Origin: Reyranella humidisoli | GTDB taxonomy: Bacteria > Pseudomonadota > Alphaproteobacteria > Reyranellales > Reyranellaceae | Reading direction: 5' to 3' | DNA length: 64,000 nucleotides | Assembly: GCF_019039055.1 (NCBI RefSeq) | Contig: NZ_JAHOPB010000002.1 | Coordinates: 1 to 64,000, forward strand | In this document: one piece after another, positions 1 to 64,000 of the stretch | Numbering within the stretch: position 1 is the first letter of the stretch | Layout: each line of letters starts with the position of its first letter | Notes under the pieces: model-generated | Database searches by the model: none | Told to the model about the DNA's origin: nothing | Seen by the model: only the letters and a program-made list of their open reading frames with translations | Translations under genes and position numbers: made by a program

Positions 1-132
1 CTCACGCAGGTCATTCGAGAGAGGACGCATCGATACTGGCCTCCTACCCAGCCAGCATCTTGAATCACATTCCGCACAGATCGGGAATCCCCTCCGATTC
101 CCTCAAGAAATGAAACGCTCTAGCCGTCGCGT

Positions 133-447
133 CTAGCGCTGGGTGACGTGTCCCTGCGGGTCGAGCGTGATCATGTAGTAGGTGTCGCCCTTGAGGGCCT
201 GGCCCTGCGAGCTTCCGTCGCCGTTGCGCATCAGCATGCTGACGCCGTTGTAGCCGGCGTCGTGGATCTGCTGGCGCGCGATCGCGCCCTCGGCAGTCGG
301 CGTCCAGTTCGGGGCTGCCGTCGGCGTGCGGGTGCTGCCCGGCTCGGCGCCGGGCTCGCGGCCGCTCGGCATGCCTTGCGCCTGGACTGCAGTCGTCGCA
401 AGGACAGCAGCGCCAACCAGGGAAATTGCGAGCAATGTGCGGTTCAT
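133..447 (-). CDS. small secreted PepSY-like protein
   Basis: A 104-residue protein of unknown role. Residues 1-23 form a Sec signal peptide ending in AVQAQ. A Pro/Thr/Gly-rich linker follows (about 24-50), then a compact C-terminal module (about 55-104) reading IARQQIHDAGYNGV and, near the end, MITLDPQGHVTQ. That pattern (helix, then a strand ending in a D-x-x-G turn) resembles PepSY-type modules, so a periplasmic role is inferred; no catalytic residues are visible. The ATG at 447 is preferred over an in-frame start further upstream because GAGGAG lies about 7 nt before it and the signal peptide begins there. It stands alone, transcribed away from the two-gene unit at 596-1980. Confidence 0.7.
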   Translation of the reverse strand: MNRTLLAISLVGAAVLATTAVQAQGMPSGREPGAEPGSTRTPTAAPNWTPTAEGAIARQQIHDAGYNGVSMLMRNGDGSSQGQALKGDTYYMITLDPQGHVTQR

Positions 448-595
448 GATGACTCTCCTCGGTGCGAAGCGCTGCCACACTGGAGCGCCTTCACCGGAGT
501 CATTTCCGTCCCGAATCATGAGTGGATTGTGGCTGACTCCCGCTCGCACGCGCAGGTGAGACACCCGCGTCGTGCAAGCGTTTGTAAGGACAGAG

Positions 596-1180
596 TCAGC
601 GAGTCGGGGCGGCGCCGGCGTACCACGCCGCGCGGTTCGAGCTGCGGCGCGTCACCGGCAGGTTGACGAGGTCCATGAACACCGAGGCGCCGCCGTCGGC
701 GCCAGCGAGATCGCCTTCAAGCACCTCGACGTCGAAGGTGAGCTTGTCGCCTTCGAGCTTCGGCGACTTCAGGGTGACGACCGCATCGACGACGCTGGCC
801 TTTGCCTTGTTCAGCACCGAGACGGTGGCGTTGGGCGGATCCTTGGCGAAGGAGTTGGGCGCGTTCAGCGTCCACTCCTCGAGCACATGCGGCAGCATCG
901 CGTGACCGGCCGAGCGCACCGGGCGGTCGGCGAACACGATGACGCTGGGCGCCACGCCCTCGAGGATCAGCTTCTTGTCTTGCAGCTTGGCGCTGCGGGC
1001 GTTGAGCACGAACATCGAGGGGATGAGGCGCGGGTGCTGCGAGGCGCCGACGACCTTGGGCAGGCCCTGCACGGCGGGAGCGGCCGGCGGGGTCTGCGCG
1101 GCGGCGCCGAAGGCGAGGCCGAGCGTTGCGGCGGCCGTGGCGAGAGCGACGGAGAGACGGAAGCTGTTCATGTTCTTCAC
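596..1180 (-). CDS. conserved periplasmic protein, paralogue of its upstream neighbour
   Basis: 194 residues with an N-terminal signal peptide (to about residue 29, FGAAAQ). The mature part (about 58-175) is clearly homologous to the preceding gene: both share the order LNAR.AKL, RSxGH, SFAKDxPNATVSV, [18 protein letters not shown] and ASVF. The function is unknown; this looks like a beta-rich secreted domain. The start is a GTG 8 nt after the stop of the upstream gene, with an alternative ATG three codons later, so the two are probably cotranscribed. No enzyme motif is visible. Confidence 0.7.
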
Positions 1181-1188
1181 CGTACGGC

Positions 1189-1980
1189 TCAGTAGCAGGG
1201 CAGGAGAGGCGGCTTGCCGCAGGTCGGCGCGTTGTAGCGCTGCTGGTAACGCGGATCGATGTCGGGCGGCGGCGGCGCACCGGCGCCGCTGTTGTAGCCG
1301 CCACCACCACCGCCGCGGCCATACGGATTGACGGGCTGCGTCGGCGAGGGGTTGGACCAGCCGCTGAAGGTGCTGGTGCCGTCCGGATCGCCGATCGCCG
1401 GCGTCTCGCCGCCGGTGGTCTGGCTCTGGCCGTAATACTGCGCACCGTGCGAGCCGATGCCGAACCAGATCGTGTCGATGAACACAGAGGCCGGGCCGTC
1501 GGCGGCGCCGAGGCTGCCTTCCAGCACGTCGACGTCGAAGGTCAGCTTGTCACCCTCGAGCTTGGCGGTCTTCAGCGTGACGACGAGGTCGGAGACGTTG
1601 CCGCCGTCCTTGTGGAACACCGAGACCGTGGCGTTGGGGGCATCCTTGGCGAAGCTGCCGGTGCGCCAGATGTCGGCCATGTCCGGCGTCACCATGTGGC
1701 CGACCGAGCGGGTCGGGCGGCTGGTGAACAGCGTGGCGGTCGGCAGGACGCCGTCGAGCACCAGCTTCTGGCCGTCGAGCTTGGCGCCGCGGGCATTGAT
1801 GACGATCAGGGCCGTCGAGTACTGCCGCGTTGTCGGCTTACCGATGGTCTTCTGGGCGGGATGGCTGATGGCGTTGGGAGCCTTCGGCGCCGTGGGGGCC
1901 GGCGCCTGGGCGAAGGCGAGCGCCGGCGTCAGGACCAGGGCGGCCACAAGGCCGGACATGCACGTTGCGTTCATCTTCAT
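1189..1980 (-). CDS. conserved periplasmic protein with Gly/Pro-rich tail
   Basis: 263 residues. Signal peptide at 1-24 (ends LAFAQ). The central domain (about 50-180) is paralogous to the product of 596-1180. The C-terminal 80 residues are low complexity: a run of six glycines with tyrosines, a PPPP stretch, and a Cys-containing end ([12 protein letters not shown]). The tail is absent from the paralogue. The ATG at 1980 is preferred because AAGGA lies 5 nt upstream and the signal peptide begins there; an earlier in-frame ATG would prepend 25 charged residues. Function unknown. It is the first gene of a two-gene unit. Confidence 0.7.
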
Positions 1981-2148
1981 GGGGTCCTTTTTTCCCGGGC
2001 GTCCGCAGCCGCGCTCTGTATAGGGGAGGCGGACGCGCATGAGAAGACCGGGCATACCCGCTGTTCCCCGGCCGCCACCATTGACTTACCCCCGCCTGCG
2101 GCCCATTTTCCGGCCGCTTTCCAGAAATTCACCCCAGCCGGAGGCCGG

Positions 2149-2367
2149 ATGGCCAAGGAAGACCTGATCGAATTTACCGGTGTGGTGTCGGAGTTGCTGC
2201 CCAACGCGATGTTCCGGGTGAAACTCGACAACGACCACATCATTCTCGCCCATACGTCGGGCAAGATGCGCAAGAACCGCATCCGCGTACTGGCAGGCGA
2301 CCGCGTGACCGTCGAGATGACGCCGTACGACCTGACCAAGGGCCGAATCACCTTCCGCTTCAAGTAG
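2149..2367 (+). CDS. infA: translation initiation factor IF-1
   Basis: 72 residues, the normal length of bacterial IF-1, an OB-fold protein that binds the ribosomal A site during initiation. It begins [13 protein letters not shown] and contains the family hallmarks [15 protein letters not shown] and [15 protein letters not shown], ending RFK. The SD GGAGG lies just upstream of ATG 2149. It heads the infA-maf-rng-yacG cluster, whose order and tight spacing are common in Alphaproteobacteria. Confidence 0.98.
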
Positions 2368-2370
2368 GCG

Positions 2371-2952
2371 TTGAGCGCCCCGCCGATCCCCCCGCTCGTA
2401 CTGGCCTCCGCGTCGCCGCGACGGCTCGACCTGCTGCGGCAGGTCGGATACGAGCCCGCGACGATCGACCCCGCCGACATCGACGAAACACCGCACGCGC
2501 GGGAGCTGCCGCGCGCCTATGCGCTGCGCATGGCGCGCGCCAAGCTCGACGTCGTGGCGCAGCGTCATCCCGGCGCCCTCGTGCTGGCGGCCGACAGCGT
2601 CGTGGTGTGCAGTCGCCGTATCCTGCCCAAGACGGAAGACGAGGCGGAGGCGCGCGATTGCCTGATGCGGCTGTCGGGCCGCCGCCATCGCGTGCTGGGC
2701 GGCGTCGCCGTCGCCGGCCCCGGCGGACGGGTGCAGACGCGGCTCGTCGAGACCGTCGTGCGCTTCAAGCGGCTGGAGAAGCCCGAGATCGACGCCTATC
2801 TCGCCAGCGGCGAATGGCAGGGCAAGGCCGGCGGCTATGCCATCCAGGGCCGCGCCGCGTCCTTCGTGGCGTTCCTGTCCGGCTCATACAGCAACGTCGT
2901 GGGGCTGCCCCTGTTCGAGACGGTGGCATTGCTGAAAGCGGTGGCCCGATGA
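2371..2952 (+). CDS. maf: Maf-family nucleoside triphosphate pyrophosphatase
   Basis: 193 residues. Maf proteins hydrolyse non-canonical or specific NTPs (often dTTP/UTP) to the monophosphate and are thought to clean nucleotide pools. Visible signatures are the N-terminal LVLASASPRRLDLL, the catalytic-Asp segment VLAADSVVV near residue 72, the LSGRRHRVLGG block, and the C-terminal GKAGGYAIQGRAASFV and GSYSNVVGLPL. The start is TTG at 2371, only 3 nt after the infA stop; no better start exists before the conserved N terminus. The stop overlaps the rng start (ATGA at 2949). Confidence 0.95.
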   Translation: MSAPPIPPLVLASASPRRLDLLRQVGYEPATIDPADIDETPHARELPRAYALRMARAKLDVVAQRHPGALVLAADSVVVCSRRILPKTEDEAEARDCLMRLSGRRHRVLGGVAVAGPGGRVQTRLVETVVRFKRLEKPEIDAYLASGEWQGKAGGYAIQGRAASFVAFLSGSYSNVVGLPLFETVALLKAVAR

Positions 2953-4133
2953 GCCGGATCGACCGGCTCGTCTGCCATGTGTTGCCCAAGGCGTTCCTGA
3001 TGGCCCTGGTGTCGGACGGGCGCCTGGCCGAACTGCAGGTCGTGCGTCGCGACAAGCCCTCGCGGGTCGACGGCATCTTTCTCGGCCGGCTCGAACGGGT
3101 AATGACCGACCTCGACGCGGCCTTCGTCGACATCGGCATCGGCCGCGCGGGCTTCCTGCGCGCCGAGGACCGCTCGGGCAGCGACGGCTGGCCGCCGCCC
3201 GGCGCTCCGCTGCTGGTACAGGTGCGCAACGACGGCGAGGGCGACAAGGGTCCACGACTGTCGATGAACGTCGCCGTCAGCGGACGCTATCTCGTCTATC
3301 GCCCCAACGGCTCGGGCGTGACCTTCTCGCGGCGCATCGAGGGCGAGTCCGAGCGCGACCGGCTCAGAGCGCATGTCGAGGGTCTGCTCGAAGGAGGCAT
3401 CGTGCTGCGCACCGCCGCGGCGGGCGCGACGGCCGAGGTGCTGCGGGCCGATGCCACCAGCGTGCTGGAGCGGTGGGAGAAGATCAGGCGCCTGGCGCTC
3501 GACATCCAGCCGCCGGCCGACCTGTCCTCGCGCGTGCCCGGCGAGCGCGATCCGATCGCGCACGCGCTTCGCGACCACGGCGCCACCCTCGAAGAGGTGA
3601 TCATCGACGATCGCACCATGGCCCGCACGCTACAGGACCAGATGGACCGTCTGGGCGAGAAGATCCGCGTCCGCTGGCACAACGGCTCGATGCCGGCCTT
3701 CGACATCGACGATGTCGCCGGCCAGATCGACACCGCGCTGGCGCAGCGCATCGCGCTGGAGAGCGGCGTCGAAGTGCTGTTCGAGCCGGGCGAGACGCTG
3801 TGCGCCGTCGATGTCGACAGTGCCGGCGCCGGCGGCCGCCAGGGGCGGGCGCCGCGCCGGCCGGTCGAGGTCAATCTCGAGGCGGCACCGGCGATCGCCC
3901 AGCAACTGCGCCTGCGCAACATCGCGGGCGCGGTGGTGATCGATTTCGTCACCATGCGCAGCGCCTACGACCGCGACAAGGTCCAGGCGGCGCTGGCGGA
4001 GGCGCTGGCGGCCGACCCGGTGCCCACCCAGATCTACGGCTTCACCCGCCTGGGCCTCTTCGAGTTGACCCGCGCCCGGCGCGGCCCGACCCTGGCGGCC
4101 CAGCTGGAGGCGCTGGAGAAGAGCGATGACTGA
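2949..4133 (+). CDS. rng: RNase G/E-family endoribonuclease, short form
   Basis: 394 residues, about 95 shorter than enterobacterial RNase G. These Mg-dependent endonucleases cleave single-stranded RNA in rRNA maturation and mRNA decay. The catalytic core is intact: the two metal-ligand Asp segments appear as CAVDVDSA (about residue 285) and VVIDFVTM (about 335), separated by the conserved [21 protein letters not shown]. The N-terminal S1-like part is recognisable ([20 protein letters not shown]) but compact. The CPxC zinc-link motif that tetramerises RNase E/G is absent because the protein ends soon after [10 protein letters not shown] 2949 overlaps the maf stop; the stop codon overlaps yacG by 8 nt. 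Confidence 0.92.
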
Positions 4134-4350
4134 CCGGAACGTGCCGCTGCGCGCCGTGCGCATCGAGCCGAAATGTCCGACCTGCGGAAAGCCTGCGGAC
4201 CCGAAATACAAGCCGTTCTGCCGCAAGCGCTGCGCCGACATCGATCTCGGCCGCTGGCTGAAGGAAGGCTATCGCATCGAAACCGACGAGGTTCCGGGCG
4301 AGGACGATGCTGAAAACAGAGGGGACGGACCGTCTGGACAGCGAGGCTGA
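4126..4350 (+). CDS. yacG: DNA gyrase inhibitor / zinc-ribbon protein YacG
   Basis: 74 residues. YacG is a small Zn protein that binds GyrB and inhibits gyrase. The four zinc-ligand cysteines are visible as CPTCGKP and, after a short spacer, FCRKRC, followed by the conserved [15 protein letters not shown] helix. The tail is acidic and unstructured. The start overlaps the end of rng by 8 nt, indicating translational coupling. Its last codons carry the -35 element of the downstream tRNA promoter. Confidence 0.93.
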
Positions 4351-4363
4351 CGCGTCCTATAAG
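4335..4363 (+). promoter_or_regulatory. sigma70-type promoter of tRNA-Phe
   Basis: TGGACA (4335-4340) and TATAAG (4358-4363) are separated by exactly 17 bp and lie 22 bp before the mature tRNA 5' end, leaving room for a short leader. One mismatch in each box against TTGACA/TATAAT. The -35 box lies inside the 3' end of yacG. Confidence 0.6.
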
Positions 4364-4385
4364 CGCCGCCTCCAACGGACGGCAT

Positions 4386-4461
4386 GCCCAGGTAGCTCAG
4401 TTGGTAGAGCATGCGACTGAAAATCGCAGTGTCGGTGGTTCGACTCCGCCCCTGGGCACCA
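4386..4461 (+). tRNA. tRNA-Phe (GAA)
   Basis: 76 nt with a complete cloverleaf: acceptor GCCCAGG (4386-4392) pairs with CCTGGGC (4451-4457); D arm GCTC...GAGC; anticodon arm TGCGA-CTGAAAA-TCGCA with anticodon GAA; T arm GGTGG-TTCGACT-CCGCC. The CCA end is encoded at 4459-4461. The base composition becomes noticeably AT-richer right after it and an integrase remnant lies downstream, so it was probably an integration site. Confidence 0.98.
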
Positions 4462-4622
4462 TTCGCCTTTAGTTCAAGTGGCGAACGTTTTAGGCCTATC
4501 ATCGCCTCCCAAATCGAGTGCCGAGTTGAGCGGTTTTCCACGCTTCTTCGCACCGTTTTTCCAAAGTCTCGTTCTATTCACGTTCTCTCCAAGTTGTTGG
4601 AATCAGCGTTCACTCGCGACCT

Positions 4623-5261
4623 TCAAATACGACCAGCGTTGATCGACGGTCTCGTAGCGAGCGGTAAGTTCTCCGGCTCTTGAGGTATCCGAGCCACCAG
4701 CTCCTGAATTTCGGCCACTGACCGAATTGAGAGGGGGAATATCGCAGCCCTGTCTAATGGCACGCCATGCCATTTCTGGATGTCCCTTGCGACAGGGTAC
4801 CGCCCTGACCATGTCGTGATGACAGTCAGCCGGTCAAGGTTATCCTCGTCCGTCGATGTGATTGAAAAATCTGCCTCTTTAGAAAGGGCTACGAGAGCAT
4901 GAGTAGTCGGTACTGCGAGCTTCAAATCGTGGATCATGCTCGGATCCTTTGCGACGACTATGCCCTTGAAAAGGCTTTCAAGGGCATAGTCGTATAGCAG
5001 ACATGCTGGCTGGAAGTCGGGTGGCACCGCATCGATGATAGCCATACCGTCGACCGTGAAATTTTCTAGACCTATCCACTCGCATTCAGCCAGGGCAGTC
5101 TTTTCCGCCTATGCATGGGCTTCAACCTTTGCCATGACGTGAGCTAGAACTACCTGTGCCGCAGCCGCTAGACCCTCTGCAGTCGCGAGCCACATGCGTG
5201 GCTCCTGAGCAAATCTCAACTGATTAGTGAGCCATTTCTTACGCTCTACGTCGTGCATCAT
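4623..5261 (-). pseudogene. HEPN-like hypothetical protein interrupted by an amber codon
   Basis: Read from ATG 5261 the frame gives 50 codons (beginning MMHDVERKKWLTNQ), a TAG at 5109-5111, then about 161 further codons to the stop at 4623. Coding character continues across the TAG: upstream MWLATAEGLAAAAQVVL, downstream LECE-type residues, then ACLLYDYALESLFKGIVVA. The latter helix, with the D-P-S and HDLKL that follow, resembles helical HEPN-like proteins of unknown function, a weak assignment. Its start overlaps the end of the upstream HEPN gene by 23 nt, as in coupled pairs. A single base change would restore a roughly 211-residue protein. A shorter product from ATG 5045 (140 residues) is possible. 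Confidence 0.6.
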
Positions 5262-6420
5262 TCCGCACTCGCCATCCTGATCTGGCTACTGTCAATGCGT
5301 CTTCTATCTGACGTTGCGGAACCATGTAGTCAGATAGGTCACTGCAATGCTTAGCGAATGCATGTGCATCGGCTACTGGTGGAAACGGCCTCTGCCAGCT
5401 CAGATTCAGGAACGCAGAGAGAGCTAATCGATAGAGCGGAGCCGCATAATACTCGATCGGGCCAGCATTTTTCGGAAGCCGTAGCATGTCGGCTTTCACG
5501 GCGTTCCCGTGCAGGAATTGATTCCGCAGCCAATTTAGACGGGCATAGAGCCAGGATGCATAGATCCGCTTCGAAGGCTTTTGACTATTCTTCTTCCTAA
5601 CGTCGAATCGGCGATGGGAGTGAGAGGTGATTTCCCATTTGACCTGCTCGAGTAGCTCAAAAACCAGGTACTGGTCGGCTCGTTGATTAGGACCCGGATG
5701 TACGAGGATTTCAAATGCACTAACCCACAACGCGATCGCTCTACCCGAGTCGTAGAGCGACACTTGGGCCGACGTCGGGATTTGTGCGGCTTGGCTTGCC
5801 ATATTCAGAGATCGAAATAAGGCCTGTTGCTTCCAGTCGCGGCCCCTTGAGCGAGTGAATGTTTTCTCCCAGTGGTCAACCAGAGAGGATAGCAGCGGAG
5901 CATCGAGGTCGTCGGCGGATAGCTGATGAGACGATAGCTCGGGCGATGCCTGTCCTTGGAAGTTTTTGACATCGTCAATCGCAAGCATTGCAGATGTGTT
6001 CAGTACAAGATGCTTTTCATCCTTGCTTGGAGACCAAGGATAGAGACTGAAGGTGTTTGAATAGGCGACCTTCGGCAAAGTCCGGTATTGGAGCCATAGT
6101 GCGCGATTGAGCGGTATCGTCGACATCGCCACAATGTCTCGAAAACCCGCTAGCGCAGTGATTGTATAAAATGCGCGGGGCGCAGAAGCCTTCAGGAGCA
6201 AAACGCTCGGCGTTACTTGCCGTCCAAATGCATCGGTAAAGCGCGACACGAATTCCGCAAACGTCGCCGATTGATTCAGCGCCTGTTGCAGTCGCTTATC
6301 GCTCAATCCGCAGAGTAGCGCGAACTTGCTTTCAACTGCAGTGGTGAAATTAACGTTTGGCAGAGCAAATATTGGCACCCAATCTCTTTCCGAGGTGCGA
6401 GAGGAGGCGGGTCTGTTCAT
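5239..6420 (-). CDS. Apea/HEPN-like protein of the tRNA-Phe island
   Basis: 393 residues, function not known. The C-terminal half is helical and contains ALWVSAFEILVHPG (about residue 230) and, about 70 residues on, RLNWLRNQFLHGN, which carries an R-x4-H motif of the kind used by HEPN ribonucleases. This architecture resembles Apea-type HEPN proteins found near defence or toxin genes. The N-terminal half shows no familiar motif. The start at 6420 overlaps the integrase stop as ATGA; an earlier in-frame ATG at 6453 inside the integrase is less likely. No signal peptide or membrane segment. Whether it is an RNase, and against what, is inference. Confidence 0.6.
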   Translation of the reverse strand: MNRPASSRTSERDWVPIFALPNVNFTTAVESKFALLCGLSDKRLQQALNQSATFAEFVSRFTDAFGRQVTPSVLLLKASAPRAFYTITALAGFRDIVAMSTIPLNRALWLQYRTLPKVAYSNTFSLYPWSPSKDEKHLVLNTSAMLAIDDVKNFQGQASPELSSHQLSADDLDAPLLSSLVDHWEKTFTRSRGRDWKQQALFRSLNMASQAAQIPTSAQVSLYDSGRAIALWVSAFEILVHPGPNQRADQYLVFELLEQVKWEITSHSHRRFDVRKKNSQKPSKRIYASWLYARLNWLRNQFLHGNAVKADMLRLPKNAGPIEYYAAPLYRLALSAFLNLSWQRPFPPVADAHAFAKHCSDLSDYMVPQRQIEDALTVARSGWRVRNDARRRA

Positions 6421-6833
6421 TTCCTTTTGCTCAATGTCTTGAACACTCGCCATGCGCCCTGACTGCGGGCGGCCTCCTGCGTGTAGATACGGACGCTTGC
6501 CGGATTGGCTTGGCCGAGCGCGCAGGCGATATCGTTCTCTCTGAAGCCTGCGTCGGCCGCGGCCTTGCCAAGGCTCTTTCGTAGGCTGTGGAAAGTCAGG
6601 CCCGGCCGAGTCTTGCCGTCCTTCACGAGCTGCCGCCTGATCCGGTCTAACGACGAGTCGAGGCCGTCCTTCGTGTAGGGCTGGCCGAGCCGATTCAGCA
6701 CCAGCCTGTCGCCGACCTTGCGGCCATCGCGCTGGGCGGCGCGGCCCATCTGCATTTCGTCCGGCTCGTTCAGGATCGCGGTCAGGCGCTTGGCTTCAAG
6801 GATGCTCAGCTCCCTGCCGTTCTTGTTGATCAT
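6417..6833 (-). pseudogene. tyrosine recombinase (phage integrase), C-terminal fragment
   Basis: 138 residues covering only the end of the catalytic domain. Visible are the box II motif TFHSLRKS (catalytic His and Arg, about residue 80), ALGQANPAS where GH is usual, and the nucleophile Tyr in VRIYTQEA (about 116). The SAM-like N-terminal domain and the box I Arg are missing: the frame is closed by TAG at 6870-6872, 12 codons before the first ATG. Full integrases of this type are about 350-420 residues. The stop overlaps the start of the HEPN gene (ATGA, 6417-6420), so it may still serve to couple translation. Confidence 0.75.
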
Positions 6834-7103
6834 GTCACGATCAATTGAACCACTGGAGCGCGCGGAAATCTATGGCGTTTCAGCGAGCGGCCTCCCGGCG
6901 GAAGCGCGCCTTGTATGGACTGGGCCTGCCCGCGTGGTTGCGCCTTCCATTGAGTGAGGCGCACACTCGACTCATGCTTTCATATTGGAAGCGGGGCGTC
7001 CTGGAGCTTCTTCCAACTCAGTACCAAATACTTGCTTTGTACTGAGTGACCTCTTTCCCCATTCCGCGAAGTCGCGACGACCGGTGATCATTGCGCCGTA
7101 GTG

Positions 7104-7466
7104 CTATTTTACGCACCAGGTGCAGTACACCGAGTGAGTGCGGGAGCTGGTGGGTGACTTGTGCCCGCCATAACTCTTGCGAGAGGGGCCGTCGCGCTTT
7201 TCCGGATGATACTTGCGGTACTCAATAGAGCGTTTGTTGCGGGTCACCGCCTTGAAGAGGCAGTCTTCTAGCTCAATAGCCTCGGACTGAGTTAGGCGAT
7301 CAGCAAGTACTACGTGAAATGGAAACTTAATGCGTGCCGAATCTGTCGCATGTGCGGTCGCGGGCTTTCTCGTGTAGCCGATATATAGGTAGTCAAGTCG
7401 AGCAATGGTGCAGAGTGAGGAAATTGTGCTGAGGATGCGCTCGCGGGCGCTTTGAGTAACCGGCAT
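7104..7466 (-). CDS. GIY-YIG-like small protein
   Basis: 120 residues. Residues about 20-35 read RLDYLYIGYTRKP, close to the GIY-YIG nuclease core strand (Y-I-G-x-T), and about 25 residues later comes SEAIELEDCLFKAV, which could supply the conserved Glu-bearing helix. The C terminus has a basic, Ser-rich stretch and ends in CTWCVK. The first GIY half is degenerate, so nuclease activity is uncertain. ATG 7466 has GGAGG 6 nt upstream, a strong ribosome site, so the gene is probably still translated. It lies at the right edge of the island, on the same strand as the integrase fragment but 270 bp from it. Confidence 0.55.
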   Translation of the reverse strand: MPVTQSARERILSTISSLCTIARLDYLYIGYTRKPATAHATDSARIKFPFHVVLADRLTQSEAIELEDCLFKAVTRNKRSIEYRKYHPEKRDGPSRKSYGGHKSPTSSRTHSVYCTWCVK

Positions 7467-7693
7467 GACAAACCTCCAGCGTTTCCTATGGTCGATATGC
7501 TCTCGAAGCCACAACTACTAGCCAGCATACTGAGTCAGCCATTGATGTGCGTCATCGAGAAACCGCGCCACGTGGGACTCCCAATGGTTACTCTCGCAAA
7601 CAGGCAGAGATTGTGTTGACCGAACGAGCCCAAGCTCGTGGCCAACCCATCGCCTGCGCGAATACGGTCCGGAACGCCCGCTTCCTTTCTGTC

Positions 7694-9925
7694 CTAGGCC
7701 GCCCGGGTGCGGCGGACGAGCAAGAGCGCGATGAGGACGGTGGGAACGAGGATGGCGGCGGCCATGAGTTCCATCGTCGTATTGCTGAGCGGCATGATGC
7801 CGCCGCCGGGCGTCGCGAGGACCAGACCGCCTAGCACAAGCGCGATGCGCAGGGGCCATTCGAGCATGCCTGTGCGCCGGAGATCTCCGACGCCGACCTG
7901 ATAGCCCTGGATGCCTCCGCAGATAAAGGAGATCCCGACGAGGGCTGTGACGGCCAAGTAGATCGCCTCGAAGTAGGGGATGCCGCCGCCGGCCGCCGGC
8001 TGAAGCACCAGAGCCGGATTGGCGACGAAGAAGAACGGTATGAAATAGATGATGCTTCCCACCCACATCGATTCCCATCCCGTCTTCATCGCCGGCGCCC
8101 CGGCGATGCCGGCCGCCGCAAACGAGGCGATGGCAACCGGCGGCGTGATCGACGACAGCATGCCCCAGTAGAAGATGAACATGTGGACGGCCATCTTGTT
8201 GAGGCCGAGCTTCTCGAGGGCCGGCCCGATCAGGATGGCGAGGAAGATGTAGCAGGCGGTCGTGGTCAGCCCGAGGCCGAGGATCAGGCTGGTGAAGGCG
8301 CACATGACCAGGAGCAGAAGGACGTTGCTGCCGGCGATGTTGAGCAGGTCGTTGGCCAGCGAGGCGATGACGCCGGTCAGCGAGAAGGCGCCGATCAGCA
8401 GGCCGCAGCCTGCGAGGATTCCGACCAGCTCGACGAAGGTCCGGCCGTTCGCCTCGAGGAAGGAAATGTACTTGCGCAGCCCCCAGCGCTTGTCTCCCCA
8501 GATCTCGTTCAGCACAAGCAACACCACCATCCCGCCCAGCGCCGGCAGCAGCATCGCATTCATCCAGGCGTCGAAGGTGCCGGGCCCGGAGGCCGCCAGC
8601 GCCTTGGGATAGCTTTCGCTCCGGACGGTCATCACGGCAGCGGCAAGCAGGGCGATGGCGATGTTGATCGTGTTGGCGATCTTCCATCGGCCGGGTTGCG
8701 ACCACTGGTTCAGGACCAGCAGCAGCGCCGTCGCATAGAAGGGCGCATGGCTCTCGCGCTTGAAGTACAGCAGCATGACGATCAGCAGGGCAATGACGAA
8801 GGCGTAGTACCAGCCTTCCTTGAAGGCCTGCCAGGCGCTGGGAAGTTCGTGCCGCTCCAGACCCTTCAGGCCGCGGCGCGCGGCGTACGAATCGACCTGC
8901 ATGAACAGGCCGGCATAGAAAAGGAAGGCCGGGATGATGGCGGCAAGGGCGACCTCGGAGTAGGTCGTGCCCAGGAACTGGGCCATCACGAAGGCCGTGG
9001 CGCCCATCACCGGCGGCGCCAAGACCGCGCCCGTCGAGGCGCAGGCCTCGATGGCACCGGAGTAGGAGGGGCTGAAGCCGGTCCGCTTCATGGTGGGAAT
9101 CGTCATGGTGCCCGCGGTGAGGACATTGCTGACGATGCTGCCGGACATCATGCCGAGCAGGCCCGACGCGAAGATGCAGACCTTGGCGGCGCCGCCGCGG
9201 AACGTACCGCACAGCGCGAACGAGAGGTTGATGAAGAACTTGCCGGCGCCGGTCATCATGAGCGCCGTGCCGAACACCAGGAACCCGATGACGACATCGG
9301 CGAAGGCCTGGATCGGTATGCCGAGCAGGCTCTCCGTGGAGAGCATGTGGTAGGCGGTGGTCTGATCGAGCGTCGACTGGTTGCCCTTGAGCGGCCCGAG
9401 CCACGAGGCGCCAGCGAAAAGCGGATAGACCGTGAAGGGGAAGATGCTCAGGAGCAGGCTCCAGCCGCCCGTCCGTCGCAGCGCCTCCATGAGCACGATC
9501 CACATCAGGTAGCCCGCCCAGATCACGGGTTCGGGCGGATCGCCGAACTCCCATCCGAGTTCGGCGGCCTTGCGGATGTTGATCATCAGGTAGAACGAGG
9601 CGACGGCCGTTCCCACGAACAACACGACATCGTACCAGGCGACCCGGTCGACGGAGGCCCTGGCGCTGCCCGGAAAGATCACGAAGGTGAAGGGCAGCAT
9701 GCAGAGAATCAGGAGGTAGAAGTACTCCGTGTTGAGGGGCGTGAATCCGACGAAGAAGCGCAGGGTGAACTGCTGGTTGATGCAGAGAAAGATGGTGACC
9801 GCCGTCAATGCCACGAGCAGCCACCGCCACACGCCGGAGAGCGTGCGGGTGCGCAGGGTCTCGGCCTCGGCCGGACCGGTCTTGTGCGGGTCGTCCAGGA
9901 CGACCCGCACGGCTTGATCGGTCAT
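7694..9925 (-). CDS. TRAP transporter fused permease (4TM/12TM, DctQM-type)
   Basis: 743 residues, inner membrane. The N-terminal ~190 residues contain four hydrophobic helices (small Q-type subunit); the rest carries about 12 helices with the M-subunit signatures FGTALMMTGAGKFF, GLLGMMSGSIVSNV and GAVLAPPVMGATAF. Fusion of Q and M is typical of TRAP systems that use TAXI binding proteins, and such a protein is encoded 14 bp upstream on the same strand. Together they would import an unknown carboxylate using an ion gradient. ATG 9925 follows a GGGGAC-containing leader. Confidence 0.93.
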   Translation of the reverse strand: MTDQAVRVVLDDPHKTGPAEAETLRTRTLSGVWRWLLVALTAVTIFLCINQQFTLRFFVGFTPLNTEYFYLLILCMLPFTFVIFPGSARASVDRVAWYDVVLFVGTAVASFYLMINIRKAAELGWEFGDPPEPVIWAGYLMWIVLMEALRRTGGWSLLLSIFPFTVYPLFAGASWLGPLKGNQSTLDQTTAYHMLSTESLLGIPIQAFADVVIGFLVFGTALMMTGAGKFFINLSFALCGTFRGGAAKVCIFASGLLGMMSGSIVSNVLTAGTMTIPTMKRTGFSPSYSGAIEACASTGAVLAPPVMGATAFVMAQFLGTTYSEVALAAIIPAFLFYAGLFMQVDSYAARRGLKGLERHELPSAWQAFKEGWYYAFVIALLIVMLLYFKRESHAPFYATALLLVLNQWSQPGRWKIANTINIAIALLAAAVMTVRSESYPKALAASGPGTFDAWMNAMLLPALGGMVVLLVLNEIWGDKRWGLRKYISFLEANGRTFVELVGILAGCGLLIGAFSLTGVIASLANDLLNIAGSNVLLLLVMCAFTSLILGLGLTTTACYIFLAILIGPALEKLGLNKMAVHMFIFYWGMLSSITPPVAIASFAAAGIAGAPAMKTGWESMWVGSIIYFIPFFFVANPALVLQPAAGGGIPYFEAIYLAVTALVGISFICGGIQGYQVGVGDLRRTGMLEWPLRIALVLGGLVLATPGGGIMPLSNTTMELMAAAILVPTVLIALLLVRRTRAA

Positions 9926-9939
9926 GACGGACGTCCCCT

Positions 9940-11085
9940 TTATTCGAAGACGACGTCCATCCCGGCTTTCTGGAGAGCGGCGCCGCGTGCCTTCAGCCAG
10001 CCCTCCGCGAAGGCCTTGTCATCCGACGGTGCGCCGGTCGCGTAGGCCTTCCAGGCATCGATCATGACCTGCTGGCGCTTCACCAGGTTGTCGTTGTGCT
10101 TCTGCGCCGAGTCCGTCCACACGCCCTTCTCCTTGAAGGCGCGGATGGTGCCGTCGTGATAGGGCACGACCCAGGTCAGGTTCTGCAACGACAGCGCCAT
10201 GCCCTCGGCCCCCGGCGCGCCGCCCTTGTAGGCATCGAACGTGTCGATCATCGCCTTGGTGATGGCGTAGATCGTGTCGGCGGAGCGGTCGGCGTAGGTC
10301 ATGAAGATCGGATAGGCATAGCCGGCCATCTCGACTGGCGTTTGTGGCGAGAGGCCGCCGGCGCCGCATGTCGCCTTCACGGGCACGAAGTAGGGTGCCT
10401 TCTTGTGGACGCGGGCCCAGCCTTCCTTGTCGGTGGCCGGCATCGGCGGAAACATGATGCCGCGTGGAGAACTGTCGGCCTCCTTCGACTGGCCCGAGAT
10501 CGTCGAGGTCAGGAGGGCGTCGACCTCGTTGTTGATGAGGCCCTTCCACATGGCGTTGTTGGAGGAGAACTGCACCGGCGTCATGTCCTTCTCGGTCAGG
10601 CCGCCGAAAGCGATCAGGGCGATGACACCCTGGCTCAGGGCCGGTGAACCGACCACGATACCGAGGCGCTTGCCCTTGAGATCCTTGACCTCCTTGACGC
10701 CGGTGTCCTTGGCCACGGCCAGGCCGAGCCCGTTGCATGCCGTCGCCGCCATGATCAAGCGGGTTGCCTGCGGCCCCCAGCTCCTGGTGCCGAACTCAAA
10801 GACGCCCTCCTGCGCAAAGTAGGTACCGATGCCCATCTGCGAGATGACGGCACGGTTCGCCTTCACCGGCGCCAGGCGTCCGGTGTCGTTGCCCGATGGC
10901 AGGACGCGGACGTCTGTTCCGAGCACGTTCTTGAACTGCTGGCCGATCGCGACGGCGATATTGAAGCCGGAAGAGCCGGTATCGTAGGCGGTCCAGGACA
11001 TCTCTTTCGGAATGGCCTGGCCGAAGGCGGGGACAGCGACGAGCAACGCCAATGCAGCGCCCGTTGCTACGGTGCGTCGGAACAT
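9940..11085 (-). CDS. TAXI-family TRAP transporter solute-binding protein
   Basis: 381 residues with a signal peptide (1-23, ending PAFGQ). The TAXI fold is indicated by MSWTAYDTGSSGFNIAVAIG near the start, TDVRVLPSGNDTGRL, a central DLKGKRLGIVVGSPA segment and ATCGAGGLSP. It captures substrate in the periplasm and delivers it to the fused permease encoded immediately downstream (14 bp gap), so the two form one operon. The substrate cannot be read from sequence. The SD GGAGGATTTC lies before ATG 11085. Confidence 0.92.
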   Translation of the reverse strand: MFRRTVATGAALALLVAVPAFGQAIPKEMSWTAYDTGSSGFNIAVAIGQQFKNVLGTDVRVLPSGNDTGRLAPVKANRAVISQMGIGTYFAQEGVFEFGTRSWGPQATRLIMAATACNGLGLAVAKDTGVKEVKDLKGKRLGIVVGSPALSQGVIALIAFGGLTEKDMTPVQFSSNNAMWKGLINNEVDALLTSTISGQSKEADSSPRGIMFPPMPATDKEGWARVHKKAPYFVPVKATCGAGGLSPQTPVEMAGYAYPIFMTYADRSADTIYAITKAMIDTFDAYKGGAPGAEGMALSLQNLTWVVPYHDGTIRAFKEKGVWTDSAQKHNDNLVKRQQVMIDAWKAYATGAPSDDKAFAEGWLKARGAALQKAGMDVVFE

Positions 11086-11190
11086 GAAATCCTCCCTGGA
11101 TACGGCGCCTTGTTTTTATGGCGTCCGAATTGCCGCGCATGTTGCAGGGTCGGCACTCCCTATTCAACCGACATTCCCGGGATGAACCCT

Positions 11191-11800
11191 CTAAACGGGG
11201 CAAAACCCATTGCTTCTGAAAAGTCGGGATGGTCCGCCGCCGAGCGGGGAGATGGTGTCGGCTTGCTGCAGGCGCACGATCGTCGTGCCGGTTGGCGACG
11301 GATCGTCGATGGGGGCAACGACCGTCTCGGCGACCGCAACCGGCCGGGCCCAGACGGACTGAGTTGCCGTCGGCGGTCTGGATATCGTTGAATCCAAAGT
11401 CGCTTGTGAGCAGCCCCGCCGCTCCGGAGGCGAGGCTGCCATTGATCGCCACCGAAAGCGCATCGCCGGCGTCGACCGTCAACTGGCCGAGCGTGCCCTG
11501 GGATTGCTGGTCGAAGAGCGTCACCAGAGCGTCGTCGAACGGCTCCTGCGCGACCTGGCCCGCAAAGCGGGACGTTCAGGCATAGAAGTCACTGGCCTGG
11601 CTGGTGAAGTCGAGACTGTCTCCGCCGGCATTGACGGATACCGCGCCGGCGGCGTTGGGAAAGGTCGTCTGCACCAGCGGGGCCTGCTGTACGCCGCTCT
11701 CCCATGTGCCGTTGTGCCAGTCCGCGATATCAGGTGAATCGGAATAGTTCAGTTGCGCCTGGGCGATGGCGGTGAGCGCGCGCGCCTCGCCCGGACCTCG
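11191..11800 (-). pseudogene. decayed gene, secreted/surface-like protein remnant
   Basis: Reading leftward from about 11800, one frame gives ARALTAIAQAQLNYSDS and WHNGTWESGVQQAPLVQTTF, hits TGA at 11576-11578, continues in the same frame as VTLFDQQSQGTLGQLTVDAG and SGAAGLLTSDFGFNDIQT, then must shift frame near 11350 to continue as VAVAETVVAPIDDPSPTGTT until a stop at 11191. That is one nonsense and one frameshift in about 200 codons. I do not recognise the family; composition (Asn, Gly, Thr, Gln rich) suggests an exported protein. It overlaps no intact gene and abuts the end of the dihydroxyacetone kinase gene. Confidence 0.45.
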
Positions 11801-11807
11801 TTGCGCC

Positions 11808-13445
11808 TTAAGTGATGCCGCGGACTCCGGCGATGCCCTCCAGCATCGTCGCGACGGCCTCTGCCCCCGGATCGGCAATGCCCGCGAGATGCGAAGAAGA
11901 GACATAGCTCGATCGGCCGGCACGGGCCGACTTCATCCGCGCGGTTGCATCGGCGCCTGCACGTGCGGCCTTCGCTGCGGCATCGAGACCCCCCGGCAGG
12001 GCCTCGAGAGCGGGCGCGAGGGCATCGATCATGGTGCGGTCGCCGGGTTTCGCGCCGCCATAGGCCATCATCTTCGCAAGCCCTGCCGACAGGGCATCCT
12101 GCCAGGTGGCGCCCGCCGAGGCGGACTGGCTGGCGGCCGAAAAGAAGATGGCGAGCAACACACCCGACGACCCGCCCATGGAGCGGGAGAGCGCCTCGCT
12201 CGTTGCCGCGAAGAAGAGGTCGAGCTTGGCGAGCGGCATCAGCGGCAGCGCCGTCTGCAGGTGACGCGCCGCCGTCGCGACGGTCGAGCCGGTATCTCCG
12301 TCGCCCACCTTGGCATCGAGCGCGTTCAGTTTGCTCTCTGCGGCGATGAGGATGTCGCAGGACCGGCTGACCAGCGCGCTCAGCGCCGGATTCCGGCTCG
12401 CCCGGACGGGCTTGCCTTTCATCTCCCGCGGCAGCTTCACGAGCCTGGGCTTCACGTGCGTGCGGATCGGCGGCCAGACCAGCGGGCTCGCCGGCGAGAG
12501 CAGGGCCTTCTCGAAATCGGGCGTCAGGGGCAGCAGGCTCAGGGAAAAGCCGTGCATGTCGAGAGACGACACCAGCGTTGCGGGGCCCAGCACCAGCTTC
12601 ACTTTCGCCCCCCGGCGGCTCGCCAGCACCTCGTTGGTGAGCAGGTTCATTTCGAGCGGCGTGGTGGAGCCGAGGTTGTTGACCAGCAGCGCGTAGGACC
12701 GCGCCGGCTTCGCTGCGGCGAAGAGGCGATCGACGAGCAGCAACGCCGCCTGGCGCGCGCTCTCGAAACTCACGAGGTCGACGCCCGGCTCGCCGTGGAG
12801 ACCGAGGCCGAGTTCGGCCTTGCCGGCGGGAACGCGGTCCTCGCGGCCGATTCCGGGAAGAGTGCAGGAAGACAGGGAAATCCCGAGCGAGACCAGGTCG
12901 TCGGCAGCCTTCCGGGCCATGGCCGTGACCGTCTTCAGGTCCGCCCCCTTCTCGGCATAGTGGCCGGCGATCTTTTCCACGAACATCACGCCGGCGATGC
13001 CGCGCGGCTGGGGACTATCCGGCAGGGCGATGTCGTCCTTCACGATCACGACCTCGACCTTCCGGCCGAGCGCGCGGGCGCGTTCCACCGCGAGGCCGAA
13101 GTTCAGCCGGTCGCCGGTATAGTTCTTGAAGATGACGAGGCAGCCGCCCTTGCCGGTCACCGCCATGATCGCGGCGAACACGGCGTCGATCGATGGCGAG
13201 GCGAAGACCTCGCCGCAGACTGCGGCAGTCAACATGCCCTTGCCGACGAAGGAGGCGTGCGCCGGTTCGTGACCCGAACCGCCGCCTGCGACGATGGCCA
13301 CGCGGCCGGGCCTGTGGTCGGTGCGGAGTACGACCTTGATTCCGGGATAGCCGTCGAGGCGCGCCAGGTTGGCGCCGCCGCTGCTGCGCAGGAGCCCGTC
13401 GATCGCGTCCACGACGAGGCTGTCCTTTGCGTTGATGAATTGCAT
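11808..13445 (-). CDS. dhaK: ATP-dependent dihydroxyacetone kinase (DhaK-DhaL fusion)
   Basis: 545 residues combining both halves of a single-chain Dha kinase, which phosphorylates dihydroxyacetone (or glyceraldehyde) with ATP. The N-terminal DhaK part (1-330) contains GGGSGHEPAHASFVGKGML with the substrate-binding His near residue 60, and FKNYTGDRLNFGLA. The C-terminal DhaL part (about 355-545) has DAKVGDGDTGSTV, the Asp cluster that binds Mg-ATP, and SRSMGGSSGVL. Two-component PTS-linked Dha kinases have these on separate chains; the fusion implies direct ATP use. GAGGAA precedes ATG 13445. Single gene, no glycerol pathway partner nearby. Confidence 0.92.
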   Translation of the reverse strand: MQFINAKDSLVVDAIDGLLRSSGGANLARLDGYPGIKVVLRTDHRPGRVAIVAGGGSGHEPAHASFVGKGMLTAAVCGEVFASPSIDAVFAAIMAVTGKGGCLVIFKNYTGDRLNFGLAVERARALGRKVEVVIVKDDIALPDSPQPRGIAGVMFVEKIAGHYAEKGADLKTVTAMARKAADDLVSLGISLSSCTLPGIGREDRVPAGKAELGLGLHGEPGVDLVSFESARQAALLLVDRLFAAAKPARSYALLVNNLGSTTPLEMNLLTNEVLASRRGAKVKLVLGPATLVSSLDMHGFSLSLLPLTPDFEKALLSPASPLVWPPIRTHVKPRLVKLPREMKGKPVRASRNPALSALVSRSCDILIAAESKLNALDAKVGDGDTGSTVATAARHLQTALPLMPLAKLDLFFAATSEALSRSMGGSSGVLLAIFFSAASQSASAGATWQDALSAGLAKMMAYGGAKPGDRTMIDALAPALEALPGGLDAAAKAARAGADATARMKSARAGRSSYVSSSHLAGIADPGAEAVATMLEGIAGVRGIT

Positions 13446-13588
13446 GGTTCCTCTTCCCTTGGCGGCTTAGCGGCAATGATGAGTGCGCGATCGCTTCCGA
13501 GCAACCGGGCGGGCGCGTGCAAGACATTGCTTCCGGGCGCCAAGTCGGCTGTCTATCGTGGTGCCCGGATCTGAAAGAGGGAAAAGAC

Positions 13589-14284
13589 ATGGGCGAGGAG
13601 ATCAGGCTGACGGCAGCCGACGGCGAACAGTTTGCGGCATACCTGGCGTTGCCCGCGCGACTGCCGGCGCCGGCGCTGGTCGTGCTGCCGGAAGTATTCA
13701 ACACCAACCCGCACATCCGCTCGGTGGCCGACGGCTACGCCGCCGACGGATTCATCGCGCTGGCACCGGACGTTTTCTGGAGGCAGGAAGCGGGTTGCTA
13801 TCTTCCCTATACCGACGAGGGGCGCGCCAAGGCCCGCGCGCTGTGGGCCGAACTGGATACCGATCAGTTCACCCGCGACCTCGGCGACATCGTGGCGTTT
13901 TTGCGCGCGCGTCCGGACTGCACCGGCAAGGTCGGCGTGATGGGCTTCTGTCTCGGCGGCAAGTTCGCCTACCTCGCGAGCACCCGCCTGCCGGTCGACG
14001 CCGCCGTGAGCTACTACGGCGTCCATATCGACCAGCATCTCGACGAGGCCGGCAAGCGGGGGTGCCCGATCCTGATGCAGTTCGCCAGTGACGATCCGCA
14101 CGTCCCCGAGGCCACGGTGGCGGCGATTCGAGCACGCATGGGCGGCGAGGCGGGAGTCGACATCCACGTCTATCCAGGCACGGAGCACGGCTTCAACCGC
14201 CAGGGTTACCCGCCCTTCAACGAAGACGCCGCCCGCGAGGCCCGTCGCCGGACCGTGGCTCTCCTGCGCGATTGCCTTGCCTGA
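13589..14284 (+). CDS. dienelactone hydrolase family protein
   Basis: 231 residues, cytosolic alpha/beta hydrolase. The catalytic triad of dienelactone hydrolases is visible: Cys in VMGFCLGGKFAY (about residue 119), Asp in FASDDPHVP (about 168) and His in GTEHGFNR (about 200). The N-terminal EVFNTNPHIRSVAD and PDVFWRQ segments also match. Such enzymes open lactones in chloroaromatic degradation, but many paralogues act on other esters; the neighbours give no aromatic pathway, so the substrate is unknown. The SD GAGGGAAAAG lies just before ATG 13589. Confidence 0.92.
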   Translation: MGEEIRLTAADGEQFAAYLALPARLPAPALVVLPEVFNTNPHIRSVADGYAADGFIALAPDVFWRQEAGCYLPYTDEGRAKARALWAELDTDQFTRDLGDIVAFLRARPDCTGKVGVMGFCLGGKFAYLASTRLPVDAAVSYYGVHIDQHLDEAGKRGCPILMQFASDDPHVPEATVAAIRARMGGEAGVDIHVYPGTEHGFNRQGYPPFNEDAAREARRRTVALLRDCLA

Positions 14285-14296
14285 CGGTCGATCCCT

Positions 14297-15499
14297 TCAG
14301 GCTGCCGGCCGGCGCACCAACGTCCACCAGCCGAGCAGACCGACGATGCCGGTCACGGCGACGCCGATGCCGATGTTCATCTGCGTGTCGTGCGGCACGT
14401 AGCCGACCAGCAGGGTCAGCACCGCGGCGGTGATCATCTGCACGAAGCCCATGAGCGCCGAGGCCGCGCCGACGCGGGTGGCGGGCACGGCGGACAGCGC
14501 GTTCGCCATCGCGTTGGGCATGTTGAGGCCGTTGCCCCAGCCCATCAGCACCAACGGGATGATCAGCGCCAGCGGCGTGACGTAGCCCAGGGCGGCCGTC
14601 GCGATCATCGCCACGGCGCCGAGGGTGAGGATGCCCTGGCCCACCGGGATCAGGAGCAGGCTTTTTACCCGACCCTGCAGGCGGCTCGAGACCAGGCTGC
14701 CGAGGACGAAGTTGCCCGCCCAGGCCAGCGTGAACCAGCCGAACAGTTCGGCGCCCACGCCCATCACCTGGATCAGCAGGATGGGGCCGCCGGAGAAGAA
14801 AACATTGAAGCCGGCCGAAGCGCAGGTCGTCGCGATCATGAGACCGAGGAACCGGCGCTCCCGCAGCACCGCGCTGAAGCCATCGATATAGTCGCGCACC
14901 ACGCCCGTCGTGCGCGGTGCCGCCTTCGGTGCGGTCTCGCCGAGGATGCGCCAGACGAAGACCAGCACGGCGAACCCGCAGGCGGCCGTGAACCAGAAAT
15001 TGCTGCGCCAGCCGAAGAAGCCGAGCAGTTGCCCGCCCAGCAGCGGCGAGAGCGCCGGCGCAAGCGCCATGGAAGAGGCCATGTAGCCCATCGCCCGCGG
15101 GGCATCGGGACCGGTCCGGCTGTCGCGGACGATGGCGCGGCCCAGCACCACGCCGCCGCAGGCGCCGCAGGCCTGAACCAGGCGCGAGGCGATCAGCGTC
15201 TCGATCGTCGGGCTCAGTGCGCAGCAGACGCTGCCGACGGTGAACACGACGAGGCTGGCCAGCAGGAGCGGGCGGCGGCCCAGATTGTCCGAGAGCGGGC
15301 CCACGGCCAGCTGGGCGAAGGCGAAGGCGAACAGGTAGATCGACAGCGTCAGCTGGGCGGTGCCGTAGGAGACGTCGAGGTCGCCCGCGATGGTCGGCAG
15401 CGACGGCAGGAAGATGGTCAGTGCCATCTGCGAGCACACAGTGGCGCTCATCAGTAGCCAGATCGGCGGTTTGGTCGTGCGCATGCGCGGCTGTTTCAC
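14297..15499 (-). CDS. Bcr/CflA-type multidrug efflux MFS transporter
   Basis: 400 residues with 12 predicted helices (DHA1 family of proton-driven drug exporters). Diagnostic segments are LPTIAGDLDVSYGTAQLTLS in the first loop, the motif A variant GPLSDNLGRRPLL (about residue 68-80) and LVQACGACGGVVLGRAIVRD (motif C/B region). It converges on the dienelactone hydrolase gene with 12 bp between stops. Likely exports a small hydrophobic compound or drug; the substrate is not inferable. Confidence 0.9.
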   Translation of the reverse strand: MKQPRMRTTKPPIWLLMSATVCSQMALTIFLPSLPTIAGDLDVSYGTAQLTLSIYLFAFAFAQLAVGPLSDNLGRRPLLLASLVVFTVGSVCCALSPTIETLIASRLVQACGACGGVVLGRAIVRDSRTGPDAPRAMGYMASSMALAPALSPLLGGQLLGFFGWRSNFWFTAACGFAVLVFVWRILGETAPKAAPRTTGVVRDYIDGFSAVLRERRFLGLMIATTCASAGFNVFFSGGPILLIQVMGVGAELFGWFTLAWAGNFVLGSLVSSRLQGRVKSLLLIPVGQGILTLGAVAMIATAALGYVTPLALIIPLVLMGWGNGLNMPNAMANALSAVPATRVGAASALMGFVQMITAAVLTLLVGYVPHDTQMNIGIGVAVTGIVGLLGWWTLVRRPAA

Positions 15500-15602
15500 A
15501 TATCCGCGGAAGGCGGGGCGGCGCGCTCATAGCAGCCTTCGGCGGCGCGGGGCAGTGCAGACATCGGCGATCGATGAAGGAGTCGGCGCTGTTTTTGAAC
15601 GG

Positions 15603-16208
15603 TCAGGCGGTCGGCAGCCGGCCCTGGACCGACAGGCGGCGATCCGTCGCGCGCTGCATCACGACGATTTCCCCGCTGCCGGGAAAGATCTGGCTGAGTG
15701 CGGTGACCACGACCTGATGAGTGACGAACACCGTCGGTCTCGCGAGATCGAGCTGCCCGATCCACTGCCGCAGCGCCTCGATCTGTTGGGTTTCGCGCGT
15801 GCGGTCCTGGAAGAAGGAATTGAGCAGGGGTTGCTGTCGTGTCTCGCCCAGCTTCATCAGCGTCGCGGTCTCGAGGCAGCGGCACCATTGGCTGGAATGG
15901 ACGTCGGCGGCGGCAATGCCGTTGGCGCGGAAGAGTTCGCCGATGCGGACGGCTTGCGCGCGGCCCTCGGCCGAAAGATTGCGTTGCGTCGCGCAATCGT
16001 CGAGGCGAAAGCCCGAGGGGTCGTTGGTTCCGGGCGCCAGCGCATGTCGGATCAGCGCGAAGGACCCGGGCCGGCGCAGAGCCGCCCAGGAATCGCTCTG
16101 GGCGATCGCGGACCTTGCCCCGGCTCCCGCCGGCAGGGCCAGCAGCGCCGCCAGGACGGCACGCCGCGAAGAGCCCGGGGCGTTGGCATGTATAACCGGC
16201 GTCTTCAT
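15603..16208 (-). CDS. exported histidine phosphatase family protein
   Basis: 201 residues. A twin-arginine-like or Sec leader (RRAVLAALLALPAGAGA, residues about 14-30) precedes the phosphatase domain. LIRHALAPGTNDP carries the phospho-acceptor His (RH motif, about residue 55), SSQWCRCLETA the second Arg region and FVTHQVVVTAL the second catalytic His (about 168). The family includes phosphoglycerate mutase-like and lipid or sugar phosphatases; the periplasmic location suggests phosphate-ester scavenging. ATG 16208 overlaps the stop of the oxidoreductase gene (ATGA), which decides the start and indicates coupling. Confidence 0.85.
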   Translation of the reverse strand: MKTPVIHANAPGSSRRAVLAALLALPAGAGARSAIAQSDSWAALRRPGSFALIRHALAPGTNDPSGFRLDDCATQRNLSAEGRAQAVRIGELFRANGIAAADVHSSQWCRCLETATLMKLGETRQQPLLNSFFQDRTRETQQIEALRQWIGQLDLARPTVFVTHQVVVTALSQIFPGSGEIVVMQRATDRRLSVQGRLPTA

Positions 16209-17185
16209 GCCGGACCGGATCGAAGAAGGGCCTCCACGACTTCCTGCACGTCGAGCGCTTCGCGAAGCGTGGCGAGATGATGAGGTTTGCCGCGCGCGAG
16301 ATTCACCACGCCTTCGAGCTGGCGCCTGAGCGCCAGGGGGCGGGCCTGCTCGTTGGGAAGGGCATCGGGCGCCGGCTGCCATGTGCCGTCGGGCTGGCGG
16401 CGCTCCGCGATCGACCAGTCACGCAGCCGCACGGCACCCCGGTCGCCCTCCAGCATCCAGACATTGTGGTCGTCCTTGGAGGTCGCGCCGATGGCACCCG
16501 CGAGCGTCACCGGCAGGTCGCCGGCCTGCAGCGTCGCCTCGATCCGCCGTTCCGACCTGCCATCCTCTGGAAAGACAGTATGGCCCTTCAGGCCGTGCAG
16601 CGGCCCGACGAGGCGTCGCGCAAGGAAAAGAAAATGCGAGACGACCTCGCGCGTGAAGCCGCCCTGCATTGGCCGGTCGAGCCAGCCTGCTGCGTCGGCC
16701 TGCCACGGTCGGGGCCAGGCGGCGAAGCCCACGTCGATGGCGACGCGCTGGGGCGTGCCGACGTCGCCCGCGTCCATCCAGTTCCGGATCGCCGCGACGG
16801 CAAGGGAGGAGGCGAAGGGGAAGTTAACCGCGCCCAGGTCGCCGGCCTGGGCCACGAAGGCCCGTGCGTCCGCGACGTCGATGGAAAGCGGCTTCTCGCA
16901 GAAGACTGTCCTGCCCGCAGTCAGCGCAGCGCGGGCATGCGCGAGATGCGCGGCGGGCGGCGAGGCGATGTAGACGCAGTCGCTGGCCGAGATCAGCCCG
17001 GCCGCATCGCTCATCTGCCGCACCTGCGGAAAGTTCTTCTGCATGCGCTGCAGAACGGCAGGCGCCGGGTCCCAGAGACCGCAGGCGTGCACCCTTGCCG
17101 GATCCTGCTGCAGGATCGCGTTGAGCATCCGCTCGCCCATGATGCCGGCACCGATGATGCCGATCGCCACACTGCCTGTCGTCAT
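16205..17185 (-). CDS. Gfo/Idh/MocA family NAD(P)-dependent oxidoreductase
   Basis: 326 residues. The N-terminal Rossmann fold shows IGIIGAGIMGERMLNAI (dinucleotide site, residues about 7-22) and the family signature GRTVFCEKPLSIDVADAR with the EKP motif near residue 90. The C-terminal half (about 125-326) is the substrate-binding beta-sheet domain. Members usually oxidise sugars, inositols or related alcohols. ATG 17185 is chosen because AGGA lies 6 nt upstream. The 3' end is translationally coupled to a secreted histidine phosphatase, an unusual partner. Divergent from the PhyH gene. Confidence 0.88.
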   Translation of the reverse strand: MTTGSVAIGIIGAGIMGERMLNAILQQDPARVHACGLWDPAPAVLQRMQKNFPQVRQMSDAAGLISASDCVYIASPPAAHLAHARAALTAGRTVFCEKPLSIDVADARAFVAQAGDLGAVNFPFASSLAVAAIRNWMDAGDVGTPQRVAIDVGFAAWPRPWQADAAGWLDRPMQGGFTREVVSHFLFLARRLVGPLHGLKGHTVFPEDGRSERRIEATLQAGDLPVTLAGAIGATSKDDHNVWMLEGDRGAVRLRDWSIAERRQPDGTWQPAPDALPNEQARPLALRRQLEGVVNLARGKPHHLATLREALDVQEVVEALLRSGPA

Positions 17186-17365
17186 TCGCGTCCTGTCTTC
17201 GCTCGTTCGGAACACTAACATGGGTATTTCCGAACAGAGCGGCGTAACGGGCGCGAGGTCTTGTTCTGCGGCACGGCGTCACGGTTTCCCTTGCCGGCGG
17301 CCATCGGCGCCCGGCAACGTCTCCGACATGTGTCGCAAGAACACGCCCGGAGAAGGAAACGTTCG

Positions 17366-18268
17366 ATGAAACCCCAGGACGTCCTGAAGCACAAACCCCT
17401 GGTCCTTACCGAGGACCAGCGCGCTGCGTATTTCCGCGATGGCTACCTCGTCCTTGAGAATTATGTGTCGGCCGAATGGCTGGGGCGCCTTCGGGGCGCG
17501 ATGACGGAGGTCGTCGACCGCAGCCGTGCCGAAACCCGGTCGGGCGACGTATTCGTGCTGGAGCAGGGCCATTCGGCCTCCGATCCCCGCCTGCATCGCG
17601 TGACGTCGCCGCAGGACCAGCATCCGGCGTTCTGGGATTTCATGTCCGACCCGATCATGACCGACCTGGTGGCCGACGTCGTCGGTCCGGACGTGAAGTT
17701 CCACCATGCCAAGCTCAACGTGAAGGCGGGCAAGGGCAGCCGCGAATTCAAGTGGCACCAGGACATCCAGGCGTGGCCGCACACCGATTACAGCCCGGTC
17801 ACCGTCGGCGTCTATATCGACGGCTGTGCCGACGAACAGGGGCCGCTGGCCTTCGTGCCGGGCAGCCATGAGGGGCCGCTCTTCACGATGTACGATGAGA
17901 AGGGCGGCTTCGCGGTCGCGCTGCGCGAGGCCGATGCCCGGCAGATCCGCGAGAGCGAGGTGAAGCGCGCCACCGGCGGGCCGGGTACGACCCTGCTGCT
18001 CAACTGCCGCACCATCCACGGCTCGACGCAGAACATGTCGAGCGCGGCGCGCCCGCTGCTCCTGCCGGTCTATTCGTCGGCCGATTCGTTCTGCTATGTG
18101 CCCTCGCCGATCACCAGCCCGCACATGGGCGACATCGTTCGCGGCAAGCCGGCGACCTATGCGAGCTTCGACCTGCGTCCCTGCGAACTCCCGCCCGACT
18201 GGCGTGCCGGCTACCGCGCGCCGTGGAGCCTACAGCAGGAGGCTGAAAAGGCCAGGATGGCCATGTAG
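17366..18268 (+). CDS. phytanoyl-CoA dioxygenase (PhyH) family protein
   Basis: 300 residues, Fe(II)/2-oxoglutarate oxygenase fold. The metal triad is visible as H-x-D in FKWHQDIQAWPHTD (about residue 131) and the distal His in LNCRTIHGSTQN (about 216); the 2-oxoglutarate Arg is probably in SSAARPLLLPVY. Typical reactions are hydroxylations of lipids, amino acids or secondary metabolites; the substrate is unknown. GAGAAGGAA precedes ATG 17366. Followed in the same direction by the LysR gene (79 bp), but operon membership with the formate dehydrogenase genes is not implied. Confidence 0.88.
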   Translation: MKPQDVLKHKPLVLTEDQRAAYFRDGYLVLENYVSAEWLGRLRGAMTEVVDRSRAETRSGDVFVLEQGHSASDPRLHRVTSPQDQHPAFWDFMSDPIMTDLVADVVGPDVKFHHAKLNVKAGKGSREFKWHQDIQAWPHTDYSPVTVGVYIDGCADEQGPLAFVPGSHEGPLFTMYDEKGGFAVALREADARQIRESEVKRATGGPGTTLLLNCRTIHGSTQNMSSAARPLLLPVYSSADSFCYVPSPITSPHMGDIVRGKPATYASFDLRPCELPPDWRAGYRAPWSLQQEAEKARMAM

Positions 18269-18347
18269 ATCGACTGGGCGCCCGCCGACCGACCCTGCCT
18301 TCCCGGGCGGGGCAGCGGGAACGATGGTTTTGGGCTAATCTCCTTCA

Positions 18348-19238
18348 ATGATCGACAAACTGGAATTCCTGCTTGCGCTCTCCCAGGAGCGGAATTTCAG
18401 CAAGGCGGCCGAACTGTGCGGCGTCACCCAGCCGACTTTCTCCGCCGGCATCAAGAGCCTCGAGGACATGCTCGGCGTGATGCTGGTGCAGCGGACCTCG
18501 CGCTTCATCGGCTTCACGCCGGAAGGCGATCGCGTGCTCGACTGGGCGCGCGGTATCGTGGCCGACACGCGTGCGATGCGGCAGGAAGTGACGTCGTTGC
18601 GCAAGGGGCTGAGCGGCCGGCTGCGCATTGCGGCGATACCGACGGCGCTTGCCATGGTGTCGGCGCTCACCACGCCGTTCCGGGCGAGGCATCCCAACGT
18701 TAAGTTCACCATCCTCTCGCGCACCTCGATCGAGATCCTGGCGATGCTGGAGAATCTCGAGGTCGATGCCGGCCTGACCTATATCGACAACGAGCCGCTC
18801 GGGCGGCTGCGGGCGGTGCCGCTCTATACCGAGCAGTATCGTCTGCTCACGTCCGAGAGCAGCCCGCTCGGCGATCGCGACAGCGTCACCTGGGCCGAGG
18901 TCGGCCGCATCCCGCTCTGTCTGCTGACTCCCGACATGCAGAACCGGCGCATCATCGACCAGCTCCTGCACGAGGCCGGGGGCCAGGCCGATCCCACGCT
19001 CGAATCCAACTCGATGATCGTGCTGTTCTCGCATGTCCGGACCGGCCGCTGGGCCAGCGTGATGCCGCAGAAGCTGGCCGACACGCTTGGCCTCACCGAG
19101 CATCTGCGCTCGATTCCGATCGTCGAACCTGATGCGACGCATTCGATCGGCCTCGTCGTGCCCCGACGCGAGCCGATGACTCCCCTCGCAAACGCTCTGG
19201 TCGCCGAGGCCACCCGGCTCGCCGCCTCGCCGGTCTGA
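18348..19238 (+). CDS. LysR-type regulator of the formate dehydrogenase operon
   Basis: 296 residues. An N-terminal winged helix (FLLALSQERNFSKAAELCGV then TQPTFSAGIKSLEDMLG) and a C-terminal periplasmic-binding-protein-like effector domain (about 90-296). It lies directly upstream of fdsGBA-D on the same strand, 145 bp away, a standard arrangement for fds operons in proteobacteria, and the gap holds a good LysR box. It probably controls formate dehydrogenase in response to formate or another effector; this is by context. Confidence 0.9.
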   Translation: MIDKLEFLLALSQERNFSKAAELCGVTQPTFSAGIKSLEDMLGVMLVQRTSRFIGFTPEGDRVLDWARGIVADTRAMRQEVTSLRKGLSGRLRIAAIPTALAMVSALTTPFRARHPNVKFTILSRTSIEILAMLENLEVDAGLTYIDNEPLGRLRAVPLYTEQYRLLTSESSPLGDRDSVTWAEVGRIPLCLLTPDMQNRRIIDQLLHEAGGQADPTLESNSMIVLFSHVRTGRWASVMPQKLADTLGLTEHLRSIPIVEPDATHSIGLVVPRREPMTPLANALVAEATRLAASPV

Positions 19239-19267
19239 AGGGCGCTCTCCAGCCCGGCAGCCGCGGT

Positions 19268-19286
19268 CGATAGGTTTGTTCTATCG
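19268..19286. promoter_or_regulatory. LysR-type operator upstream of fdsG
   Basis: CGATAG (19268-19273) and CTATCG (19281-19286) form a perfect inverted repeat around 7 bp, giving ATAG-N7-CTAT, a classic T-N11-A LysR box. It sits about 98 bp before the fdsG start, where a LysR activator would bind. The binding protein is presumably the product of 18348-19238. Confidence 0.6.
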
Positions 19287-19383
19287 CACCACCGAACACC
19301 TTTATTGAGACCGCCGTCCCGAGCGCCGAGCATTCTGCCTGTGGAGCCGGCAACCCGCCGGCGGCTCTCGCGGTGGAGTTCGG

Positions 19384-19851
19384 GTGTCGGTGCAGTGGGA
19401 TGAAGCAGCGGCGAGCGAGATCGTCCGCCGGCACGAGGGGCGGGAGGGACGCCTGCTGCCGATCCTGCATGATATCCAGGCGTCGTTCGGCTGTGTGCCG
19501 GAGCCGGCAATCCCCTTCCTGGCGCAGGCGATGAACGTCACGCGCGCCGAGGTGCACGGTGTCGTCTCCTTCTATCACGACTTCCGTGACCGGCCGGCGG
19601 GCCGCCATGTGCTGAAGATCTGCCGCGCCGAGGCATGCCAGTCGATGGACGGAGAGGGCCTGGCGCGCCGCCTGCTGGATCGCCTTGGCCTCGAATGGGG
19701 CGGCACGACGCCCGACGGTACGGTCACGGTCGAGGCGATCTATTGCCTGGGCCTGTGCGCCTCCGCACCCGCGGCGATGCTCGACGGAGAGCCGATGGCG
19801 CGGTTGAACGAAGGGTCAATCGGCGAGATCGTGCGCGAGGTTTCGCGATGA
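19384..19851 (+). CDS. fdsG: NAD-dependent formate dehydrogenase gamma subunit
   Basis: 155 residues, NuoE-like thioredoxin-fold [2Fe-2S] protein that passes electrons between FdsA and FdsB. The four Cys ligands are seen as RAEACQSMDGEG (first one, about residue 84, with a second position replaced as CQSMD) and IYCLGLCASAPAAM (about 121-125). The N-terminal helical part ILHDIQASFGCVPEPAI matches NuoE. The start is GTG 19384 with GGTGGAG upstream. Its stop overlaps the fdsB ATG (ATGA). Confidence 0.93.
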   Translation: MSVQWDEAAASEIVRRHEGREGRLLPILHDIQASFGCVPEPAIPFLAQAMNVTRAEVHGVVSFYHDFRDRPAGRHVLKICRAEACQSMDGEGLARRLLDRLGLEWGGTTPDGTVTVEAIYCLGLCASAPAAMLDGEPMARLNEGSIGEIVREVSR

Positions 19852-21377
19852 CAAGGCGCTTCTTCGTGCCACGCGACGCCGCCGCCCGGGCCGTCGGTGC
19901 CGACAAGGTCGCGGCCGCGTTGTGCGACGAGGCCAGGCGGCGCGGCATCGAAATCCAGATCGTGCGCACCGGTTCGCGCGGCTTGTTCTGGCTGGAGCCG
20001 ATGGTCGAAGTCGAAACGCCGGATGGGCGCATCGCCTTCGGCCCCGTAAGGCCCGGCGATGCGTCGGGCCTGCTGACAGCTGGCGCCGGCCATCCCCTGT
20101 ATCTCGGTCGGCCCGAGGACATTCCCTTTCTGAAGCGCCAGACGCGGCTCACCTTCGCGCGCAGCGGCATCGTCGATCCACTGTCGCTCGCCGATTGGCG
20201 CACCCATGGCGGTGGCCGCGGCCTCGAACGCGCCCGCAGCCTCGGCCCGGCGAAGACCCTGGAGGAAGTCACGAAGTCCGGCCTGCGCGGCCGCGGCGGC
20301 GCAGGCTTCCCGACGGGCATCAAGTGGAAGACGGTGGCCGATGCATCGGCCGACCGGAAGTATGTCGTCTGCAACGCCGACGAAGGCGATTCCGGCACCT
20401 TCGCCGATCGCATGCTTCTGGAGGGCGACCCCTTCGCGTTGATCGAGGGCATGGCGATCGCCGGCCTCGCCGTCGGCGCGTCCAAGGGTTTCGTCTACAT
20501 CCGCTCCGAATATCCCGATGCCGTGCGCACGTTCGAGCGCGCCGTGTTGCTCGCCGAAGCCGACGGGCTGCTGGGCGGGGAGGCCGGTTTCGACATCGAG
20601 GTCCGCGTCGGCGCCGGCGCTTATGTCTGCGGCGAGGAGACCGCGCTGCTGGAGAGCATCGAGGGCAAACGCGGACAGGTTCGCGCCAAGCCGCCGCTGC
20701 CGGCACACACGGGCCTGTTCGGCCGGCCGACGGTCGTCAACAACCTGGTCTCGCTGGCCACCGTGCCGTGGATCCTGGCCGAGGGCGCCGAGGCCTATTC
20801 GGCCTTCGGGATGGGACGATCGCGCGGCACCATGCCCATCCAGCTGGCCGGCAACATCAGGCATGGCGGCCTCTTCGAGACGGCGTTCGGCGTGACGCTG
20901 GGCGAGCTGGTGGACGGGATCGGCGGCGGCACACGAAGCGGCCGGCCGGTACGGGCAGTGCAGGTCGGCGGGCCTCTGGGCGCCTACTTCCCGCGCGCGT
21001 TGTTCGACACGGCGTTCGACTACGAGGCTTTCGCCGCGCGCGACGGCCTGATCGGCCATGGCGGCATCGTCGTTTTCGACGAGACCGTCGACATGATGCG
21101 GCAGGCGCGCTTCGCCATGGAATTCTGCGCCATCGAATCCTGCGGCAAGTGCACGCCCTGCCGCATCGGCTCGACGCGCGGCGTCGAGACCATCGACAAG
21201 ATCAAGCGGGGCGAACGCGTCGCGGCAAACCTCGAGCTGATCGAGGATCTCTGCCAGACCATGAAGTTCGGATCGCTGTGCGCCCTGGGCGGCTTCACGC
21301 CCTATCCGGTGATGAGCGCCCTGCGGCACTTTCCGGAGGATTTTGTCCGCCGAGCCACGGCCGTGGCCGCGGGATAG
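19848..21377 (+). CDS. fdsB: NAD-dependent formate dehydrogenase beta subunit (NADH module)
   Basis: 509 residues, NuoF-like. It binds FMN and NAD and one [4Fe-4S] cluster and reduces NAD+ with electrons from formate. Visible: the FMN/NADH site GLRGRGGAGFPTGIKWK near residue 145, CNADEGDSGTFADRMLLEGD, GAGAYVCGEETALLESIEG, and the cluster motif ESCGKCTPCRIGSTRG near residue 430. The N-terminal ~110 residues are the thioredoxin-like domain normally fused in FdsB. ATG 19848 overlaps the fdsG stop; fdsA starts 9 bp downstream. Confidence 0.96.
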   Translation: MTRRFFVPRDAAARAVGADKVAAALCDEARRRGIEIQIVRTGSRGLFWLEPMVEVETPDGRIAFGPVRPGDASGLLTAGAGHPLYLGRPEDIPFLKRQTRLTFARSGIVDPLSLADWRTHGGGRGLERARSLGPAKTLEEVTKSGLRGRGGAGFPTGIKWKTVADASADRKYVVCNADEGDSGTFADRMLLEGDPFALIEGMAIAGLAVGASKGFVYIRSEYPDAVRTFERAVLLAEADGLLGGEAGFDIEVRVGAGAYVCGEETALLESIEGKRGQVRAKPPLPAHTGLFGRPTVVNNLVSLATVPWILAEGAEAYSAFGMGRSRGTMPIQLAGNIRHGGLFETAFGVTLGELVDGIGGGTRSGRPVRAVQVGGPLGAYFPRALFDTAFDYEAFAARDGLIGHGGIVVFDETVDMMRQARFAMEFCAIESCGKCTPCRIGSTRGVETIDKIKRGERVAANLELIEDLCQTMKFGSLCALGGFTPYPVMSALRHFPEDFVRRATAVAAG

Positions 21378-21386
21378 GAGCACGCG

Positions 21387-24221
21387 ATGCCGCTCGTTTC
21401 CGAAACCGACTACGGCACGCCCGCCAGCCGCGACGAGGTGCAGGTCTCGCTCGTCATCGACGGCCGGACCGTCGCGGTTCCCGAAGGCACCTCCATCATG
21501 CGCGCGGCGGTGGAGGCGGGCATCCAGGTGCCCAAGCTCTGCGCCACCGATTCGGTGGAGGCCTTCGGCTCCTGCCGCCTGTGCCTCGTCGAGATTGCAG
21601 GCCGGGCCGGCACGCCCGCCTCGTGCACGACGCCGGTGGCGGCCGGCATGGTCGTGTCGACGCAAACCGAGCGGCTGAAGAAGATTCGCCGCGGCGTGAT
21701 GGAACTTTACATCTCCGACCATCCGCTCGACTGCCTGACATGCGCCGCCAATGGCGATTGCGAGTTGCAGGACATGGCTGGCGCCGTCGGGCTGCGCGAC
21801 GTGCGCTATGGTTATGAGGGCGAGAACCATACGAAGCAGGAGAAGGACGAGAGCAATCCGTATTTCACCTTCGACCCTTCCAAGTGCATCGTCTGCTCGC
21901 GCTGCGTGCGTGCGTGCGAGGAAGTGCAGGGTACCTTCGCGCTCACCATCCAGGGGCGCGGCTTCGAATCGAAGGTGTCGCCCGGCGCCTCGCTCGACGA
22001 TTTCCTGAGTTCCGAATGCGTGTCGTGCGGGGCCTGCGTCCAGGCCTGTCCGACGGCGACGCTCTCGGAGAAGAGCCTGATCGAGATCGGGCAGCCCGAA
22101 CATTCGGTGGTGACGACCTGCGCCTATTGCGGCGTCGGCTGCAGCTTCAAGGCCGAGATGCGCGGCGAGGAGCTGGTGCGCATGGTGCCGTGGAAGGACG
22201 GCAAGGCCAATCGAGGGCATTCCTGCGTCAAGGGCCGCTTCGCCTGGGGCTATACCCATCACAGGGATCGCATCGTGAAGCCGATGATCCGCGAGAGCAT
22301 CGACCAACCGTGGCGCGAAGTGAGCTGGGACGACGCGATCGGCCGGGTCGCGTCGGAGTTCCGTCGGCTGCAGGAAAAACACGGGCGCCTGGCCATCGGC
22401 GGCATCACCTCCTCGCGCTGCACCAACGAGGAAACCTACGTGATGCAGAAGCTGATCCGCGGCGGCTTCGGCAACAACAATGTCGACACCTGCGCGCGCG
22501 TCTGCCACTCGCCGACGGGCTTCGGCCTCGCGCAGGCATTCGGCACATCGGCCGGCACCCAGGACTTCGATTCGGTCGAGCATTGCGACGTGATGGTGGT
22601 GATTGGCGCCAACCCGACGGATGCGCATCCGGTCTTCGCCTCGCGCATGAAGAAGCGCCTCCGCCAGGGCGCGAAGCTGATCGTGATCGATCCGCGCCGC
22701 ATCGACCTCGTGCGGATGCCGCACGTCGAAGCCGACCATCACCTGCCGCTGCGGCCCGGCACCAATACGGCGGTGATGAACGCGCTCGCCCATACGATCG
22801 TCACCGAAGGCCTGGTGAACGAACGGTTCGTGCGGGAGTTCTGCGACCGCGATGCCTTCGAATACTGGGCTGCCTTCGTCTCGGAGCCGCAGAACAGCCC
22901 CGAGACGGTCGGCACGGTGGCGGGTGTCGATCCCGAGGCGATCCGCGGTGCCGCGCGGCTTTACGCGGGCGGCGGCAATGCCGCGATCTACTACGGGCTC
23001 GGGGTAACCGAGCATAGCCAGGGCACCACGACGGTCATGGCCATTGCCAACCTTGCCATGGCGACGGGCAATCTCGGCCGGCCGGGCGTTGGCGTGAATC
23101 CGCTGCGCGGCCAGAACAACGTCCAGGGCGCCTGCGACATGGGATCGTTCCCCCATGAACTCACCGGCTATCGCCACGTCTCCGACGATCAGGTGCGCGA
23201 GACGTTCGAGACGATGTGGGGGCGCCCCCTCGATTCGGAACCGGGCCTGCGCATCCCCAACATGTTCGACGCCGCGATCGAGGGCAGCTTCAAGGGCCTT
23301 TACGTCCAGGGCGAGGATATCCTGCAGTCGGATCCCGATACCGCGCATGTCGCTCGGGCGCTTTCGTCCATGGAATGCGTCGTGGTCCAGGATCTGTTCC
23401 TGAACGAAACGGCGAACTACGCCCACGTCTTCCTGCCGGGTTCCACGTTTCTCGAGAAGGACGGTACGTTCACCAACGCCGAACGCCGCATCAACCGCGT
23501 GCGCCGCGTGATGGCACCGAAGAGCGGCATGGCCGACTGGGAGGTCACGCTGGCGGTCGCCGCGGCGATGGGGTTCGCGATGCCGTACCGGCATCCCTCG
23601 GAGATCATGGATGAGATCGCGGCTCTGACGCCCGGCTTCGCGGGCGTTTCCTACGACCTTCTCGACCGGGTCGGATCCGTCCAGTGGCCCTGTAACGAGA
23701 AGGCTCCACTCGGCACGCCGGTGATGCATGTCGGCGGCTTCGTCCGCGGCAAAGGCAACTTCCTGATCACCGAGTATGTGCCGACGGACGAGCGCACGGG
23801 ACCGCGCTTTCCGCTGCTACTCACCACGGGCCGCATCCTCAGCCAATACAATGTCGGCGCCCAGACGCGACGCACCGACAATGTCCTGTGGCATGACCAC
23901 GACCTGCTGGAGATCCATCCGCACGATGCCGAGCAGCGCGGCGTGCGCGACGGCGATTGGGTCAGGCTCGACAGCCGCGTCGGCAGCACCAGCCTGCGCG
24001 CCCACATCACCGATCGGGTGGCGCCGGGCGTCGTCTACACGACGTTCCATCATCCCGACACGCAGGCCAATGTCGTCACGACGGACATCTCGGATTGGGC
24101 GACGAACTGCCCCGAATACAAGGTCACGGCGGTGCAGGTGGCGCCCTCGAACGGTCCGGGCGACTGGCAGAAGGAGTATGCCGATCGGGCCCGGCGCAGC
24201 CGGCGCATCGCGGCGGAGTAG
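21387..24221 (+). CDS. fdsA: NAD-dependent formate dehydrogenase alpha subunit (Mo-bis-PGD catalytic)
   Basis: 944 residues. It oxidises formate to CO2 at a molybdenum bis-pyranopterin centre. Domains in order: N-terminal [2Fe-2S] ferredoxin (GSCRLCLVE, about residue 65); His-ligated cluster (SDHPLDCLTCAANGDCELQ, about 110); two [4Fe-4S] clusters (CIVCSRCVRACEE about 166, CVSCGACVQACP about 210); the catalytic cluster CAYCGVGC (about 244); and the Mo ligand Cys in CARVCHSPTG (about 370). The residue there is Cys, not selenocysteine. The C-terminal domain (about 800-944) binds the dinucleotides. Soluble, cytosolic; part of the (FdsABGD)2 complex. Confidence 0.97.
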   Translation: MPLVSETDYGTPASRDEVQVSLVIDGRTVAVPEGTSIMRAAVEAGIQVPKLCATDSVEAFGSCRLCLVEIAGRAGTPASCTTPVAAGMVVSTQTERLKKIRRGVMELYISDHPLDCLTCAANGDCELQDMAGAVGLRDVRYGYEGENHTKQEKDESNPYFTFDPSKCIVCSRCVRACEEVQGTFALTIQGRGFESKVSPGASLDDFLSSECVSCGACVQACPTATLSEKSLIEIGQPEHSVVTTCAYCGVGCSFKAEMRGEELVRMVPWKDGKANRGHSCVKGRFAWGYTHHRDRIVKPMIRESIDQPWREVSWDDAIGRVASEFRRLQEKHGRLAIGGITSSRCTNEETYVMQKLIRGGFGNNNVDTCARVCHSPTGFGLAQAFGTSAGTQDFDSVEHCDVMVVIGANPTDAHPVFASRMKKRLRQGAKLIVIDPRRIDLVRMPHVEADHHLPLRPGTNTAVMNALAHTIVTEGLVNERFVREFCDRDAFEYWAAFVSEPQNSPETVGTVAGVDPEAIRGAARLYAGGGNAAIYYGLGVTEHSQGTTTVMAIANLAMATGNLGRPGVGVNPLRGQNNVQGACDMGSFPHELTGYRHVSDDQVRETFETMWGRPLDSEPGLRIPNMFDAAIEGSFKGLYVQGEDILQSDPDTAHVARALSSMECVVVQDLFLNETANYAHVFLPGSTFLEKDGTFTNAERRINRVRRVMAPKSGMADWEVTLAVAAAMGFAMPYRHPSEIMDEIAALTPGFAGVSYDLLDRVGSVQWPCNEKAPLGTPVMHVGGFVRGKGNFLITEYVPTDERTGPRFPLLLTTGRILSQYNVGAQTRRTDNVLWHDHDLLEIHPHDAEQRGVRDGDWVRLDSRVGSTSLRAHITDRVAPGVVYTTFHHPDTQANVVTTDISDWATNCPEYKVTAVQVAPSNGPGDWQKEYADRARRSRRIAAE

Positions 24222-24226
24222 CCATC

Positions 24227-24445
24227 ATGTCGGCGGAAAAACTGGTGACGATGGCCAACCAGATCGGCAGGTTCTTCACCCCTCAGCGGCGCCTGGACGC
24301 TCCATCGGCCATCGCCACGCACCTCCTGAAGTTCTGGCCGCCTTCCATGCGAGACGCCATCGTCGCCCATCTCGACGCGGGTGGGGAGGGGCTCGACCCT
24401 GCGGTGCGCGAAGCCCTCCTCCACCTCAAGGACTGCCGGTCGTAG
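24227..24445 (+). CDS. fdsD: formate dehydrogenase delta subunit
   Basis: 72 residues. FdsD is a small helical subunit of NAD-dependent formate dehydrogenases. The family pattern is plain: KLVTMANQIGRFFTPQ, a central LLKFWPPSMRDAIVAHL and the C-terminal GGEGLDPAVREALLHLK. It starts 5 bp after fdsA. The usual fdsC (FdhD-like sulphur-transfer chaperone) that often sits between fdsA and fdsD is absent here. Confidence 0.92.
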   Translation: MSAEKLVTMANQIGRFFTPQRRLDAPSAIATHLLKFWPPSMRDAIVAHLDAGGEGLDPAVREALLHLKDCRS

Positions 24446-24472
24446 TCAGCGCATCACGAACGGCGGCCGATC
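24446..24472 (-). pseudogene. tail remnant of a second aldehyde dehydrogenase gene
   Basis: Directly after the fdsD stop, the minus strand reads about eight codons ending RPPFVMR plus TGA. The intact aldehyde dehydrogenase gene downstream ends NPFVMR plus TAG, and the DNA GCGCATCACGAACGG is identical at both places. It sits at the same position relative to fdsD as the real gene does to the fdsD fragment at 24921-25028, so it is best read as a leftover of a duplicated copy. Too short to be certain. Confidence 0.45.
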
Positions 24473-24511
24473 CACGGGAAAGGATGAACGGTTTTTCGCG
24501 TGACGGGATCG

Positions 24512-24543
24512 AATAGGTCAGCCTATTGTTTGCCTGAGCAAAC
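24512..24543. repeat. two abutting 16-bp palindromes
   Basis: AATAGG-TCAG-CCTATT (24512-24527) is followed without gap by GTTTGC-CTGA-GCAAAC (24528-24543). Both are 6-4-6 perfect inverted repeats, and the loops TCAG and CTGA are complementary to each other, so an RNA could form two hairpins with kissing loops. No T-run follows, so a terminator is unlikely. They lie 65 bp before the small secreted protein gene and could be operator or mRNA leader structure. Confidence 0.5.
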
Positions 24544-24607
24544 CAAGCATATCGCGCGTCGAACACGGCTTTCCGATTCGCTGGCTATTCAGTGAGCAGC
24601 CCGATCA

Positions 24608-24871
24608 ATGACACGTTTTACCGTTCTGATTTCCCTGTCCGCCTTTCTGGCCAGCCAGACCATGGCGCAAAGCGACGATGCGGCCTATTGCAAGAAGCTC
24701 GCTAACTACGCGACCCAATACGCGGGCGACAGCAGCTTCAATGGCGGTAACCGTCCAAGCTTCGACATCATGGATGGCGTCGACAAGTGCGACAAGGGCA
24801 ACACCGCTGCCGGCATTGCCGCCCTCGAGAAGAAGATCCGCAGCAAGGGGTTCACGCCCCCATCCCGCTGA
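24608..24871 (+). CDS. small secreted two-cysteine protein, copy 1
   Basis: 87 residues, unknown function. Signal peptide 1-21 (FLASQTMAQ). The mature part of about 66 residues contains YCKKLANYATQY, FDIMDGVDKCDKGNTAAGI and the tail LEKKIRSKGFTPP. The two Cys may form a disulphide. A paralogue of the same length lies at 26625-26888, beyond the aldehyde dehydrogenase gene. No enzyme motif is visible; a periplasmic or secreted location is inferred from the leader. Confidence 0.75.
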   Translation: MTRFTVLISLSAFLASQTMAQSDDAAYCKKLANYATQYAGDSSFNGGNRPSFDIMDGVDKCDKGNTAAGIAALEKKIRSKGFTPPSR

Positions 24872-24920
24872 AGGCGAGACTGCCAAGCTCTGGTACGATC
24901 TGGAATCGGCGTGCACGCAG

Positions 24921-25028
24921 GATTTCGACTCGGTCGAGCAGATCGTGATGCATTTGGCGAAGGGCGGGGAGGGTCTCGATGAGCTCGCCCGCCAGGCTGT
25001 CCTCCGTCTGAAAAACGGCCTGGCGTAG
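24921..25028 (+). pseudogene. fdsD: fdsD C-terminal fragment (second copy)
   Basis: The frame reads FDSVEQIVMHLAKGGEGLDE then ARQAVLRLKNGLA and a stop at 25028. It aligns with the last 35 residues of the intact fdsD at 24227-24445 (AIVAHLDAGGEGLDP, then VREALLHLK). The N-terminal half, including the MANQI helix, is missing and no start or ribosome site fits. It is placed just before the convergent aldehyde dehydrogenase gene, 12 bp between stops. It is evidence of a past tandem duplication rather than a working subunit. Confidence 0.7.
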
Positions 25029-25040
25029 TTCCTTGGCGGC

Positions 25041-26516
25041 CTAGCGCATCACGAACGGGTTGGCGGGTGAACCCTCCGCCGTCGAGATCCAGACACTCTT
25101 GGTCTCGAGATACTCGTGGATCGCGTCCATGCCGCTTTCCCGGCCGATTCCGGAATGCTTCATGCCACCGAAGGGCATCATGTAGCTGATGGCCCGGTAG
25201 GTGTTGACCCAGACGGTGCCGGCCTTGAGTGCGGCGGTCATGCGCAGCGCCCGGTTCATGTCCTTGGTCCAGACGCCGGCCGCCAACCCGTAGATCGTGT
25301 CGTTGGCCAGTCGCACCGCTTCCTCCTCGGTGTCGAAGCCGATGATGGAAAGGACAGGACCGAACACTTCTTCCCGCGCGATTCGCATGTCGGGCCGCAC
25401 GTCGACGAAGATGGTCGGCTCGACGAACTGTCCGCCCGGCATGTCGCTGGCCGCGCCGCCGCCCAGAATGCAGCGCGCGCCCTCGGCCTTGGCGATCTCC
25501 ATATAGTCGAGGATCTTGCGGTACTGCGGCGCGGTCGTGACCGGGCCGATGTTGGTGTCCGGCAGCATCGGGTCGCCCTTGCGCGCCGAGCGGCCCAGCT
25601 CGGCGACGCGCTGGCTGAATTCCTCGCGGATCGAGTTCTGCACCAGCAGGCGCGAGCCCGCGATACAGGTCTGGCCGGTGGCGGCGAAGATGCCGGAGAT
25701 CGCGCCCGACGCGGCAGCGCCGAGGTCGCAATCCTCGAACACGATGTTGGGGGACTTGCCGCCCAGTTCGAGCGACACGCGCTTCAGCGTCTTGGCGGCC
25801 TGCGCATAGATTTTCGCGCCGGTGCTGTCGGAGCCGGTGAAGGTGATCTTCGAGACACCCGGATGGTCGACGAGGGCCGCGCCAGCCTCCTGGCCGTAGC
25901 CGGTGACGACGTTGAACACGCCGTCGGGGAAGCCGGCTTCCTTGGTCAGGGCCGCGAATTCGAGCGTGGATGCAGACGCGAACTCCGACGGCTTCACCAC
26001 CACGGTGCAGCCGGCGGCGAGGGCTGCGGCGCATTTCCAGGCGATGAACAGCAGTGGCGAATTCCAGGCGGTGAGCGCCGCCACGACGCCGACCGGCTCG
26101 TGCCGGGTGAAGGCAAAGTGGTTGGGCTTGTCGATCGGCACGACGGCACCCTGGATCTTGTCGGCGAGGCCGCCGAAGTAGCGCCACCATTCGGGATTGT
26201 AGTTGACCTGTCCCAGCATCTCCGAGAGCAGCTTGCCGTTGTCGCGCACCTCGATCTCCGCGAGCCGCTGAGCGTTGGCCGCGATCAGGTCGGCGAGCCT
26301 GAGCATCAGCTTTCCGCGACTGGACGCCGACAGGGTCGCCCACGGCCCTTCGCGGAGGGCGAGCGACGCGACCGCGACGGCACGGTCGACGTCGCGGGCG
26401 CAGCCCTGGGGAATCCGGGCCCAGACCTCGCCGCGATAGGGGTCCATGCTGTCGATCCACTTGCCGCCGATCGGGTCCACGTATTCACCGGCGATGAAAT
26501 GCTGGTAGGTCTTCAA
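25041..26516 (-). CDS. aldehyde dehydrogenase family protein
   Basis: 491 residues, NAD(P)+-dependent oxidation of an aldehyde to the acid. Motifs: AWNSPLLFIAWKCAAALAAG (about 150-170), the cofactor Lys in VVVKPSEFA, the Rossmann loop KITFTGSDSTGAKI (about 225), the Glu in SLELGGKSPNIVF (about 254), the nucleophile Cys in ATGQTCIAGSRL (about 288) and REEVFGPVLS (about 385). The start is TTG 26516 because GGAGG lies 5 nt upstream and the protein then begins LKTYQHFIAGEYV, where family members begin. Substrate unknown; near formate dehydrogenase a formaldehyde or small-aldehyde link is only a guess. Confidence 0.92.
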   Translation of the reverse strand: MKTYQHFIAGEYVDPIGGKWIDSMDPYRGEVWARIPQGCARDVDRAVAVASLALREGPWATLSASSRGKLMLRLADLIAANAQRLAEIEVRDNGKLLSEMLGQVNYNPEWWRYFGGLADKIQGAVVPIDKPNHFAFTRHEPVGVVAALTAWNSPLLFIAWKCAAALAAGCTVVVKPSEFASASTLEFAALTKEAGFPDGVFNVVTGYGQEAGAALVDHPGVSKITFTGSDSTGAKIYAQAAKTLKRVSLELGGKSPNIVFEDCDLGAAASGAISGIFAATGQTCIAGSRLLVQNSIREEFSQRVAELGRSARKGDPMLPDTNIGPVTTAPQYRKILDYMEIAKAEGARCILGGGAASDMPGGQFVEPTIFVDVRPDMRIAREEVFGPVLSIIGFDTEEEAVRLANDTIYGLAAGVWTKDMNRALRMTAALKAGTVWVNTYRAISYMMPFGGMKHSGIGRESGMDAIHEYLETKSVWISTAEGSPANPFVMR

Positions 26517-26624
26517 GCGATCCTCCGTCGCCGCGATGCGGCCTTGTGTGGCTCTGGGCCGAGAGTTTACACCGGGTGCGTCGGCCGGTGTGGCGGCAAT
26601 CAACAAGGGGGCGAAAACGATCCG

Positions 26625-26888
26625 ATGACGAGACTGACTCTTCCGCTCGTTCTGTTGGCGTGTGTCGCGAGCGAGGCGGCCGCCCAGAGCGACGACGCGG
26701 CCTACTGCAAGAAGCTCGGCGACTACGCCACTCGCTATCTTGGGGACGCGGGCGGTAACGGAGGCACTCGACCCGACTTCGACATCATGGAGGGCATCAA
26801 CAAGTGCAACAAGGGCGATACCGCGGCCGGAATCGCCATCCTGGAGAAGAAGATCCGCAGCAAAGGCTTCACGCCCCCGGCGCGATGA
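26625..26888 (+). CDS. small secreted two-cysteine protein, copy 2
   Basis: 87 residues, paralogue of the product of 24608-24871. Shared blocks: QSDDAAYCKKL at the mature N terminus, YAT.Y.GD, NGG.RP.FDIM.G, KC.KG.TAAGIA.LEKKIRSKGFTPP. Signal peptide residues 1-20 (CVASEAAAQ). It is divergent from the aldehyde dehydrogenase gene with 108 bp between starts, a gap that contains an inverted repeat ACACCGG (26569-26575) / CCGGTGT (26585-26591). Function unknown. Confidence 0.75.
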   Translation: MTRLTLPLVLLACVASEAAAQSDDAAYCKKLGDYATRYLGDAGGNGGTRPDFDIMEGINKCNKGDTAAGIAILEKKIRSKGFTPPAR

Positions 26889-27139
26889 TCCGGGGAACGA
26901 GATTCAGACCTTTCCCTGCGCAATTGTACCGGCTGGAACGTGCCGGCATGGTCCGGCGCCCGGAACGCCCTACCCCCGAATAGTGGGGGCCTGAAGGCAG
27001 CACAGGCCTGTTGTTCGCCCCTTCGTGACTATTTTATGGTCCGTTTTCGGGCCGTCGACGGGCGATGGTCAGAAGGGGCGAAATCTTGCTATCGTGTCGG
27101 TGGCTCGGTTCTCTCGCGCCGGAAATGAAGGACACGAAA

Positions 27140-27340
27140 ATGGCTTCAGGTACCGTCAAGTGGTTCAATGCCACCAAAGGATACGGCTTCATCCAGCCCG
27201 ACTCGGGCGGCAAGGATGTGTTCGTACATATCAGCGCAGTCGAGCGCGCTGGCCTCAATGGTCTGAATGAAGGCCAGAAGGTCACGTACGACGTTCAGGT
27301 CGAGCGCGGCAAGGAAGCGGCGGTCAACCTGAAGGCTTGA
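27140..27340 (+). CDS. cspA: cold-shock domain protein
   Basis: 66 residues, single OB-fold that binds single-stranded nucleic acid. RNP1-like [18 protein letters not shown] and RNP2-like [14 protein letters not shown] are intact. GAAGGA precedes ATG 27140 by about 7 nt; an ATG six codons upstream lacks a matching ribosome site. The 250 bp before it are free of genes and probably contain its promoter and a long 5' leader, as in other csp genes; I cannot assign specific boxes. A strong terminator follows at 27430. Confidence 0.95.
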
Positions 27341-27673
27341 TCTCGCATTCGGCCGCACTGCACGGCCGACGGGAAACGATCGAAACGATTGTGCTCTCGC
27401 CGCTTGACGGGTGGGATGCTATCGCCGAAGGCCTCGATCGCCGTTCATCGCGGTGATCGGGGCCTTTCTCGTAAATGTGGCTTTTTGGTGCAACCGTGGA
27501 CCTGGTTTCTGCCTTCAGGAGGGGCGCTTTGGGACGCAGTTGCTGCCCGATTTAACGATTTGAATCGATTTTCTGACACGAAGTTTACGCGTCATGCTCA
27601 CTAACGTTCACAGTGGCGCGAACAGTGCATTAGATGCTCGACGATGAGTCGGCATCGCGATAGCGAGACGAGT
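27341..27673. other. intergenic region between csp and the ClpP-like gene
   Basis: 333 bp. It contains the terminator described at 27430-27468. The remainder (27469-27673) is AT-richer than the neighbours, with TTT runs around 27480-27600, and presumably holds the promoter of the downstream gene. I see no gene in it. Confidence 0.6.
27430..27468 (+). terminator. Rho-independent terminator after csp
   Basis: GGCCTCGATCGCC (27430-27442) pairs with GGTGATCGGGGCC (27452-27464) over 13 bp with two G-U wobbles, loop of 9 nt, followed by TTTC. It lies about 90 bp after the csp stop, in the right orientation. Confidence 0.7.
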
Positions 27674-28978
27674 ATGCGGAAGCTTGCGGCCTTTCTGGTG
27701 CTGGGGATCCTCGGGATCGTATCGATCGCGATTCCCTCGGAAGCGTTCGCCGCCACCATCAAGCCCGTCGCGTCGACCGCATCGCCGGCTGGCTTCCACG
27801 CCCGGACCAAGACCCCCGAGACGCCGACATTGCGGCTGACCGGCACGATCGAGACGGGGGACGCCGAGAGGTTGCGCGATATCCTTGTAAGGCTGCAGGC
27901 CGTGGCGCCCGCGAGCGCGAACGTCCCGCTGGCGACGATCGAGCTGAGCAGCTTGGGCGGAAGCCTCTCGGAAGGGATCAAGATCGGCCAGCTCCTGAAG
28001 AGCTACAAGGTCGTCGCGGTCGTCCGCAAGCAGGACCTCTGCCTGTCGGCCTGTGCCCTCGCGCTGCTCGGAGGCACCGCGGTTCGCGCCGCCGCTGCTT
28101 ACCCGCACGATTGCAACGTCGAAGTGGGCGGCAAGGTCGCCTTCCACAACTTCTTCCTCGACCGCAGCGAATTGCGGGAACAGACCCACGACGATCCGGT
28201 GGCGAGCCGGCTGCAAGGCTTTGCCGATGCGCGCGGCGGTGCGGCGATGCTGATCCGGTATGCCGCCGATCTGGGACTGCCGCCGACCTTTGTGGCCAAC
28301 CTGATGGCGCGCCCGGTCGAGGAATACCAGTACCTCGAGACGATCGGGGAATTCCTGGAGCTCAACCTCTGCCCGATCGGACTCGAGCGGCCGTCGCTTC
28401 CGATGTCCCACCAGGCGGCGAACGTCTGCAACAACTCGCTGCCTGCGCCGGCACCGGTGTCGTCAATGATCGTCGGGCCGATCGCCAGCCCGCAGGTTCG
28501 CCAGTACATGCTGGAGCGCGTCCAGGACGGACTGAATGCCGCCAAGGCCAGGGGACGGCTCGCCGATCAACTCGCCACCTGGTCGGTCATGCGGACCCGC
28601 GAAGAGGTCGACAAGCTCTATGACGATCTGCGCGCGGCCGGCGTTGCGCTGCCCGAGATCCTCGGGCCGACCTTCGAAGTGGCGGTCAATCAGGGTGGGC
28701 GCTATCGCGCCGTTTGCTACGTCAGCCTGTCGCCGACGGATCCCGACCGGTACGACATCGTCCTGCAGGGCCCCCGCAGCCTCGCCGACGCGACGCGCCT
28801 GCCGCCTGCCAATGCGCGCCGCATGTTCCTGTACGATCGCCGCGATGTCGCCAACCAGCGCCCGACGTCAATCGATCGCGACCTCTTCAGCCTGGAGCCG
28901 CGCGATGCCGAGCAGCAGCAGGTGCCGCCGCTCAGTTCCGGACGCGTGCCCGGCCGTCAGGACGTTGCCAGGCCGTGA
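27674..28978 (+). CDS. exported ClpP/crotonase-fold protein
   Basis: 434 residues. Signal peptide 1-26 (SEAFA). The domain at about 50-225 resembles ClpP-like periplasmic proteins: an oxyanion segment ELSSLGGSLSEGIKIGQLL, the putative nucleophile Ser in DLCLSACALALLGG (about residue 127) and a His in KVAFHNFFLDR (about 158). The C-terminal 200 residues have no recognised domain and end in a Gln/Pro-rich tail. It is either a periplasmic serine peptidase or an inactive relative; no chaperone partner is adjacent. ATG 27674 is preferred as the first residue of the leader. Confidence 0.7.
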   Translation: MRKLAAFLVLGILGIVSIAIPSEAFAATIKPVASTASPAGFHARTKTPETPTLRLTGTIETGDAERLRDILVRLQAVAPASANVPLATIELSSLGGSLSEGIKIGQLLKSYKVVAVVRKQDLCLSACALALLGGTAVRAAAAYPHDCNVEVGGKVAFHNFFLDRSELREQTHDDPVASRLQGFADARGGAAMLIRYAADLGLPPTFVANLMARPVEEYQYLETIGEFLELNLCPIGLERPSLPMSHQAANVCNNSLPAPAPVSSMIVGPIASPQVRQYMLERVQDGLNAAKARGRLADQLATWSVMRTREEVDKLYDDLRAAGVALPEILGPTFEVAVNQGGRYRAVCYVSLSPTDPDRYDIVLQGPRSLADATRLPPANARRMFLYDRRDVANQRPTSIDRDLFSLEPRDAEQQQVPPLSSGRVPGRQDVARP

Positions 28979-29005
28979 CATGACCGGCCGGCGTGCGGCG
29001 GCGCG

Positions 29006-29980
29006 TCAGCGTCCGCCGACCACCCATCCGGTCTCCTTCGCGAAGGCTTCGAAGAACTCAGTCTCGTAAGCCTGCTCGGGTGTCTCGCGCACGAGGCTGT
29101 CGATACGCTCGGCATCGCGGCCGACCAGGATGCGCCAGCGCTCGTTGCGCACGCCGTCGAGGATGATCGTCGCAGCCTCGGCGGCAGTGGTCGGCGCGTC
29201 CTCGAGAAAGCGCCGCGCCCGTTCGGCGATCATCTTGCGGACATCATCGTCCGAGAGCCTGGTCGCATCGATGCCCATCGAGGAAATGCGGGCGCGCGCC
29301 AGCCCGACCTCGTGCGGCGTGATCTCGTCGGTCTGGTTGCCGCTCTGCAGCTTGCGCGAGTTGGCGATGATCGACGTGCCGATATGGCCGGGCATCACCA
29401 CCGAGCATTTGATATGGGGGGCGTTGAGGCGCAGGTCGGTGATGAGCGCCTCCGTGAAGCCCTTCACGGCGAACTTGGCGGCGGCATAGGCGGTCTGCGG
29501 GATGTTGGGGGCGATGTAGGCCCAGAAGCCGTTCACGCTCGACGTATTGACGATATGGCCGGCATCGGCGCGCAGCAGCATGGGCATGAGGGTTCGCGTG
29601 CAAAGATAGACGCCACCCCAGCAGATGTTGAACGTGCGCTCCCATTCGTCGCGCGCATTGACGAGGAAGCTGCCACCGCCACCGATGCCGGCATTGTTGA
29701 ACAGGAGATGGATGCGATCGGTCTCGTGCTGCTCGGCGAGCTCGTCACGGAAGCGCACCACTTGCGGTTCGTCGGCCACGTCGGCGACATGCGTGGTGAT
29801 GCGCTGGCCCTGATTGAGCCCGGCTGCCTCGCAGAGCCGCTTGGTCTCGGCCATTGCGCCACTCGACACGTCACCCAGCGCGATGCTGCAGCCCTCGGCC
29901 GCGAGTTGCCGCGCCAGCTCGCGACCCATGCCCGTGCCGCCGCCGGTGATGACGGCAATCCTGCCCGCAAAATCCTTCAT
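29006..29980 (-). CDS. short-chain dehydrogenase/reductase
   Basis: 324 residues, longer than the usual 250 because of a C-terminal extension (about 225-324). Rossmann motif VITGGGTGMGRELA (residues about 10-23), NNAGIGGGG (about 93), catalytic Ser in VNTSSVNGFW (about 146) and Tyr/Lys in TAYAAAKFAVKGF (about 163-167). A NAD(P)-dependent alcohol/ketone reaction is likely; substrate unknown. Downstream of a small membrane protein on the same strand (16 bp), so they probably share a transcript. Confidence 0.92.
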   Translation of the reverse strand: MKDFAGRIAVITGGGTGMGRELARQLAAEGCSIALGDVSSGAMAETKRLCEAAGLNQGQRITTHVADVADEPQVVRFRDELAEQHETDRIHLLFNNAGIGGGGSFLVNARDEWERTFNICWGGVYLCTRTLMPMLLRADAGHIVNTSSVNGFWAYIAPNIPQTAYAAAKFAVKGFTEALITDLRLNAPHIKCSVVMPGHIGTSIIANSRKLQSGNQTDEITPHEVGLARARISSMGIDATRLSDDDVRKMIAERARRFLEDAPTTAAEAATIILDGVRNERWRILVGRDAERIDSLVRETPEQAYETEFFEAFAKETGWVVGGR

Positions 29981-29996
29981 GCGATTCCTCGATTGT

Positions 29997-30482
29997 TCAG
30001 TTTGGACGGAAGCGTCTCAGCGCCAGGAAGCCCAGCAGGATGAAGCCCAGCAGTACGATGCCCTGCGCCACGGCGAAAGGCGGCTCAGAGCCGGTCGGCG
30101 CGAACCTGTTCAGGATTCCGATCTTCTGGAAGGACTGCACGACCAGGACGAAGACGTTGAGATAGAAGGCGAACAGGGCGCTCGCGACATAGATCCATCG
30201 CCACGCACCGGCGAGCCGGCCGACATGGAGCGCCACCAGCGCGATCGCGAGGGCGACCGACGACACGATCCCGACACCGATCGCGGGAGTGAACACGTTG
30301 ATGGGAAAGAGGAAGCCGGTCACCGTGGTCAGCACCGTGAAGAGGAGGAACACCGAATTCCATGAATCGAGCCGCCGTCCTTTGAGCATCCGGGCGCAGG
30401 CGACGACACCCGCACCGATGGCGATCAGGCTGATGACGACGTGGACGACCGTAAAGGTCGCGATGGACATTCCGAGGGTCAT
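29997..30482 (-). CDS. four-helix membrane protein, unknown function
   Basis: 161 residues, almost entirely hydrophobic, with helices near residues 5-27, 42-60, 70-92 and 100-120, plus a last one near 135-155, and a basic end (LRRFRPN). I do not recognise a specific family. ATG 30482 has AGGAG 5 nt upstream. First gene of a likely two-gene unit with the SDR; divergent from the beta-lactamase gene. Confidence 0.75.
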   Translation of the reverse strand: MTLGMSIATFTVVHVVISLIAIGAGVVACARMLKGRRLDSWNSVFLLFTVLTTVTGFLFPINVFTPAIGVGIVSSVALAIALVALHVGRLAGAWRWIYVASALFAFYLNVFVLVVQSFQKIGILNRFAPTGSEPPFAVAQGIVLLGFILLGFLALRRFRPN

Positions 30483-30633
30483 GCCGTCTCCTGGGCTTTG
30501 CTGCGGCATAGCGCGGAACTCGACCGCGGGGCGAATCCGGTCACCACTTTAGCGCAACGGCACGCAAGCGACACGCCAGCATGCCGCCACATTCACTCCA
30601 TAGCCACGCGACGGAGCCACCGAGGAGGAGCCC

Positions 30634-31491
30634 GTGCCCGTTTCGATCGCCCGCCGCACACTGCTGGCTGCGCCTCTACTGTCCCTTCCGGCTTTCGCCG
30701 ATGACGCTCAGTCGGCGCTTCGCGACCTCGAGCGGCGCAACGGCGGCCGTCTCGGCGTGGCCCTGCTCGACACGGCAACCGGCCGGCGGTCCGTCCATCG
30801 CGGCGACGAGCGTTTCCCGATGTGCAGCACCTTCAAGTTCCTGGCCGCTGCCTTGATGCTGGCTCGCGTGGATCGCGGCGAAGAAAAGCTCGATCGCCGC
30901 GTCTTCTTCGCCGACAGCGATCTCGTGCCTTACTCGCCCGCGACCAAGGACCATGTGGGACCGGGTGGCATGACGGTGGATGCGATCTGCGCGGCTGCCG
31001 TAACTCTCAGCGACAACACGGCGGGCAACCTGATGCTCGCGAGCTTCGGCGGCCCGGTGGGGCTGACCGCCTTCGTGCGCGGACTGGGTGATCCGGTGAC
31101 GCGGCTCGACCGGATCGAGACCGAATTGAACGAGGGCACGCCGGGCGATCCGCGCGACACGACCTCGCCGCTGGCCATGCTGGGCACGATGCAGAAGCTC
31201 GTTGCGGGCGATGTCCTGTCGGCTGCGTCGCGCGATCGGTTGATCGGCTGGTTGGTCGCGAACAAGACGGGGGACAGGCGGCTGAGGGCCGGCGTGCCGG
31301 CCGGTTGGCGGGTTGGCGACAAGACCGGTACCGGCGGTCACGGCAGCGCCAACGATATCGCCGTCGCCTGGCCACCGGGCCGTGCGCCGGTCTTCATCAC
31401 GGCCTACTACACGGGCTCGACGATTTCCGATGAGGCGCGCAGTGCGGTGATCGCCGAAGCCGGCCGCATCGCTACGGCCGGCATTGGCTGA
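30634..31491 (+). CDS. bla: class A beta-lactamase
   Basis: 285 residues with a leader containing twin arginines (IARRTLLAAPLLSLPAFA). All class A motifs are present: S-x-x-K in MCSTFKFL (about residue 65), S-D-N in TLSDNTAGNLML, the omega-loop Glu in RIETELNEGTPGDPRDTTSP and K-T-G in VGDKTGTGGHG. It should hydrolyse penicillins and perhaps cephalosporins in the periplasm. The start is GTG 30634. No mobile element or AmpR-type regulator is adjacent, so it looks like a resident chromosomal gene. Confidence 0.93.
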   Translation: MPVSIARRTLLAAPLLSLPAFADDAQSALRDLERRNGGRLGVALLDTATGRRSVHRGDERFPMCSTFKFLAAALMLARVDRGEEKLDRRVFFADSDLVPYSPATKDHVGPGGMTVDAICAAAVTLSDNTAGNLMLASFGGPVGLTAFVRGLGDPVTRLDRIETELNEGTPGDPRDTTSPLAMLGTMQKLVAGDVLSAASRDRLIGWLVANKTGDRRLRAGVPAGWRVGDKTGTGGHGSANDIAVAWPPGRAPVFITAYYTGSTISDEARSAVIAEAGRIATAGIG

Positions 31492-31502
31492 TCGGGGTCC
31501 GA

Positions 31503-32765
31503 TCAGGCCGGCAGCTTCGGCGCGCTCGGGTGCTTGGGCAGGAAGGCCGTGAGCAGGCCGAGCAGCAGCAGGAACGGTGTTACCTTGTAGACGGCCTCGA
31601 TGCCGGCATGGTCGGCGATCTCGCCCAGCGCGGCGGCGCCCAGGCCACCCAGGCCGAACGACACGCCGAAGAACATGCCGGCCACCAGGCCGACCCGGCC
31701 GGGCAGGAGTTCCTGCGCATAGACCAGGATCGCGGAGAAGGCCGAGGCCATGATGATCGCCACCGCGACCGCCAGGATCCCAGTCCAGAACAGGTTGGCG
31801 TAGGGCAGCATCAACGCGAAGGGCAGGGCCCCCAGGATCGAGAACCACATCACGGGGATGCGGCCGAGCCTGTCGCCGACGACGCCGCCCAGGATCGTGC
31901 CGACCACGATGCCAACCAGGAAAGCGAACAGAAAGAGCTGCGCGGTCTGCACCTCCACGCCGAACTTCTGGATCAGGTAGAAGGTGAAGTAGGAGCCGAG
32001 GCTGGCGCTGTAGACGTTCTTGGAAAAGAGCAGCGCCACCAGGATCGCCACGGCAATGCCGACGCGGCCCTTCGACAAGGTCACGTGCCCTGCCGCGGCG
32101 GCGGCCTTGCGTGATCCCGGCTTCTGGCTGGTACGGTTGGCTTTGTACCAGTGACCGACCTGGAACAGCACGATCATCGCGACGAGCGCGGCCGCCGAGA
32201 ACCAGACGATGCTTTGCTGACCGGCCGGCACGACGATGAAGGCCGCGAGCAGCGGACCGGCTGCGGAGCCCATATTGCCGCCGACCTGGAACAGCGACTG
32301 GGCGAGGCCGTAGCGGCCGCCGGCCGCCATGCGCGCGACCCGCGAGGCTTCGGGATGGAACACCGACGAGCCCATTCCGATCAGTGCCGCGGCGAGCAGG
32401 ATCAGCGGGTATGAATTCGCCTGCGACATCAACAGGAGGCCGACCAGGGTGAAACCCATGCCGACCATCAGGGAATAGGGCTGGGGCTTCTTGTCGGTGT
32501 ACATGCCGACCACCGGCTGCAGCATCGACGCCGTGCACTGGAAGGCCAGCGTGATGAAGCCGATCTGACCGAATGACAGCTCGTATGAGTCCTTGAGGAT
32601 CGGATACAGCGCCGGCACCAGCGACTGCATCATGTCGTTGAGCAGATGGCAGAAGCTCAGGGAGAGAATGACGGCGAAGGTCGTGTTGTTGGCGGAGGCC
32701 GAAGGAGCCGGAGCCGCGGGGGCAGAGACGGGCGCGGCACCGGCTGCCATAGTATTGTCGGTCAT
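31503..32765 (-). CDS. fsr: MFS transporter, fosmidomycin-resistance (Fsr) type
   Basis: 420 residues, 12 helices after an Ala/Pro-rich N-terminal tail of about 28 residues. Fsr-like features are SFCHLLNDMMQSLVPALYP in helix 1, QPVVGMYTDKKPQPYSL in the first loop and GSSVFHPEASRVARMAAGGR in helices 4-5. E. coli Fsr exports fosmidomycin; natural substrates are unknown. It converges on the beta-lactamase gene, 11 bp between stops. Confidence 0.9.
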   Translation of the reverse strand: MTDNTMAAGAAPVSAPAAPAPSASANNTTFAVILSLSFCHLLNDMMQSLVPALYPILKDSYELSFGQIGFITLAFQCTASMLQPVVGMYTDKKPQPYSLMVGMGFTLVGLLLMSQANSYPLILLAAALIGMGSSVFHPEASRVARMAAGGRYGLAQSLFQVGGNMGSAAGPLLAAFIVVPAGQQSIVWFSAAALVAMIVLFQVGHWYKANRTSQKPGSRKAAAAAGHVTLSKGRVGIAVAILVALLFSKNVYSASLGSYFTFYLIQKFGVEVQTAQLFLFAFLVGIVVGTILGGVVGDRLGRIPVMWFSILGALPFALMLPYANLFWTGILAVAVAIIMASAFSAILVYAQELLPGRVGLVAGMFFGVSFGLGGLGAAALGEIADHAGIEAVYKVTPFLLLLGLLTAFLPKHPSAPKLPA

Positions 32766-32883
32766 GCCGCTACTTTAAGCGGCGACCATCACGGTCGCCA
32801 GCTCCGGCGCGGCAACCCAGCCTTGCGGTGGTGACGGTCGCAAGGGATTTGAACCTTCGACGGGGCGTTGCGTTGCACCGCCT

Positions 32884-34305
32884 GTGCAGACCGACGTTCC
32901 CGCTCGCCTCGACCGCCTGCCGTGGAGCCGTTTCCACCGGCTGGTCGTCGTTGCGCTGGGCATCACCTGGATTCTCGACGGGCTGGAGGTGACGCTGGCG
33001 GGCTCGGTGGCAGCGGCACTGCAGACCAGCCCGCGCCTGCAGCTTACGGCCGAACAGGTCGGCCTGACCGGCAGCGCCTATCTTGCGGGCGCGGTGCTGG
33101 GCTCGCTGTTCTTCGGGCATCTCACGGATCGGCTGGGCCGCAAGAAGCTCTTCAACGTGACGCTGGGCGTCTATCTGGTCGCGACGGCGGCGACGGCCTT
33201 CTCATGGGATTTCTACAGCTTCCTGTTCTTTCGCTTCCTGACGGGCGCCGGCATCGGCGGCGAATACTCCGCCATCAACTCGGCGATCCAGGAATTGATC
33301 CCGGCGCGGCTGCGCGGCCGCATCGATCTCGCGATCAACGGCAGCTTCTGGATCGGCGCGGCCGGCGGCGCGCTGCTGTCGGTCTGGTTGCTCGATCCCA
33401 ACGTGCTCGATCCCGACATGGGCTGGCGGGTGGCCTTCGGCTCCGGCGCGGTGCTTGGCTTGATGATCCTCTTCCTGCGTCGCTATCTGCCGGAAAGCCC
33501 GCGCTGGTTGATGATCCACGGCAAGCCGCGCGAGGCGGAGGGTGTCGTCGAGGAAATCGAGGCGCGGGTGGAGGCCGACACGGGCAAGAAGCTGGCGCCG
33601 GTGACGCAGTGGCTGACGCTCGGCGATCCGCACAAGACGACGATGGTCTCCGTCGCGCGGACCCTGCTCAAGCACTATCGCAGCCGCACGACCCTCGGCC
33701 TGGTGCTGATGGCCTCGCAGGCCTTCGTCTACAACGCGATCTTTTTCACCTACGCGCTGATCCTCACCAGGTTCTACAACGTGCCGGGCGACAAGGTCGG
33801 GCTCTACATCCTGCCTTTCGCGATCGGCAATTTTCTGGGCCCGCTGCTACTCGGGCCGCTGTTCGACACGCTGGGGCGCCGGCACATGATCACGGCCACC
33901 TACGCGATCTCGGGCGTACTGCTGGCGGTGACGGGCTGGATGTTCCATGCCGGCCATCTCGATGCCACGACGCAGACGGCGATGTGGAGCGTCGTCTTCT
34001 TCTTCGCCTCGGCGGCGGCCAGTGCCGCCTATCTCACGGTGGGCGAGTGCTTCCCGCTGGAGATCCGCGCACTCACCATTGCGCTCTTCTACGCCTTCGG
34101 CACCCTGTTCGGCGGCGTCGGCGGGCCGTGGCTGTTCGGCGTGCTGATCGCCGGCGGCAGCTCCGGCGAGATCATGTGGGGCTATATGCTCGGCGCCGTG
34201 CTGATGCTGACGGCATCGCTGGTCACCCTGAAGCTCGGCGTCGCGGCGGAGTGCAAGTCGCTGGAGGAGGTGGCGCCACCCCTCTCCAGCGAACAGCGTC
34301 TTTAG
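32884..34305 (+). CDS. MFS transporter, metabolite:H+ symporter type
   Basis: 473 residues, 12 helices. Helix 1 carries ITWILDGLEVTLAGSV with the acidic residues typical of sugar/aromatic-acid symporters; the loop 2-3 motif is FGHLTDRLGRKKLF, helix 4 has FRFLTGAGIGGEYSAINSA and loop 6 RRYLPESPRWL. The substrate cannot be set. Start GTG 32884. Its stop (34303-34305) is immediately followed by the stop of the convergent GST gene with no base between. Confidence 0.9.
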   Translation: MQTDVPARLDRLPWSRFHRLVVVALGITWILDGLEVTLAGSVAAALQTSPRLQLTAEQVGLTGSAYLAGAVLGSLFFGHLTDRLGRKKLFNVTLGVYLVATAATAFSWDFYSFLFFRFLTGAGIGGEYSAINSAIQELIPARLRGRIDLAINGSFWIGAAGGALLSVWLLDPNVLDPDMGWRVAFGSGAVLGLMILFLRRYLPESPRWLMIHGKPREAEGVVEEIEARVEADTGKKLAPVTQWLTLGDPHKTTMVSVARTLLKHYRSRTTLGLVLMASQAFVYNAIFFTYALILTRFYNVPGDKVGLYILPFAIGNFLGPLLLGPLFDTLGRRHMITATYAISGVLLAVTGWMFHAGHLDATTQTAMWSVVFFFASAAASAAYLTVGECFPLEIRALTIALFYAFGTLFGGVGGPWLFGVLIAGGSSGEIMWGYMLGAVLMLTASLVTLKLGVAAECKSLEEVAPPLSSEQRL

Positions 34306-35034
34306 CTAGGCGACACGAACCGGCCGGGCGCGTTGATTATAGAGCATCTTGCGAATGCGCTCCTGCTCCTCGGGCGGCAGCTTCTCGCGATCGACAGAGA
34401 AGTCGGCGCCGACCGCCATGCCCTTCTGGACGGCGGGACGCGCACCCAGTTCCTCGAACCAGCGCTTGAAGTAGGGGAACTCCTCGATGTCCTGCCCCTG
34501 GAATTTCCAGTTCACCGTCCACGGATAACAGATCATGTCCGCGATCGTGTACTGGTCGCCCGCCAGGTACTTGTGCTTGTAGAGGCGGTTGTTCAGCACG
34601 CCGTAGAGGCGGTTCACCTCGTCGGTGAAGCGCGTGATGGCGTACTTCTGATCGCCTTCCTTGGCTTGGTCGACCCGGCGGAAGTGCCCGCATTCGCCGC
34701 TCTTCGGGCCCTGGTTGGCCATCTGCCAGATCAGCCACTGGTTTACTTCGTGCCTGGTCCGCAGGTCTTGCGGATAGAACTTCCCGGCCTTCTCGGCGAC
34801 GTACATCATGATCGCGCCGGACTCGAACACGACCAGTGGCTTGCCGCCATCGGCCGGAGCGTTGTCGACCATCACCGGCATGCGATGGTTGGGATTCATC
34901 TCCAGGAAGGCGTCCGTGAACTGGTCGCCCTGTCCGATGTTTACCGGCACGACCTTGTAGGGCAGGCCGCATTCCTCCAGCAGGATGGTGACCTTCTTGC
35001 CGTTGGGTGTCGGCCAATAGTGCAGATCGATCAT
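34306..35034 (-). CDS. yfcG: YfcG-like glutathione S-transferase / disulphide oxidoreductase
   Basis: 242 residues. The thioredoxin-fold N terminus reads MIDLHYWPTPNGKKVTILLE, where the T-P-N-G replaces a catalytic Cys as in E. coli YfcG. GSH-binding elements are HRMPVMVD and VFESGAIMMYVAEK (Glu-Ser, about residue 70). The helical domain contains WLIWQMANQGPK and YTIADMICYPW. YfcG-type proteins use two glutathiones to reduce disulphides. Convergent with the MFS gene with zero spacing. Confidence 0.88.
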   Translation of the reverse strand: MIDLHYWPTPNGKKVTILLEECGLPYKVVPVNIGQGDQFTDAFLEMNPNHRMPVMVDNAPADGGKPLVVFESGAIMMYVAEKAGKFYPQDLRTRHEVNQWLIWQMANQGPKSGECGHFRRVDQAKEGDQKYAITRFTDEVNRLYGVLNNRLYKHKYLAGDQYTIADMICYPWTVNWKFQGQDIEEFPYFKRWFEELGARPAVQKGMAVGADFSVDREKLPPEEQERIRKMLYNQRARPVRVA

Positions 35035-35146
35035 TGATATCCTCCGAAGTGCTGTTGGGTCTGACGGGTGGCGGGAGCCTCCGCCCGTCGTAGAGGCCCG
35101 TCAATGGTGTATGCTCGCCGCCAACGAACGGTTCGGGAGAAACGAC

Positions 35147-37453
35147 GTGGCGGATGGAAGCCGGGACGCAAGATCGATACGCCGCCTCGAGGATGCGCGT
35201 TTCCTCACCGGTCACGGCCGCTATGTCGAGGATATCGGCGAGCCCGCCGCGCTCCACGGTCATGTCCTGCGCTCGCCGCATGCCCATGCCCTGATCCGTT
35301 CGATCGACGTATCGTCCGCGGCCTCGATGCCGGGCGTGCATCTCGTCGCGACGGCGGACGATCTGGCGGCGGACGGTTTGGGCCACATGCCTTGCCTGGC
35401 CGCGGTCAAGCCGATGATCGTGCCGCCGCGACCGGCGCTGGCGACGGGCCGCGTGCGTCATGTCGGCGATCCGGTGTGCTTCGTCGTGGCCGACAGTGCG
35501 GAGATCGCGCGCGAGGCGGCGGAGCGGATCGAGATCGACTACGAGCCAATGCCGTCGGTAAGCCACGGCCGCACGGCACTGGCCGAGGGGGCGCCGGTGC
35601 TGTGGGACGAGGCGCCGGGCAATCTCGCCTACCATGTGCAGCGCGGCGACCACGCTGCCGTCGCCCAGGCAATGAAGAGCGCCGCGCACATCGTCGACGT
35701 CGACGTGACCAACAACCGTGTCATCGTGGTTCCGCTGGAGCCGCGTGCCGGCATCGCACGTTACGACCCGGCGACGGATACCATGGACCTTGAACTGACG
35801 GGGCAGGGGCTGCACGGCATCCGCCGCCAGCTCGCCGAATTCATCTTCAAGGTGGCGCCCGAGCGCATCCAGCTTCATGCGCCGGATGTCGGCGGCGGGT
35901 TCGGGATGAAGAACTTCCTTTATCCCGAATGGATCCTGCTTCTGTGGGCGGCGCGGCGCCTCAAGCGCCCGGTGCGCTGGCTGGCCGATCGCGCCGAGGA
36001 TTTCGTGATGGGCGCGCAGGGCCGCGACATCGAGGCGACGGCACGGATCGCGCTCGATGAGGCGGGACGCATCCTGGCGCTCGACGTGGCGATGGTCGCA
36101 AATCTCGGCGCCTACCTGTCGGGCAACGGGCCCGGCGCCTCGGTGGTCGCCGCCTCGACGGCGCAGGGCGGGGTCTATGACATTCCCGCGATCGCGGTCG
36201 ACGTGCGCGGGGCGCTTACCAACACGACGCCGGTCGATGCCTATCGCGGCGCCGGCAAGCCCGAGGCGAACTACATCGTCGAGCGTGCCATCGAGGCGGC
36301 GGCACGCGCACTGGGCCGCGATCCGGCCGATCTGCGGCGGCAGAACCTGATCGCCTCGTTCCCGTACAGGACCGCGATGGGCATGGCGATCGACTCCGGT
36401 GACTTCGTGGCCAATCTCGATGCCGCCGTGGCGCGGGCACCGGGCTTCGAAGCCCGGCGCGCCAATGCTCGCGCACGAGGACGTCTGCGTGGCCTCGGCG
36501 TCGCCTGCTTCCTCGAAACCTCGCGGGGCGCGCCCAACGAAGGCGCGGAGGTGCGGTTCGAGCCGGACGGCAGCGTAATGATCGCGGTCGGTACCGAGTC
36601 GAACGGGCAGGGGCACGAGACGTCCTTCGCGCAGATTGCCTCGAAGCATCTCGGCCTGCCGATCGAGACCTTCCGTTACGTCCAGGCCGATACGCGCGCG
36701 GTGAAAACCGGTGCCGGCCATGGCGGCGCGCGCTCGATGCACATGGGCGGCGCGGCATTGGTCAAGGCGATGGACGCAGCGCTGGCAAAAGCACGACGGC
36801 TCGCCGCGCATCTCCTGCAGGCGAACGAGCAGGAGATCGACTATGAGCGGGGGCGTTTCACGGTGCGTGGCAGCGATCGCGTCATCGACCTCGCGACGCT
36901 TGCCACCAGTGCGGGTGATGCCGCCAATCTTCCGGACGGCATGTCGCCCGGCCTGGGCGAGCATGTGCTGAACGTCACCGACGTCTTCACTTTCCCCAAC
37001 GGCTGTCATGTTGCCGAGGTCGAGATCGATCCGGAGACCGGTGCAACGGAGCTGCTGAGCTACATCGCGGTCGACGACTATGGCCGCCTGATCAACCCCA
37101 TGCTGACCGAGGGCCAGGTACAGGGCGGGCTTGCACAAGGCATTGGCCAGGCGATGCTGGAGCACACGGTCTACGATCCGGACTCAGGCCAGCTGCTCAC
37201 CGGCTCGCTGATGGATTACGCGCTGCCGCGCGCGACCGATCTGCCGTTCTTCGACATCGAATTGGTCGAGCGACCGACCGCCGCCAATCCGCTGGGTGTC
37301 AAGGGCTCCGGCCAGGCCGGCTGCATCGGCGCACCTCAGACCGTGATGGCCGCAATTCTCGACGCGCTACGGCACGCGGGCGTCGAGCGGCTGGAAATGC
37401 CTGCCACGCCCGCGCGTGTCTGGGAGGCTCTACAAGCTGGCAAGCCGCGCTGA
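35147..37453 (+). CDS. molybdenum hydroxylase large subunit (CoxL/xanthine dehydrogenase family)
   Basis: 768 residues. It binds molybdopterin cytosine dinucleotide and would hydroxylate an aldehyde or N-heterocycle. Visible: RRLEDARFLTGHGRYVEDI near the start, the first MPT motif DVGGGFGMKNF (about 247), the loop DAYRGAGKPEANY (about 363; the form II AYRGAG pattern, not the Cys motif of true CO dehydrogenase), and the C-terminal motif VKGSGQAGCIGAPQT (about 716), where the usual catalytic Glu position appears as Gln. GTG 35147 is chosen because GGAG lies 7 nt upstream. Neither the FAD nor the 2Fe-2S subunit gene is adjacent. Confidence 0.88.
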   Translation: MADGSRDARSIRRLEDARFLTGHGRYVEDIGEPAALHGHVLRSPHAHALIRSIDVSSAASMPGVHLVATADDLAADGLGHMPCLAAVKPMIVPPRPALATGRVRHVGDPVCFVVADSAEIAREAAERIEIDYEPMPSVSHGRTALAEGAPVLWDEAPGNLAYHVQRGDHAAVAQAMKSAAHIVDVDVTNNRVIVVPLEPRAGIARYDPATDTMDLELTGQGLHGIRRQLAEFIFKVAPERIQLHAPDVGGGFGMKNFLYPEWILLLWAARRLKRPVRWLADRAEDFVMGAQGRDIEATARIALDEAGRILALDVAMVANLGAYLSGNGPGASVVAASTAQGGVYDIPAIAVDVRGALTNTTPVDAYRGAGKPEANYIVERAIEAAARALGRDPADLRRQNLIASFPYRTAMGMAIDSGDFVANLDAAVARAPGFEARRANARARGRLRGLGVACFLETSRGAPNEGAEVRFEPDGSVMIAVGTESNGQGHETSFAQIASKHLGLPIETFRYVQADTRAVKTGAGHGGARSMHMGGAALVKAMDAALAKARRLAAHLLQANEQEIDYERGRFTVRGSDRVIDLATLATSAGDAANLPDGMSPGLGEHVLNVTDVFTFPNGCHVAEVEIDPETGATELLSYIAVDDYGRLINPMLTEGQVQGGLAQGIGQAMLEHTVYDPDSGQLLTGSLMDYALPRATDLPFFDIELVERPTAANPLGVKGSGQAGCIGAPQTVMAAILDALRHAGVERLEMPATPARVWEALQAGKPR

Positions 37454-37462
37454 CGGAGCCGG

Positions 37463-39067
37463 TCAGCCCACGGTTACCGGCGAGAAGTCGACGTACCAGC
37501 TCTTGGGGTGGACGTAGCCCTTCACCTTGGACGAGATCGCGTTCGGCCAGACGTCGTGGACGAACCAGACGAACACCGCCTGGTCGACCATGCGCGTGTT
37601 GATCTTCGCCAGCACCTTGTCGAGTTCCGCCGGGTCCGCCGTGCTGCGCGCCTCGGCGGCGAGCTTGTCGAACTCCGGATCGTTGATGTAGCCCCAGTTC
37701 GAGCCCCTGGGCGGAACCTGCTGGCTGTCGACGAAGCGCATGAAGGCATTGTGCGGGTCCATCGTGTTCCAGCTCACGTTGATGGCGCTGAACGCGGCGG
37801 CCTCGGGGGCCTTGGCGCCCTGGCGCATGAAGTTCAGCAGCGCGTTCCAGTCCATCACCTGGAACTCGAGATCGACGCCCACCTCGGCGAACTGCTGCTG
37901 GATGAACTCGTTCATGATCAGCGGATACATCTGGCCTGAGCCGGACGTCGAGATCGCGACCTTCAGCTTGAGCTTTTTCTGCGGCCCGTAGCCGGCCTCG
38001 GCCAGCAGCTTCTTCGCCTCCGCCGGATCGTAGCGGATCTTGAAGGTCGGGTTGCCGAACCACGGATGGTCGGCCGGCACGCAGCCGACGGCCGGCGCGG
38101 CGAGCCCGTTCAGGAGCTTCACCATGGCGTCGCGATCGACCGCGAGGTTCAGCGCCTTGCGCACGCGGATGTCGGCGGTCGGCGCACCCGGCAGCATGCT
38201 GAGCGTATAGGGCCACATGTGCGGGATGGCGTTCGTCTCGATCTTGCAGCCGGCGGCGCGCAGCTTGTCGAGCGAGTCGGGCGCGGGTGCCTCGATCCAG
38301 TCGACCCGGCCCGACAGGAGGGCGGCGGTGCGAGTGGAGACGTCGGGGATCGGCAGCAGCACCATGCGCTCGCTCTTTGGAAGGCGCGCCTTGTCCCAGT
38401 AGTCGTTGTTGCGCTCCAGCTCGGCGCGCTCGCGCGGTGTCCACGACTTCATCTTCCACGGGCCCGTGCCCGAGGGCGACTTGCGATAGGCCTGCCAGTC
38501 GCGGCCCACCTTCTCGAAATTGGCCGGACTCGAGATCGGGAACCGGTTGAGCAGCGACGGCATGATCGTGTCGACGCCCTTGGTCTGCAGCTCGACCTTG
38601 TAGTCGTCGATCTTGCGGTAGCCGACCAGCGGCCAGAGCGCCGCCAGCAGCACGCTGCGTCCGACGCGATCGAAGACCGCCGACTTGTCGTTGAGAGCGC
38701 GGTCGATGCTGAAGATCACCGCGTCGGCGTTGAAGTCCGATCCGTCGTGGAACTTCACGCCCTGACGCAGCTCGAAGATCCACTTCGTGGGGTCGGCCGG
38801 GTCCTGGTACCACTTGGTCGCCAGACCGGGCACCAGCTTCGCCGGTGCCGTCGCGGACGACAGGTCCCAGGCGACCAGCGGGTCGTACATCGTGTAGCCC
38901 ATGAAGCGGATGCCTTCGGTGCCCTGGTCGGGCGCGCCGTCGGTCGCCGGGATGTCGGCAAGTGTCATGGCGATGCGTAGGGTCGAGGGTTGTTGCGCTT
39001 TGGCCGAGCTTGCGCCGATGAAGGGAAGGGCGGTGCCGGCGAGTAGAGCGGCGCGACGGGTGAGCAT
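37463..39067 (-). CDS. ABC transporter substrate-binding protein, family 5 (oligopeptide/nickel type)
   Basis: 534 residues with a twin-arginine-containing leader (LTRRAALLAGTALPFIG). Family 5 features are FELRQGVKFHDGSDFNADAVIFS (about 100-122), SGTGPWKMKSW (about 175) and the long C-terminal lobe. Such proteins deliver peptides, opines or other amides to Dpp/Opp-type permeases, none of which is in the window. GGAGG lies 6 nt before ATG 39067. It is divergent from the amidase genes, which suggests its ligand may be an amide processed by them. Confidence 0.9.
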   Translation of the reverse strand: MLTRRAALLAGTALPFIGASSAKAQQPSTLRIAMTLADIPATDGAPDQGTEGIRFMGYTMYDPLVAWDLSSATAPAKLVPGLATKWYQDPADPTKWIFELRQGVKFHDGSDFNADAVIFSIDRALNDKSAVFDRVGRSVLLAALWPLVGYRKIDDYKVELQTKGVDTIMPSLLNRFPISSPANFEKVGRDWQAYRKSPSGTGPWKMKSWTPRERAELERNNDYWDKARLPKSERMVLLPIPDVSTRTAALLSGRVDWIEAPAPDSLDKLRAAGCKIETNAIPHMWPYTLSMLPGAPTADIRVRKALNLAVDRDAMVKLLNGLAAPAVGCVPADHPWFGNPTFKIRYDPAEAKKLLAEAGYGPQKKLKLKVAISTSGSGQMYPLIMNEFIQQQFAEVGVDLEFQVMDWNALLNFMRQGAKAPEAAAFSAINVSWNTMDPHNAFMRFVDSQQVPPRGSNWGYINDPEFDKLAAEARSTADPAELDKVLAKINTRMVDQAVFVWFVHDVWPNAISSKVKGYVHPKSWYVDFSPVTVG

Positions 39068-39183
39068 ACGAAACCTCCGTGGTTCCGTTCTACGAAGCAC
39101 GAAGCGAGCCATGGAAGATCCTCGGGCGAGCCACCCCGAAGCGTACTGGACGCGGCATGCTTCTTGCTGTTTTGCTGGCGATC

Positions 39184-40464
39184 ATGGCCGCGCTCAACAC
39201 GCTTACCGCTACCGAACTCGCGCAACGACTGGACTCCGGAGGGGCAACCGCCGAGGCGATCGTGCGCGCGCATCTCGACCGCATCGACCAACGCGACGCC
39301 GACGTGCTCGCCTGGTCGCATCTCGCGCGCGAGGCTGCCCTGGAAACCGCCAGGATGCTCGATCGCGGACCACGAAAGGGTCTGCTGCACGGCATTCCGA
39401 TGGGTGTGAAGGACATCATCGACTCCTTCGACCAGCCGACGACCTACGGTTCGCCGATCTACCGCACGCACCAGCCGCTGGCCGACGCCGCCACCGTGGC
39501 GCTGGCGCGCGAGGCCGGCGCTATCCTGCTCGGCAAGACCGTGACGACGGAGTTCGCCAACCGTCACCCCGGTCCTACGAAGAATCCGCACAATCCCGGG
39601 CATACACCGGGCGGCTCCTCGTCGGGCTCGGCCGCGGCGGTCGCGGACTTCCAGAGCGTGCTGGGTACCGGCACGCAGACCGGTGGCTCGGTCATCCGGC
39701 CCGCCGCCTTCTGCGGCGTCGTGGGCTACAAGCCGAGCTATGGCCATTTCGCGCCGGCGGGCATGAAGGCCAATACCGAGTGGCTGGACACGATCGGCGC
39801 CTATGCCCGCAGCGTCGAGGACATCGCGCTGTTTCGCGCGGCCCTGATGGCGTTGCCCTTCACGCCGATCGCAAAGATCGACCGGCCGCCGAGGATTGCC
39901 GTCGCTTTCACACATCATCGCCACGAGCTGTCGCCCGAAGGCACCCAGGCCGTGAACGATGCCGCGGCGGCTTTCGCGAAGGCTGGCGCGCAGGTGAGCG
40001 AGATCGAGTTGCCCGCGCCGGTGCGCGACATGACTGAAGGCCAGAAGACACTGTCAGCCTTCGACGGGCCGCGCGCCCATGCCGACGAGGCGCGACGCTT
40101 CCCCGGGCTGCTGAGCGAGAGCCTGAAGAAGGACAAGCTCGAAGCCGGTTCGAAGATCGACTACGAAACCTGGGTGGCCGCGCGAAAGCTCGGCGAGACC
40201 GGCCGCGCGGCGGTCGATTCTCTGTTCTCCGACATCGACGTCATCCTGACGGCGCCGGCCAAGGGCGAGGCGCCTCCGGGACTCGAACGAACGGGCGATG
40301 CCACTTTCAACCTTCTCTGGACCTATCTCTGGATGCCCTGCGTGACCCTGCCGTTGACCATGGGCCCGACCGGCCTGCCGGTCGGCATCCAGCTTGTCGG
40401 GCGCCAGCATGAGGATGCAGGCTTGCTCGACATCGCGGCCTGGGCACGGAGCGTGCTGTCATGA
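39184..40464 (+). CDS. amidase signature family protein, copy 1
   Basis: 426 residues. The amidase Ser-cisSer-Lys triad is visible: Lys in PMGVKDIIDSF (about residue 78), the Gly/Ser-rich loop PGGSSSGSAAAV (about 140-152) and the nucleophile Ser in TQTGGSVIRPA (about 170). It hydrolyses an amide to acid and ammonia. The start is uncertain: ATG 39184 lines up with the paralogue's start; an ATG at 39157 would add nine hydrophobic residues. The stop overlaps the next amidase start as ATGA. Confidence 0.9.
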   Translation: MAALNTLTATELAQRLDSGGATAEAIVRAHLDRIDQRDADVLAWSHLAREAALETARMLDRGPRKGLLHGIPMGVKDIIDSFDQPTTYGSPIYRTHQPLADAATVALAREAGAILLGKTVTTEFANRHPGPTKNPHNPGHTPGGSSSGSAAAVADFQSVLGTGTQTGGSVIRPAAFCGVVGYKPSYGHFAPAGMKANTEWLDTIGAYARSVEDIALFRAALMALPFTPIAKIDRPPRIAVAFTHHRHELSPEGTQAVNDAAAAFAKAGAQVSEIELPAPVRDMTEGQKTLSAFDGPRAHADEARRFPGLLSESLKKDKLEAGSKIDYETWVAARKLGETGRAAVDSLFSDIDVILTAPAKGEAPPGLERTGDATFNLLWTYLWMPCVTLPLTMGPTGLPVGIQLVGRQHEDAGLLDIAAWARSVLS

Positions 40465-41729
40465 AGCCGATCACCGCCGTCGAAGCCGTCGCCGCCATCG
40501 AGGCCGGCACGCTTACCTCCGAGAAGTTGGTGCGCGACTGCCTCGACCGTATCGCCGAGCGCGACGATGTCGTGAAGGCCTGGGTCCATCTCGATCCCGA
40601 CCAGGCGATCGCGCAGGCCAGGGCCGCCGATGCAGCCAGCGGTGGCCTGCTGTGCGGCATCCCGGTCGGCGTTAAGGATATCATCGACACCTACGACATG
40701 CCGACCGGCCACAACTCGCCGATTTTCGAAGGCAAGGTGCCGTTCGGCGATGCCGCCTGCGTGGCGCTCTGCCGGACCGAAAATGCCGTCATCATGGGCA
40801 AGACGGTGACGACCGAATTCGCCAACCGCCACCCCGGCGCGACGACCAATCCGCACAATCCCGCGCACACGCCGGGCGGCTCGTCGTCGGGTTCGGCCGC
40901 GGCGGTGGCCGATGGGCATGTGCCGCTGGCCTTTGGTACGCAGACCGGTGGCTCGGTGATCCGGCCCGCCGCCTATTGCGGCGTCGTGGGCTACAAGCCG
41001 ACCTTCGGTGACTTCAACCGCGTCGGCATCAAGATGCAGTGCCATTCGGTCGATACGCTGGGCCTGATGGCGCGCACGCTCGAGGACATCGCGCTGTTCC
41101 GCGCCGCCGTGCTGAAAATGCCGCCGGTACGCATCGACCGCGACATCGGCCGGCCGCGCATCGGTGTCTGCCGCTCGCCGGTCTGGGACCAGGCCGAGCC
41201 CGAGACAAAGGCACTGATCGAGGCGACGGCGACCCTGCTGTCCGACAAGGGCGCTTCGGTGGTCGACGTGTACTTTGCGCCGCAGTTCACCGACATCATC
41301 GACGACCATGCCGCGATCACCGGCTTCGAGAGCGTGCGCAACTATGCCGACGAGCGGCTGCGCAATCCCGACAAGGTGAGCGACGAGCTGATGAGCGGGC
41401 CGATGAAGCGCGGCCTCGCCGTCTCCTTCGAACGCTACGTCGCGGCCCAACGCAAGGCCACCGCCTTCAAGGCCCATGTCGATTCCCTGTTCGACAAGGT
41501 CGACCTGCTGTTGACGCCCAGCGCACCGGGCGAGGCGCCCAAGGGTCTCGCCGCGACCGGTGATCCGGTCTTCAACTCGATCTGGACGCTGGCCGGCACG
41601 CCCTGCGTAACGCTGCCCGCGGGTACCGGCCCGAACGGCCTGCCGCTTGGCGTCCAGCTCGTCGGCCTGCGCCACCACGACGACCGCATGCTTTCCCTTG
41701 CCGCCTGGGTGGCGGCGCATTTGAACTGA
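40461..41729 (+). CDS. amidase signature family protein, copy 2
   Basis: 422 residues, clear paralogue of the preceding gene: GVKDIIDTYDMPTG (Lys), VTTEFANRHPGATTNPHNP, PGGSSSGSAAAVADG and QTGGSVIRPAAYCGVVGYKP (Ser). Substrate-facing segments differ, so the two may split a substrate range. ATG 40461 overlaps the stop of copy 1, and the M20 hydrolase starts 9 bp after its stop, so all three genes form an operon. Confidence 0.92.
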   Translation: MKPITAVEAVAAIEAGTLTSEKLVRDCLDRIAERDDVVKAWVHLDPDQAIAQARAADAASGGLLCGIPVGVKDIIDTYDMPTGHNSPIFEGKVPFGDAACVALCRTENAVIMGKTVTTEFANRHPGATTNPHNPAHTPGGSSSGSAAAVADGHVPLAFGTQTGGSVIRPAAYCGVVGYKPTFGDFNRVGIKMQCHSVDTLGLMARTLEDIALFRAAVLKMPPVRIDRDIGRPRIGVCRSPVWDQAEPETKALIEATATLLSDKGASVVDVYFAPQFTDIIDDHAAITGFESVRNYADERLRNPDKVSDELMSGPMKRGLAVSFERYVAAQRKATAFKAHVDSLFDKVDLLLTPSAPGEAPKGLAATGDPVFNSIWTLAGTPCVTLPAGTGPNGLPLGVQLVGLRHHDDRMLSLAAWVAAHLN

Positions 41730-41738
41730 GGCGACGAC

Positions 41739-42965
41739 ATGCCCACGATCAACGGTGAACGACTGCTCGGCGACCTGCGGCGTATCGCCGATTTCGGCCG
41801 CTACCAGACCGGCGTGCATCGCCCGCATCTGTCGCCCCAGGATGTCGAGAGCCGGCATTGGCTCGTGGCTCGGATGAAGGAAGCGGGGCTGGAGCCCGTG
41901 ATCGACGGGATTGGCACGGTGATCGGCAAGAGCCCCAAGACCGGCCCACGCATCCTGATCGGCTCGCACTCCGACACGCAGCCACGCGGCGGCTGGCTCG
42001 ACGGCGTCATGGGCGTGATCTACGGACTCGAAGTGGCGCGGGCGCTGGCCGAGGACCCCGAGACGGCGCATCTCGCCGTCGACGTCGCCTCCTGGGCCGA
42101 CGAGGAAGGCCATTGGGGCCAGATGACCGGCAGCCGGTCCTTCATCGGTATCTTCTCCGAGGCCGACATCGACAAGGCGAAGCATCGCGACGAGGGCACG
42201 CCGATGCGCGAGGCACTGAAGGCGGCCGGTCTCGAGGGCGTGCCGCGCGAGCATCTGGAGGAGGGCCGGTACCGCGGCTATCTCGAAGCCCATATCGAGC
42301 AGGGTGGTTTGCTGGAGGTCGACGAGAAGCGTATCGGCATCGTGACGGCGATCGTCGGCATCATGCAGTTTCGCCTGACCTTCAGCGGCATCCAGAACCA
42401 TGCCGGCACGACGCCGATGCCGATCCGCAAGGATGCGGGGGTCGCCATGATGCGGCTCTACAACGACGTGATGGACAAGTTCCCCGCCGTCTCGGGTCCG
42501 CGCAGCGTCTGGACCGTCGGCAAGATGGTGCTGGAGCCCGGCGCGCCGGCCATCGTGCCGGGCCGGGCCGAAATGGTCCTGCAGTTCCGTGACGCCGACT
42601 ACAAGGTATTGCAGGCCTTCGAGGCCAAGCTGATGGAGATCGTCGCCGATCACCAGAAGAACAGCCCGTGCAAGGTCGAGTGCGTGAACCTCTCGCGCAC
42701 CCAGCCGCTGGTGATGGACGAGCGTTTCCTCGAGGCGATCGAGGAATCGGCCGCCGTGCATGCCTCAGAGAAGCATATGCGCATGCCGTCGGGCGCGGGC
42801 CACGATGCCCAGGTGATCGGCCTGAAGATGCCGGCGGCCATGATGTTCGTGCCGTCGATTGGCGGCATCTCGCACCACTTCACCGAGAATACCCACGATG
42901 CCGACATCGTGCTGGGCTGCCAGGTCTTCGCCGACGCCACGGCCAAAATCCTGAAGGGGAACTGA
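41739..42965 (+). CDS. M20-family amidohydrolase, N-carbamoyl-amino-acid hydrolase type
   Basis: 408 residues. Binuclear-metal features of HyuC/AllC-like enzymes: GSHSDTQPRGGWLDGVMGV (first His/Asp ligands, about 80-90), VASWADEEGHW with the catalytic Glu (about 122), YLEAHIEQGGLLE (about 190) and the C-terminal PSIGGISHHFTEN (ligand His, about 377). The lid domain (about 215-330) carries FSGIQNHAGTTPM. It would release ammonia and CO2 from an N-carbamoyl amino acid or ureido compound. Together with two amidases and a binding protein it suggests amide or ureide nitrogen salvage. Confidence 0.9.
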   Translation: MPTINGERLLGDLRRIADFGRYQTGVHRPHLSPQDVESRHWLVARMKEAGLEPVIDGIGTVIGKSPKTGPRILIGSHSDTQPRGGWLDGVMGVIYGLEVARALAEDPETAHLAVDVASWADEEGHWGQMTGSRSFIGIFSEADIDKAKHRDEGTPMREALKAAGLEGVPREHLEEGRYRGYLEAHIEQGGLLEVDEKRIGIVTAIVGIMQFRLTFSGIQNHAGTTPMPIRKDAGVAMMRLYNDVMDKFPAVSGPRSVWTVGKMVLEPGAPAIVPGRAEMVLQFRDADYKVLQAFEAKLMEIVADHQKNSPCKVECVNLSRTQPLVMDERFLEAIEESAAVHASEKHMRMPSGAGHDAQVIGLKMPAAMMFVPSIGGISHHFTENTHDADIVLGCQVFADATAKILKGN

Positions 42966-43016
42966 CCCGGCAACTTGCGCTATCCTGCCCGGCCGGATGA
43001 AGCGGTCGGAGCAGGG

Positions 43017-43490
43017 ATGTCGAAGGTTACGCGCGCCACGAAGGCACTCGAACAGGCGAAGGTCGCCTTCACGGTCCACACCTACGACTACGATCCCGAC
43101 GCCGACAAGGTCGGGCTGCAGGCGGCCGAGGCGCTGGGCGAGCAGCCGCAGCGCGTGCTCAAGACCCTGATGACCCTGGTCGACGGCAAGCCGGCTTGCG
43201 TGATCGTGCCGTCCGACCGCGAAGTCTCGATGAAGAGGCTGGCGGCGGCATTCGGGGCCAAGTCGGCCGAGATGATGAAGCCGGCCGATGCCGAGCGGAT
43301 GACCGGCTACAAGGTGGGCGGCATCAGCCCGTTCGGCCAGATGAAGTTGGTACGCACCGCCATCGAGGCCGAGACGATGGCGCACGAGCGGGTCTTCCTC
43401 AACGGCGGCCAGCGTGGCCTGCAGGTGCGAATGTCACCTCGGGATGTCGCGTCGGTGCTGAAAGCCGTGGTCTCGCCGCTGGTCGCCTGA
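43017..43490 (+). CDS. ybaK: Cys-tRNA(Pro)/Cys-tRNA(Cys) deacylase YbaK
   Basis: 157 residues. YbaK clears Cys-tRNA(Pro) mischarged by ProRS. The family core is seen in QRVLKTLMTLVDGKPACVIVP, the Lys-bearing REVSMKRLAAAFGAKSAEMM (about 70-90), MTGYKVGGISPFGQ and the end block GGQRGLQVRMSPRDV. GGAGCAGGG immediately precedes ATG 43017. Separate from the amidase operon by 51 bp, perhaps read through. Confidence 0.93.
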   Translation: MSKVTRATKALEQAKVAFTVHTYDYDPDADKVGLQAAEALGEQPQRVLKTLMTLVDGKPACVIVPSDREVSMKRLAAAFGAKSAEMMKPADAERMTGYKVGGISPFGQMKLVRTAIEAETMAHERVFLNGGQRGLQVRMSPRDVASVLKAVVSPLVA

Positions 43491-43501
43491 GAAACTTCAC
43501 T

Positions 43502-44308
43502 CTACTGAGCCGCGGCGAGGTAGCGGGCCAGGCCGCCCGCCCTGTCCGGCGGCAGCTTCGAGGGCGCGCCGTTCAGGCGAATGCCCAGCTCGCACGCCTC
43601 CTCGTTCGACAGTTTCGCCAGGTTCTGCAACTTCTCGAAATCGGACGAGGTCAGGCCGGCCTCGACGAGAAGGGTGCGTGCCTCGGTGTCGTTCGGCACC
43701 GGCGGTTGGGCGGTGCCCGACTTCAGGGCGTCGCGGCCCGCGCGATAGGCCTTCTCCATGGCGATCAGCATGTCGCGCATCAGCTTCTGGCCCTGGGCGT
43801 CGAGCCGGTCGGCCCGCTGGATGCCGATCAGCGCCAATTCACGGCAGGCCGTGACGTTCGTGCCGGCGAGATGCCGCATCAGCGCGATGCGCGCCGCCAG
43901 CACGCTCTCGGCGTCGGCAGCGTCGGTGGCCCGCAGCGCCGGCACGATGTGCCTGGCGCGCAACTCGCTCATCAGCACGAGGGGGCGAGGCGCGCCCTGC
44001 GTCGTCGGATTGCGCAGTTCTTCCTTGAGCGACGCGCGCAGCCGCGCTTCGGCATCGGGCACGTCGACCAGCACGAGCCCGACCAGCGGCAGCGTGCGCG
44101 CTTCGATCATCGCATTGTCGACCATCTGTGTATCGTCACCCGTCAGGAACTGGAGACCGTAGACCGCGCCGGCGGCGGCCAGGGCGCCGGCGGCCGCTGC
44201 CGCCATGGAACGCATGAGGCGCTGCCGGGAGGACACGTTGCGGCCGAACAGATAGAGGGCGGCGCCGGCCGCGAGGGCCACAACGACGATGACGGCGGTC
44301 TGCTCCAA
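43502..44308 (-). CDS. membrane-anchored helical protein, unknown function
   Basis: 268 residues. An N-terminal hydrophobic helix (VIVVVALAAGAALYLFG, about 6-22) and a second (about 38-58), then a long soluble, mostly helical domain rich in Ala and Leu with conserved-looking CRELALIGIQRADRL and NEEACELGIRLNGAPSKLP. I do not recognise the family. The start is TTG 44308: AGGAG lies 7 nt upstream, and the in-frame ATG further out would add a proline/arginine-rich tail unlike a real N terminus. Convergent with ybaK. Confidence 0.7.
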   Translation of the reverse strand: MEQTAVIVVVALAAGAALYLFGRNVSSRQRLMRSMAAAAAGALAAAGAVYGLQFLTGDDTQMVDNAMIEARTLPLVGLVLVDVPDAEARLRASLKEELRNPTTQGAPRPLVLMSELRARHIVPALRATDAADAESVLAARIALMRHLAGTNVTACRELALIGIQRADRLDAQGQKLMRDMLIAMEKAYRAGRDALKSGTAQPPVPNDTEARTLLVEAGLTSSDFEKLQNLAKLSNEEACELGIRLNGAPSKLPPDRAGGLARYLAAAQ

Positions 44309-44405
44309 GAGACTACTCCTGTTTGCGGCTGCGGGCGGGCGTGGTATCGCCACCCAACCTGCCGCGCGCCTGCGGTGGAATGTGGGCAACCTGAACCGCA
44401 ATTAG

Positions 44406-44780
44406 ATGCCGATCCATGTCGATTTCTTCCACCCGAGCCGCCTCGTCATCGCGGTCGTGAGGGGAACGATCACCGCCGACGACGTCCGCGATGCCGTCCA
44501 GCAATTCCTGGCCAGCGACGTGTTGCATTACCGCAAGATCATCGACATCGCCTCGCCCACTTCGCCTTTGGACGATGCCGCCGTCCAGTTGATGGCCAAT
44601 CTGGTCCTGTCCAAATCCGTTTCGCGACCGCGTGGTGCGCTCGCTTTCGTCGTCAGTCCCGGCCAGGCTGCCGACAACGCCGAGACATTCGCCCGGTTGA
44701 CCGGCGCCGAGCGTCCGGTGAAGGTTTTTCATAGCTTGCACGCGGCGCGAAAATGGCTCGAAGAGCAGCCGATGCCATGA
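44406..44780 (+). CDS. STAS-like small protein, copy 1
   Basis: 124 residues, no signal peptide. Alternating strands and helices with VIAVVRGTITADDVRDAVQQ, YRKIIDIASPTSPLDD, RPRGALAFVVSP and a last helix HSLHAARKWL. The pattern matches STAS/SpoIIAA-like cytosolic proteins often found in pairs in Alphaproteobacteria; no phosphorylatable Ser can be assigned with confidence. A paralogue follows after 116 bp. Function unknown, perhaps a regulatory or partner-switching role. Confidence 0.75.
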   Translation: MPIHVDFFHPSRLVIAVVRGTITADDVRDAVQQFLASDVLHYRKIIDIASPTSPLDDAAVQLMANLVLSKSVSRPRGALAFVVSPGQAADNAETFARLTGAERPVKVFHSLHAARKWLEEQPMP

Positions 44781-44896
44781 CGGCCACTTGAGCACAGATC
44801 GGCGATATTTCTGCCGTGACGATGCAAAGGGACGTCGTCGCGCCTCAGTCGCGGCTGACGTAGGATCGCGAATGGCGCCGTTCGCGATCAGGTAAC

Positions 44897-45274
44897 ATGC
44901 CGTTCAAGCTCGATATTTTTCCGCCGGACCGCATGGTCGTTGCCGTGGCCCGAGGCGAGATCACGCTTGCGGACCTGATGATGCTCGTCAAGGAACTGAT
45001 CGACAGCGGGACGCTGCCCTATCGCAAGATCATCGACATCACGTCGGCGACGTCGGCGCTCGGCAAGGAAGAACTGGAGAGCATCGCGGAGCGTCTGCGT
45101 ACCGCACCCCTCCAGCGGCCGCGCGGGCCGCTCGCGATCGTGGCCGACGGCAATCGGGGCGAACTCGGCAGGCTTTTCATGTCGCTCACCTCCGACGAGC
45201 GGCCCGTCCAGGTGTTTCGCTCGATCCACGAGGCTCGCCGGTGGCTGTTGGCGAACTCGAAGATCGTGCTGTAG
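44897..45274 (+). CDS. STAS-like small protein, copy 2
   Basis: 125 residues, paralogue of the preceding gene: MPFKLDIFPPDRMVVAVARG against MPIHVDFFHPSRLVIAVVRG, LPYRKIIDITSATSAL, LQRPRGPLAIVAD and RPVQVFRSIHEARRWL. The central loop differs. Separated by 116 bp that could hold its own promoter. Same uncertain role as copy 1. Confidence 0.75.
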   Translation: MPFKLDIFPPDRMVVAVARGEITLADLMMLVKELIDSGTLPYRKIIDITSATSALGKEELESIAERLRTAPLQRPRGPLAIVADGNRGELGRLFMSLTSDERPVQVFRSIHEARRWLLANSKIVL

Positions 45275-45290
45275 GAGCGATCGGGTCGGA

Positions 45291-45665
45291 TTACTCGAAA
45301 CAGCGAGCGGCGCGGATCGTGCAGGAGTTGCTGGGGACGCGCGCGTTGCACTCGTTCCAGGCCGATTGCTCGGCGTGTTGCTTCGTCGGAGCCGCGCCGT
45401 AGCCCGAGGCCTGGCCGTTGTCGCTGTGCGCGTAGGCGATGCAGCGTTGCGGCGCGGACATCCGGATGGCGCATTCCAGCGGCCCGCACTGGGCCAGGGC
45501 GGACGTTTCGGCGGCCTCGCGTGTCGCCATACCTGCCGAAACACCGAACAGACGCTCGTTGTCGGTCGCGACGGCGCCCCACACTTCCTGGGCCCGGACG
45601 GTCGGGGCGAGTGCGGAGGCCGCGGTCAGCAGGATCGCAATGAGGATCGTGAGCCTGGTCGTCAT
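45291..45665 (-). CDS. secreted DUF4189-type protein
   Basis: 124 residues. Signal peptide 1-25 (TVRAQ). The mature domain has the repeated alternating pattern of DUF4189: WGAVATDNERLFGVSAGMAT, EAAETSALAQCG, CIAYAHSDNGQASGYGAAPT and HAEQSAWNEC, with six Cys likely forming disulphides. Role unknown. ATG 45665 overlaps the hydrolase stop (ATGA), showing coupling to the upstream gene. Confidence 0.8.
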   Translation of the reverse strand: MTTRLTILIAILLTAASALAPTVRAQEVWGAVATDNERLFGVSAGMATREAAETSALAQCGPLECAIRMSAPQRCIAYAHSDNGQASGYGAAPTKQHAEQSAWNECNARVPSNSCTIRAARCFE

Positions 45666-46402
45666 GCCGTGTGCTTCTCGAGAAATGCGCGGACGCGATT
45701 GATCGATTCCGGCAGGAAATGCGGAGCGCGCCAATCCTTCTGGACCTCGATGTCGGGGGCGAGCGCGGCGATCTCGTCGCTCGTATGGGCGGGATGAGGT
45801 TTGTCCGTGCCAGGCTGCAGCAGGAGGGGGGTCCTGCAGTTCTTCACGAAGTCGCGCGTGACGGAGAAGACGAAGTCTGGCTCGAACATGTTCTGTCCGA
45901 AGCTCTTGATCGTGGCCTCGGAGATCGAGGGATCGCGCGCCCGCACCGTCTCGCCGTAGCCCTTCACGGCCTCGTCCCAGGTGTCGCGATTCTCCCAGAG
46001 GCCGATCGGATTCTGCAGGACCGCGGCGGCGACGCGGTCGGGCGCCTGCTCGATCGCCTCGAAGCAGTAGCTGCCGCCGATGCAGCCGCCCATCACGGCG
46101 AACCGCCCGAAGCCCAGATGGTCGATGAGGGCCAGGTGATCGGCGGCGAAGGTGTGCCAGCCATGGTCGGGCTTAACGTCGGCCACCGACTTGCCGGCAT
46201 TGCGCTGGTCCATGGAGATGACGGTGAACCGATCGCTGAGCGCCACGCGCGGGTCCATCCAGGCGCGCGGCGTGCCGTCGGCGGCCGGCCCCCAGAACTC
46301 GATCGACGAACGCAAGCCACCCGGCGCATAGAGCAACAGGGGAAAGCCCTGGCCATGGACCTCGTAGTGGATCTCGGCATCGGGCCGTTTCAGGATCGGC
46401 AT
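45662..46402 (-). CDS. alpha/beta hydrolase with Cys at the nucleophile elbow
   Basis: 246 residues. Fold signatures: oxyanion region LLLYAPGGLRSS, SMDQRNAGKS, the elbow VMGGCIGGSYC (about residue 104) and late Asp and His in LQPGTDKPHPAH and APHFLPESINRVRAFL. The elbow has Cys where Ser is usual (G-x-C-x-G), as in dienelactone hydrolases, so reactivity may differ from ordinary esterases. Substrate unknown. Downstream of a TctC gene (17 bp) and coupled to a DUF4189 gene. Confidence 0.85.
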   Translation of the reverse strand: MPILKRPDAEIHYEVHGQGFPLLLYAPGGLRSSIEFWGPAADGTPRAWMDPRVALSDRFTVISMDQRNAGKSVADVKPDHGWHTFAADHLALIDHLGFGRFAVMGGCIGGSYCFEAIEQAPDRVAAAVLQNPIGLWENRDTWDEAVKGYGETVRARDPSISEATIKSFGQNMFEPDFVFSVTRDFVKNCRTPLLLQPGTDKPHPAHTSDEIAALAPDIEVQKDWRAPHFLPESINRVRAFLEKHTA

Positions 46403-46419
46403 GCACTCGTCTCCGTGGA

Positions 46420-47415
46420 TCAGCCCTGCGGCTTATAGCCGATCGAGTCGATGATCGTCTTCCAGCGGGCGAGATCGGTCGTCATGCGTTCGGTGACTTG
46501 AGCGGGCGTGGAGGTTTCGACGTCGAGACCCAGTTCGACCAGCTTCTTCTGGATCTCGGGAATCGCCAGCACAGCCTTCAGTTCCTTGCCCCAGGCGTCG
46601 ATCAGCGGCGCGGGTGTCTTGGGTGGGGCGAAGAAGACGTACCAGCCCAGGATCGAGAGCTGCGGGTAGCCAAGCTGGGTGATGGTCGGGATTTCAGGCG
46701 CAGAGGTGGTCGGCTTCACGCCCGAGGTGAAGATCACCTTCACCTTGCCGGCGCGATGGTGCTCCAGGAAGTCGGTGATGCCGCCGCAGCCGGCCGCGAT
46801 GTGACCGCCTTGCAGGTCGGCGACCAGCGGCGCGGCGCCGCGATAGGGAATGGGCTCGAGCGGGATTCCCACCGCCTTGCCGGCCATGACGCCGAAGAAA
46901 TGGGTGAAGGAGCCCAGCGCCGTCGTGCCGAAGGAGGCCCGCGTCGGGTTCTTCTTCAGCCACTCGACATATTCCTTGAGATTGTTGACGCCGATGGTCG
47001 GCGAGACGCAGAAGGCGGTCTGCACCGTGCCGGCGAGCGTGATCGGTGCGATGTCGGTCATGGGATCGAAGGGCACGGCCGGCATCGTCAGCTTCTGGAC
47101 GATGGTGGCGGAGGGCACGTAGGCGATGGTCGTGCCATCGGTGCCGGCACTCTTCAGGTCGCCGATGGCGATGGTGCCCGAGGCGCCGGCCTTGTTGTCG
47201 ATGATGACGTTGCGGCCGGTGCGCTGCTTCAGCGGCTCGGCGAGCATGCGCGCCATCACGTCGGTGCCGCCGCCGGCCGGGAAGCCGACCAGGATTTTCA
47301 GCGGCTTGTCGGGCAGGCCGGTCTGCTGGGCGCGGACGCTGGGTGCGAGCGGCGTGGCAAGGGCCGCGCCGGTCATCAGGATCGATGTGCGGCGGCCGAT
47401 CTTCTTCGTTGTCAT
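46420..47415 (-). CDS. tripartite tricarboxylate transporter binding protein (TctC/Bug type)
   Basis: 331 residues with a leader containing twin Arg (IGRRTSILMTGAALATPLA). Bug-family motifs: PLKILVGFPAGGGTDVMARM, GRNVIIDNKAGASGTIAIG and PIPYRGAAPLVADLQGGHI. These periplasmic proteins bind small carboxylates or related solutes. No TctA/TctB membrane genes are near, so it is an orphan of the expanded family. A strong SD (AGGAGG) precedes ATG 47415. In one run with an APH-type kinase gene upstream and the hydrolase downstream. Confidence 0.92.
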   Translation of the reverse strand: MTTKKIGRRTSILMTGAALATPLAPSVRAQQTGLPDKPLKILVGFPAGGGTDVMARMLAEPLKQRTGRNVIIDNKAGASGTIAIGDLKSAGTDGTTIAYVPSATIVQKLTMPAVPFDPMTDIAPITLAGTVQTAFCVSPTIGVNNLKEYVEWLKKNPTRASFGTTALGSFTHFFGVMAGKAVGIPLEPIPYRGAAPLVADLQGGHIAAGCGGITDFLEHHRAGKVKVIFTSGVKPTTSAPEIPTITQLGYPQLSILGWYVFFAPPKTPAPLIDAWGKELKAVLAIPEIQKKLVELGLDVETSTPAQVTERMTTDLARWKTIIDSIGYKPQG

Positions 47416-47441
47416 TCTCGTTTCCTCCTGGACGTTTCTTC

Positions 47442-48494
47442 TTAAGACACCAGACTCCATGCGAGTTCGGCCCGTTCTCGTGCGGACTTGCTCATCTTGA
47501 TCGATTCGGGGTTGGACGAGTTGCCCTGCAGGCCGCGGCGGTAGACGCCCTGCGCGATGGCGGCGAGTCGGAACAGCGAGAAGGCAAGGTAGTAGTTCCA
47601 GTCGGGGATCGAATCGCGCCCGGTGCGCCGGCAGTAGGCGGCGATGTAATCCTTTTCGGTTGGCAGGCCGAGGTTGGCGAAGTCGACCGTGGCGAAGCCG
47701 TGCGGTGGCTCCTTCAGGTGATAGCCGAGACAATTGTAGGCGACGTCGCACAGGGGATGGCCGAGCGTCGACAGTTCCCAGTCGAGCACGGCCACGACCC
47801 GCGGCTCGGTCGGATGGACGATCAGGTTGCCGAGGCGATAGTCACCGTGGACGATGGTGGTGGGATCGCCGTCGTCGGGAATGTTCTCCGGTAGCCAGGT
47901 GGAGAGCCTGTCCATGGCCGGAATGTCCTCGGTCTTGAGCTCGGCATATTGGCGGCTCCAGCGCGAGATCTGGCGCGCGATGTACTGGCCGCTGCGGCCA
48001 TAGTCCCCGAGCCCGACCTTCACCGGATCGACCTTGTGCAGACGGGCCAGCACGTCGTTCATCGAATCGAAGATCGCCTCGCGCTCGGCCGGCGTCTGGT
48101 CCGGCATCGCCGGGTTCACGAGGATGCGGCCGGGCACGGCCTCCATGACGTAGAACATCTGGCCGATGACGGAATCGTCGTCGCAGAGGAGCCGCGCCGG
48201 CGCGACCGGCACGTCGGTCGAGGCGAGGGCGGAGATCACGCGGAACTCGCGGTCGACCTGGTGTGCCGAGGCGACCAGCTTGCCCGGCGGCTTCTTGCGC
48301 AACACGAAGTCGCGACGGCCCCCGTCCATGTCGGCGGCGACGAAAAAGGTCGGGTTGGAATGGCCAGAATCGAACTGCCTTACTTCCAGTCCGCCACGAT
48401 AGCCCTTCAGCCTCTCGCGAAAGTAGCGGTCGAGGGAGTCCACGTCGAAACGGTGGCGCTCCATCACGGGGACGGTGTCGGCGTAAGTGGGCAT
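47442..48494 (-). CDS. aminoglycoside-phosphotransferase-like kinase (APH family)
   Basis: 350 residues, protein-kinase-like fold. The catalytic loop is [15 protein letters not shown] (about 218) and the Mg-binding segment [18 protein letters not shown] (about 237), both classic APH. N-terminal [12 protein letters not shown] and [12 protein letters not shown] give the nucleotide-binding lobe. This subgroup resembles the ACAD10/11 N-terminal kinase domain involved in acyl or hydroxyacid metabolism rather than antibiotic resistance; that is inference. The start is ATG 48494, with another ATG 10 codons later; neither has a clear ribosome site. Confidence 0.85.
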
Positions 48495-48608
48495 GCGGCG
48501 TTCAGCGTAGGGCCCGCTCGCCCCGGCGCGCAAACGGTCCATCCCGCAGGGAGGAACGGATTGGAACCTCCCTGGCATGCCGCCGTTATCGCCGGTCAGC
48601 GAGGTTCC

Positions 48609-49802
48609 GTGGCCGAAGATCCAGTCTTGCGCGTGCCGACCGTCCACGTTCAAGGCGGCTCGGCCATCCGCCGTCCTTTGATGGTCCTCGCGATCTGCGC
48701 CGTCGGTGTCATCGCCTATCTGGCGCGGGACTTCCTCATCCCGACCGCCGCGGCCATCGTGCTCGCGCTCATCATGACGCCCGTCGCCAAAAAGCTGGAA
48801 CGCCTCCGCCTGCCGCCCACTGCTGCAGCCGGCGCTTCCGTAACCTTGCTGGCGGTCGTCGTGGCCGGCCTGCTGGTGGTCGCGACGCCGGCGCTCACGA
48901 GCTGGGCGGAGCAGGCGCCTTATCTGACCTACACGCTGGAACGGAAGCTCGAAGGCCTGCGCAAGTCTCTGGCCTTCGTGAAGCAGGTCACGGATCGCGT
49001 GGAACAGGCGACGCAGGCCCAGCCGTCGCAGGCGGCGACCGAGAAGGCCCCGCCGGAGCGGGTCGTCGTGCGAGACAAGAGCCTGCTTTCCGAACTCATG
49101 AGCACGACTCCGGCGCTGCTTCTGCAGATCGGCTACGCGGCCGTCCTCGCATTCATGCTTCTGGCGCACAGAAACGATCACAAGCGCCAGATCCTGCGGG
49201 TGCCCCTCGACTTCCATGTCCGCGTCCGGCTGGCCCGCGTGATGCGCGACATCAACGATCGGGTCGGCAGCTACCTGTTCGCCCTGGTGGTGATCTATTC
49301 GCTGGTGGCACTGGCCTCGACGATCGTGCTCGCTCTACTCGGCTTTCCCAATCCGCTGCTGTGGGGCGTACTCATGGGGCTGGCCTCGTTCGTGCCGTTC
49401 GTGGGGCCGCCCGTCGCCATCGGTCTGGTCGCCCTGGTCGCGTTGATCACCTACGAAGACCTGATGCACATGCTGGCGGCGCCGCTGATCCTGGCCGCCA
49501 TTCACTTCATCGAATCGCAGCTCATCACGCCTGTGTTCGTCAGCCGCCGATGCGCCCTGAACACCGTGGCGGTCTTTGCGGGCGTCGCATTTCTCGGCTG
49601 GATGTGGGGGGCTGTGGGCGCGATCGTTGCGGTGCCGCTGCTCATCTTGGTGAGCACGGTCGCGGCGCACCTGCCCTCGCTGCGCTGGCTCTCGGTGTTG
49701 TTGTCGGAAGATCGCCCGGTAAGCGAGCGGTTGGCTGTGAAGCCGCCCGTCGCCTCGGTGCCGCCCATTCAGTTGCGGCGCCGACGGGCGGCGACGAAGT
49801 AA
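48609..49802 (+). CDS. AI-2E/PerM family transporter
   Basis: 397 residues, inner membrane with about eight helices. Features of the family are the N-terminal pair of helices ([20 protein letters not shown]), a cytoplasmic stretch with [38 protein letters not shown] and the [20 protein letters not shown] segment. Substrates are unclear for most members. The start is GTG 48609 with GAGG 5 nt upstream. Divergent from the kinase gene. Its 3' end overlaps a convergent small gene by 34 bp. Confidence 0.88.
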
Positions 49803-50032
49803 CCCAGGCCCAGCAAGCCCCAGAATGCGCCGACGATGGCCGAGGCACTGGCGGGATCGAGCTGGCGCTCGATGAGCGCGTAGGCGGAGAAGGAAAGGCA
49901 GATCGCGCTGATACCGATCGCGAGTGCCGCCCCGACCGTCAGGAGGGCGCGGTTCAGCGCCTCCTGGGCCGCGGAGCGCAGCGAACGGGCCGCGGCAGCG
50001 CTTGCCGCGACCCGGAGCAGGGGGCCGATCAT
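49769..50032 (-). CDS. small two-helix membrane protein
   Basis: 87 residues. Two hydrophobic helices (about 30-50, LLTVGAALAIGISAICLSF; about 58-80, [19 protein letters not shown]) and a basic end (ARRRRN). Likely partner of the DUF883 protein encoded just upstream on the same strand (49 bp), a pairing common in Proteobacteria and possibly linked to envelope stress. Convergent overlap of 34 bp with the AI-2E-type gene. Confidence 0.65.
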   Translation of the reverse strand: MIGPLLRVAASAAAARSLRSAAQEALNRALLTVGAALAIGISAICLSFSAYALIERQLDPASASAIVGAFWGLLGLGYFVAARRRRN

Positions 50033-50081
50033 GGACGGTTTGGCTTCCTGAGGAGGCCGTACGGTTCTGGTCTTCGGCCGG

Positions 50082-50411
50082 CTACTGCCGACGACAAAGC
50101 CAGCCTGCGAGAAAGCCGATTCCGACGACCGCGGCCAGGGTCGTGATCGGACGGGCTTCGGCGTGCTCGACGATCTTGTCGGCCGCCTTGTTCTTGAGAT
50201 CGATCGTATCCTTGGCGATGGCCTTGGCGGTGTCGCCATACTTGGCGATCAGTTCGCGGGCCGACTTCAGTGTCTCCTCCACGGCTTCCTCGCCGCGGGC
50301 GACCACCGACTGGCCTGCGCCGCCCATCGATTCCGTCAGCTCCTCGAGCTGGGCCTTGAGAAACGTAATCTCCTTGGCGAGATCCTTGCCGTTGGCGTGG
50401 CTGGCGCGCAT
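50082..50411 (-). CDS. DUF883 family protein (ElaB/YqjD-like)
   Basis: 109 residues. A long amphipathic, charged helix (about 10-85, with LKAQLEELTESMGG and KAIAKDTIDLKNKAADKI) ends in one C-terminal transmembrane helix (ITTLAAVVGIGFLAGWLCRR). ElaB and YqjD are tail-anchored inner-membrane proteins that associate with ribosomes in stationary phase. GGAGGACAGAC immediately precedes ATG 50411. Followed by the small membrane protein gene. Confidence 0.88.
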   Translation of the reverse strand: MRASHANGKDLAKEITFLKAQLEELTESMGGAGQSVVARGEEAVEETLKSARELIAKYGDTAKAIAKDTIDLKNKAADKIVEHAEARPITTLAAVVGIGFLAGWLCRRQ

Positions 50412-50480
50412 GTCTGTCCTCCGGACTGGCTGGTTGGTCGTCTGGCAAACCAAACGCCGTTGGCCTCCGAAAGTTGCGAA

Positions 50481-51233
50481 TCAGCCGTCCCAGACGTTCG
50501 CAGGCATCGGCAACCGGGCAAAATCGGCCTCGCCGAGGGGACGGTCGTGAGCCACGCCTTCGCGCTCCAGCAGCATCATCCACTGGCGGACATGCTGCCC
50601 GGAATGCCAGGTGGTCCGCTCCAGCAGTTCGTGGAGGCTCTGGTCGCCGTAATAGGTCGGGAGCAGGCGGGCCGCCTCCGTGTCGCCGTGGGCCCACCAG
50701 TCGCGGAAACGCGTCTGAACGCCGGCGCCATAGGCTGCCACGTCGGCCATGCCGGCATCGGCTGCGGGCTCCTCGCGGAACGCCGCCTGGACGAGCGTCG
50801 TACCCTGCTGGGCATCGAGGAAGGCCGCGACCACCCGGAAGAGATGGAAGGCGAGGGCCCGGTAGCTGCGCGGGCGGCCGGGCACGTGGACGTGGAGTTT
50901 CTCCTCCGGCATCAGCGGCAGCAGTCCAATGGCCGCCGTCATGAATTTGTCGAGGCGTGCATAGAGCTCTGGCGGTGACAGTTCGGGGCCGGATTTTTCC
51001 TGCAGGCCGAGGAAGGCGACGATCTCCCGCGTGCTCTGTCCGAAGATGAAATCCTTGCCACGCGACAGGACCGGTACGGAGCGCACACCGAGAGACTCCA
51101 GCTCGGCGAAGCCGGCGGGGTCGGCAAGGACATTGACGGAAACGAAGTCGATCCCACGGACCGATAGAAACTCTTTGAGTCTCAGGCAGCTGGTTCAACC
51201 GGGCTGCCAGAACACCTTCAGCGGTTCTGTCAT
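50481..51233 (-). CDS. glutaredoxin-like / DinB fusion with in-frame TGA at the first redox Cys (possible selenoprotein)
   Basis: Reading from ATG 51233 (AGGAG 6 nt upstream) gives MTEPLKVFWQPG, then TGA (51195-51197, codon 13), then TSCLRLKEFLSVRGIDFVSV and an open frame to 50481. Residues 1-78 are a glutaredoxin-like domain (SVPVL cis-Pro segment about residue 52, FIFGQSTREIVAFLGL). In such proteins the motif after W-Q-P-G is C-x-x-C; here the first Cys codon is TGA and the second (SC) is intact, so UxxC would result if read as selenocysteine. Residues about 90-250 are a DinB-like four-helix domain with possible metal His in ALAFHLFRV and TWHSGQHVRQW. Alternatives: a nonsense mutation, a sequencing error, or a shortened product from GTG 51086. 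Confidence 0.65.
51167..51183 (-). promoter_or_regulatory. stem-loop downstream of the in-frame TGA (SECIS-like position)
   Basis: In the mRNA, 11 nt after the UGA, GAGACUC (51183-51177) pairs with GAGUUUC (51173-51167) over 7 bp with one G-U, closing an AAA loop. The loop lies 18-20 nt beyond the UGA, the distance seen in the E. coli fdhF SECIS. Against it: bacterial SECIS loops usually carry G in the first positions, and this one has only A. Confidence 0.35.
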
Positions 51234-51252
51234 GTCGCTCTCCTGAACACGC

Positions 51253-52236
51253 TCATTTGGTGGTTCGTATGCCGAGGCTGTCAAGCAGGATGCGCCAACG
51301 CTCGAAATCCGCGATGAGACGCTTTCTGCATTCGTCCGCCTTGGTCACACCGACGACGACACCGTACTGTGTGAGCTGTTCCCTCGTTTCCGGCACGTCG
51401 ACGGCATTGTGCAACGCGCGGTTCCAGGCCTCGACGAGCTGCGGCGGCAAGCCGCCCGGCGCGAAGAAGGCATACCAGTCGATCAGCTGAAGCCACGGGA
51501 AGCCCAGTTCGACCACCGTCGGCACGTCCGGCAGCACGGGATTGCGCGCCAACCCCGACGTGGTCAGGACCCTGAGTGTGCTGCCGCGATGGTGGTGGAC
51601 GAACGAAGCGAGCCCGCCGCAACCCGCCGGGATACGACCCTGGCCGAGATCCGAAGACATCGGTCCGGTGCCGCGGAAGGGCACGGGGTCCAGCATGAGG
51701 CCGTATTGCTGCGCGAGCAGTTGTGCGAAGTATTGAGAGAAGGTTTCGGGCGCCGCCGTTCCGAAGCGGCGACGTTCGGGCGGACCGTTTTTCACCCATT
51801 GCGCATACTCGGCCATCGTCCGCACGCCGATCGACCGCGATACGACGAATGCCGTCTCGAAAGTCCCGACGATGCCGAGAGGTGCGAGATCGCGCAGCGG
51901 GTCGAACGGGAAGGTTGCAGGCGATATCAGGCGGCCGATCAGTGTGGTGCTCGGCAGCAGTCCGATCGTGGCTCCGTCGGGCGCAGCCTTCTTCAACGCA
52001 TCGCCCATCGTGGCGCCGGCGGCGCCGGGACGGTTCTCGATGCTGACGGGTCGTGTCAGGCGCTGCTGGATCGCGGGGGCGATGGCGCGGGCCACGACGT
52101 CGGAGCCGCCGCCTGCCGCAAATCCGACCCAGATTCGGATGGCGCGCTCCGGCAGTCCGGATTGTGCGACGGCCGTGTGTGGCACAAGAGCCGCGCCGGC
52201 CGATGCCAACAGGGCGCGGCGGGAGAACGGAAGCAT
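51253..52236 (-). CDS. tripartite tricarboxylate transporter binding protein (TctC/Bug type)
   Basis: 327 residues, leader SRRALLASAGAALVPHTAVA with twin Arg. Motifs: RIWVGFAAGGGSDVVARAI, RPVSIENRPGAAGATMGDA, FRGTGPMSSDLGQGRIPAG. Second orphan member of this family in the window (the first is at 46420-47415); the two align throughout but are clearly diverged. No TctA/B genes nearby. Likely cotranscribed with the glutaredoxin-DinB gene 20 bp downstream. Confidence 0.92.
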   Translation of the reverse strand: MLPFSRRALLASAGAALVPHTAVAQSGLPERAIRIWVGFAAGGGSDVVARAIAPAIQQRLTRPVSIENRPGAAGATMGDALKKAAPDGATIGLLPSTTLIGRLISPATFPFDPLRDLAPLGIVGTFETAFVVSRSIGVRTMAEYAQWVKNGPPERRRFGTAAPETFSQYFAQLLAQQYGLMLDPVPFRGTGPMSSDLGQGRIPAGCGGLASFVHHHRGSTLRVLTTSGLARNPVLPDVPTVVELGFPWLQLIDWYAFFAPGGLPPQLVEAWNRALHNAVDVPETREQLTQYGVVVGVTKADECRKRLIADFERWRILLDSLGIRTTK

Positions 52237-52273
52237 TCTTTTGTTCTATGCAGGCGGATGAACTTCGGGTCGG

Positions 52274-52657
52274 CTAGGGCTTGCGATGGCAGACCACACA
52301 GATCTTGTTGCCGTCCAGGTCGCGCAGATACCCACCGTAATAGTTCGGGTGATAGTGCGCGCGGAGGCCAGGAGCACCTTCGTCCGTGCCACCAGCCGTG
52401 AGCGCCGCCTTGTGAGCCGCGTCGACGGCGCCGCGATCGGGCGCCTCAAGGCCGATTGTGATGCCATTCCCGACGGACGCGGCGTTCTTGTCGAGCGGGC
52501 TGAGCACCCAGAGCTGCGGCCGGCCACCGGCCGGGCCGTAGCCGACTGCATTCGGATAGTCCATGTGACGCACCAGACCGAGCGGTTGCAGCAGCGCATC
52601 GTAGAAGGCCTTGGCTCGACCTACGTCATTGCTGCCGATCGTCACGTGGCTGAACAT
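52274..52657 (-). CDS. VOC-superfamily (glyoxalase-like) protein
   Basis: 127 residues, a single pair of beta-alpha-beta-beta-beta modules. MFSHVTIGSNDVGRAKAFYD carries the first metal-ligand His and HYHPNYYGGYLRDLDGNKI the second block with Asp. Common roles are metal-dependent lyases or dioxygenases and drug-binding resistance proteins; nothing indicates which. GGAAGAAG precedes ATG 52657. Confidence 0.9.
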   Translation of the reverse strand: MFSHVTIGSNDVGRAKAFYDALLQPLGLVRHMDYPNAVGYGPAGGRPQLWVLSPLDKNAASVGNGITIGLEAPDRGAVDAAHKAALTAGGTDEGAPGLRAHYHPNYYGGYLRDLDGNKICVVCHRKP

Positions 52658-52688
52658 CGGTCTTCTTCCCCTCGAAAGCCGGTTTCCG

Positions 52689-54011
52689 TCAGGATGACTG
52701 AGCCGCAGGGCGGGGCAAGCCGAAATGATCGCGCAGCGTGGTGCCATCATAAGCGGTGCGGAAAAGCCCGCGCTTCTGCAGGATCGGCACGACCTCCGCC
52801 ACGAACACATCGAGCATCGAGGGCAGCAGCGGTGGCATCAGGTTGAAGCCGTCGGCGGCGCCGTCGTCGAACCAGTCCTCGATCAGGTCGGCGATCTGTT
52901 CCGGCGTACCGGCGGTGGTGTAGTGGCCGCGGGCGCCCGCGAGATAGGCGAGGAGTTGGCGGAGGGTGAATTTCTCGCGACGGACCAGCCCGACGATCAC
53001 TTCGGTGCGGCTGCGCGCGGCCTGGACCGTGCCCGGATCGGGGAAATCGTCGGCAGTGAGTGGCCGGTCGAGCGGCAGGTGCGAGAAGTCGTGGCCGCCG
53101 AACCGGCCGCTCAGGCGCTTGCGCCCGACCTCGGGGTCGGTGAGTTCGTTGAGATCCTGCGCGAGACGCTTCGCTTCGGCTTCGGTCGAGGCGATCACCG
53201 GGCTCAGGCCAGGCAGGATCAGCACGTGCTCGGAAGGCCGCCCCTCGGCTGCCGCCAGCTTCTTCAGGTCGGCATAGAATTCCTGCGCCGTGCTCTTTTC
53301 CATCTGCGCGGTGAACACCGCCTCGGCATGGCGGGCGGCAAAGCGGCGACCGGTCTCCGACGAGCCCGCCTGCACGAACACCGGCCGTCCCTGCGGTCCG
53401 CGCGGCATGTTGAGCGGGCCGGCGACGCGATAGAACTTGCCCTCGTGGTTGACCGGCTTGATCCGATCGGCCCGCGCATACTGGCCGCTCGCGCGATCGT
53501 CGAGCACGGCGTCGTCGGCCCAGCTGTCCCACAACGCCTTCGCGACCTGCACGAACTCCTCACCGCGTTCGTAGCGTTCGTCGTGGCTCACCAGGCAGGT
53601 GCCGCCGAAGTTGCGCGCGGCCGGCGCGAGCCAGGAGGTCACGATGTTCCAGCCGACCCGGCCCCCGCTGATATGGTCGAGCGAGGCGAACTGGCGGGCA
53701 AGGTTGAAGGGCTCGGAGTAGGTGGTCGAGGCCGTGGCGATAAGGCCGATGCGCTGCGTCGAGCCCGCGAGCGCACCAAGCGTGGTGATCGGCTCCAGCC
53801 ACGTGCTGGCGGCGTGCGCCACGGTGTCGGCCAGCGCGAGCTGGTCTGCGAGGAAGATCGAATCGAAGAGACCGGCTTCGGCCCGCCGGGCGACGTCGCG
53901 GTAATACTCGATGTCGCTGAGTGCCAGCGGCGACGAGTCGGGATGCCGCCACGACGCTTCGTGATGGCCGCGGCTCTGGATGAACAGATTGAGGTGGAGC
54001 TGTCGCTTCAT
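52689..54011 (-). CDS. FMNH2-dependent monooxygenase, NtaA/SnaA/DszA type (luciferase-like)
   Basis: 440 residues. Group features: LHLNLFIQSRGHHEASWRHP at the start, FDSIFLADQLAL, TTLGALAGSTQRIGL, GRVGWNIVTSWLAPAARNFGG, and GRPVFVQAGSSETGRRFAA. These two-component oxygenases oxidise nitrilotriacetate, sulphur heterocycles, alkanesulphonates and similar compounds using FMNH2 from a separate reductase, which is not encoded here. ATG 54011 has GAGGGG upstream and lies 4 bp after the ABC exporter stop, so they are cotranscribed. Confidence 0.93.
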   Translation of the reverse strand: MKRQLHLNLFIQSRGHHEASWRHPDSSPLALSDIEYYRDVARRAEAGLFDSIFLADQLALADTVAHAASTWLEPITTLGALAGSTQRIGLIATASTTYSEPFNLARQFASLDHISGGRVGWNIVTSWLAPAARNFGGTCLVSHDERYERGEEFVQVAKALWDSWADDAVLDDRASGQYARADRIKPVNHEGKFYRVAGPLNMPRGPQGRPVFVQAGSSETGRRFAARHAEAVFTAQMEKSTAQEFYADLKKLAAAEGRPSEHVLILPGLSPVIASTEAEAKRLAQDLNELTDPEVGRKRLSGRFGGHDFSHLPLDRPLTADDFPDPGTVQAARSRTEVIVGLVRREKFTLRQLLAYLAGARGHYTTAGTPEQIADLIEDWFDDGAADGFNLMPPLLPSMLDVFVAEVVPILQKRGLFRTAYDGTTLRDHFGLPRPAAQSS

Positions 54012-54015
54012 CCCC

Positions 54016-57000
54016 TCACTGTGCGGCCGGTGCGTAGACGGATGCAAGCTGGCGCGAGACCAACCGGGCATAAAGGCCGCCACGCGAGACGAGCGACGCG
54101 TGTGTGCCGCTTTCCGCTACGCGGCCCTCGTCGAGCACCACGATCAGGTCGGCGTCACGCACCGTCGAGAGACGATGGGCGATCACGATGGTCGTGCGGT
54201 CGGCCTTCAGCACGTCGAGAGCGCGGCGCACCGCCTGCTCGTTCACCGCGTCGAGATGCGAGGTCGCCTCGTCGAGGATCAGGATGGGCGCGTCCTTCAG
54301 GAAGGCGCGTGCGATCGCGACGCGCTGGCGCTGACCGCCGCTCAGGCTGGTGCCACGCTCCCCGACGGCTGAGTCGAGGCCCTGTGGCAAGGTCGCGACC
54401 AGCTCGGCCAGCGACGCATGTTCGATGGCGGCCAGCAGCTCGGCCTCCGTGGCTTCGGGACGGGCGATCAGGATGTTGGCGCGCAGCGTGTCGTTGAACA
54501 GGTAGGTGTCCTGGGCGACGAGAGCCACGAGGCCGCGCAGCTCGTCGAGCTTGTAGTCGCGCAAGTCCGCGCCGTTCAGCGTGATGCGGCCGGTATCGGG
54601 GTCCCAGAAACGCATCAGGAGCTGCGCCGTCGTGGTCTTGCCTGCGCCCGACGTGCCGACCAGTGCGATCGTCTTGCCGGCGGGGATATCGAAACTCACA
54701 TCGGACAAGGCACGCCGTGTCTGGCCGGGATAGGTGAAGTTCACCTGTTCCAGCGCCAGTGCGGCGGCGCCGCGCGCCACCGGCACGCCCGGACCGTCGC
54801 GCACCGGGATCGGTTCGTTGGCCAGCGCATAGACGCGGCGCGTGGCACCCAGCGTATCGGCGAGCTGACGCCCGATCTGCGCGATCTCCGAGACCGGCAG
54901 GAAGGCCGACATGGCGAGGATGGTCATGAGCGGCAGCAGGCCGGGGTCGAGCGTGCCGCGGGAAGCGAGGATCGCGCCGACCACGACGATGGCGAGGCCG
55001 CCAAGCCCGGTCAGCACTTCGAGGATGGCGTGCTGCATCGTGAGTTCGCTGAAGAAGGGCAGGCGCAGCGCGATGTGGCGCTGCGACAGCTCGTCGAGCC
55101 GTTCGCCGCGCGCGCGCTCCTGCTGGTTCGCGACGATCTCGCCCAGACCCTGCACCGAGTCGACGGCGAAGGCGCCGAGTTCGCCGGCGGCCTCGCGCGC
55201 CTGGCTGCCCAGCCGATCGACGCGCTTGCGCATCAGGAACGGACTGAGGCCGACGGCCAGCAGGAACGGCACCAGCGTGATCGCGAGCCAGCCGCTGGTC
55301 GTGGCCAGCGCGATTACCACGGCGGCAGGGATCAGGATGGCGACGAAGGCCGGCGCCACGGTGTGGGCGAAGAAATACTCGACCAGCTCGATGTCGTGCG
55401 TGGCCAGCGCCATGAGATCGCCGGTGCGGCGGCGCGTCAGATAGGCGGGCGCCAGCGCGTCGAGCTTGCGGAAGGCGTCGATGCGCATCTCGGCCAGCAG
55501 GCGGAAGGCCATGTCGTGCGCCAGCCACGATTCGAACCAGTGCAGGATGCCCGAGATCGGCGCCAGGATGGCGAGCGCGATGGCCAGCCCGCCATAGGGC
55601 TGGTGGTTCTTGAGCGCCAGCACGATCAGCGCGGAGAGGACGCCAATGCCGATGAAGGAGACCACACGCGCCACGCCGAGGATGAAGGTGGCGGCGAGCT
55701 TGCCCTTCCACGGCATGATGACACCCATCAGCGTGGCGACCACCTGGTACCAGGTGAGGCCCTCGGCCTTGATGATGCCTTCGGTGATGGGTTTCACCGC
55801 GCCGCCCGAGGTGCTGGCGATCGTCTCGGCGCGCTGCGGCGCGGCGAGTGAGTCTATCGTTGTGCCGGCCTGCTGCTCGCGCGCCTGTTCGGCCATGAGC
55901 TGCGAATAGACGCCGCCCCGGCTCATCAGCGCGCCGTGTTTGCCTTCCTCGGCGACATGGCCGCGGTCGAGGACGAGGATGCGATCGCAATCGATGACGC
56001 TCGACAGGCGGTGGGCCAGGATCAGCGTCGTGCGGCCCTGCATCAGCCGGTCGAGCGCTTCCTGGATCACCGCCTCGTTCTCGGCGTCGACGGCAGACAG
56101 GGCTTCGTCGAGCACGAGGATCGGCGTGTCGCGCAGCAGCGCGCGGGCGATGGCCACACGCTGGCGCTGGCCGCCGGAGAGCTTGATGCCTTTCTCGCCG
56201 ATGATCGTCGCGTAGCCCTGCGGCAGGCCCACGATGAAGTCGTGGATGTTGGCGGCGCGCGCGGCATCCTCGAGGTCTTCGCGCGAGGCGCCCGGCCGGC
56301 CGAGGCGGATGTTCTCCTCGACGGTGTCGTGGAACAGGAACGTGTCCTGGTTCACCACCGAGATAAGCGAGCGGATCTGCGCAAAGGAGAGCGTGCGCAG
56401 GTCATGGCCGCCCAGCAGGATGCGGCCCTTGTCGGGATCGTAGAAGCGCAGCAGCAGGCGCACGATCGACGACTTGCCGCCGCCCGAGGAGCCGACGAGG
56501 CCGAGCCGCTCGCCCGCTGCGGCCGTGAAGTCCAGCCCTTCGTGCACGGTGCGGCGTGTACCGGGATAGGAGAAGCGCACGTTCTCGAAGGTTATGGTCG
56601 GCGCCAGGAGCCCGTCGAGCCGCGCCGGCGCCGGATCGGCGACCGACGGCGTGTCGTCGAGGATGCGGTAGATGCCCTGTGCCGCCGAGAGGCCGACCAT
56701 GCCCTGGTGCAGCACCGAGCGCAGCTCGCGCATCGGCCGGAAGATCTCGATGCCCAGCATAAGGATGATCAGCAGCGCCGTCAGCGTCATCGAGCCGGCC
56801 TCGACTCGCGACGCGCCATAGATCAGCGCCGCGGCCGCGCCACCCGCGATCGAGGTGTCGGTGATGCCGCGTGCCAGCGAGTTGGTGCCCAGCACCCACA
56901 TGGTGCGGCGAAAGAGATCGCGCGCTTCCACTTCGAGCTTGTCGGCGCGTGTCTTGCCCTGGCCGAAGGCCTTCAGCGTCGCCAGCCCCTGGATCGAATC

Positions 57001-57597
57001 GAGGAACTCTGCGGCGAACGACTTGTAGGCGGTCATGCGCGCGATCGAGGCGCGGACGTCCCACTTGTGCCAGAGCGCGGGGGCGAACAGCGCCACCAGC
57101 GCGAAGCCCAGCATAACCAGCGCCACCGGCAGGTCGATGAAGGAGATCACGGCGAAGATCAGGATCGGCGTCAGCAGCGCGATCAGGAACTGCGGCAGGA
57201 ACTGGCCGAAATAGGTTTCGAGCTGCTCGACGCCGTCGATCATCGACAGCGTCAGGCCGCCGGAACGCTGGCGGCCGACCGTCGCGGGTCCGAGCGACGC
57301 CACCTTGTCGTAGAGCGTGCGGCGCAGCACCTTCTGCACACGCGCCGCCGTCTCGTGCGCCATTACCGCGCGCCAGTGCTCGGCAACGCCGCGCAGCACC
57401 ATGACCCCCGCGATCAGCAGGATCGGCCACACCAACTCCTGCAGCGGGCGCCCGACGAAGATCTGGCCGATCAGCCATCCCAGCAGGCCGAGCCGCGCGA
57501 TGCCACAGGCGACGCCCAGCAGGCCGATGGCGACGGTGGCGGCGATGCGGGCGCGCACGCCCTTGGTGAAGACGAGCAGGCGGGGTTCGATGTGCAT
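54016..57597 (-). CDS. fused double ABC exporter (TMD-NBD-TMD-NBD, CydDC-like)
   Basis: 1193 residues, two complete ABC exporter halves in one chain. First half: six helices (1-300), Walker A GSSGGGKSS (about 369), signature LSGGQRQR (about 471), LVLDEALSAVD. Second half: helices about 630-900, Walker A GTSGAGKTT (about 982), signature LSGGQRQR (about 1086), LILDEATSHLD. CydDC, which exports cysteine/glutathione for cytochrome bd assembly, is a separate pair in most bacteria; a fused form is seen in some. No cydAB is nearby, so a lipid or drug role is equally possible. Divergent from a LysR gene. Confidence 0.9.
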   Translation of the reverse strand: MHIEPRLLVFTKGVRARIAATVAIGLLGVACGIARLGLLGWLIGQIFVGRPLQELVWPILLIAGVMVLRGVAEHWRAVMAHETAARVQKVLRRTLYDKVASLGPATVGRQRSGGLTLSMIDGVEQLETYFGQFLPQFLIALLTPILIFAVISFIDLPVALVMLGFALVALFAPALWHKWDVRASIARMTAYKSFAAEFLDSIQGLATLKAFGQGKTRADKLEVEARDLFRRTMWVLGTNSLARGITDTSIAGGAAAALIYGASRVEAGSMTLTALLIILMLGIEIFRPMRELRSVLHQGMVGLSAAQGIYRILDDTPSVADPAPARLDGLLAPTITFENVRFSYPGTRRTVHEGLDFTAAAGERLGLVGSSGGGKSSIVRLLLRFYDPDKGRILLGGHDLRTLSFAQIRSLISVVNQDTFLFHDTVEENIRLGRPGASREDLEDAARAANIHDFIVGLPQGYATIIGEKGIKLSGGQRQRVAIARALLRDTPILVLDEALSAVDAENEAVIQEALDRLMQGRTTLILAHRLSSVIDCDRILVLDRGHVAEEGKHGALMSRGGVYSQLMAEQAREQQAGTTIDSLAAPQRAETIASTSGGAVKPITEGIIKAEGLTWYQVVATLMGVIMPWKGKLAATFILGVARVVSFIGIGVLSALIVLALKNHQPYGGLAIALAILAPISGILHWFESWLAHDMAFRLLAEMRIDAFRKLDALAPAYLTRRRTGDLMALATHDIELVEYFFAHTVAPAFVAILIPAAVVIALATTSGWLAITLVPFLLAVGLSPFLMRKRVDRLGSQAREAAGELGAFAVDSVQGLGEIVANQQERARGERLDELSQRHIALRLPFFSELTMQHAILEVLTGLGGLAIVVVGAILASRGTLDPGLLPLMTILAMSAFLPVSEIAQIGRQLADTLGATRRVYALANEPIPVRDGPGVPVARGAAALALEQVNFTYPGQTRRALSDVSFDIPAGKTIALVGTSGAGKTTTAQLLMRFWDPDTGRITLNGADLRDYKLDELRGLVALVAQDTYLFNDTLRANILIARPEATEAELLAAIEHASLAELVATLPQGLDSAVGERGTSLSGGQRQRVAIARAFLKDAPILILDEATSHLDAVNEQAVRRALDVLKADRTTIVIAHRLSTVRDADLIVVLDEGRVAESGTHASLVSRGGLYARLVSRQLASVYAPAAQ

Positions 57598-57662
57598 GAG
57601 GCGATGCTAGGGCGAACATCCGTATTCGTCAGTCCACATTTCGGAAAAGCCTCTGTACATTT

Positions 57663-58586
57663 ATGAACATGGACGCCAACTGGGACGACCTGCGCATTTT
57701 CCTGGCCCTCGCACGCGCCGGCACGCTGACGACGGCCGCCAAGGCGCTGGGGGTCAGTCATCCGACCGTGTCGCGGCGGATTCAGGCGCTCGAAGCGCAG
57801 ATCGGCGCGCGGCTGTTCGACCGCCTGCCCGACCGGTTCGTGCCGACCAGTGCAGGCGAGGAGCTTCTGGCCGACACCGAAGCGATGGAGAAGGCGGCGC
57901 AATCCATCCACCGCCGCAGCGCCGGTCTCAGCGACACGGTGAGCGGCACGGTGCGCCTGTCGGCGGAGGAGGCGACAGCCGCCCTGATCGCCCGCTATTC
58001 GGCCCAACTCCGGAGCAAGCTGCAGCAGATCGAGTTCGAAGTGATCTCGAGCCACACGCTGGCCAACCTGTCACGCCGCGAGGCCGATCTCCTGATCCGC
58101 GAGCAGGTGCCCGAACTGCACGGCATCGTCGCCCGCAAGCTCGGCCGTCTCGCCTACGCCATCTATGCCGCGCGCGATTTTCCGGTGAAGCGAACCACCC
58201 CGGCAGCGCTGGCGGCGCTGCCCTGGGTGGGTTTCGACGACGATCATCTACGCATGCAGGGGCAGAGCTGGCTGCTGGAGTTTCGGGGCGGACGCCGGCC
58301 GGAGATCCGCGGCAACAACTGGCTGGTCCTGCACGAGGCGGCGCGCACCGGCGCCGGGCTCGCGGTGCTGCCCTGCCATCTCGCGGATCCCGACCCGTTG
58401 CTGCGCCGGATCGGTGGCATCCTGCCCGACGTCTTCGCCGACCAGTGGCTGCTGGTCCACCGCGACCTGCGCGCGTTGCCGAGGGTGCGCGCAGTGATGG
58501 ACGAGGTCATCGCACTCTTCCAGCGCGAGCGTGCTTTGCTCGAAGGTCGCTCACGCCCATCCGCGAAAGGCGAGGCAACGGCTTAG
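57663..58586 (+). CDS. LysR-family transcriptional regulator
   Basis: 307 residues. Winged helix LRIFLALARAGTLTTAAKALGV then SHPTVSRRIQALEAQIGARLF; C-terminal effector domain from about residue 90. It is divergent from the ABC exporter-monooxygenase operon with 65 bp between starts, so it probably controls that operon and itself. A second ATG two codons in is an alternative start. Confidence 0.9.
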   Translation: MNMDANWDDLRIFLALARAGTLTTAAKALGVSHPTVSRRIQALEAQIGARLFDRLPDRFVPTSAGEELLADTEAMEKAAQSIHRRSAGLSDTVSGTVRLSAEEATAALIARYSAQLRSKLQQIEFEVISSHTLANLSRREADLLIREQVPELHGIVARKLGRLAYAIYAARDFPVKRTTPAALAALPWVGFDDDHLRMQGQSWLLEFRGGRRPEIRGNNWLVLHEAARTGAGLAVLPCHLADPDPLLRRIGGILPDVFADQWLLVHRDLRALPRVRAVMDEVIALFQRERALLEGRSRPSAKGEATA

Positions 58587-58678
58587 CGGGAATGCCAGCC
58601 CTTGTGCAGCATGTCGTTTAGGCTGACGATGCTGAAAACGACGCGCAGCTGGAGTGGCGCGCGCCCAGCGAGGAAACC

Positions 58679-59932
58679 ATGAAGACGATCATTCTTGCCT
58701 TGGCTTTGAGTGCGTTTGCCGCCGAGGTCCATGCCGAAGGCTGGGTGCTGCCGATGGCGGCGAAACCCGAGGACGTCGGACTGTCGTCGATGCAGTTGAA
58801 GCGCATCGAGACGGCGACGCAGAAGCATATCGACGACGGCCTTGTGCCGGGCGCCGTCATGCTCGTGGCGCGGCGCGGCAAGGTCGCGTGGGTATCGACG
58901 CTGGGCAAGCGCGATCCGGCGGCGTCGCCCGATCCGATGAAGGCCGATTCGATCTTCCGCATCTATTCCATGACCAAGCCGATCGTGAGCCTGGCGGTCA
59001 TGCAGATGGTGGAGGAGGGGCGCCTGCAGGTCAGCGATCCGGTGTCGAAGTTTCTGCCCGAGATGGGCAAGATGAAGGTGGCGCAGGAGAAGACCGCCGC
59101 CGACGGCACGCATTCGCTGCTGCTGTCCGATCCCGAGCGCCCAATGACGGTGCAGGACCTGCTGCGTCATACGTCCGGCCTGATTTATGGCGGCCGGGGC
59201 TCGTCGCTGGTGAACCAGGCCTATGTCGCGGCCAAGATCGGCGATCGCTCGATGAGCAACCAGGAATTCGTGACCAAGCTCTCGACCCTGCCGCTGCGTT
59301 TCTCGCCGGGCGCGCGCTGGGAGTACGGCGTCTCGACCGACGTGCTGGGGCGTCTCATCGAGGTGGTCGACGGCAAGACCCTGGGCGAATCGCTCTCGGA
59401 ACGCATCTTCAAGCCGCTCGGCATGGTCGACACGCAGTTCCAGGTGCCGGCCGCCAAGGTCGCCCGTGCCGCCCAGCCGGGACCGCGTCCCGGCGGTCAG
59501 CCGATGACGCCGCGCTTCAAGGTCGATGACGGCGCGAAGTACGAATCCGGTGGCGGCGGCCTCACCTCCACGATGAGCGATTACCTGCGCTTTGCGTCGA
59601 TGCTGGCGAACGGCGGGGAGCTGAACGGCAAGCGACTGCTCGGCAAGCAGACCCTGGCCTTCATGGCGGCCGACCATACCGGGACGACGCGGCCCGGCCG
59701 ACCGCCGGGTCTGGGCTTCGGCCTGGGCTTCGAAGTCCGCACCATGACGGGCGAGGCGGCCTTGCCGGGCTCGATCGGGGAATATGGCTGGGCCGGCAAT
59801 GCCGGAACGCTGTTCTGGGTCGACCCGAAGAACGAACTGACTGCAATTTACATGGTGCAGGTGAGCGATCCCGACCGGGTGGCGTTGCGGAATCAGTTCC
59901 GCAGTATGGTACAGGCCGCGATCATCGACTAG
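58679..59932 (+). CDS. exported serine hydrolase, beta-lactamase class C/esterase family VIII type
   Basis: 417 residues. Signal peptide 1-19 (AEVHA). The S-x-x-K motif is in RIYSMTKPIVS (about residue 98), the Tyr motif in WEYGVSTDVLGRL (about 220) and the third motif region in GEYGWAGNAGTLFWVDP (W-x-G in place of KTG, about 370). These enzymes are mostly esterases or D-amino-acid peptidases rather than true beta-lactamases. AGGAAACC lies before ATG 58679. Followed by the liv operon in the same direction (26 bp). Confidence 0.9.
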   Translation: MKTIILALALSAFAAEVHAEGWVLPMAAKPEDVGLSSMQLKRIETATQKHIDDGLVPGAVMLVARRGKVAWVSTLGKRDPAASPDPMKADSIFRIYSMTKPIVSLAVMQMVEEGRLQVSDPVSKFLPEMGKMKVAQEKTAADGTHSLLLSDPERPMTVQDLLRHTSGLIYGGRGSSLVNQAYVAAKIGDRSMSNQEFVTKLSTLPLRFSPGARWEYGVSTDVLGRLIEVVDGKTLGESLSERIFKPLGMVDTQFQVPAAKVARAAQPGPRPGGQPMTPRFKVDDGAKYESGGGGLTSTMSDYLRFASMLANGGELNGKRLLGKQTLAFMAADHTGTTRPGRPPGLGFGLGFEVRTMTGEAALPGSIGEYGWAGNAGTLFWVDPKNELTAIYMVQVSDPDRVALRNQFRSMVQAAIID

Positions 59933-59958
59933 AAGGGCCTCCTCTAGGGAGGTTCTTC

Positions 59959-61149
59959 ATGATCCGTCGTTCATTCCTGGCGCTGACCGGCCTGCTCCTG
60001 GCCGGTCCGGCCGCCGCCCAGCAGCCGCCGCTCAAGGTGGCGCTGATCTACAGCAAGACCGGTCCGCTCGAAGCCTATGCGCGCCAGACCGAGGCCGGCT
60101 TCATGCTGGGCCTGGAATACGCGACCAAGGGCACGATGGAGATCGACGGGCGCAAGATCCAGGTCATCCTGAAGGACGACCAGTTCAAGCCGGATCTCGC
60201 CAAGGCGGCCCTCGAACAGGCCTATGGCGACGACAAGGTCGACATCGCCGTCGGGACCACGGGCTCGGCGGGCGCGCTCGCCATGCTCCCGGTCGCCGAG
60301 GAATACAAGAAGTTGCTGATCGTCGAGCCGGCCGTGGCCGACCAGATCACCGGCGAGAAGTGGAACCGCTACATCTTCCGCACCGGGCGCAACTCCACGC
60401 AGGACGCGCTGGCTTCTGCCGCGACCTTGAAGGACGAGAACATCAGCATCGCCACGCTCGCCCAGGATTATGCCTTCGGCAAGGACGGCGTCGCCGCGGT
60501 GAAGGCCGCCTTGGCTGCCGTCGGGTCCAAGGCCAAGGTCGTCCACGAGGAATACGCCCCGCAGGCCACGACCGACTTCACGGCGTCGGCACAGCGCATC
60601 TTCGACGCGCTGAAGGACAAGCCCGGCCGCAAGGTCGTGGTCGTGGTGTGGGCCGGCGCCCATCCGCTGCCGAAGCTGATGGACCTGAAGCCCGAGCGCT
60701 TCGGCATCGAGATGGCGCCAGGCGGCAACCTGCTGCCGGTGATGGCCGGCTGGAAGCAGTTCCCCGGCCTCGAAGGCGCGATCTACTACTATTGGGGCTT
60801 CCCCAAGAACCCGGTGAACGACTGGCTGGTCACCGAATACAAAAAGAAGAACAACGGCGTGCCGCCGGACTTCTTCGTGGCGGGCGGCATGAGCGCCGCC
60901 ATCGCGCTGGTCGAGGGAGTGAAGAAGGCCAAGTCGACGGACAGCGAGAAGCTGATCGCGGCGATGGAAGGCATGAGCTTCGATACGCCCAAGGGCACGA
61001 TGACTTTCCGCAAGGAAGACCACCAGGCCCTGCAGGAGATGTATCACTGGCGCATGAAGAAGAATGCGCCGGACAATGTCGACCTGCTCGAACTGGTGCG
61101 CGTGATCCCGGCGAACGAGATGACGCTGCCGATCAAGAACAAGCGCTAA
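59959..61149 (+). CDS. livK: branched-chain amino acid-type ABC transporter binding protein
   Basis: 396 residues, periplasmic binding protein of the HAAT family. Signal peptide 1-20 (LAGPAAAQQ). Typical start VALIYSKTGPLEAYARQTEAG, VILKDDQFKPDLAKAALEQ, VAVGTTGSAGALAM and C-terminal FRKEDHQALQEMYHWRM. It feeds the LivGFHM transporter encoded next. The ligand may be an amino acid, urea, amide or aromatic acid. GGAGG is found 5-9 nt before ATG 59959. Confidence 0.92.
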   Translation: MIRRSFLALTGLLLAGPAAAQQPPLKVALIYSKTGPLEAYARQTEAGFMLGLEYATKGTMEIDGRKIQVILKDDQFKPDLAKAALEQAYGDDKVDIAVGTTGSAGALAMLPVAEEYKKLLIVEPAVADQITGEKWNRYIFRTGRNSTQDALASAATLKDENISIATLAQDYAFGKDGVAAVKAALAAVGSKAKVVHEEYAPQATTDFTASAQRIFDALKDKPGRKVVVVVWAGAHPLPKLMDLKPERFGIEMAPGGNLLPVMAGWKQFPGLEGAIYYYWGFPKNPVNDWLVTEYKKKNNGVPPDFFVAGGMSAAIALVEGVKKAKSTDSEKLIAAMEGMSFDTPKGTMTFRKEDHQALQEMYHWRMKKNAPDNVDLLELVRVIPANEMTLPIKNKR

Positions 61150-61153
61150 GGAG

Positions 61154-61191
61154 TCAGCGGAGCGCGCCGCTGAAGTGACGCGCTCCGCTGA
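61154..61191 (+). other. intercistronic hairpin between livK and livG
   Basis: TCAGCGGAGCGCG (61154-61166) and CGCGCTCCGCTGA (61179-61191) are perfect 13-bp inverted repeats with a 12-nt loop, 5 bp after the livK stop and ending 6 bp before the livG start. No T-run follows, so it is more likely to stabilise the livK message or hinder livG initiation than to terminate, giving more binding protein than transporter. Confidence 0.7.
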
Positions 61192-61196
61192 GCCCG

Positions 61197-61940
61197 ATGC
61201 TCGAGACCAAAGATCTCACCATCCGGTTCGGCGGACATGCGGCCGTCGACGGGGTGTCGTGCGCCTTTGAGAAGGGCACGCTTACCTCGATTGTCGGGCC
61301 GAACGGTGCGGGCAAGACGACCTATTTCAACCTGATCTCCGGGCAACTCGCGGCCACGTCCGGCCGCGTGACCCTGAACGGCGAGGACATCACGAACCTC
61401 GCCGCGCCGCGCCGCACGCGGCTTGGTCTCGGCCGCGCCTTCCAGCTCACCAATCTCTTTCCCAATCTCAGCACGCTCGAGAACGTGCGGCTGGCGGTGC
61501 AGGTGAAGAGCGGCAAGGGCTACGACCTGTTCAGCCGCACGCTGACGCATCGCGAGCTGATCGACCGGGCGATGGCGCATCTCGCGGCCGTGTCGCTGGC
61601 CGATCGGGCCCAGGCGATCGCCGCAACCCTGCCGCACGGCGACCAGCGAAAGCTCGAGGTCGCGATCCTGCTGGCGCTCGAGCCCGACGTCTTCATGTTC
61701 GACGAACCGACGGCCGGCATGAGCATCGACGAAGTCCCGACCATCCTCGACATCATCGCCGCCATCAAGAAGCGCGGCGACAAAACCATCCTGCTGGTCG
61801 AGCACAAGATGGACGTTGTGCGCTCCCTGTCGGATCGTATCGTCGTGCTGCACCAGGGCAGGCTGGTCGCTGACGGTGAGCCCGCCGAGGTTATCAGCTC
61901 CGCCATCGTGCGTGAGGCCTATCTCGGGGGCGCCGCATGA
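61197..61940 (+). CDS. livG: branched-chain amino acid ABC transporter ATP-binding protein LivG
   Basis: 247 residues. Walker A VGPNGAGKTTYFNLI (about 36), signature region LPHGDQRKLEVAILLAL where LSGG is degenerate as in LivG proteins, Walker B VFMFDEPTAGM (about 163), switch His in LLVEHKMDVV. The ATG is 6 bp after the hairpin and lacks a clear ribosome site, so translation may depend on the upstream gene or the hairpin. Confidence 0.93.
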   Translation: MLETKDLTIRFGGHAAVDGVSCAFEKGTLTSIVGPNGAGKTTYFNLISGQLAATSGRVTLNGEDITNLAAPRRTRLGLGRAFQLTNLFPNLSTLENVRLAVQVKSGKGYDLFSRTLTHRELIDRAMAHLAAVSLADRAQAIAATLPHGDQRKLEVAILLALEPDVFMFDEPTAGMSIDEVPTILDIIAAIKKRGDKTILLVEHKMDVVRSLSDRIVVLHQGRLVADGEPAEVISSAIVREAYLGGAA

Positions 61941-62662
61941 GTGAGTCGCTCCTCAGCCTGCGCGGCGTTCAGACGAACATCGGGCGCTATCACATCCTGC
62001 ATGGCGTCGAGTTCGACGTGGCCGAGGGCGGGCTCACCATGTTGCTGGGGCGCAACGGGGCGGGGAAGACCACGACCCTGCGCACCATCATGGGCATGTG
62101 GCGCGCGGCGGCCGGCGAGATTCGGTTCGACGGCCGCGACATCACCCACCTGGCCACGCCCGATATCGCGCGGCTGGGCATCGCCTATGTGCCGGAAAGC
62201 ATGGCGATCTTCGCGGACCTGACGGTGCAGGAGAATTTGGTGCTGGCCGCGCGCTCGGGACCCATCGACCCGCAGCGGCTCGACTGGATCTTCGGGCGCT
62301 TCGAGGCGCTGAAGCGGTTCTGGACGCTGCCCGCGGGCCTCCTGTCGGGCGGCCAGAAGCAGATGCTGGCGGTGGCGAGGGCCATCATCGAGCCGCGACG
62401 CCTGCTGCTGATCGACGAGCCGACCAAGGGACTCGCGCCGGCCATCATCGCCAACATGATCGACGCCTTCCGCGAACTGAAGGACGGTCAGTCGACCTTG
62501 CTGGTGGTCGAGCAGAACTTCGCCTTCGCTCGCCAGCTCGGCGATTCCGTCGCGGTGATGGACGACGGGAAGGTCGCGCACGAGGGCAGCATGGCCGCCT
62601 TCGCCGCCGACTCCGCCCTGCAGCAGCATCTGCTCGGCCTCGGCATGGATACGCATCAATGA
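61937..62662 (+). CDS. livF: branched-chain amino acid ABC transporter ATP-binding protein LivF
   Basis: 241 residues. Walker A LLGRNGAGKTTTLRTIMG (about 37), signature LLSGGQKQMLAVARAI (about 136), Walker B LLLIDEPTKGLAPAI (about 155) and VVEQNFAFAR switch. ATGA overlap with livG; livH follows after 10 bp. Drives import together with LivG. Confidence 0.93.
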   Translation: MSESLLSLRGVQTNIGRYHILHGVEFDVAEGGLTMLLGRNGAGKTTTLRTIMGMWRAAAGEIRFDGRDITHLATPDIARLGIAYVPESMAIFADLTVQENLVLAARSGPIDPQRLDWIFGRFEALKRFWTLPAGLLSGGQKQMLAVARAIIEPRRLLLIDEPTKGLAPAIIANMIDAFRELKDGQSTLLVVEQNFAFARQLGDSVAVMDDGKVAHEGSMAAFAADSALQQHLLGLGMDTHQ

Positions 62663-62672
62663 AACGCGCCCC

Positions 62673-63647
62673 ATGAAACGTGATTGGCTCCCGCTGCTGT
62701 TGATCCCGGTCCTGATGATCGGCGCCCTGCCGCTGATCGGCTCGCCGGCCAGCTGGGTGACGCTCACCGTCGCGGGCCTGGCGATGGGCCTGATGATCTT
62801 CATCATGGCGTCGGGCCTCACGCTCACCTTCGGCCTGATGGACGTGCTCAACTTCGGCCATGGCGCCTTCATCGCCGTGGGCGCCTTCGTGGCCGCGAGC
62901 GTCATGCTGGCGCTGGCGCCGTGGATGACCTCCGATTCGATCTGGCTGAACCTCGCGGCCATCGGACCCGCGGTGCTGGCGGCCATGGTGGTGAGCGGCG
63001 TGCTGGGGCTCGGCTTCGAACGGGTCATCGTGCGGCCGGTCTACGGCCAGCATCTGAAGCAGATCCTGGTGACCACCGGCGGGCTGATCGTGGCCGAGCA
63101 ACTCCTCAAGGTGATCTGGGGACCGGACCAGATCACGCTCAGCCGGCCGACCGCACTGCGTGGCGCATTCCTGTTCGGCGATGTGGCGATAGAGAAGTAT
63201 CGCGTCCTGGCCGTCTTGGTCGGACTCGTCGTATTCGCCGCGCTGGCGTTGACGCTCAATCGCACGCGGCTCGGCCTGCTGATTCGCGCCGGCGTCGAGA
63301 ACGGCGAGATGGTCGAGGCGCTGGGCTACCGCATCCGGCGCCTGTTCGTCGGCGTGTTCGTGGTCGGCTCGGCATTGGCAGGTCTCGGCGGCGCCATGTG
63401 GGGTCTCTACCAGGAGACGGTGACGGCGGCGATCGGCGCCCAGGTCGCCGTGCTGGTGTTCATCGTCATCATCATCGGCGGGCTGGGCTCGGTCGGCGGC
63501 TGCTTCGTCGGCGCGCTGCTGGTCGGCCTGACGGCCAACTATATCGGCTTCCTGGCGCCCAAGGTGGCGCTGGGCTCCAACATCCTGCTGATGGCGTTGG
63601 TCCTGCTGTGGCGGCCGCAGGGCCTCTATCCCGTGGCGAAGAGGTAG
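62673..63647 (+). CDS. livH: branched-chain amino acid ABC transporter permease LivH
   Basis: 324 residues, eight to nine helices. Family signatures: GLTLTFGLMDVLNFGHGAF (about 50-68), RVIVRPVYGQHLKQIL and the coupling loop RIRRLFVGVFVVGSALAGLGGAMWG, with GGLGSVGGCFVGALLVG near the C terminus. Forms the membrane channel with LivM. Confidence 0.93.
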   Translation: MKRDWLPLLLIPVLMIGALPLIGSPASWVTLTVAGLAMGLMIFIMASGLTLTFGLMDVLNFGHGAFIAVGAFVAASVMLALAPWMTSDSIWLNLAAIGPAVLAAMVVSGVLGLGFERVIVRPVYGQHLKQILVTTGGLIVAEQLLKVIWGPDQITLSRPTALRGAFLFGDVAIEKYRVLAVLVGLVVFAALALTLNRTRLGLLIRAGVENGEMVEALGYRIRRLFVGVFVVGSALAGLGGAMWGLYQETVTAAIGAQVAVLVFIVIIIGGLGSVGGCFVGALLVGLTANYIGFLAPKVALGSNILLMALVLLWRPQGLYPVAKR

Positions 63648-63651
63648 AGCC

Positions 63652-64000
63652 ATGCTTCGCTCGATCCTGTCCGACGACCTGCCGCGCAGCCGCTGGCTGG
63701 CAATCGCGCTCGTCGCCATCCTGGTGGGACTGGCGGTCGCGCCGTTCCTCTTCCCGGGCGCCAAGTCGTTGAACGTGGCGGCGAAGATCTGCGTCTTCAT
63801 CGTGCTGGCCGCGTCGTTCGACCTGCTGCTGGGCTATACCGGCATCGTCTCCTTCGCCCACACCATGTTCTTCGGCATCGGTGCCTATGGCGTCGCCATT
63901 TCGCTGACGCGGATGGGGGCGGGATGGGATGCCGTCGCCGTCGGCGTCGTCGCAGGTCTCGTGGTCGCCATCGCGCTGGCCACGGTGATCGGCCTGTTCA
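63652..64000 (+). CDS. livM: branched-chain amino acid ABC transporter permease LivM (partial, runs off the end)
   Basis: First 116 codons only; the window ends inside the gene. The start ATG 63652 is 4 bp after the livH stop. Helices with AAKICVFIVLAASFDLLLGY and TGIVSFAHTMFFGIGAYGVA match the LivM N terminus. Full members are about 310-350 residues. Confidence 0.9.
   Translation, partial: MLRSILSDDLPRSRWLAIALVAILVGLAVAPFLFPGAKSLNVAAKICVFIVLAASFDLLLGYTGIVSFAHTMFFGIGAYGVAISLTRMGAGWDAVAVGVVAGLVVAIALATVIGLF

What the first reader, a model, noticed from the sequence alone, without database searches (positions are those of the whole stretch)
50481..51233. Candidate UxxC selenoprotein: glutaredoxin-DinB fusion with TGA at the first redox cysteine
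Seen: a good SD and ATG, 12 normal codons ending W-Q-P-G, an in-frame TGA, then T-S-C and 237 more codons of an intact glutaredoxin-like plus DinB-like protein. Known: in glutaredoxin-like proteins the motif is C-x-x-C, and Sec/Cys exchange at exactly this position is the usual hallmark of bacterial thiol-redox selenoproteins. A random nonsense mutation would rarely hit this codon and leave the rest undamaged. Inference: TGA is read as selenocysteine. Weak points: a TGC-to-TGA point mutation or sequencing error gives the same picture, and the formate dehydrogenase here uses Cys.
Basis: partly seen in the sequence, partly recalled or inferred. Interest (0 to 1): 0.85.

Follow-up and report, generated by a model that had tools for sequence, protein, structure and literature searches.

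The report
Selenocysteine-containing glutaredoxin–DinB fusion enzyme
A bacterial gene that looks broken by a stop codon appears instead to use that codon to insert selenium into the active site of a two-part redox enzyme, a version of the enzyme that many related bacteria share.

Summary
Observation confirmed; the selenoprotein reading is strongly supported. The gene is on the minus strand (50481-51233): ATG, 12 codons, TGA, 237 codons, stop. The genome has tRNA-Sec, selA, selB, selD and, outside the window, a TGA-containing formate dehydrogenase beside selA. Of 75 genomes of its family 68 carry the gene; codon 13 is TGA in all 67 that I read. Over 123 distinct homologues codon 13 is TGA (83) or Cys (40). 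All 83 TGA forms carry a 6-bp hairpin with a CGUGN loop 36 nt after the UGA; 0 of 40 Cys forms make all six pairs. It fits published SECIS limits, energy only just. In 385 alphaproteobacterial genomes SelA occurs in 18 of 19 with the TGA form, 3 of 13 with only the Cys form. The protein joins a UxxC glutaredoxin to a DinB domain with an invariant His triad. A glutathione-linked thiol/selenol transferase-reductase is my inferred function. Sec-glutaredoxins are known; I found this fusion in no selenoprotein list I read. Selenium incorporation is untested.

The parts
50481..51233 (-). Whole coding sequence, 250 residues with Sec13, plus stop (TGA at 50483-50481)
   Evidence: translation with TGA=U; homologues over full length
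51238..51244 (-). Shine-Dalgarno-like AGGAGAG
   Evidence: sequence
51195..51197 (-). UGA codon 13, read as selenocysteine (first position of U-x-x-C)
   Evidence: TGA in 83, TGC/TGT in 40 of 123 distinct homologues
51186..51188 (-). Codon of Cys16, second position of U/C-x-x-C
   Evidence: invariant in 63 of 63 aligned members
51148..51164 (-). SECIS hairpin: 6-bp stem UCGGUC/GAUCGA, apical loop CGUGG (51158-51154)
   Evidence: 83 of 83 TGA forms make all six pairs, 0 of 40 Cys forms; RNAalifold predicts just this hairpin; pair counts; published bSECIS limits
51167..51183 (-). Tentative second hairpin GAGACUC-AAA-GAGUUUC between UGA and SECIS; kept in Reyranellaceae and a few others, not general
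   Evidence: no covariation support and no more stable than synonymous versions
51000..51233 (-). Glutaredoxin domain, residues 1-78
   Evidence: PF00462 38.7 bits over cut-off 22.9; model and PDB matches
50529..50987 (-). DinB / S-transferase-like four-helix domain, residues 83-235
   Evidence: PF12867 22.9 bits, just below cut-off 24.8; DR0053 Z 14.9 over 142 residues
50844..50846 (-). His130, presumed metal ligand
   Evidence: invariant 63 of 63; aligns with His in 3di5
50604..50606 (-). His210, presumed metal ligand
   Evidence: invariant 63 of 63; aligns with His in 3di5
50592..50594 (-). His214, presumed metal ligand
   Evidence: invariant 63 of 63; aligns with His in 3di5
51253..52236 (-). 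Upstream TctC-type receptor, ends 19 nt before the ATG; possible co-transcription
   Evidence: PF03401 124 bits; a TctC-like protein among the first three upstream genes in 28 of 54 close loci (some genomes occur twice in these 54)
52274..52810 (-). Glyoxalase-like (VOC) protein upstream of TctC
   Evidence: PF18029 and PF00903; among the first two upstream genes in 30 of the same 54 loci

Best explanation
The UGA at codon 13 is decoded as selenocysteine by SelB, guided by the SECIS hairpin 36 nt downstream, giving a 250-residue selenoprotein. Its N-terminal glutaredoxin domain carries a Sec13-x-x-Cys16 motif and its C-terminal DinB (S-transferase-like) domain a His130/His210/His214 site that probably binds a metal. 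My proposal for its work: the DinB site activates a low-molecular-weight thiol, most likely glutathione, against a small electrophilic substrate, and the Sec-glutaredoxin half reduces the resulting mixed disulfide or conjugate, with Cys16 resolving. Shown by comparative sequence evidence: that the codon is read, the Sec/Cys exchange, the SECIS, the domain make-up, the conserved residues. Inferred: selenium itself, metal, glutathione, cooperation of the two halves, substrate. The confidence given is for the Sec decoding; for the enzymatic proposal I hold about 0.4.
For: Sec machinery: tRNA-Sec (71.5 bits; ARAGORN SeC, TCA), selA, selB, selD in the genome. Codon 13 is TGA in 67 of the 68 genomes of the family that have the gene (the 68th, G058, has one TGA inside but its codon was not read); 83 TGA / 40 Cys / 0 other among 123 distinct rows. 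SECIS: all six pairs in 83 of 83 TGA forms against 0 of 40 Cys forms, with changes on both sides at two pairs; in the Cys forms the same positions pair no better than shuffled (41.7 against 41.8%). Synonymous-codon identity at codons 14-29 is 0.911 in 65 TGA forms at least 65% identical to the window protein, above all 202 other 16-codon windows; the same zone is ordinary in 22 Cys forms (0.509; 73 of 184 windows at least as high). SelA in 18 of 19 against 3 of 13 genomes, Fisher p = 4e-5. Purifying selection after the TGA. Function: nearest solved chain by profile is C. oremlandii cGrx1, E 6e-14, stated to be a native selenoprotein (PMC7642778, passages); DinB matches include mycothiol-dependent maleylpyruvate isomerase and mycothiol S-transferase.
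Against: No selenium and no product was measured. Neither the 61 nt from the UGA on (z -0.56) nor codons 14-30 of 31 TGA forms (mean z 0.05 against synonymous versions) fold more stably than controls. The covariance model R1 also scores 18 of 25 listed matches that are Cys forms, because the genes are homologous, so it is not diagnostic. One covariation measure, further pair types, was reached by 76 of 500 shuffles. The TGA forms are related, so counts are not independent events; the tree needs 3 changes at least and starred branches force only 1. TGA forms keep the residues S-V/I/A-R that the hairpin encodes, so protein and RNA constraint are partly confounded. One TGA-form genome, G086 (77% complete), shows neither SelA nor SelB, nor do the incomplete G015 and G031 of the family. 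For the function: no conserved gene partner, no substrate evidence, and helical bundles give Z near 13 easily (note).
Confidence: 0.96

Rival explanations
1. The gene is a pseudogene or a sequencing error: a Cys codon became TGA and translation stops after 12 residues.
For: A single base separates TGA from TGC or TGT; translation could in principle restart at GTG 51086 (201-residue ORF).
Against: TGA at the same codon in 67 genomes of the family and in distant alphaproteobacteria; 81 of 83 TGA forms are read to their end with no other stop, the other two (L062, L075) run off their contigs; dN/dS 0.07-0.21 after the TGA; SECIS and SelA linkage.
Confidence: 0.01
2. UGA is read through with an ordinary amino acid (suppression or programmed read-through), not with Sec.
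For: Comparative data show that the codon is read; they do not show the residue.
Against: The alternative codon is Cys in 40 of 40 cases, at a catalytic glutaredoxin position; a hairpin of bSECIS type, complete only in TGA forms; co-occurrence with SelA.
Confidence: 0.02
3. The protein is a Sec-glutaredoxin reductase whose DinB half only binds a substrate or partner; the DinB metal site has no catalytic part.
For: The glutaredoxin half is complete: U/C13, C16 and P54 (the presumed cis-proline, recalled) are invariant; domain fusions often add specificity (general knowledge).
Against: All three putative metal-ligand His are invariant in 63 of 63 members, which binding alone need not demand.
Confidence: 0.3
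4. The protein is a thiol-dependent isomerase, like the DinB-fold mycothiol-dependent maleylpyruvate isomerase, acting in organic-acid breakdown.
For: Model matches 2nsf/2nsg at Z 12.7-13.3 over 159 residues; the Roseomonas Cys form lies among isochorismatase, amidase and Asp/Glu-racemase-family genes; TctC-like or glyoxalase-like neighbours in a number of loci.
Against: Neighbourhoods vary and no null was computed; helical bundles give such Z easily (note); no sequence match of these enzymes was seen beyond one MDMPI_N hit in 63 members.
Confidence: 0.15

Closest known systems
Selenoprotein glutaredoxin (cGrx1 of Clostridium oremlandii; Grx, PF00462, UxxC in Table 1 of PMC13188914)
   Same: Glutaredoxin fold, Sec at the first position of UxxC, nearest solved relative by profile (E 6e-14).
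   Different: The cGrx1 chain is one domain of 84 residues; here a DinB domain of about 150 residues is fused, and the motif is U-T-S-C or U-S-S-C rather than U-P-x-C.
DinB / S-transferase-like superfamily (BstA/YfiT, mycothiol S-transferase, mycothiol-dependent maleylpyruvate isomerase)
   Same: Four-helix bundle and three conserved His, as stated for BstA H67/H160/H164 (PMC5815605, passages); Z up to 14.9.
   Different: No glutaredoxin half in the matched chains; the window protein scores just below the Pfam DinB_2 cut-off.
UXX-star (seleno)protein families and HUGP/GUXX-star fusion (NCBIfam NF041212, NF041211, NF047338, NF045501)
   Same: Glutaredoxin-like selenoproteins, one of them a fusion.
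   Different: The window protein scores 11-28 bits against cut-offs of 66-325: not a member.
Grx and Grx-like selenoproteins of the Sargasso Sea and GOS surveys (PMC1088965, PMC2398784, passages)
   Same: UxxC, listed under glutaredoxin COG0695 or pfam00462.
   Different: 'DinB' does not occur in either main text; some of their fragments could still belong to this family, which I could not check.
Cys-form fusion proteins, annotated 'glutaredoxin domain-containing' or 'DinB family' protein on four of five plasmid records looked at
   Same: Same two-domain protein, Cys at position 13.
   Different: No complete hairpin; of 13 alphaproteobacterial genomes with only this form 10 lack SelA and SelB. 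Burkholderiales genomes were not tested for Sec genes.

Membership tests
Bacterial selenoprotein | In-frame UGA aligned with Cys in homologues at a redox site | tested here: met
   83 TGA, 40 Cys, 0 other
Bacterial selenoprotein | selA, selB, tRNA-Sec, selD in the genome | tested here: met
Bacterial selenoprotein | bSECIS: loop 3-9 nt, upper stem 4-16 bp | tested here: met
   5-nt loop, 6-bp stem; limits from PMC13188914, figure legend
Bacterial selenoprotein | bSECIS: G in the first two loop positions, mostly followed by G or U | tested here: met
   CGUGN in 83 of 83
Bacterial selenoprotein | bSECIS: 16-37 nt between UGA and apical loop | tested here: met
   36 nt, near the upper limit
Bacterial selenoprotein | bSECIS: MFE at most -7.5 kcal/mol | tested here: met
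   -7.5 for the 17-nt hairpin, -8.1 with flanks: borderline, window sequence only
Bacterial selenoprotein | Selenium in the protein | not testable with these tools
   needs 75Se labelling or mass spectrometry
Sec-glutaredoxin (PF00462, UxxC) | Pfam glutaredoxin domain over cut-off, UxxC | tested here: met
   38.7 against 22.9 bits; C/U13 and C16 invariant in 63 of 63
DinB / S-transferase-like | Pfam DinB_2 curated cut-off | tested here: not met
   22.9 against 24.8 bits for the window protein; 56 of 63 members match at E<=0.01, their scores against the cut-off were not shown
DinB / S-transferase-like | Four-helix DinB fold with three conserved His | tested here: met
   predicted model: Z 14.9 over 142 residues at rmsd 2.5; H130, H210, H214 invariant and aligned to His in 3di5, a weak match
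DinB / S-transferase-like | Metal-dependent thiol transferase activity | not testable with these tools
   enzyme assay needed
UXX-star / HUGP-GUXX-star families | NCBIfam curated score cut-off | tested here: not met
   27.8/66, 22/97, 19.9/100, 11.4/325 bits
Glutathione S-transferase (thioredoxin fold plus GST C-terminal domain) | GST C-terminal helical domain | tested here: inconclusive
   no GST C-terminal family among the 10 listed for 63 members; GST chains that align over both halves do so at rmsd 5.0-5.8 over 124-164 residues

The most novel reading that the evidence does not exclude
A new selenoenzyme architecture in which selenocysteine on a glutaredoxin arm works together with a DinB metal site on one polypeptide, and which by itself keeps the selenocysteine code alive in members of the family that lack a TIGR01553 formate dehydrogenase: all 14 near-complete genomes (at least 90% complete, at most 5% contaminated) with the TGA form and no TIGR01553 match have SelA, two of them single-contig genomes with SelB too.
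Probability: 0.25. Interest if true: 0.75.

Novelty: new variant of a known kind. Interest (0 to 1): 0.58.

Why it matters
The review I read says that formate dehydrogenase is often the sole selenoprotein and may sustain the trait (PMC13188914, passage); here is a candidate that persists where the TIGR01553 enzyme was not found. Sec and Cys forms side by side, in one case in one genome (G378), allow a direct test of what selenium buys in a glutaredoxin joined to a metal-site domain.

Tried and rejected
Pseudogene, error and ordinary read-through were weighed and set aside (see rivals). UXX-star membership was tested and not met. The first fold of the single sequence suggested a different stem; the alignment showed the conserved one. 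A two-hairpin model (the AAA-loop stem shortening the distance from UGA to SECIS loop to that of the own fdoG: loop index 39-17=22 against 22) was attractive, but the stem is not general: it is kept in the Reyranellaceae and in L069, L071 and L152, not in L072, L147, L154, L161 and others; 80.8% of cells pair, with no excess of paired changes, and energy is no better than in synonymous controls. Gene neighbourhood gave no conserved partner: the most frequent families among 86 upstream and 74 downstream proteins were LysR (7), ABC permease (4), GntR/FCD (3 and 4), SDR (3 and 4), TctC (2 and 3), TauD (3 and 2), isochorismatase (3); no null was computed. Genes were called by a GC3 heuristic of mine. 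The phylum search drew 398 genomes and found only the own genome and G051, so it says little beyond the class. In the window one other TGA has a chance stem of the same kind 30 nt on (plus strand, about 50356): the motif alone proves nothing, its conservation does. A GST family missing from the structure lists is no evidence.

Papers: of PMC13188914 I read section 7 parts 1 and 2, which hold Table 1, and passages; PMC9312934, PMC8124441, PMC1088965, PMC12013277, PMC5029168, PMC2398784, PMC7642778, PMC5815605 and PMC10950700 only as passages found by term; the rest as search listings. The word 'DinB' was looked for in six of these: PMC13188914, PMC9312934, PMC1088965, PMC12013277, PMC5029168, PMC2398784, and does not occur in their main texts. 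Searches bearing on whether this fusion is in print; subscription papers are mostly not held.

Rows left out: SECIS alignment A1 used 29 of 83 TGA forms, protein alignment A3 63 of 121, DinB alignment A4 32 of 63. Identical 600-base copies were merged (99 of 120 loci kept); L143-L145, already present under other ids, were not counted again. In the neighbour survey 49 of 63 distant loci were used (4 plasmid loci and 10 near-duplicates dropped) and 86 of 88 upstream and 74 of 91 downstream proteins were scanned. In one search some genomes occur twice among the 54 close loci. SelB was searched in 22 chosen genomes. Codon 13 of G058 was not read; that of G053 was read in L075, which I take for the same contig from its matching coordinates.

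Full report
What is there. The gene runs on the minus strand from ATG 51233 to the stop ending at 50481. It reads MTEPLKVFWQPG, then TGA at 51197-51195, then TSCLRLKEFL and on to VWDG, 237 codons after the TGA. AGGAGAG stands 4 nt before the ATG (51244-51238). A TctC-type gene on the same strand ends 19 nt upstream.

Does the organism decode Sec? Yes by gene content. The own genome (5.5 Mb, 6 contigs, 99.6% complete) has tRNA-Sec at C2:137716-137807 (71.5 bits against a gathering score of 47; ARAGORN calls SeC with anticodon TCA), selA at C2:133499-134590, selB at C2:135401-137245 and selD at C1:2792049-2792963. A second hit over the tRNA-Sec cut-off is a serine tRNA. Some 3 kb before selA lies a formate dehydrogenase alpha subunit with one in-frame TGA, C2:127577-130627; a SECIS-like hairpin GGCCA-GUCU-UGGCC follows that TGA. 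The best named relative of the gene is in Reyranella aquatilis, 93%.

Is the TGA conserved? Of 75 genomes of the family, 69 have a match at E<=0.001; one of these (G025) is only a weak hit, so 68 have the gene. I fetched 66 of these and read TGA at codon 13 in all 66; the 67th, split over contigs in G053, is read in L075; G058 has one TGA inside, but its codon was not read. In 385 genomes drawn from the class, 32 have a homologue at E<=1e-20: 19 with a TGA form, 13 with only a form without a stop; G378 has both. Codon 13 of the class loci was read. Among 123 distinct rows the codon is TGA 83, TGC 27, TGT 13 and nothing else. Named Cys forms in the list of 54 are mostly Burkholderiales. On plasmids 13 records hold a relative (Rhizobium 8, Caballeronia 3, Roseomonas 1, Variovorax 1); in the five I fetched codon 13 is Cys.

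Is there a SECIS? Counting from the T of TGA as 0, positions 33-38 pair with 44-49 around a loop at 39-43. All 83 TGA forms make all six pairs, with loops CGUGG 64, CGUGC 12, CGUGA 7; of 40 Cys forms none makes six (most make 1 to 4). RNAalifold, given 29 diverse TGA forms and no structure, predicts exactly this hairpin, with changes on both sides at two pairs (UA to GC; UA to CG) and one-side changes at two more. Shuffling the 3' letters reached the observed share of pairs in 0 of 500, the covariation score in 0 of 500, the number of pairs changed on both sides in 2 of 500 and the number of further pair types in 76 of 500; slid structures fall to 7.5-60.3% paired. On the 40 Cys forms the same structure pairs in 41.7% of cells, as when shuffled (41.8%). 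The geometry fits the bacterial SECIS limits given in PMC13188914 (figure legend): stem 6 bp, loop 5 nt, G then U in the loop, 36 nt from UGA to loop, hairpin energy -7.5 to -8.1 kcal/mol in the window sequence. The energy is borderline, and the stretch folds no more stably than synonymous alternatives or shuffles; the case rests on conservation.

The DNA after the TGA is frozen beyond protein needs. In 65 TGA forms at least 65% identical to the window protein (Reyranellaceae, with L069 from another family code), synonymous-codon identity at codons 14-29 is 0.911, against 0.625 beyond codon 32 and 0.692 before codon 13; none of 202 other 16-codon windows reaches it. Ser15 AGC, Leu19 CTC, Glu21 GAG, Phe22 TTT, Ser24 TCG and Arg26 CGT are fixed, Leu23 is CTA in 64. 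In 22 Cys forms the same zone is ordinary (0.509 against 0.497). Between the window and seven relatives, dS at codons 14-29 is 0.00-0.30 against 0.38-1.38 at codons 31-80 and 81-250, where dN/dS is 0.07-0.21.

Does it go with the Sec trait? In the 385 class genomes SelA (TIGR00474) is found in 18 of 19 with a TGA form, 3 of 13 with only a Cys form, and 35 of 353 without a homologue (Fisher p = 4e-5 for the first two). SelB agrees in the 13 Cys-only genomes: the same 3 have it. The exception, G086, is 77% complete and shows neither. In the family SelA is found in 71 of 75 at the Pfam cut-off, but in G050 and G005 the only hits are weak. SelB is present in G026, G050 and G005, which lacked a strong SelA, and absent in G015 (89% complete), G031 (60%) and G041. 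G041 lacks SelA, SelB, this gene and TIGR01553 alike. TIGR01553 formate dehydrogenase matches in 51 of 75. Of 16 near-complete genomes without it, 14 have the TGA form and all 14 have SelA; among them G048 and G051 are single contigs and have SelB too. The other two are G041 and G049 (SelA present, neither of these two selenoprotein genes found). So this gene is a candidate for what keeps the Sec trait there; other selenoproteins were not excluded.

History. A quick tree of 63 members, built without residues 13-30, needs at least 3 Sec/Cys changes and does not exclude one origin. The Sec form occurs under eight family codes of the class sample, so it is probably old.

The protein. Pfam finds glutaredoxin in 63 of 63 members and DinB_2 in 56 of 63 at E<=0.01. 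AlphaFold2 with 63 sequences gives mean pLDDT 95.4 and pTM 0.90. Residues 2-76 match glutaredoxins (7c10 Z 12.4 over 75 residues), residues 84-233 DinB proteins (DR0053 Z 14.9 over 142), including MDMPI (Z 12.7-13.3) and mycothiol S-transferase (Z 12.6), values that helical bundles can also reach without kinship. By profile the nearest solved chain is cGrx1 of C. oremlandii, E 6e-14, described as a native selenoprotein whose Sec was replaced by Cys for the structure (PMC7642778, passages). Invariant over 63 members: W9, C/U13, S15, C16, K20, S32, G49, P54, H130, G196, R206, H210, Q213, H214, R216, Q217, L241. The three His align to His in 3di5 (weak match, E 0.003) and have the pattern reported for BstA H67/H160/H164, where bacillithiol transferase activity is metal-dependent (PMC5815605, passages). 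The title of a cited paper in PMC10950700 states that the DinB superfamily includes glutathione S-transferases (passages).

Mechanism. Shown: the codon stays UGA or is Cys, with the full hairpin only in the UGA case, and mostly in Sec-decoding genomes. Inferred from the families: Sec13 is the attacking selenol, Cys16 the resolving thiol, glutathione the likely reductant in a proteobacterium (general knowledge), and the His triad holds a metal that activates a thiol. The fusion suggests that both acts serve one substrate. Neighbour genes (TctC-type receptor and glyoxalase-like gene in the window; catabolic genes near some Cys forms) hint at small-molecule metabolism, weakly.

Novelty. Sec-glutaredoxins are known. 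Table 1 of the 2026 review (119 families or subfamilies by its own count) lists Grx and several Grx-like proteins but no DinB fusion, and no NCBIfam model of June 2026 reaches its cut-off on the window protein. Some survey fragments called Grx or Grx-like may belong here, which I could not check. I therefore call it a new variant of a known kind.

Noticed in passing
own genome G000:C2:127577-137807 (L141), outside the window: A formate dehydrogenase alpha gene with one in-frame TGA, followed by selA, selB and tRNA-Sec: a compact fdo-sel cluster about 76 kb from this gene.
   Followed up: partly
G378 (C24 and C25; L197, L208): One genome holds both a TGA form and a Cys form of the fusion protein (43-45% identical to the query).
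   Followed up: no
genome G041 of the same family: SelA, SelB, this gene and the TIGR01553 formate dehydrogenase were all not found in a 96% complete genome: looks like loss of the whole Sec trait.
   Followed up: partly
genome G049 of the same family: SelA is present, but neither this gene nor TIGR01553 was found (91% complete): another selenoprotein, or a gap.
   Followed up: no
window 46420-47751 and 51253-52236, minus strand: Two TctC-type receptor genes 3.5 kb apart, one directly upstream of the selenoprotein gene (the first judged by resemblance only, not scanned against Pfam).
   Followed up: partly
L151, L154, L156, L162 and L152 (class loci): In the first four TGA forms the residue before the Sec is His (W-Q-P-H-U), in L152 Ala, where the others have Gly.
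   Followed up: no
window 51167-51183, minus strand: A second hairpin between UGA and SECIS, nearly frozen in the family, with codons such as AGA, TTT and CTA; its role is unclear.
   Followed up: partly
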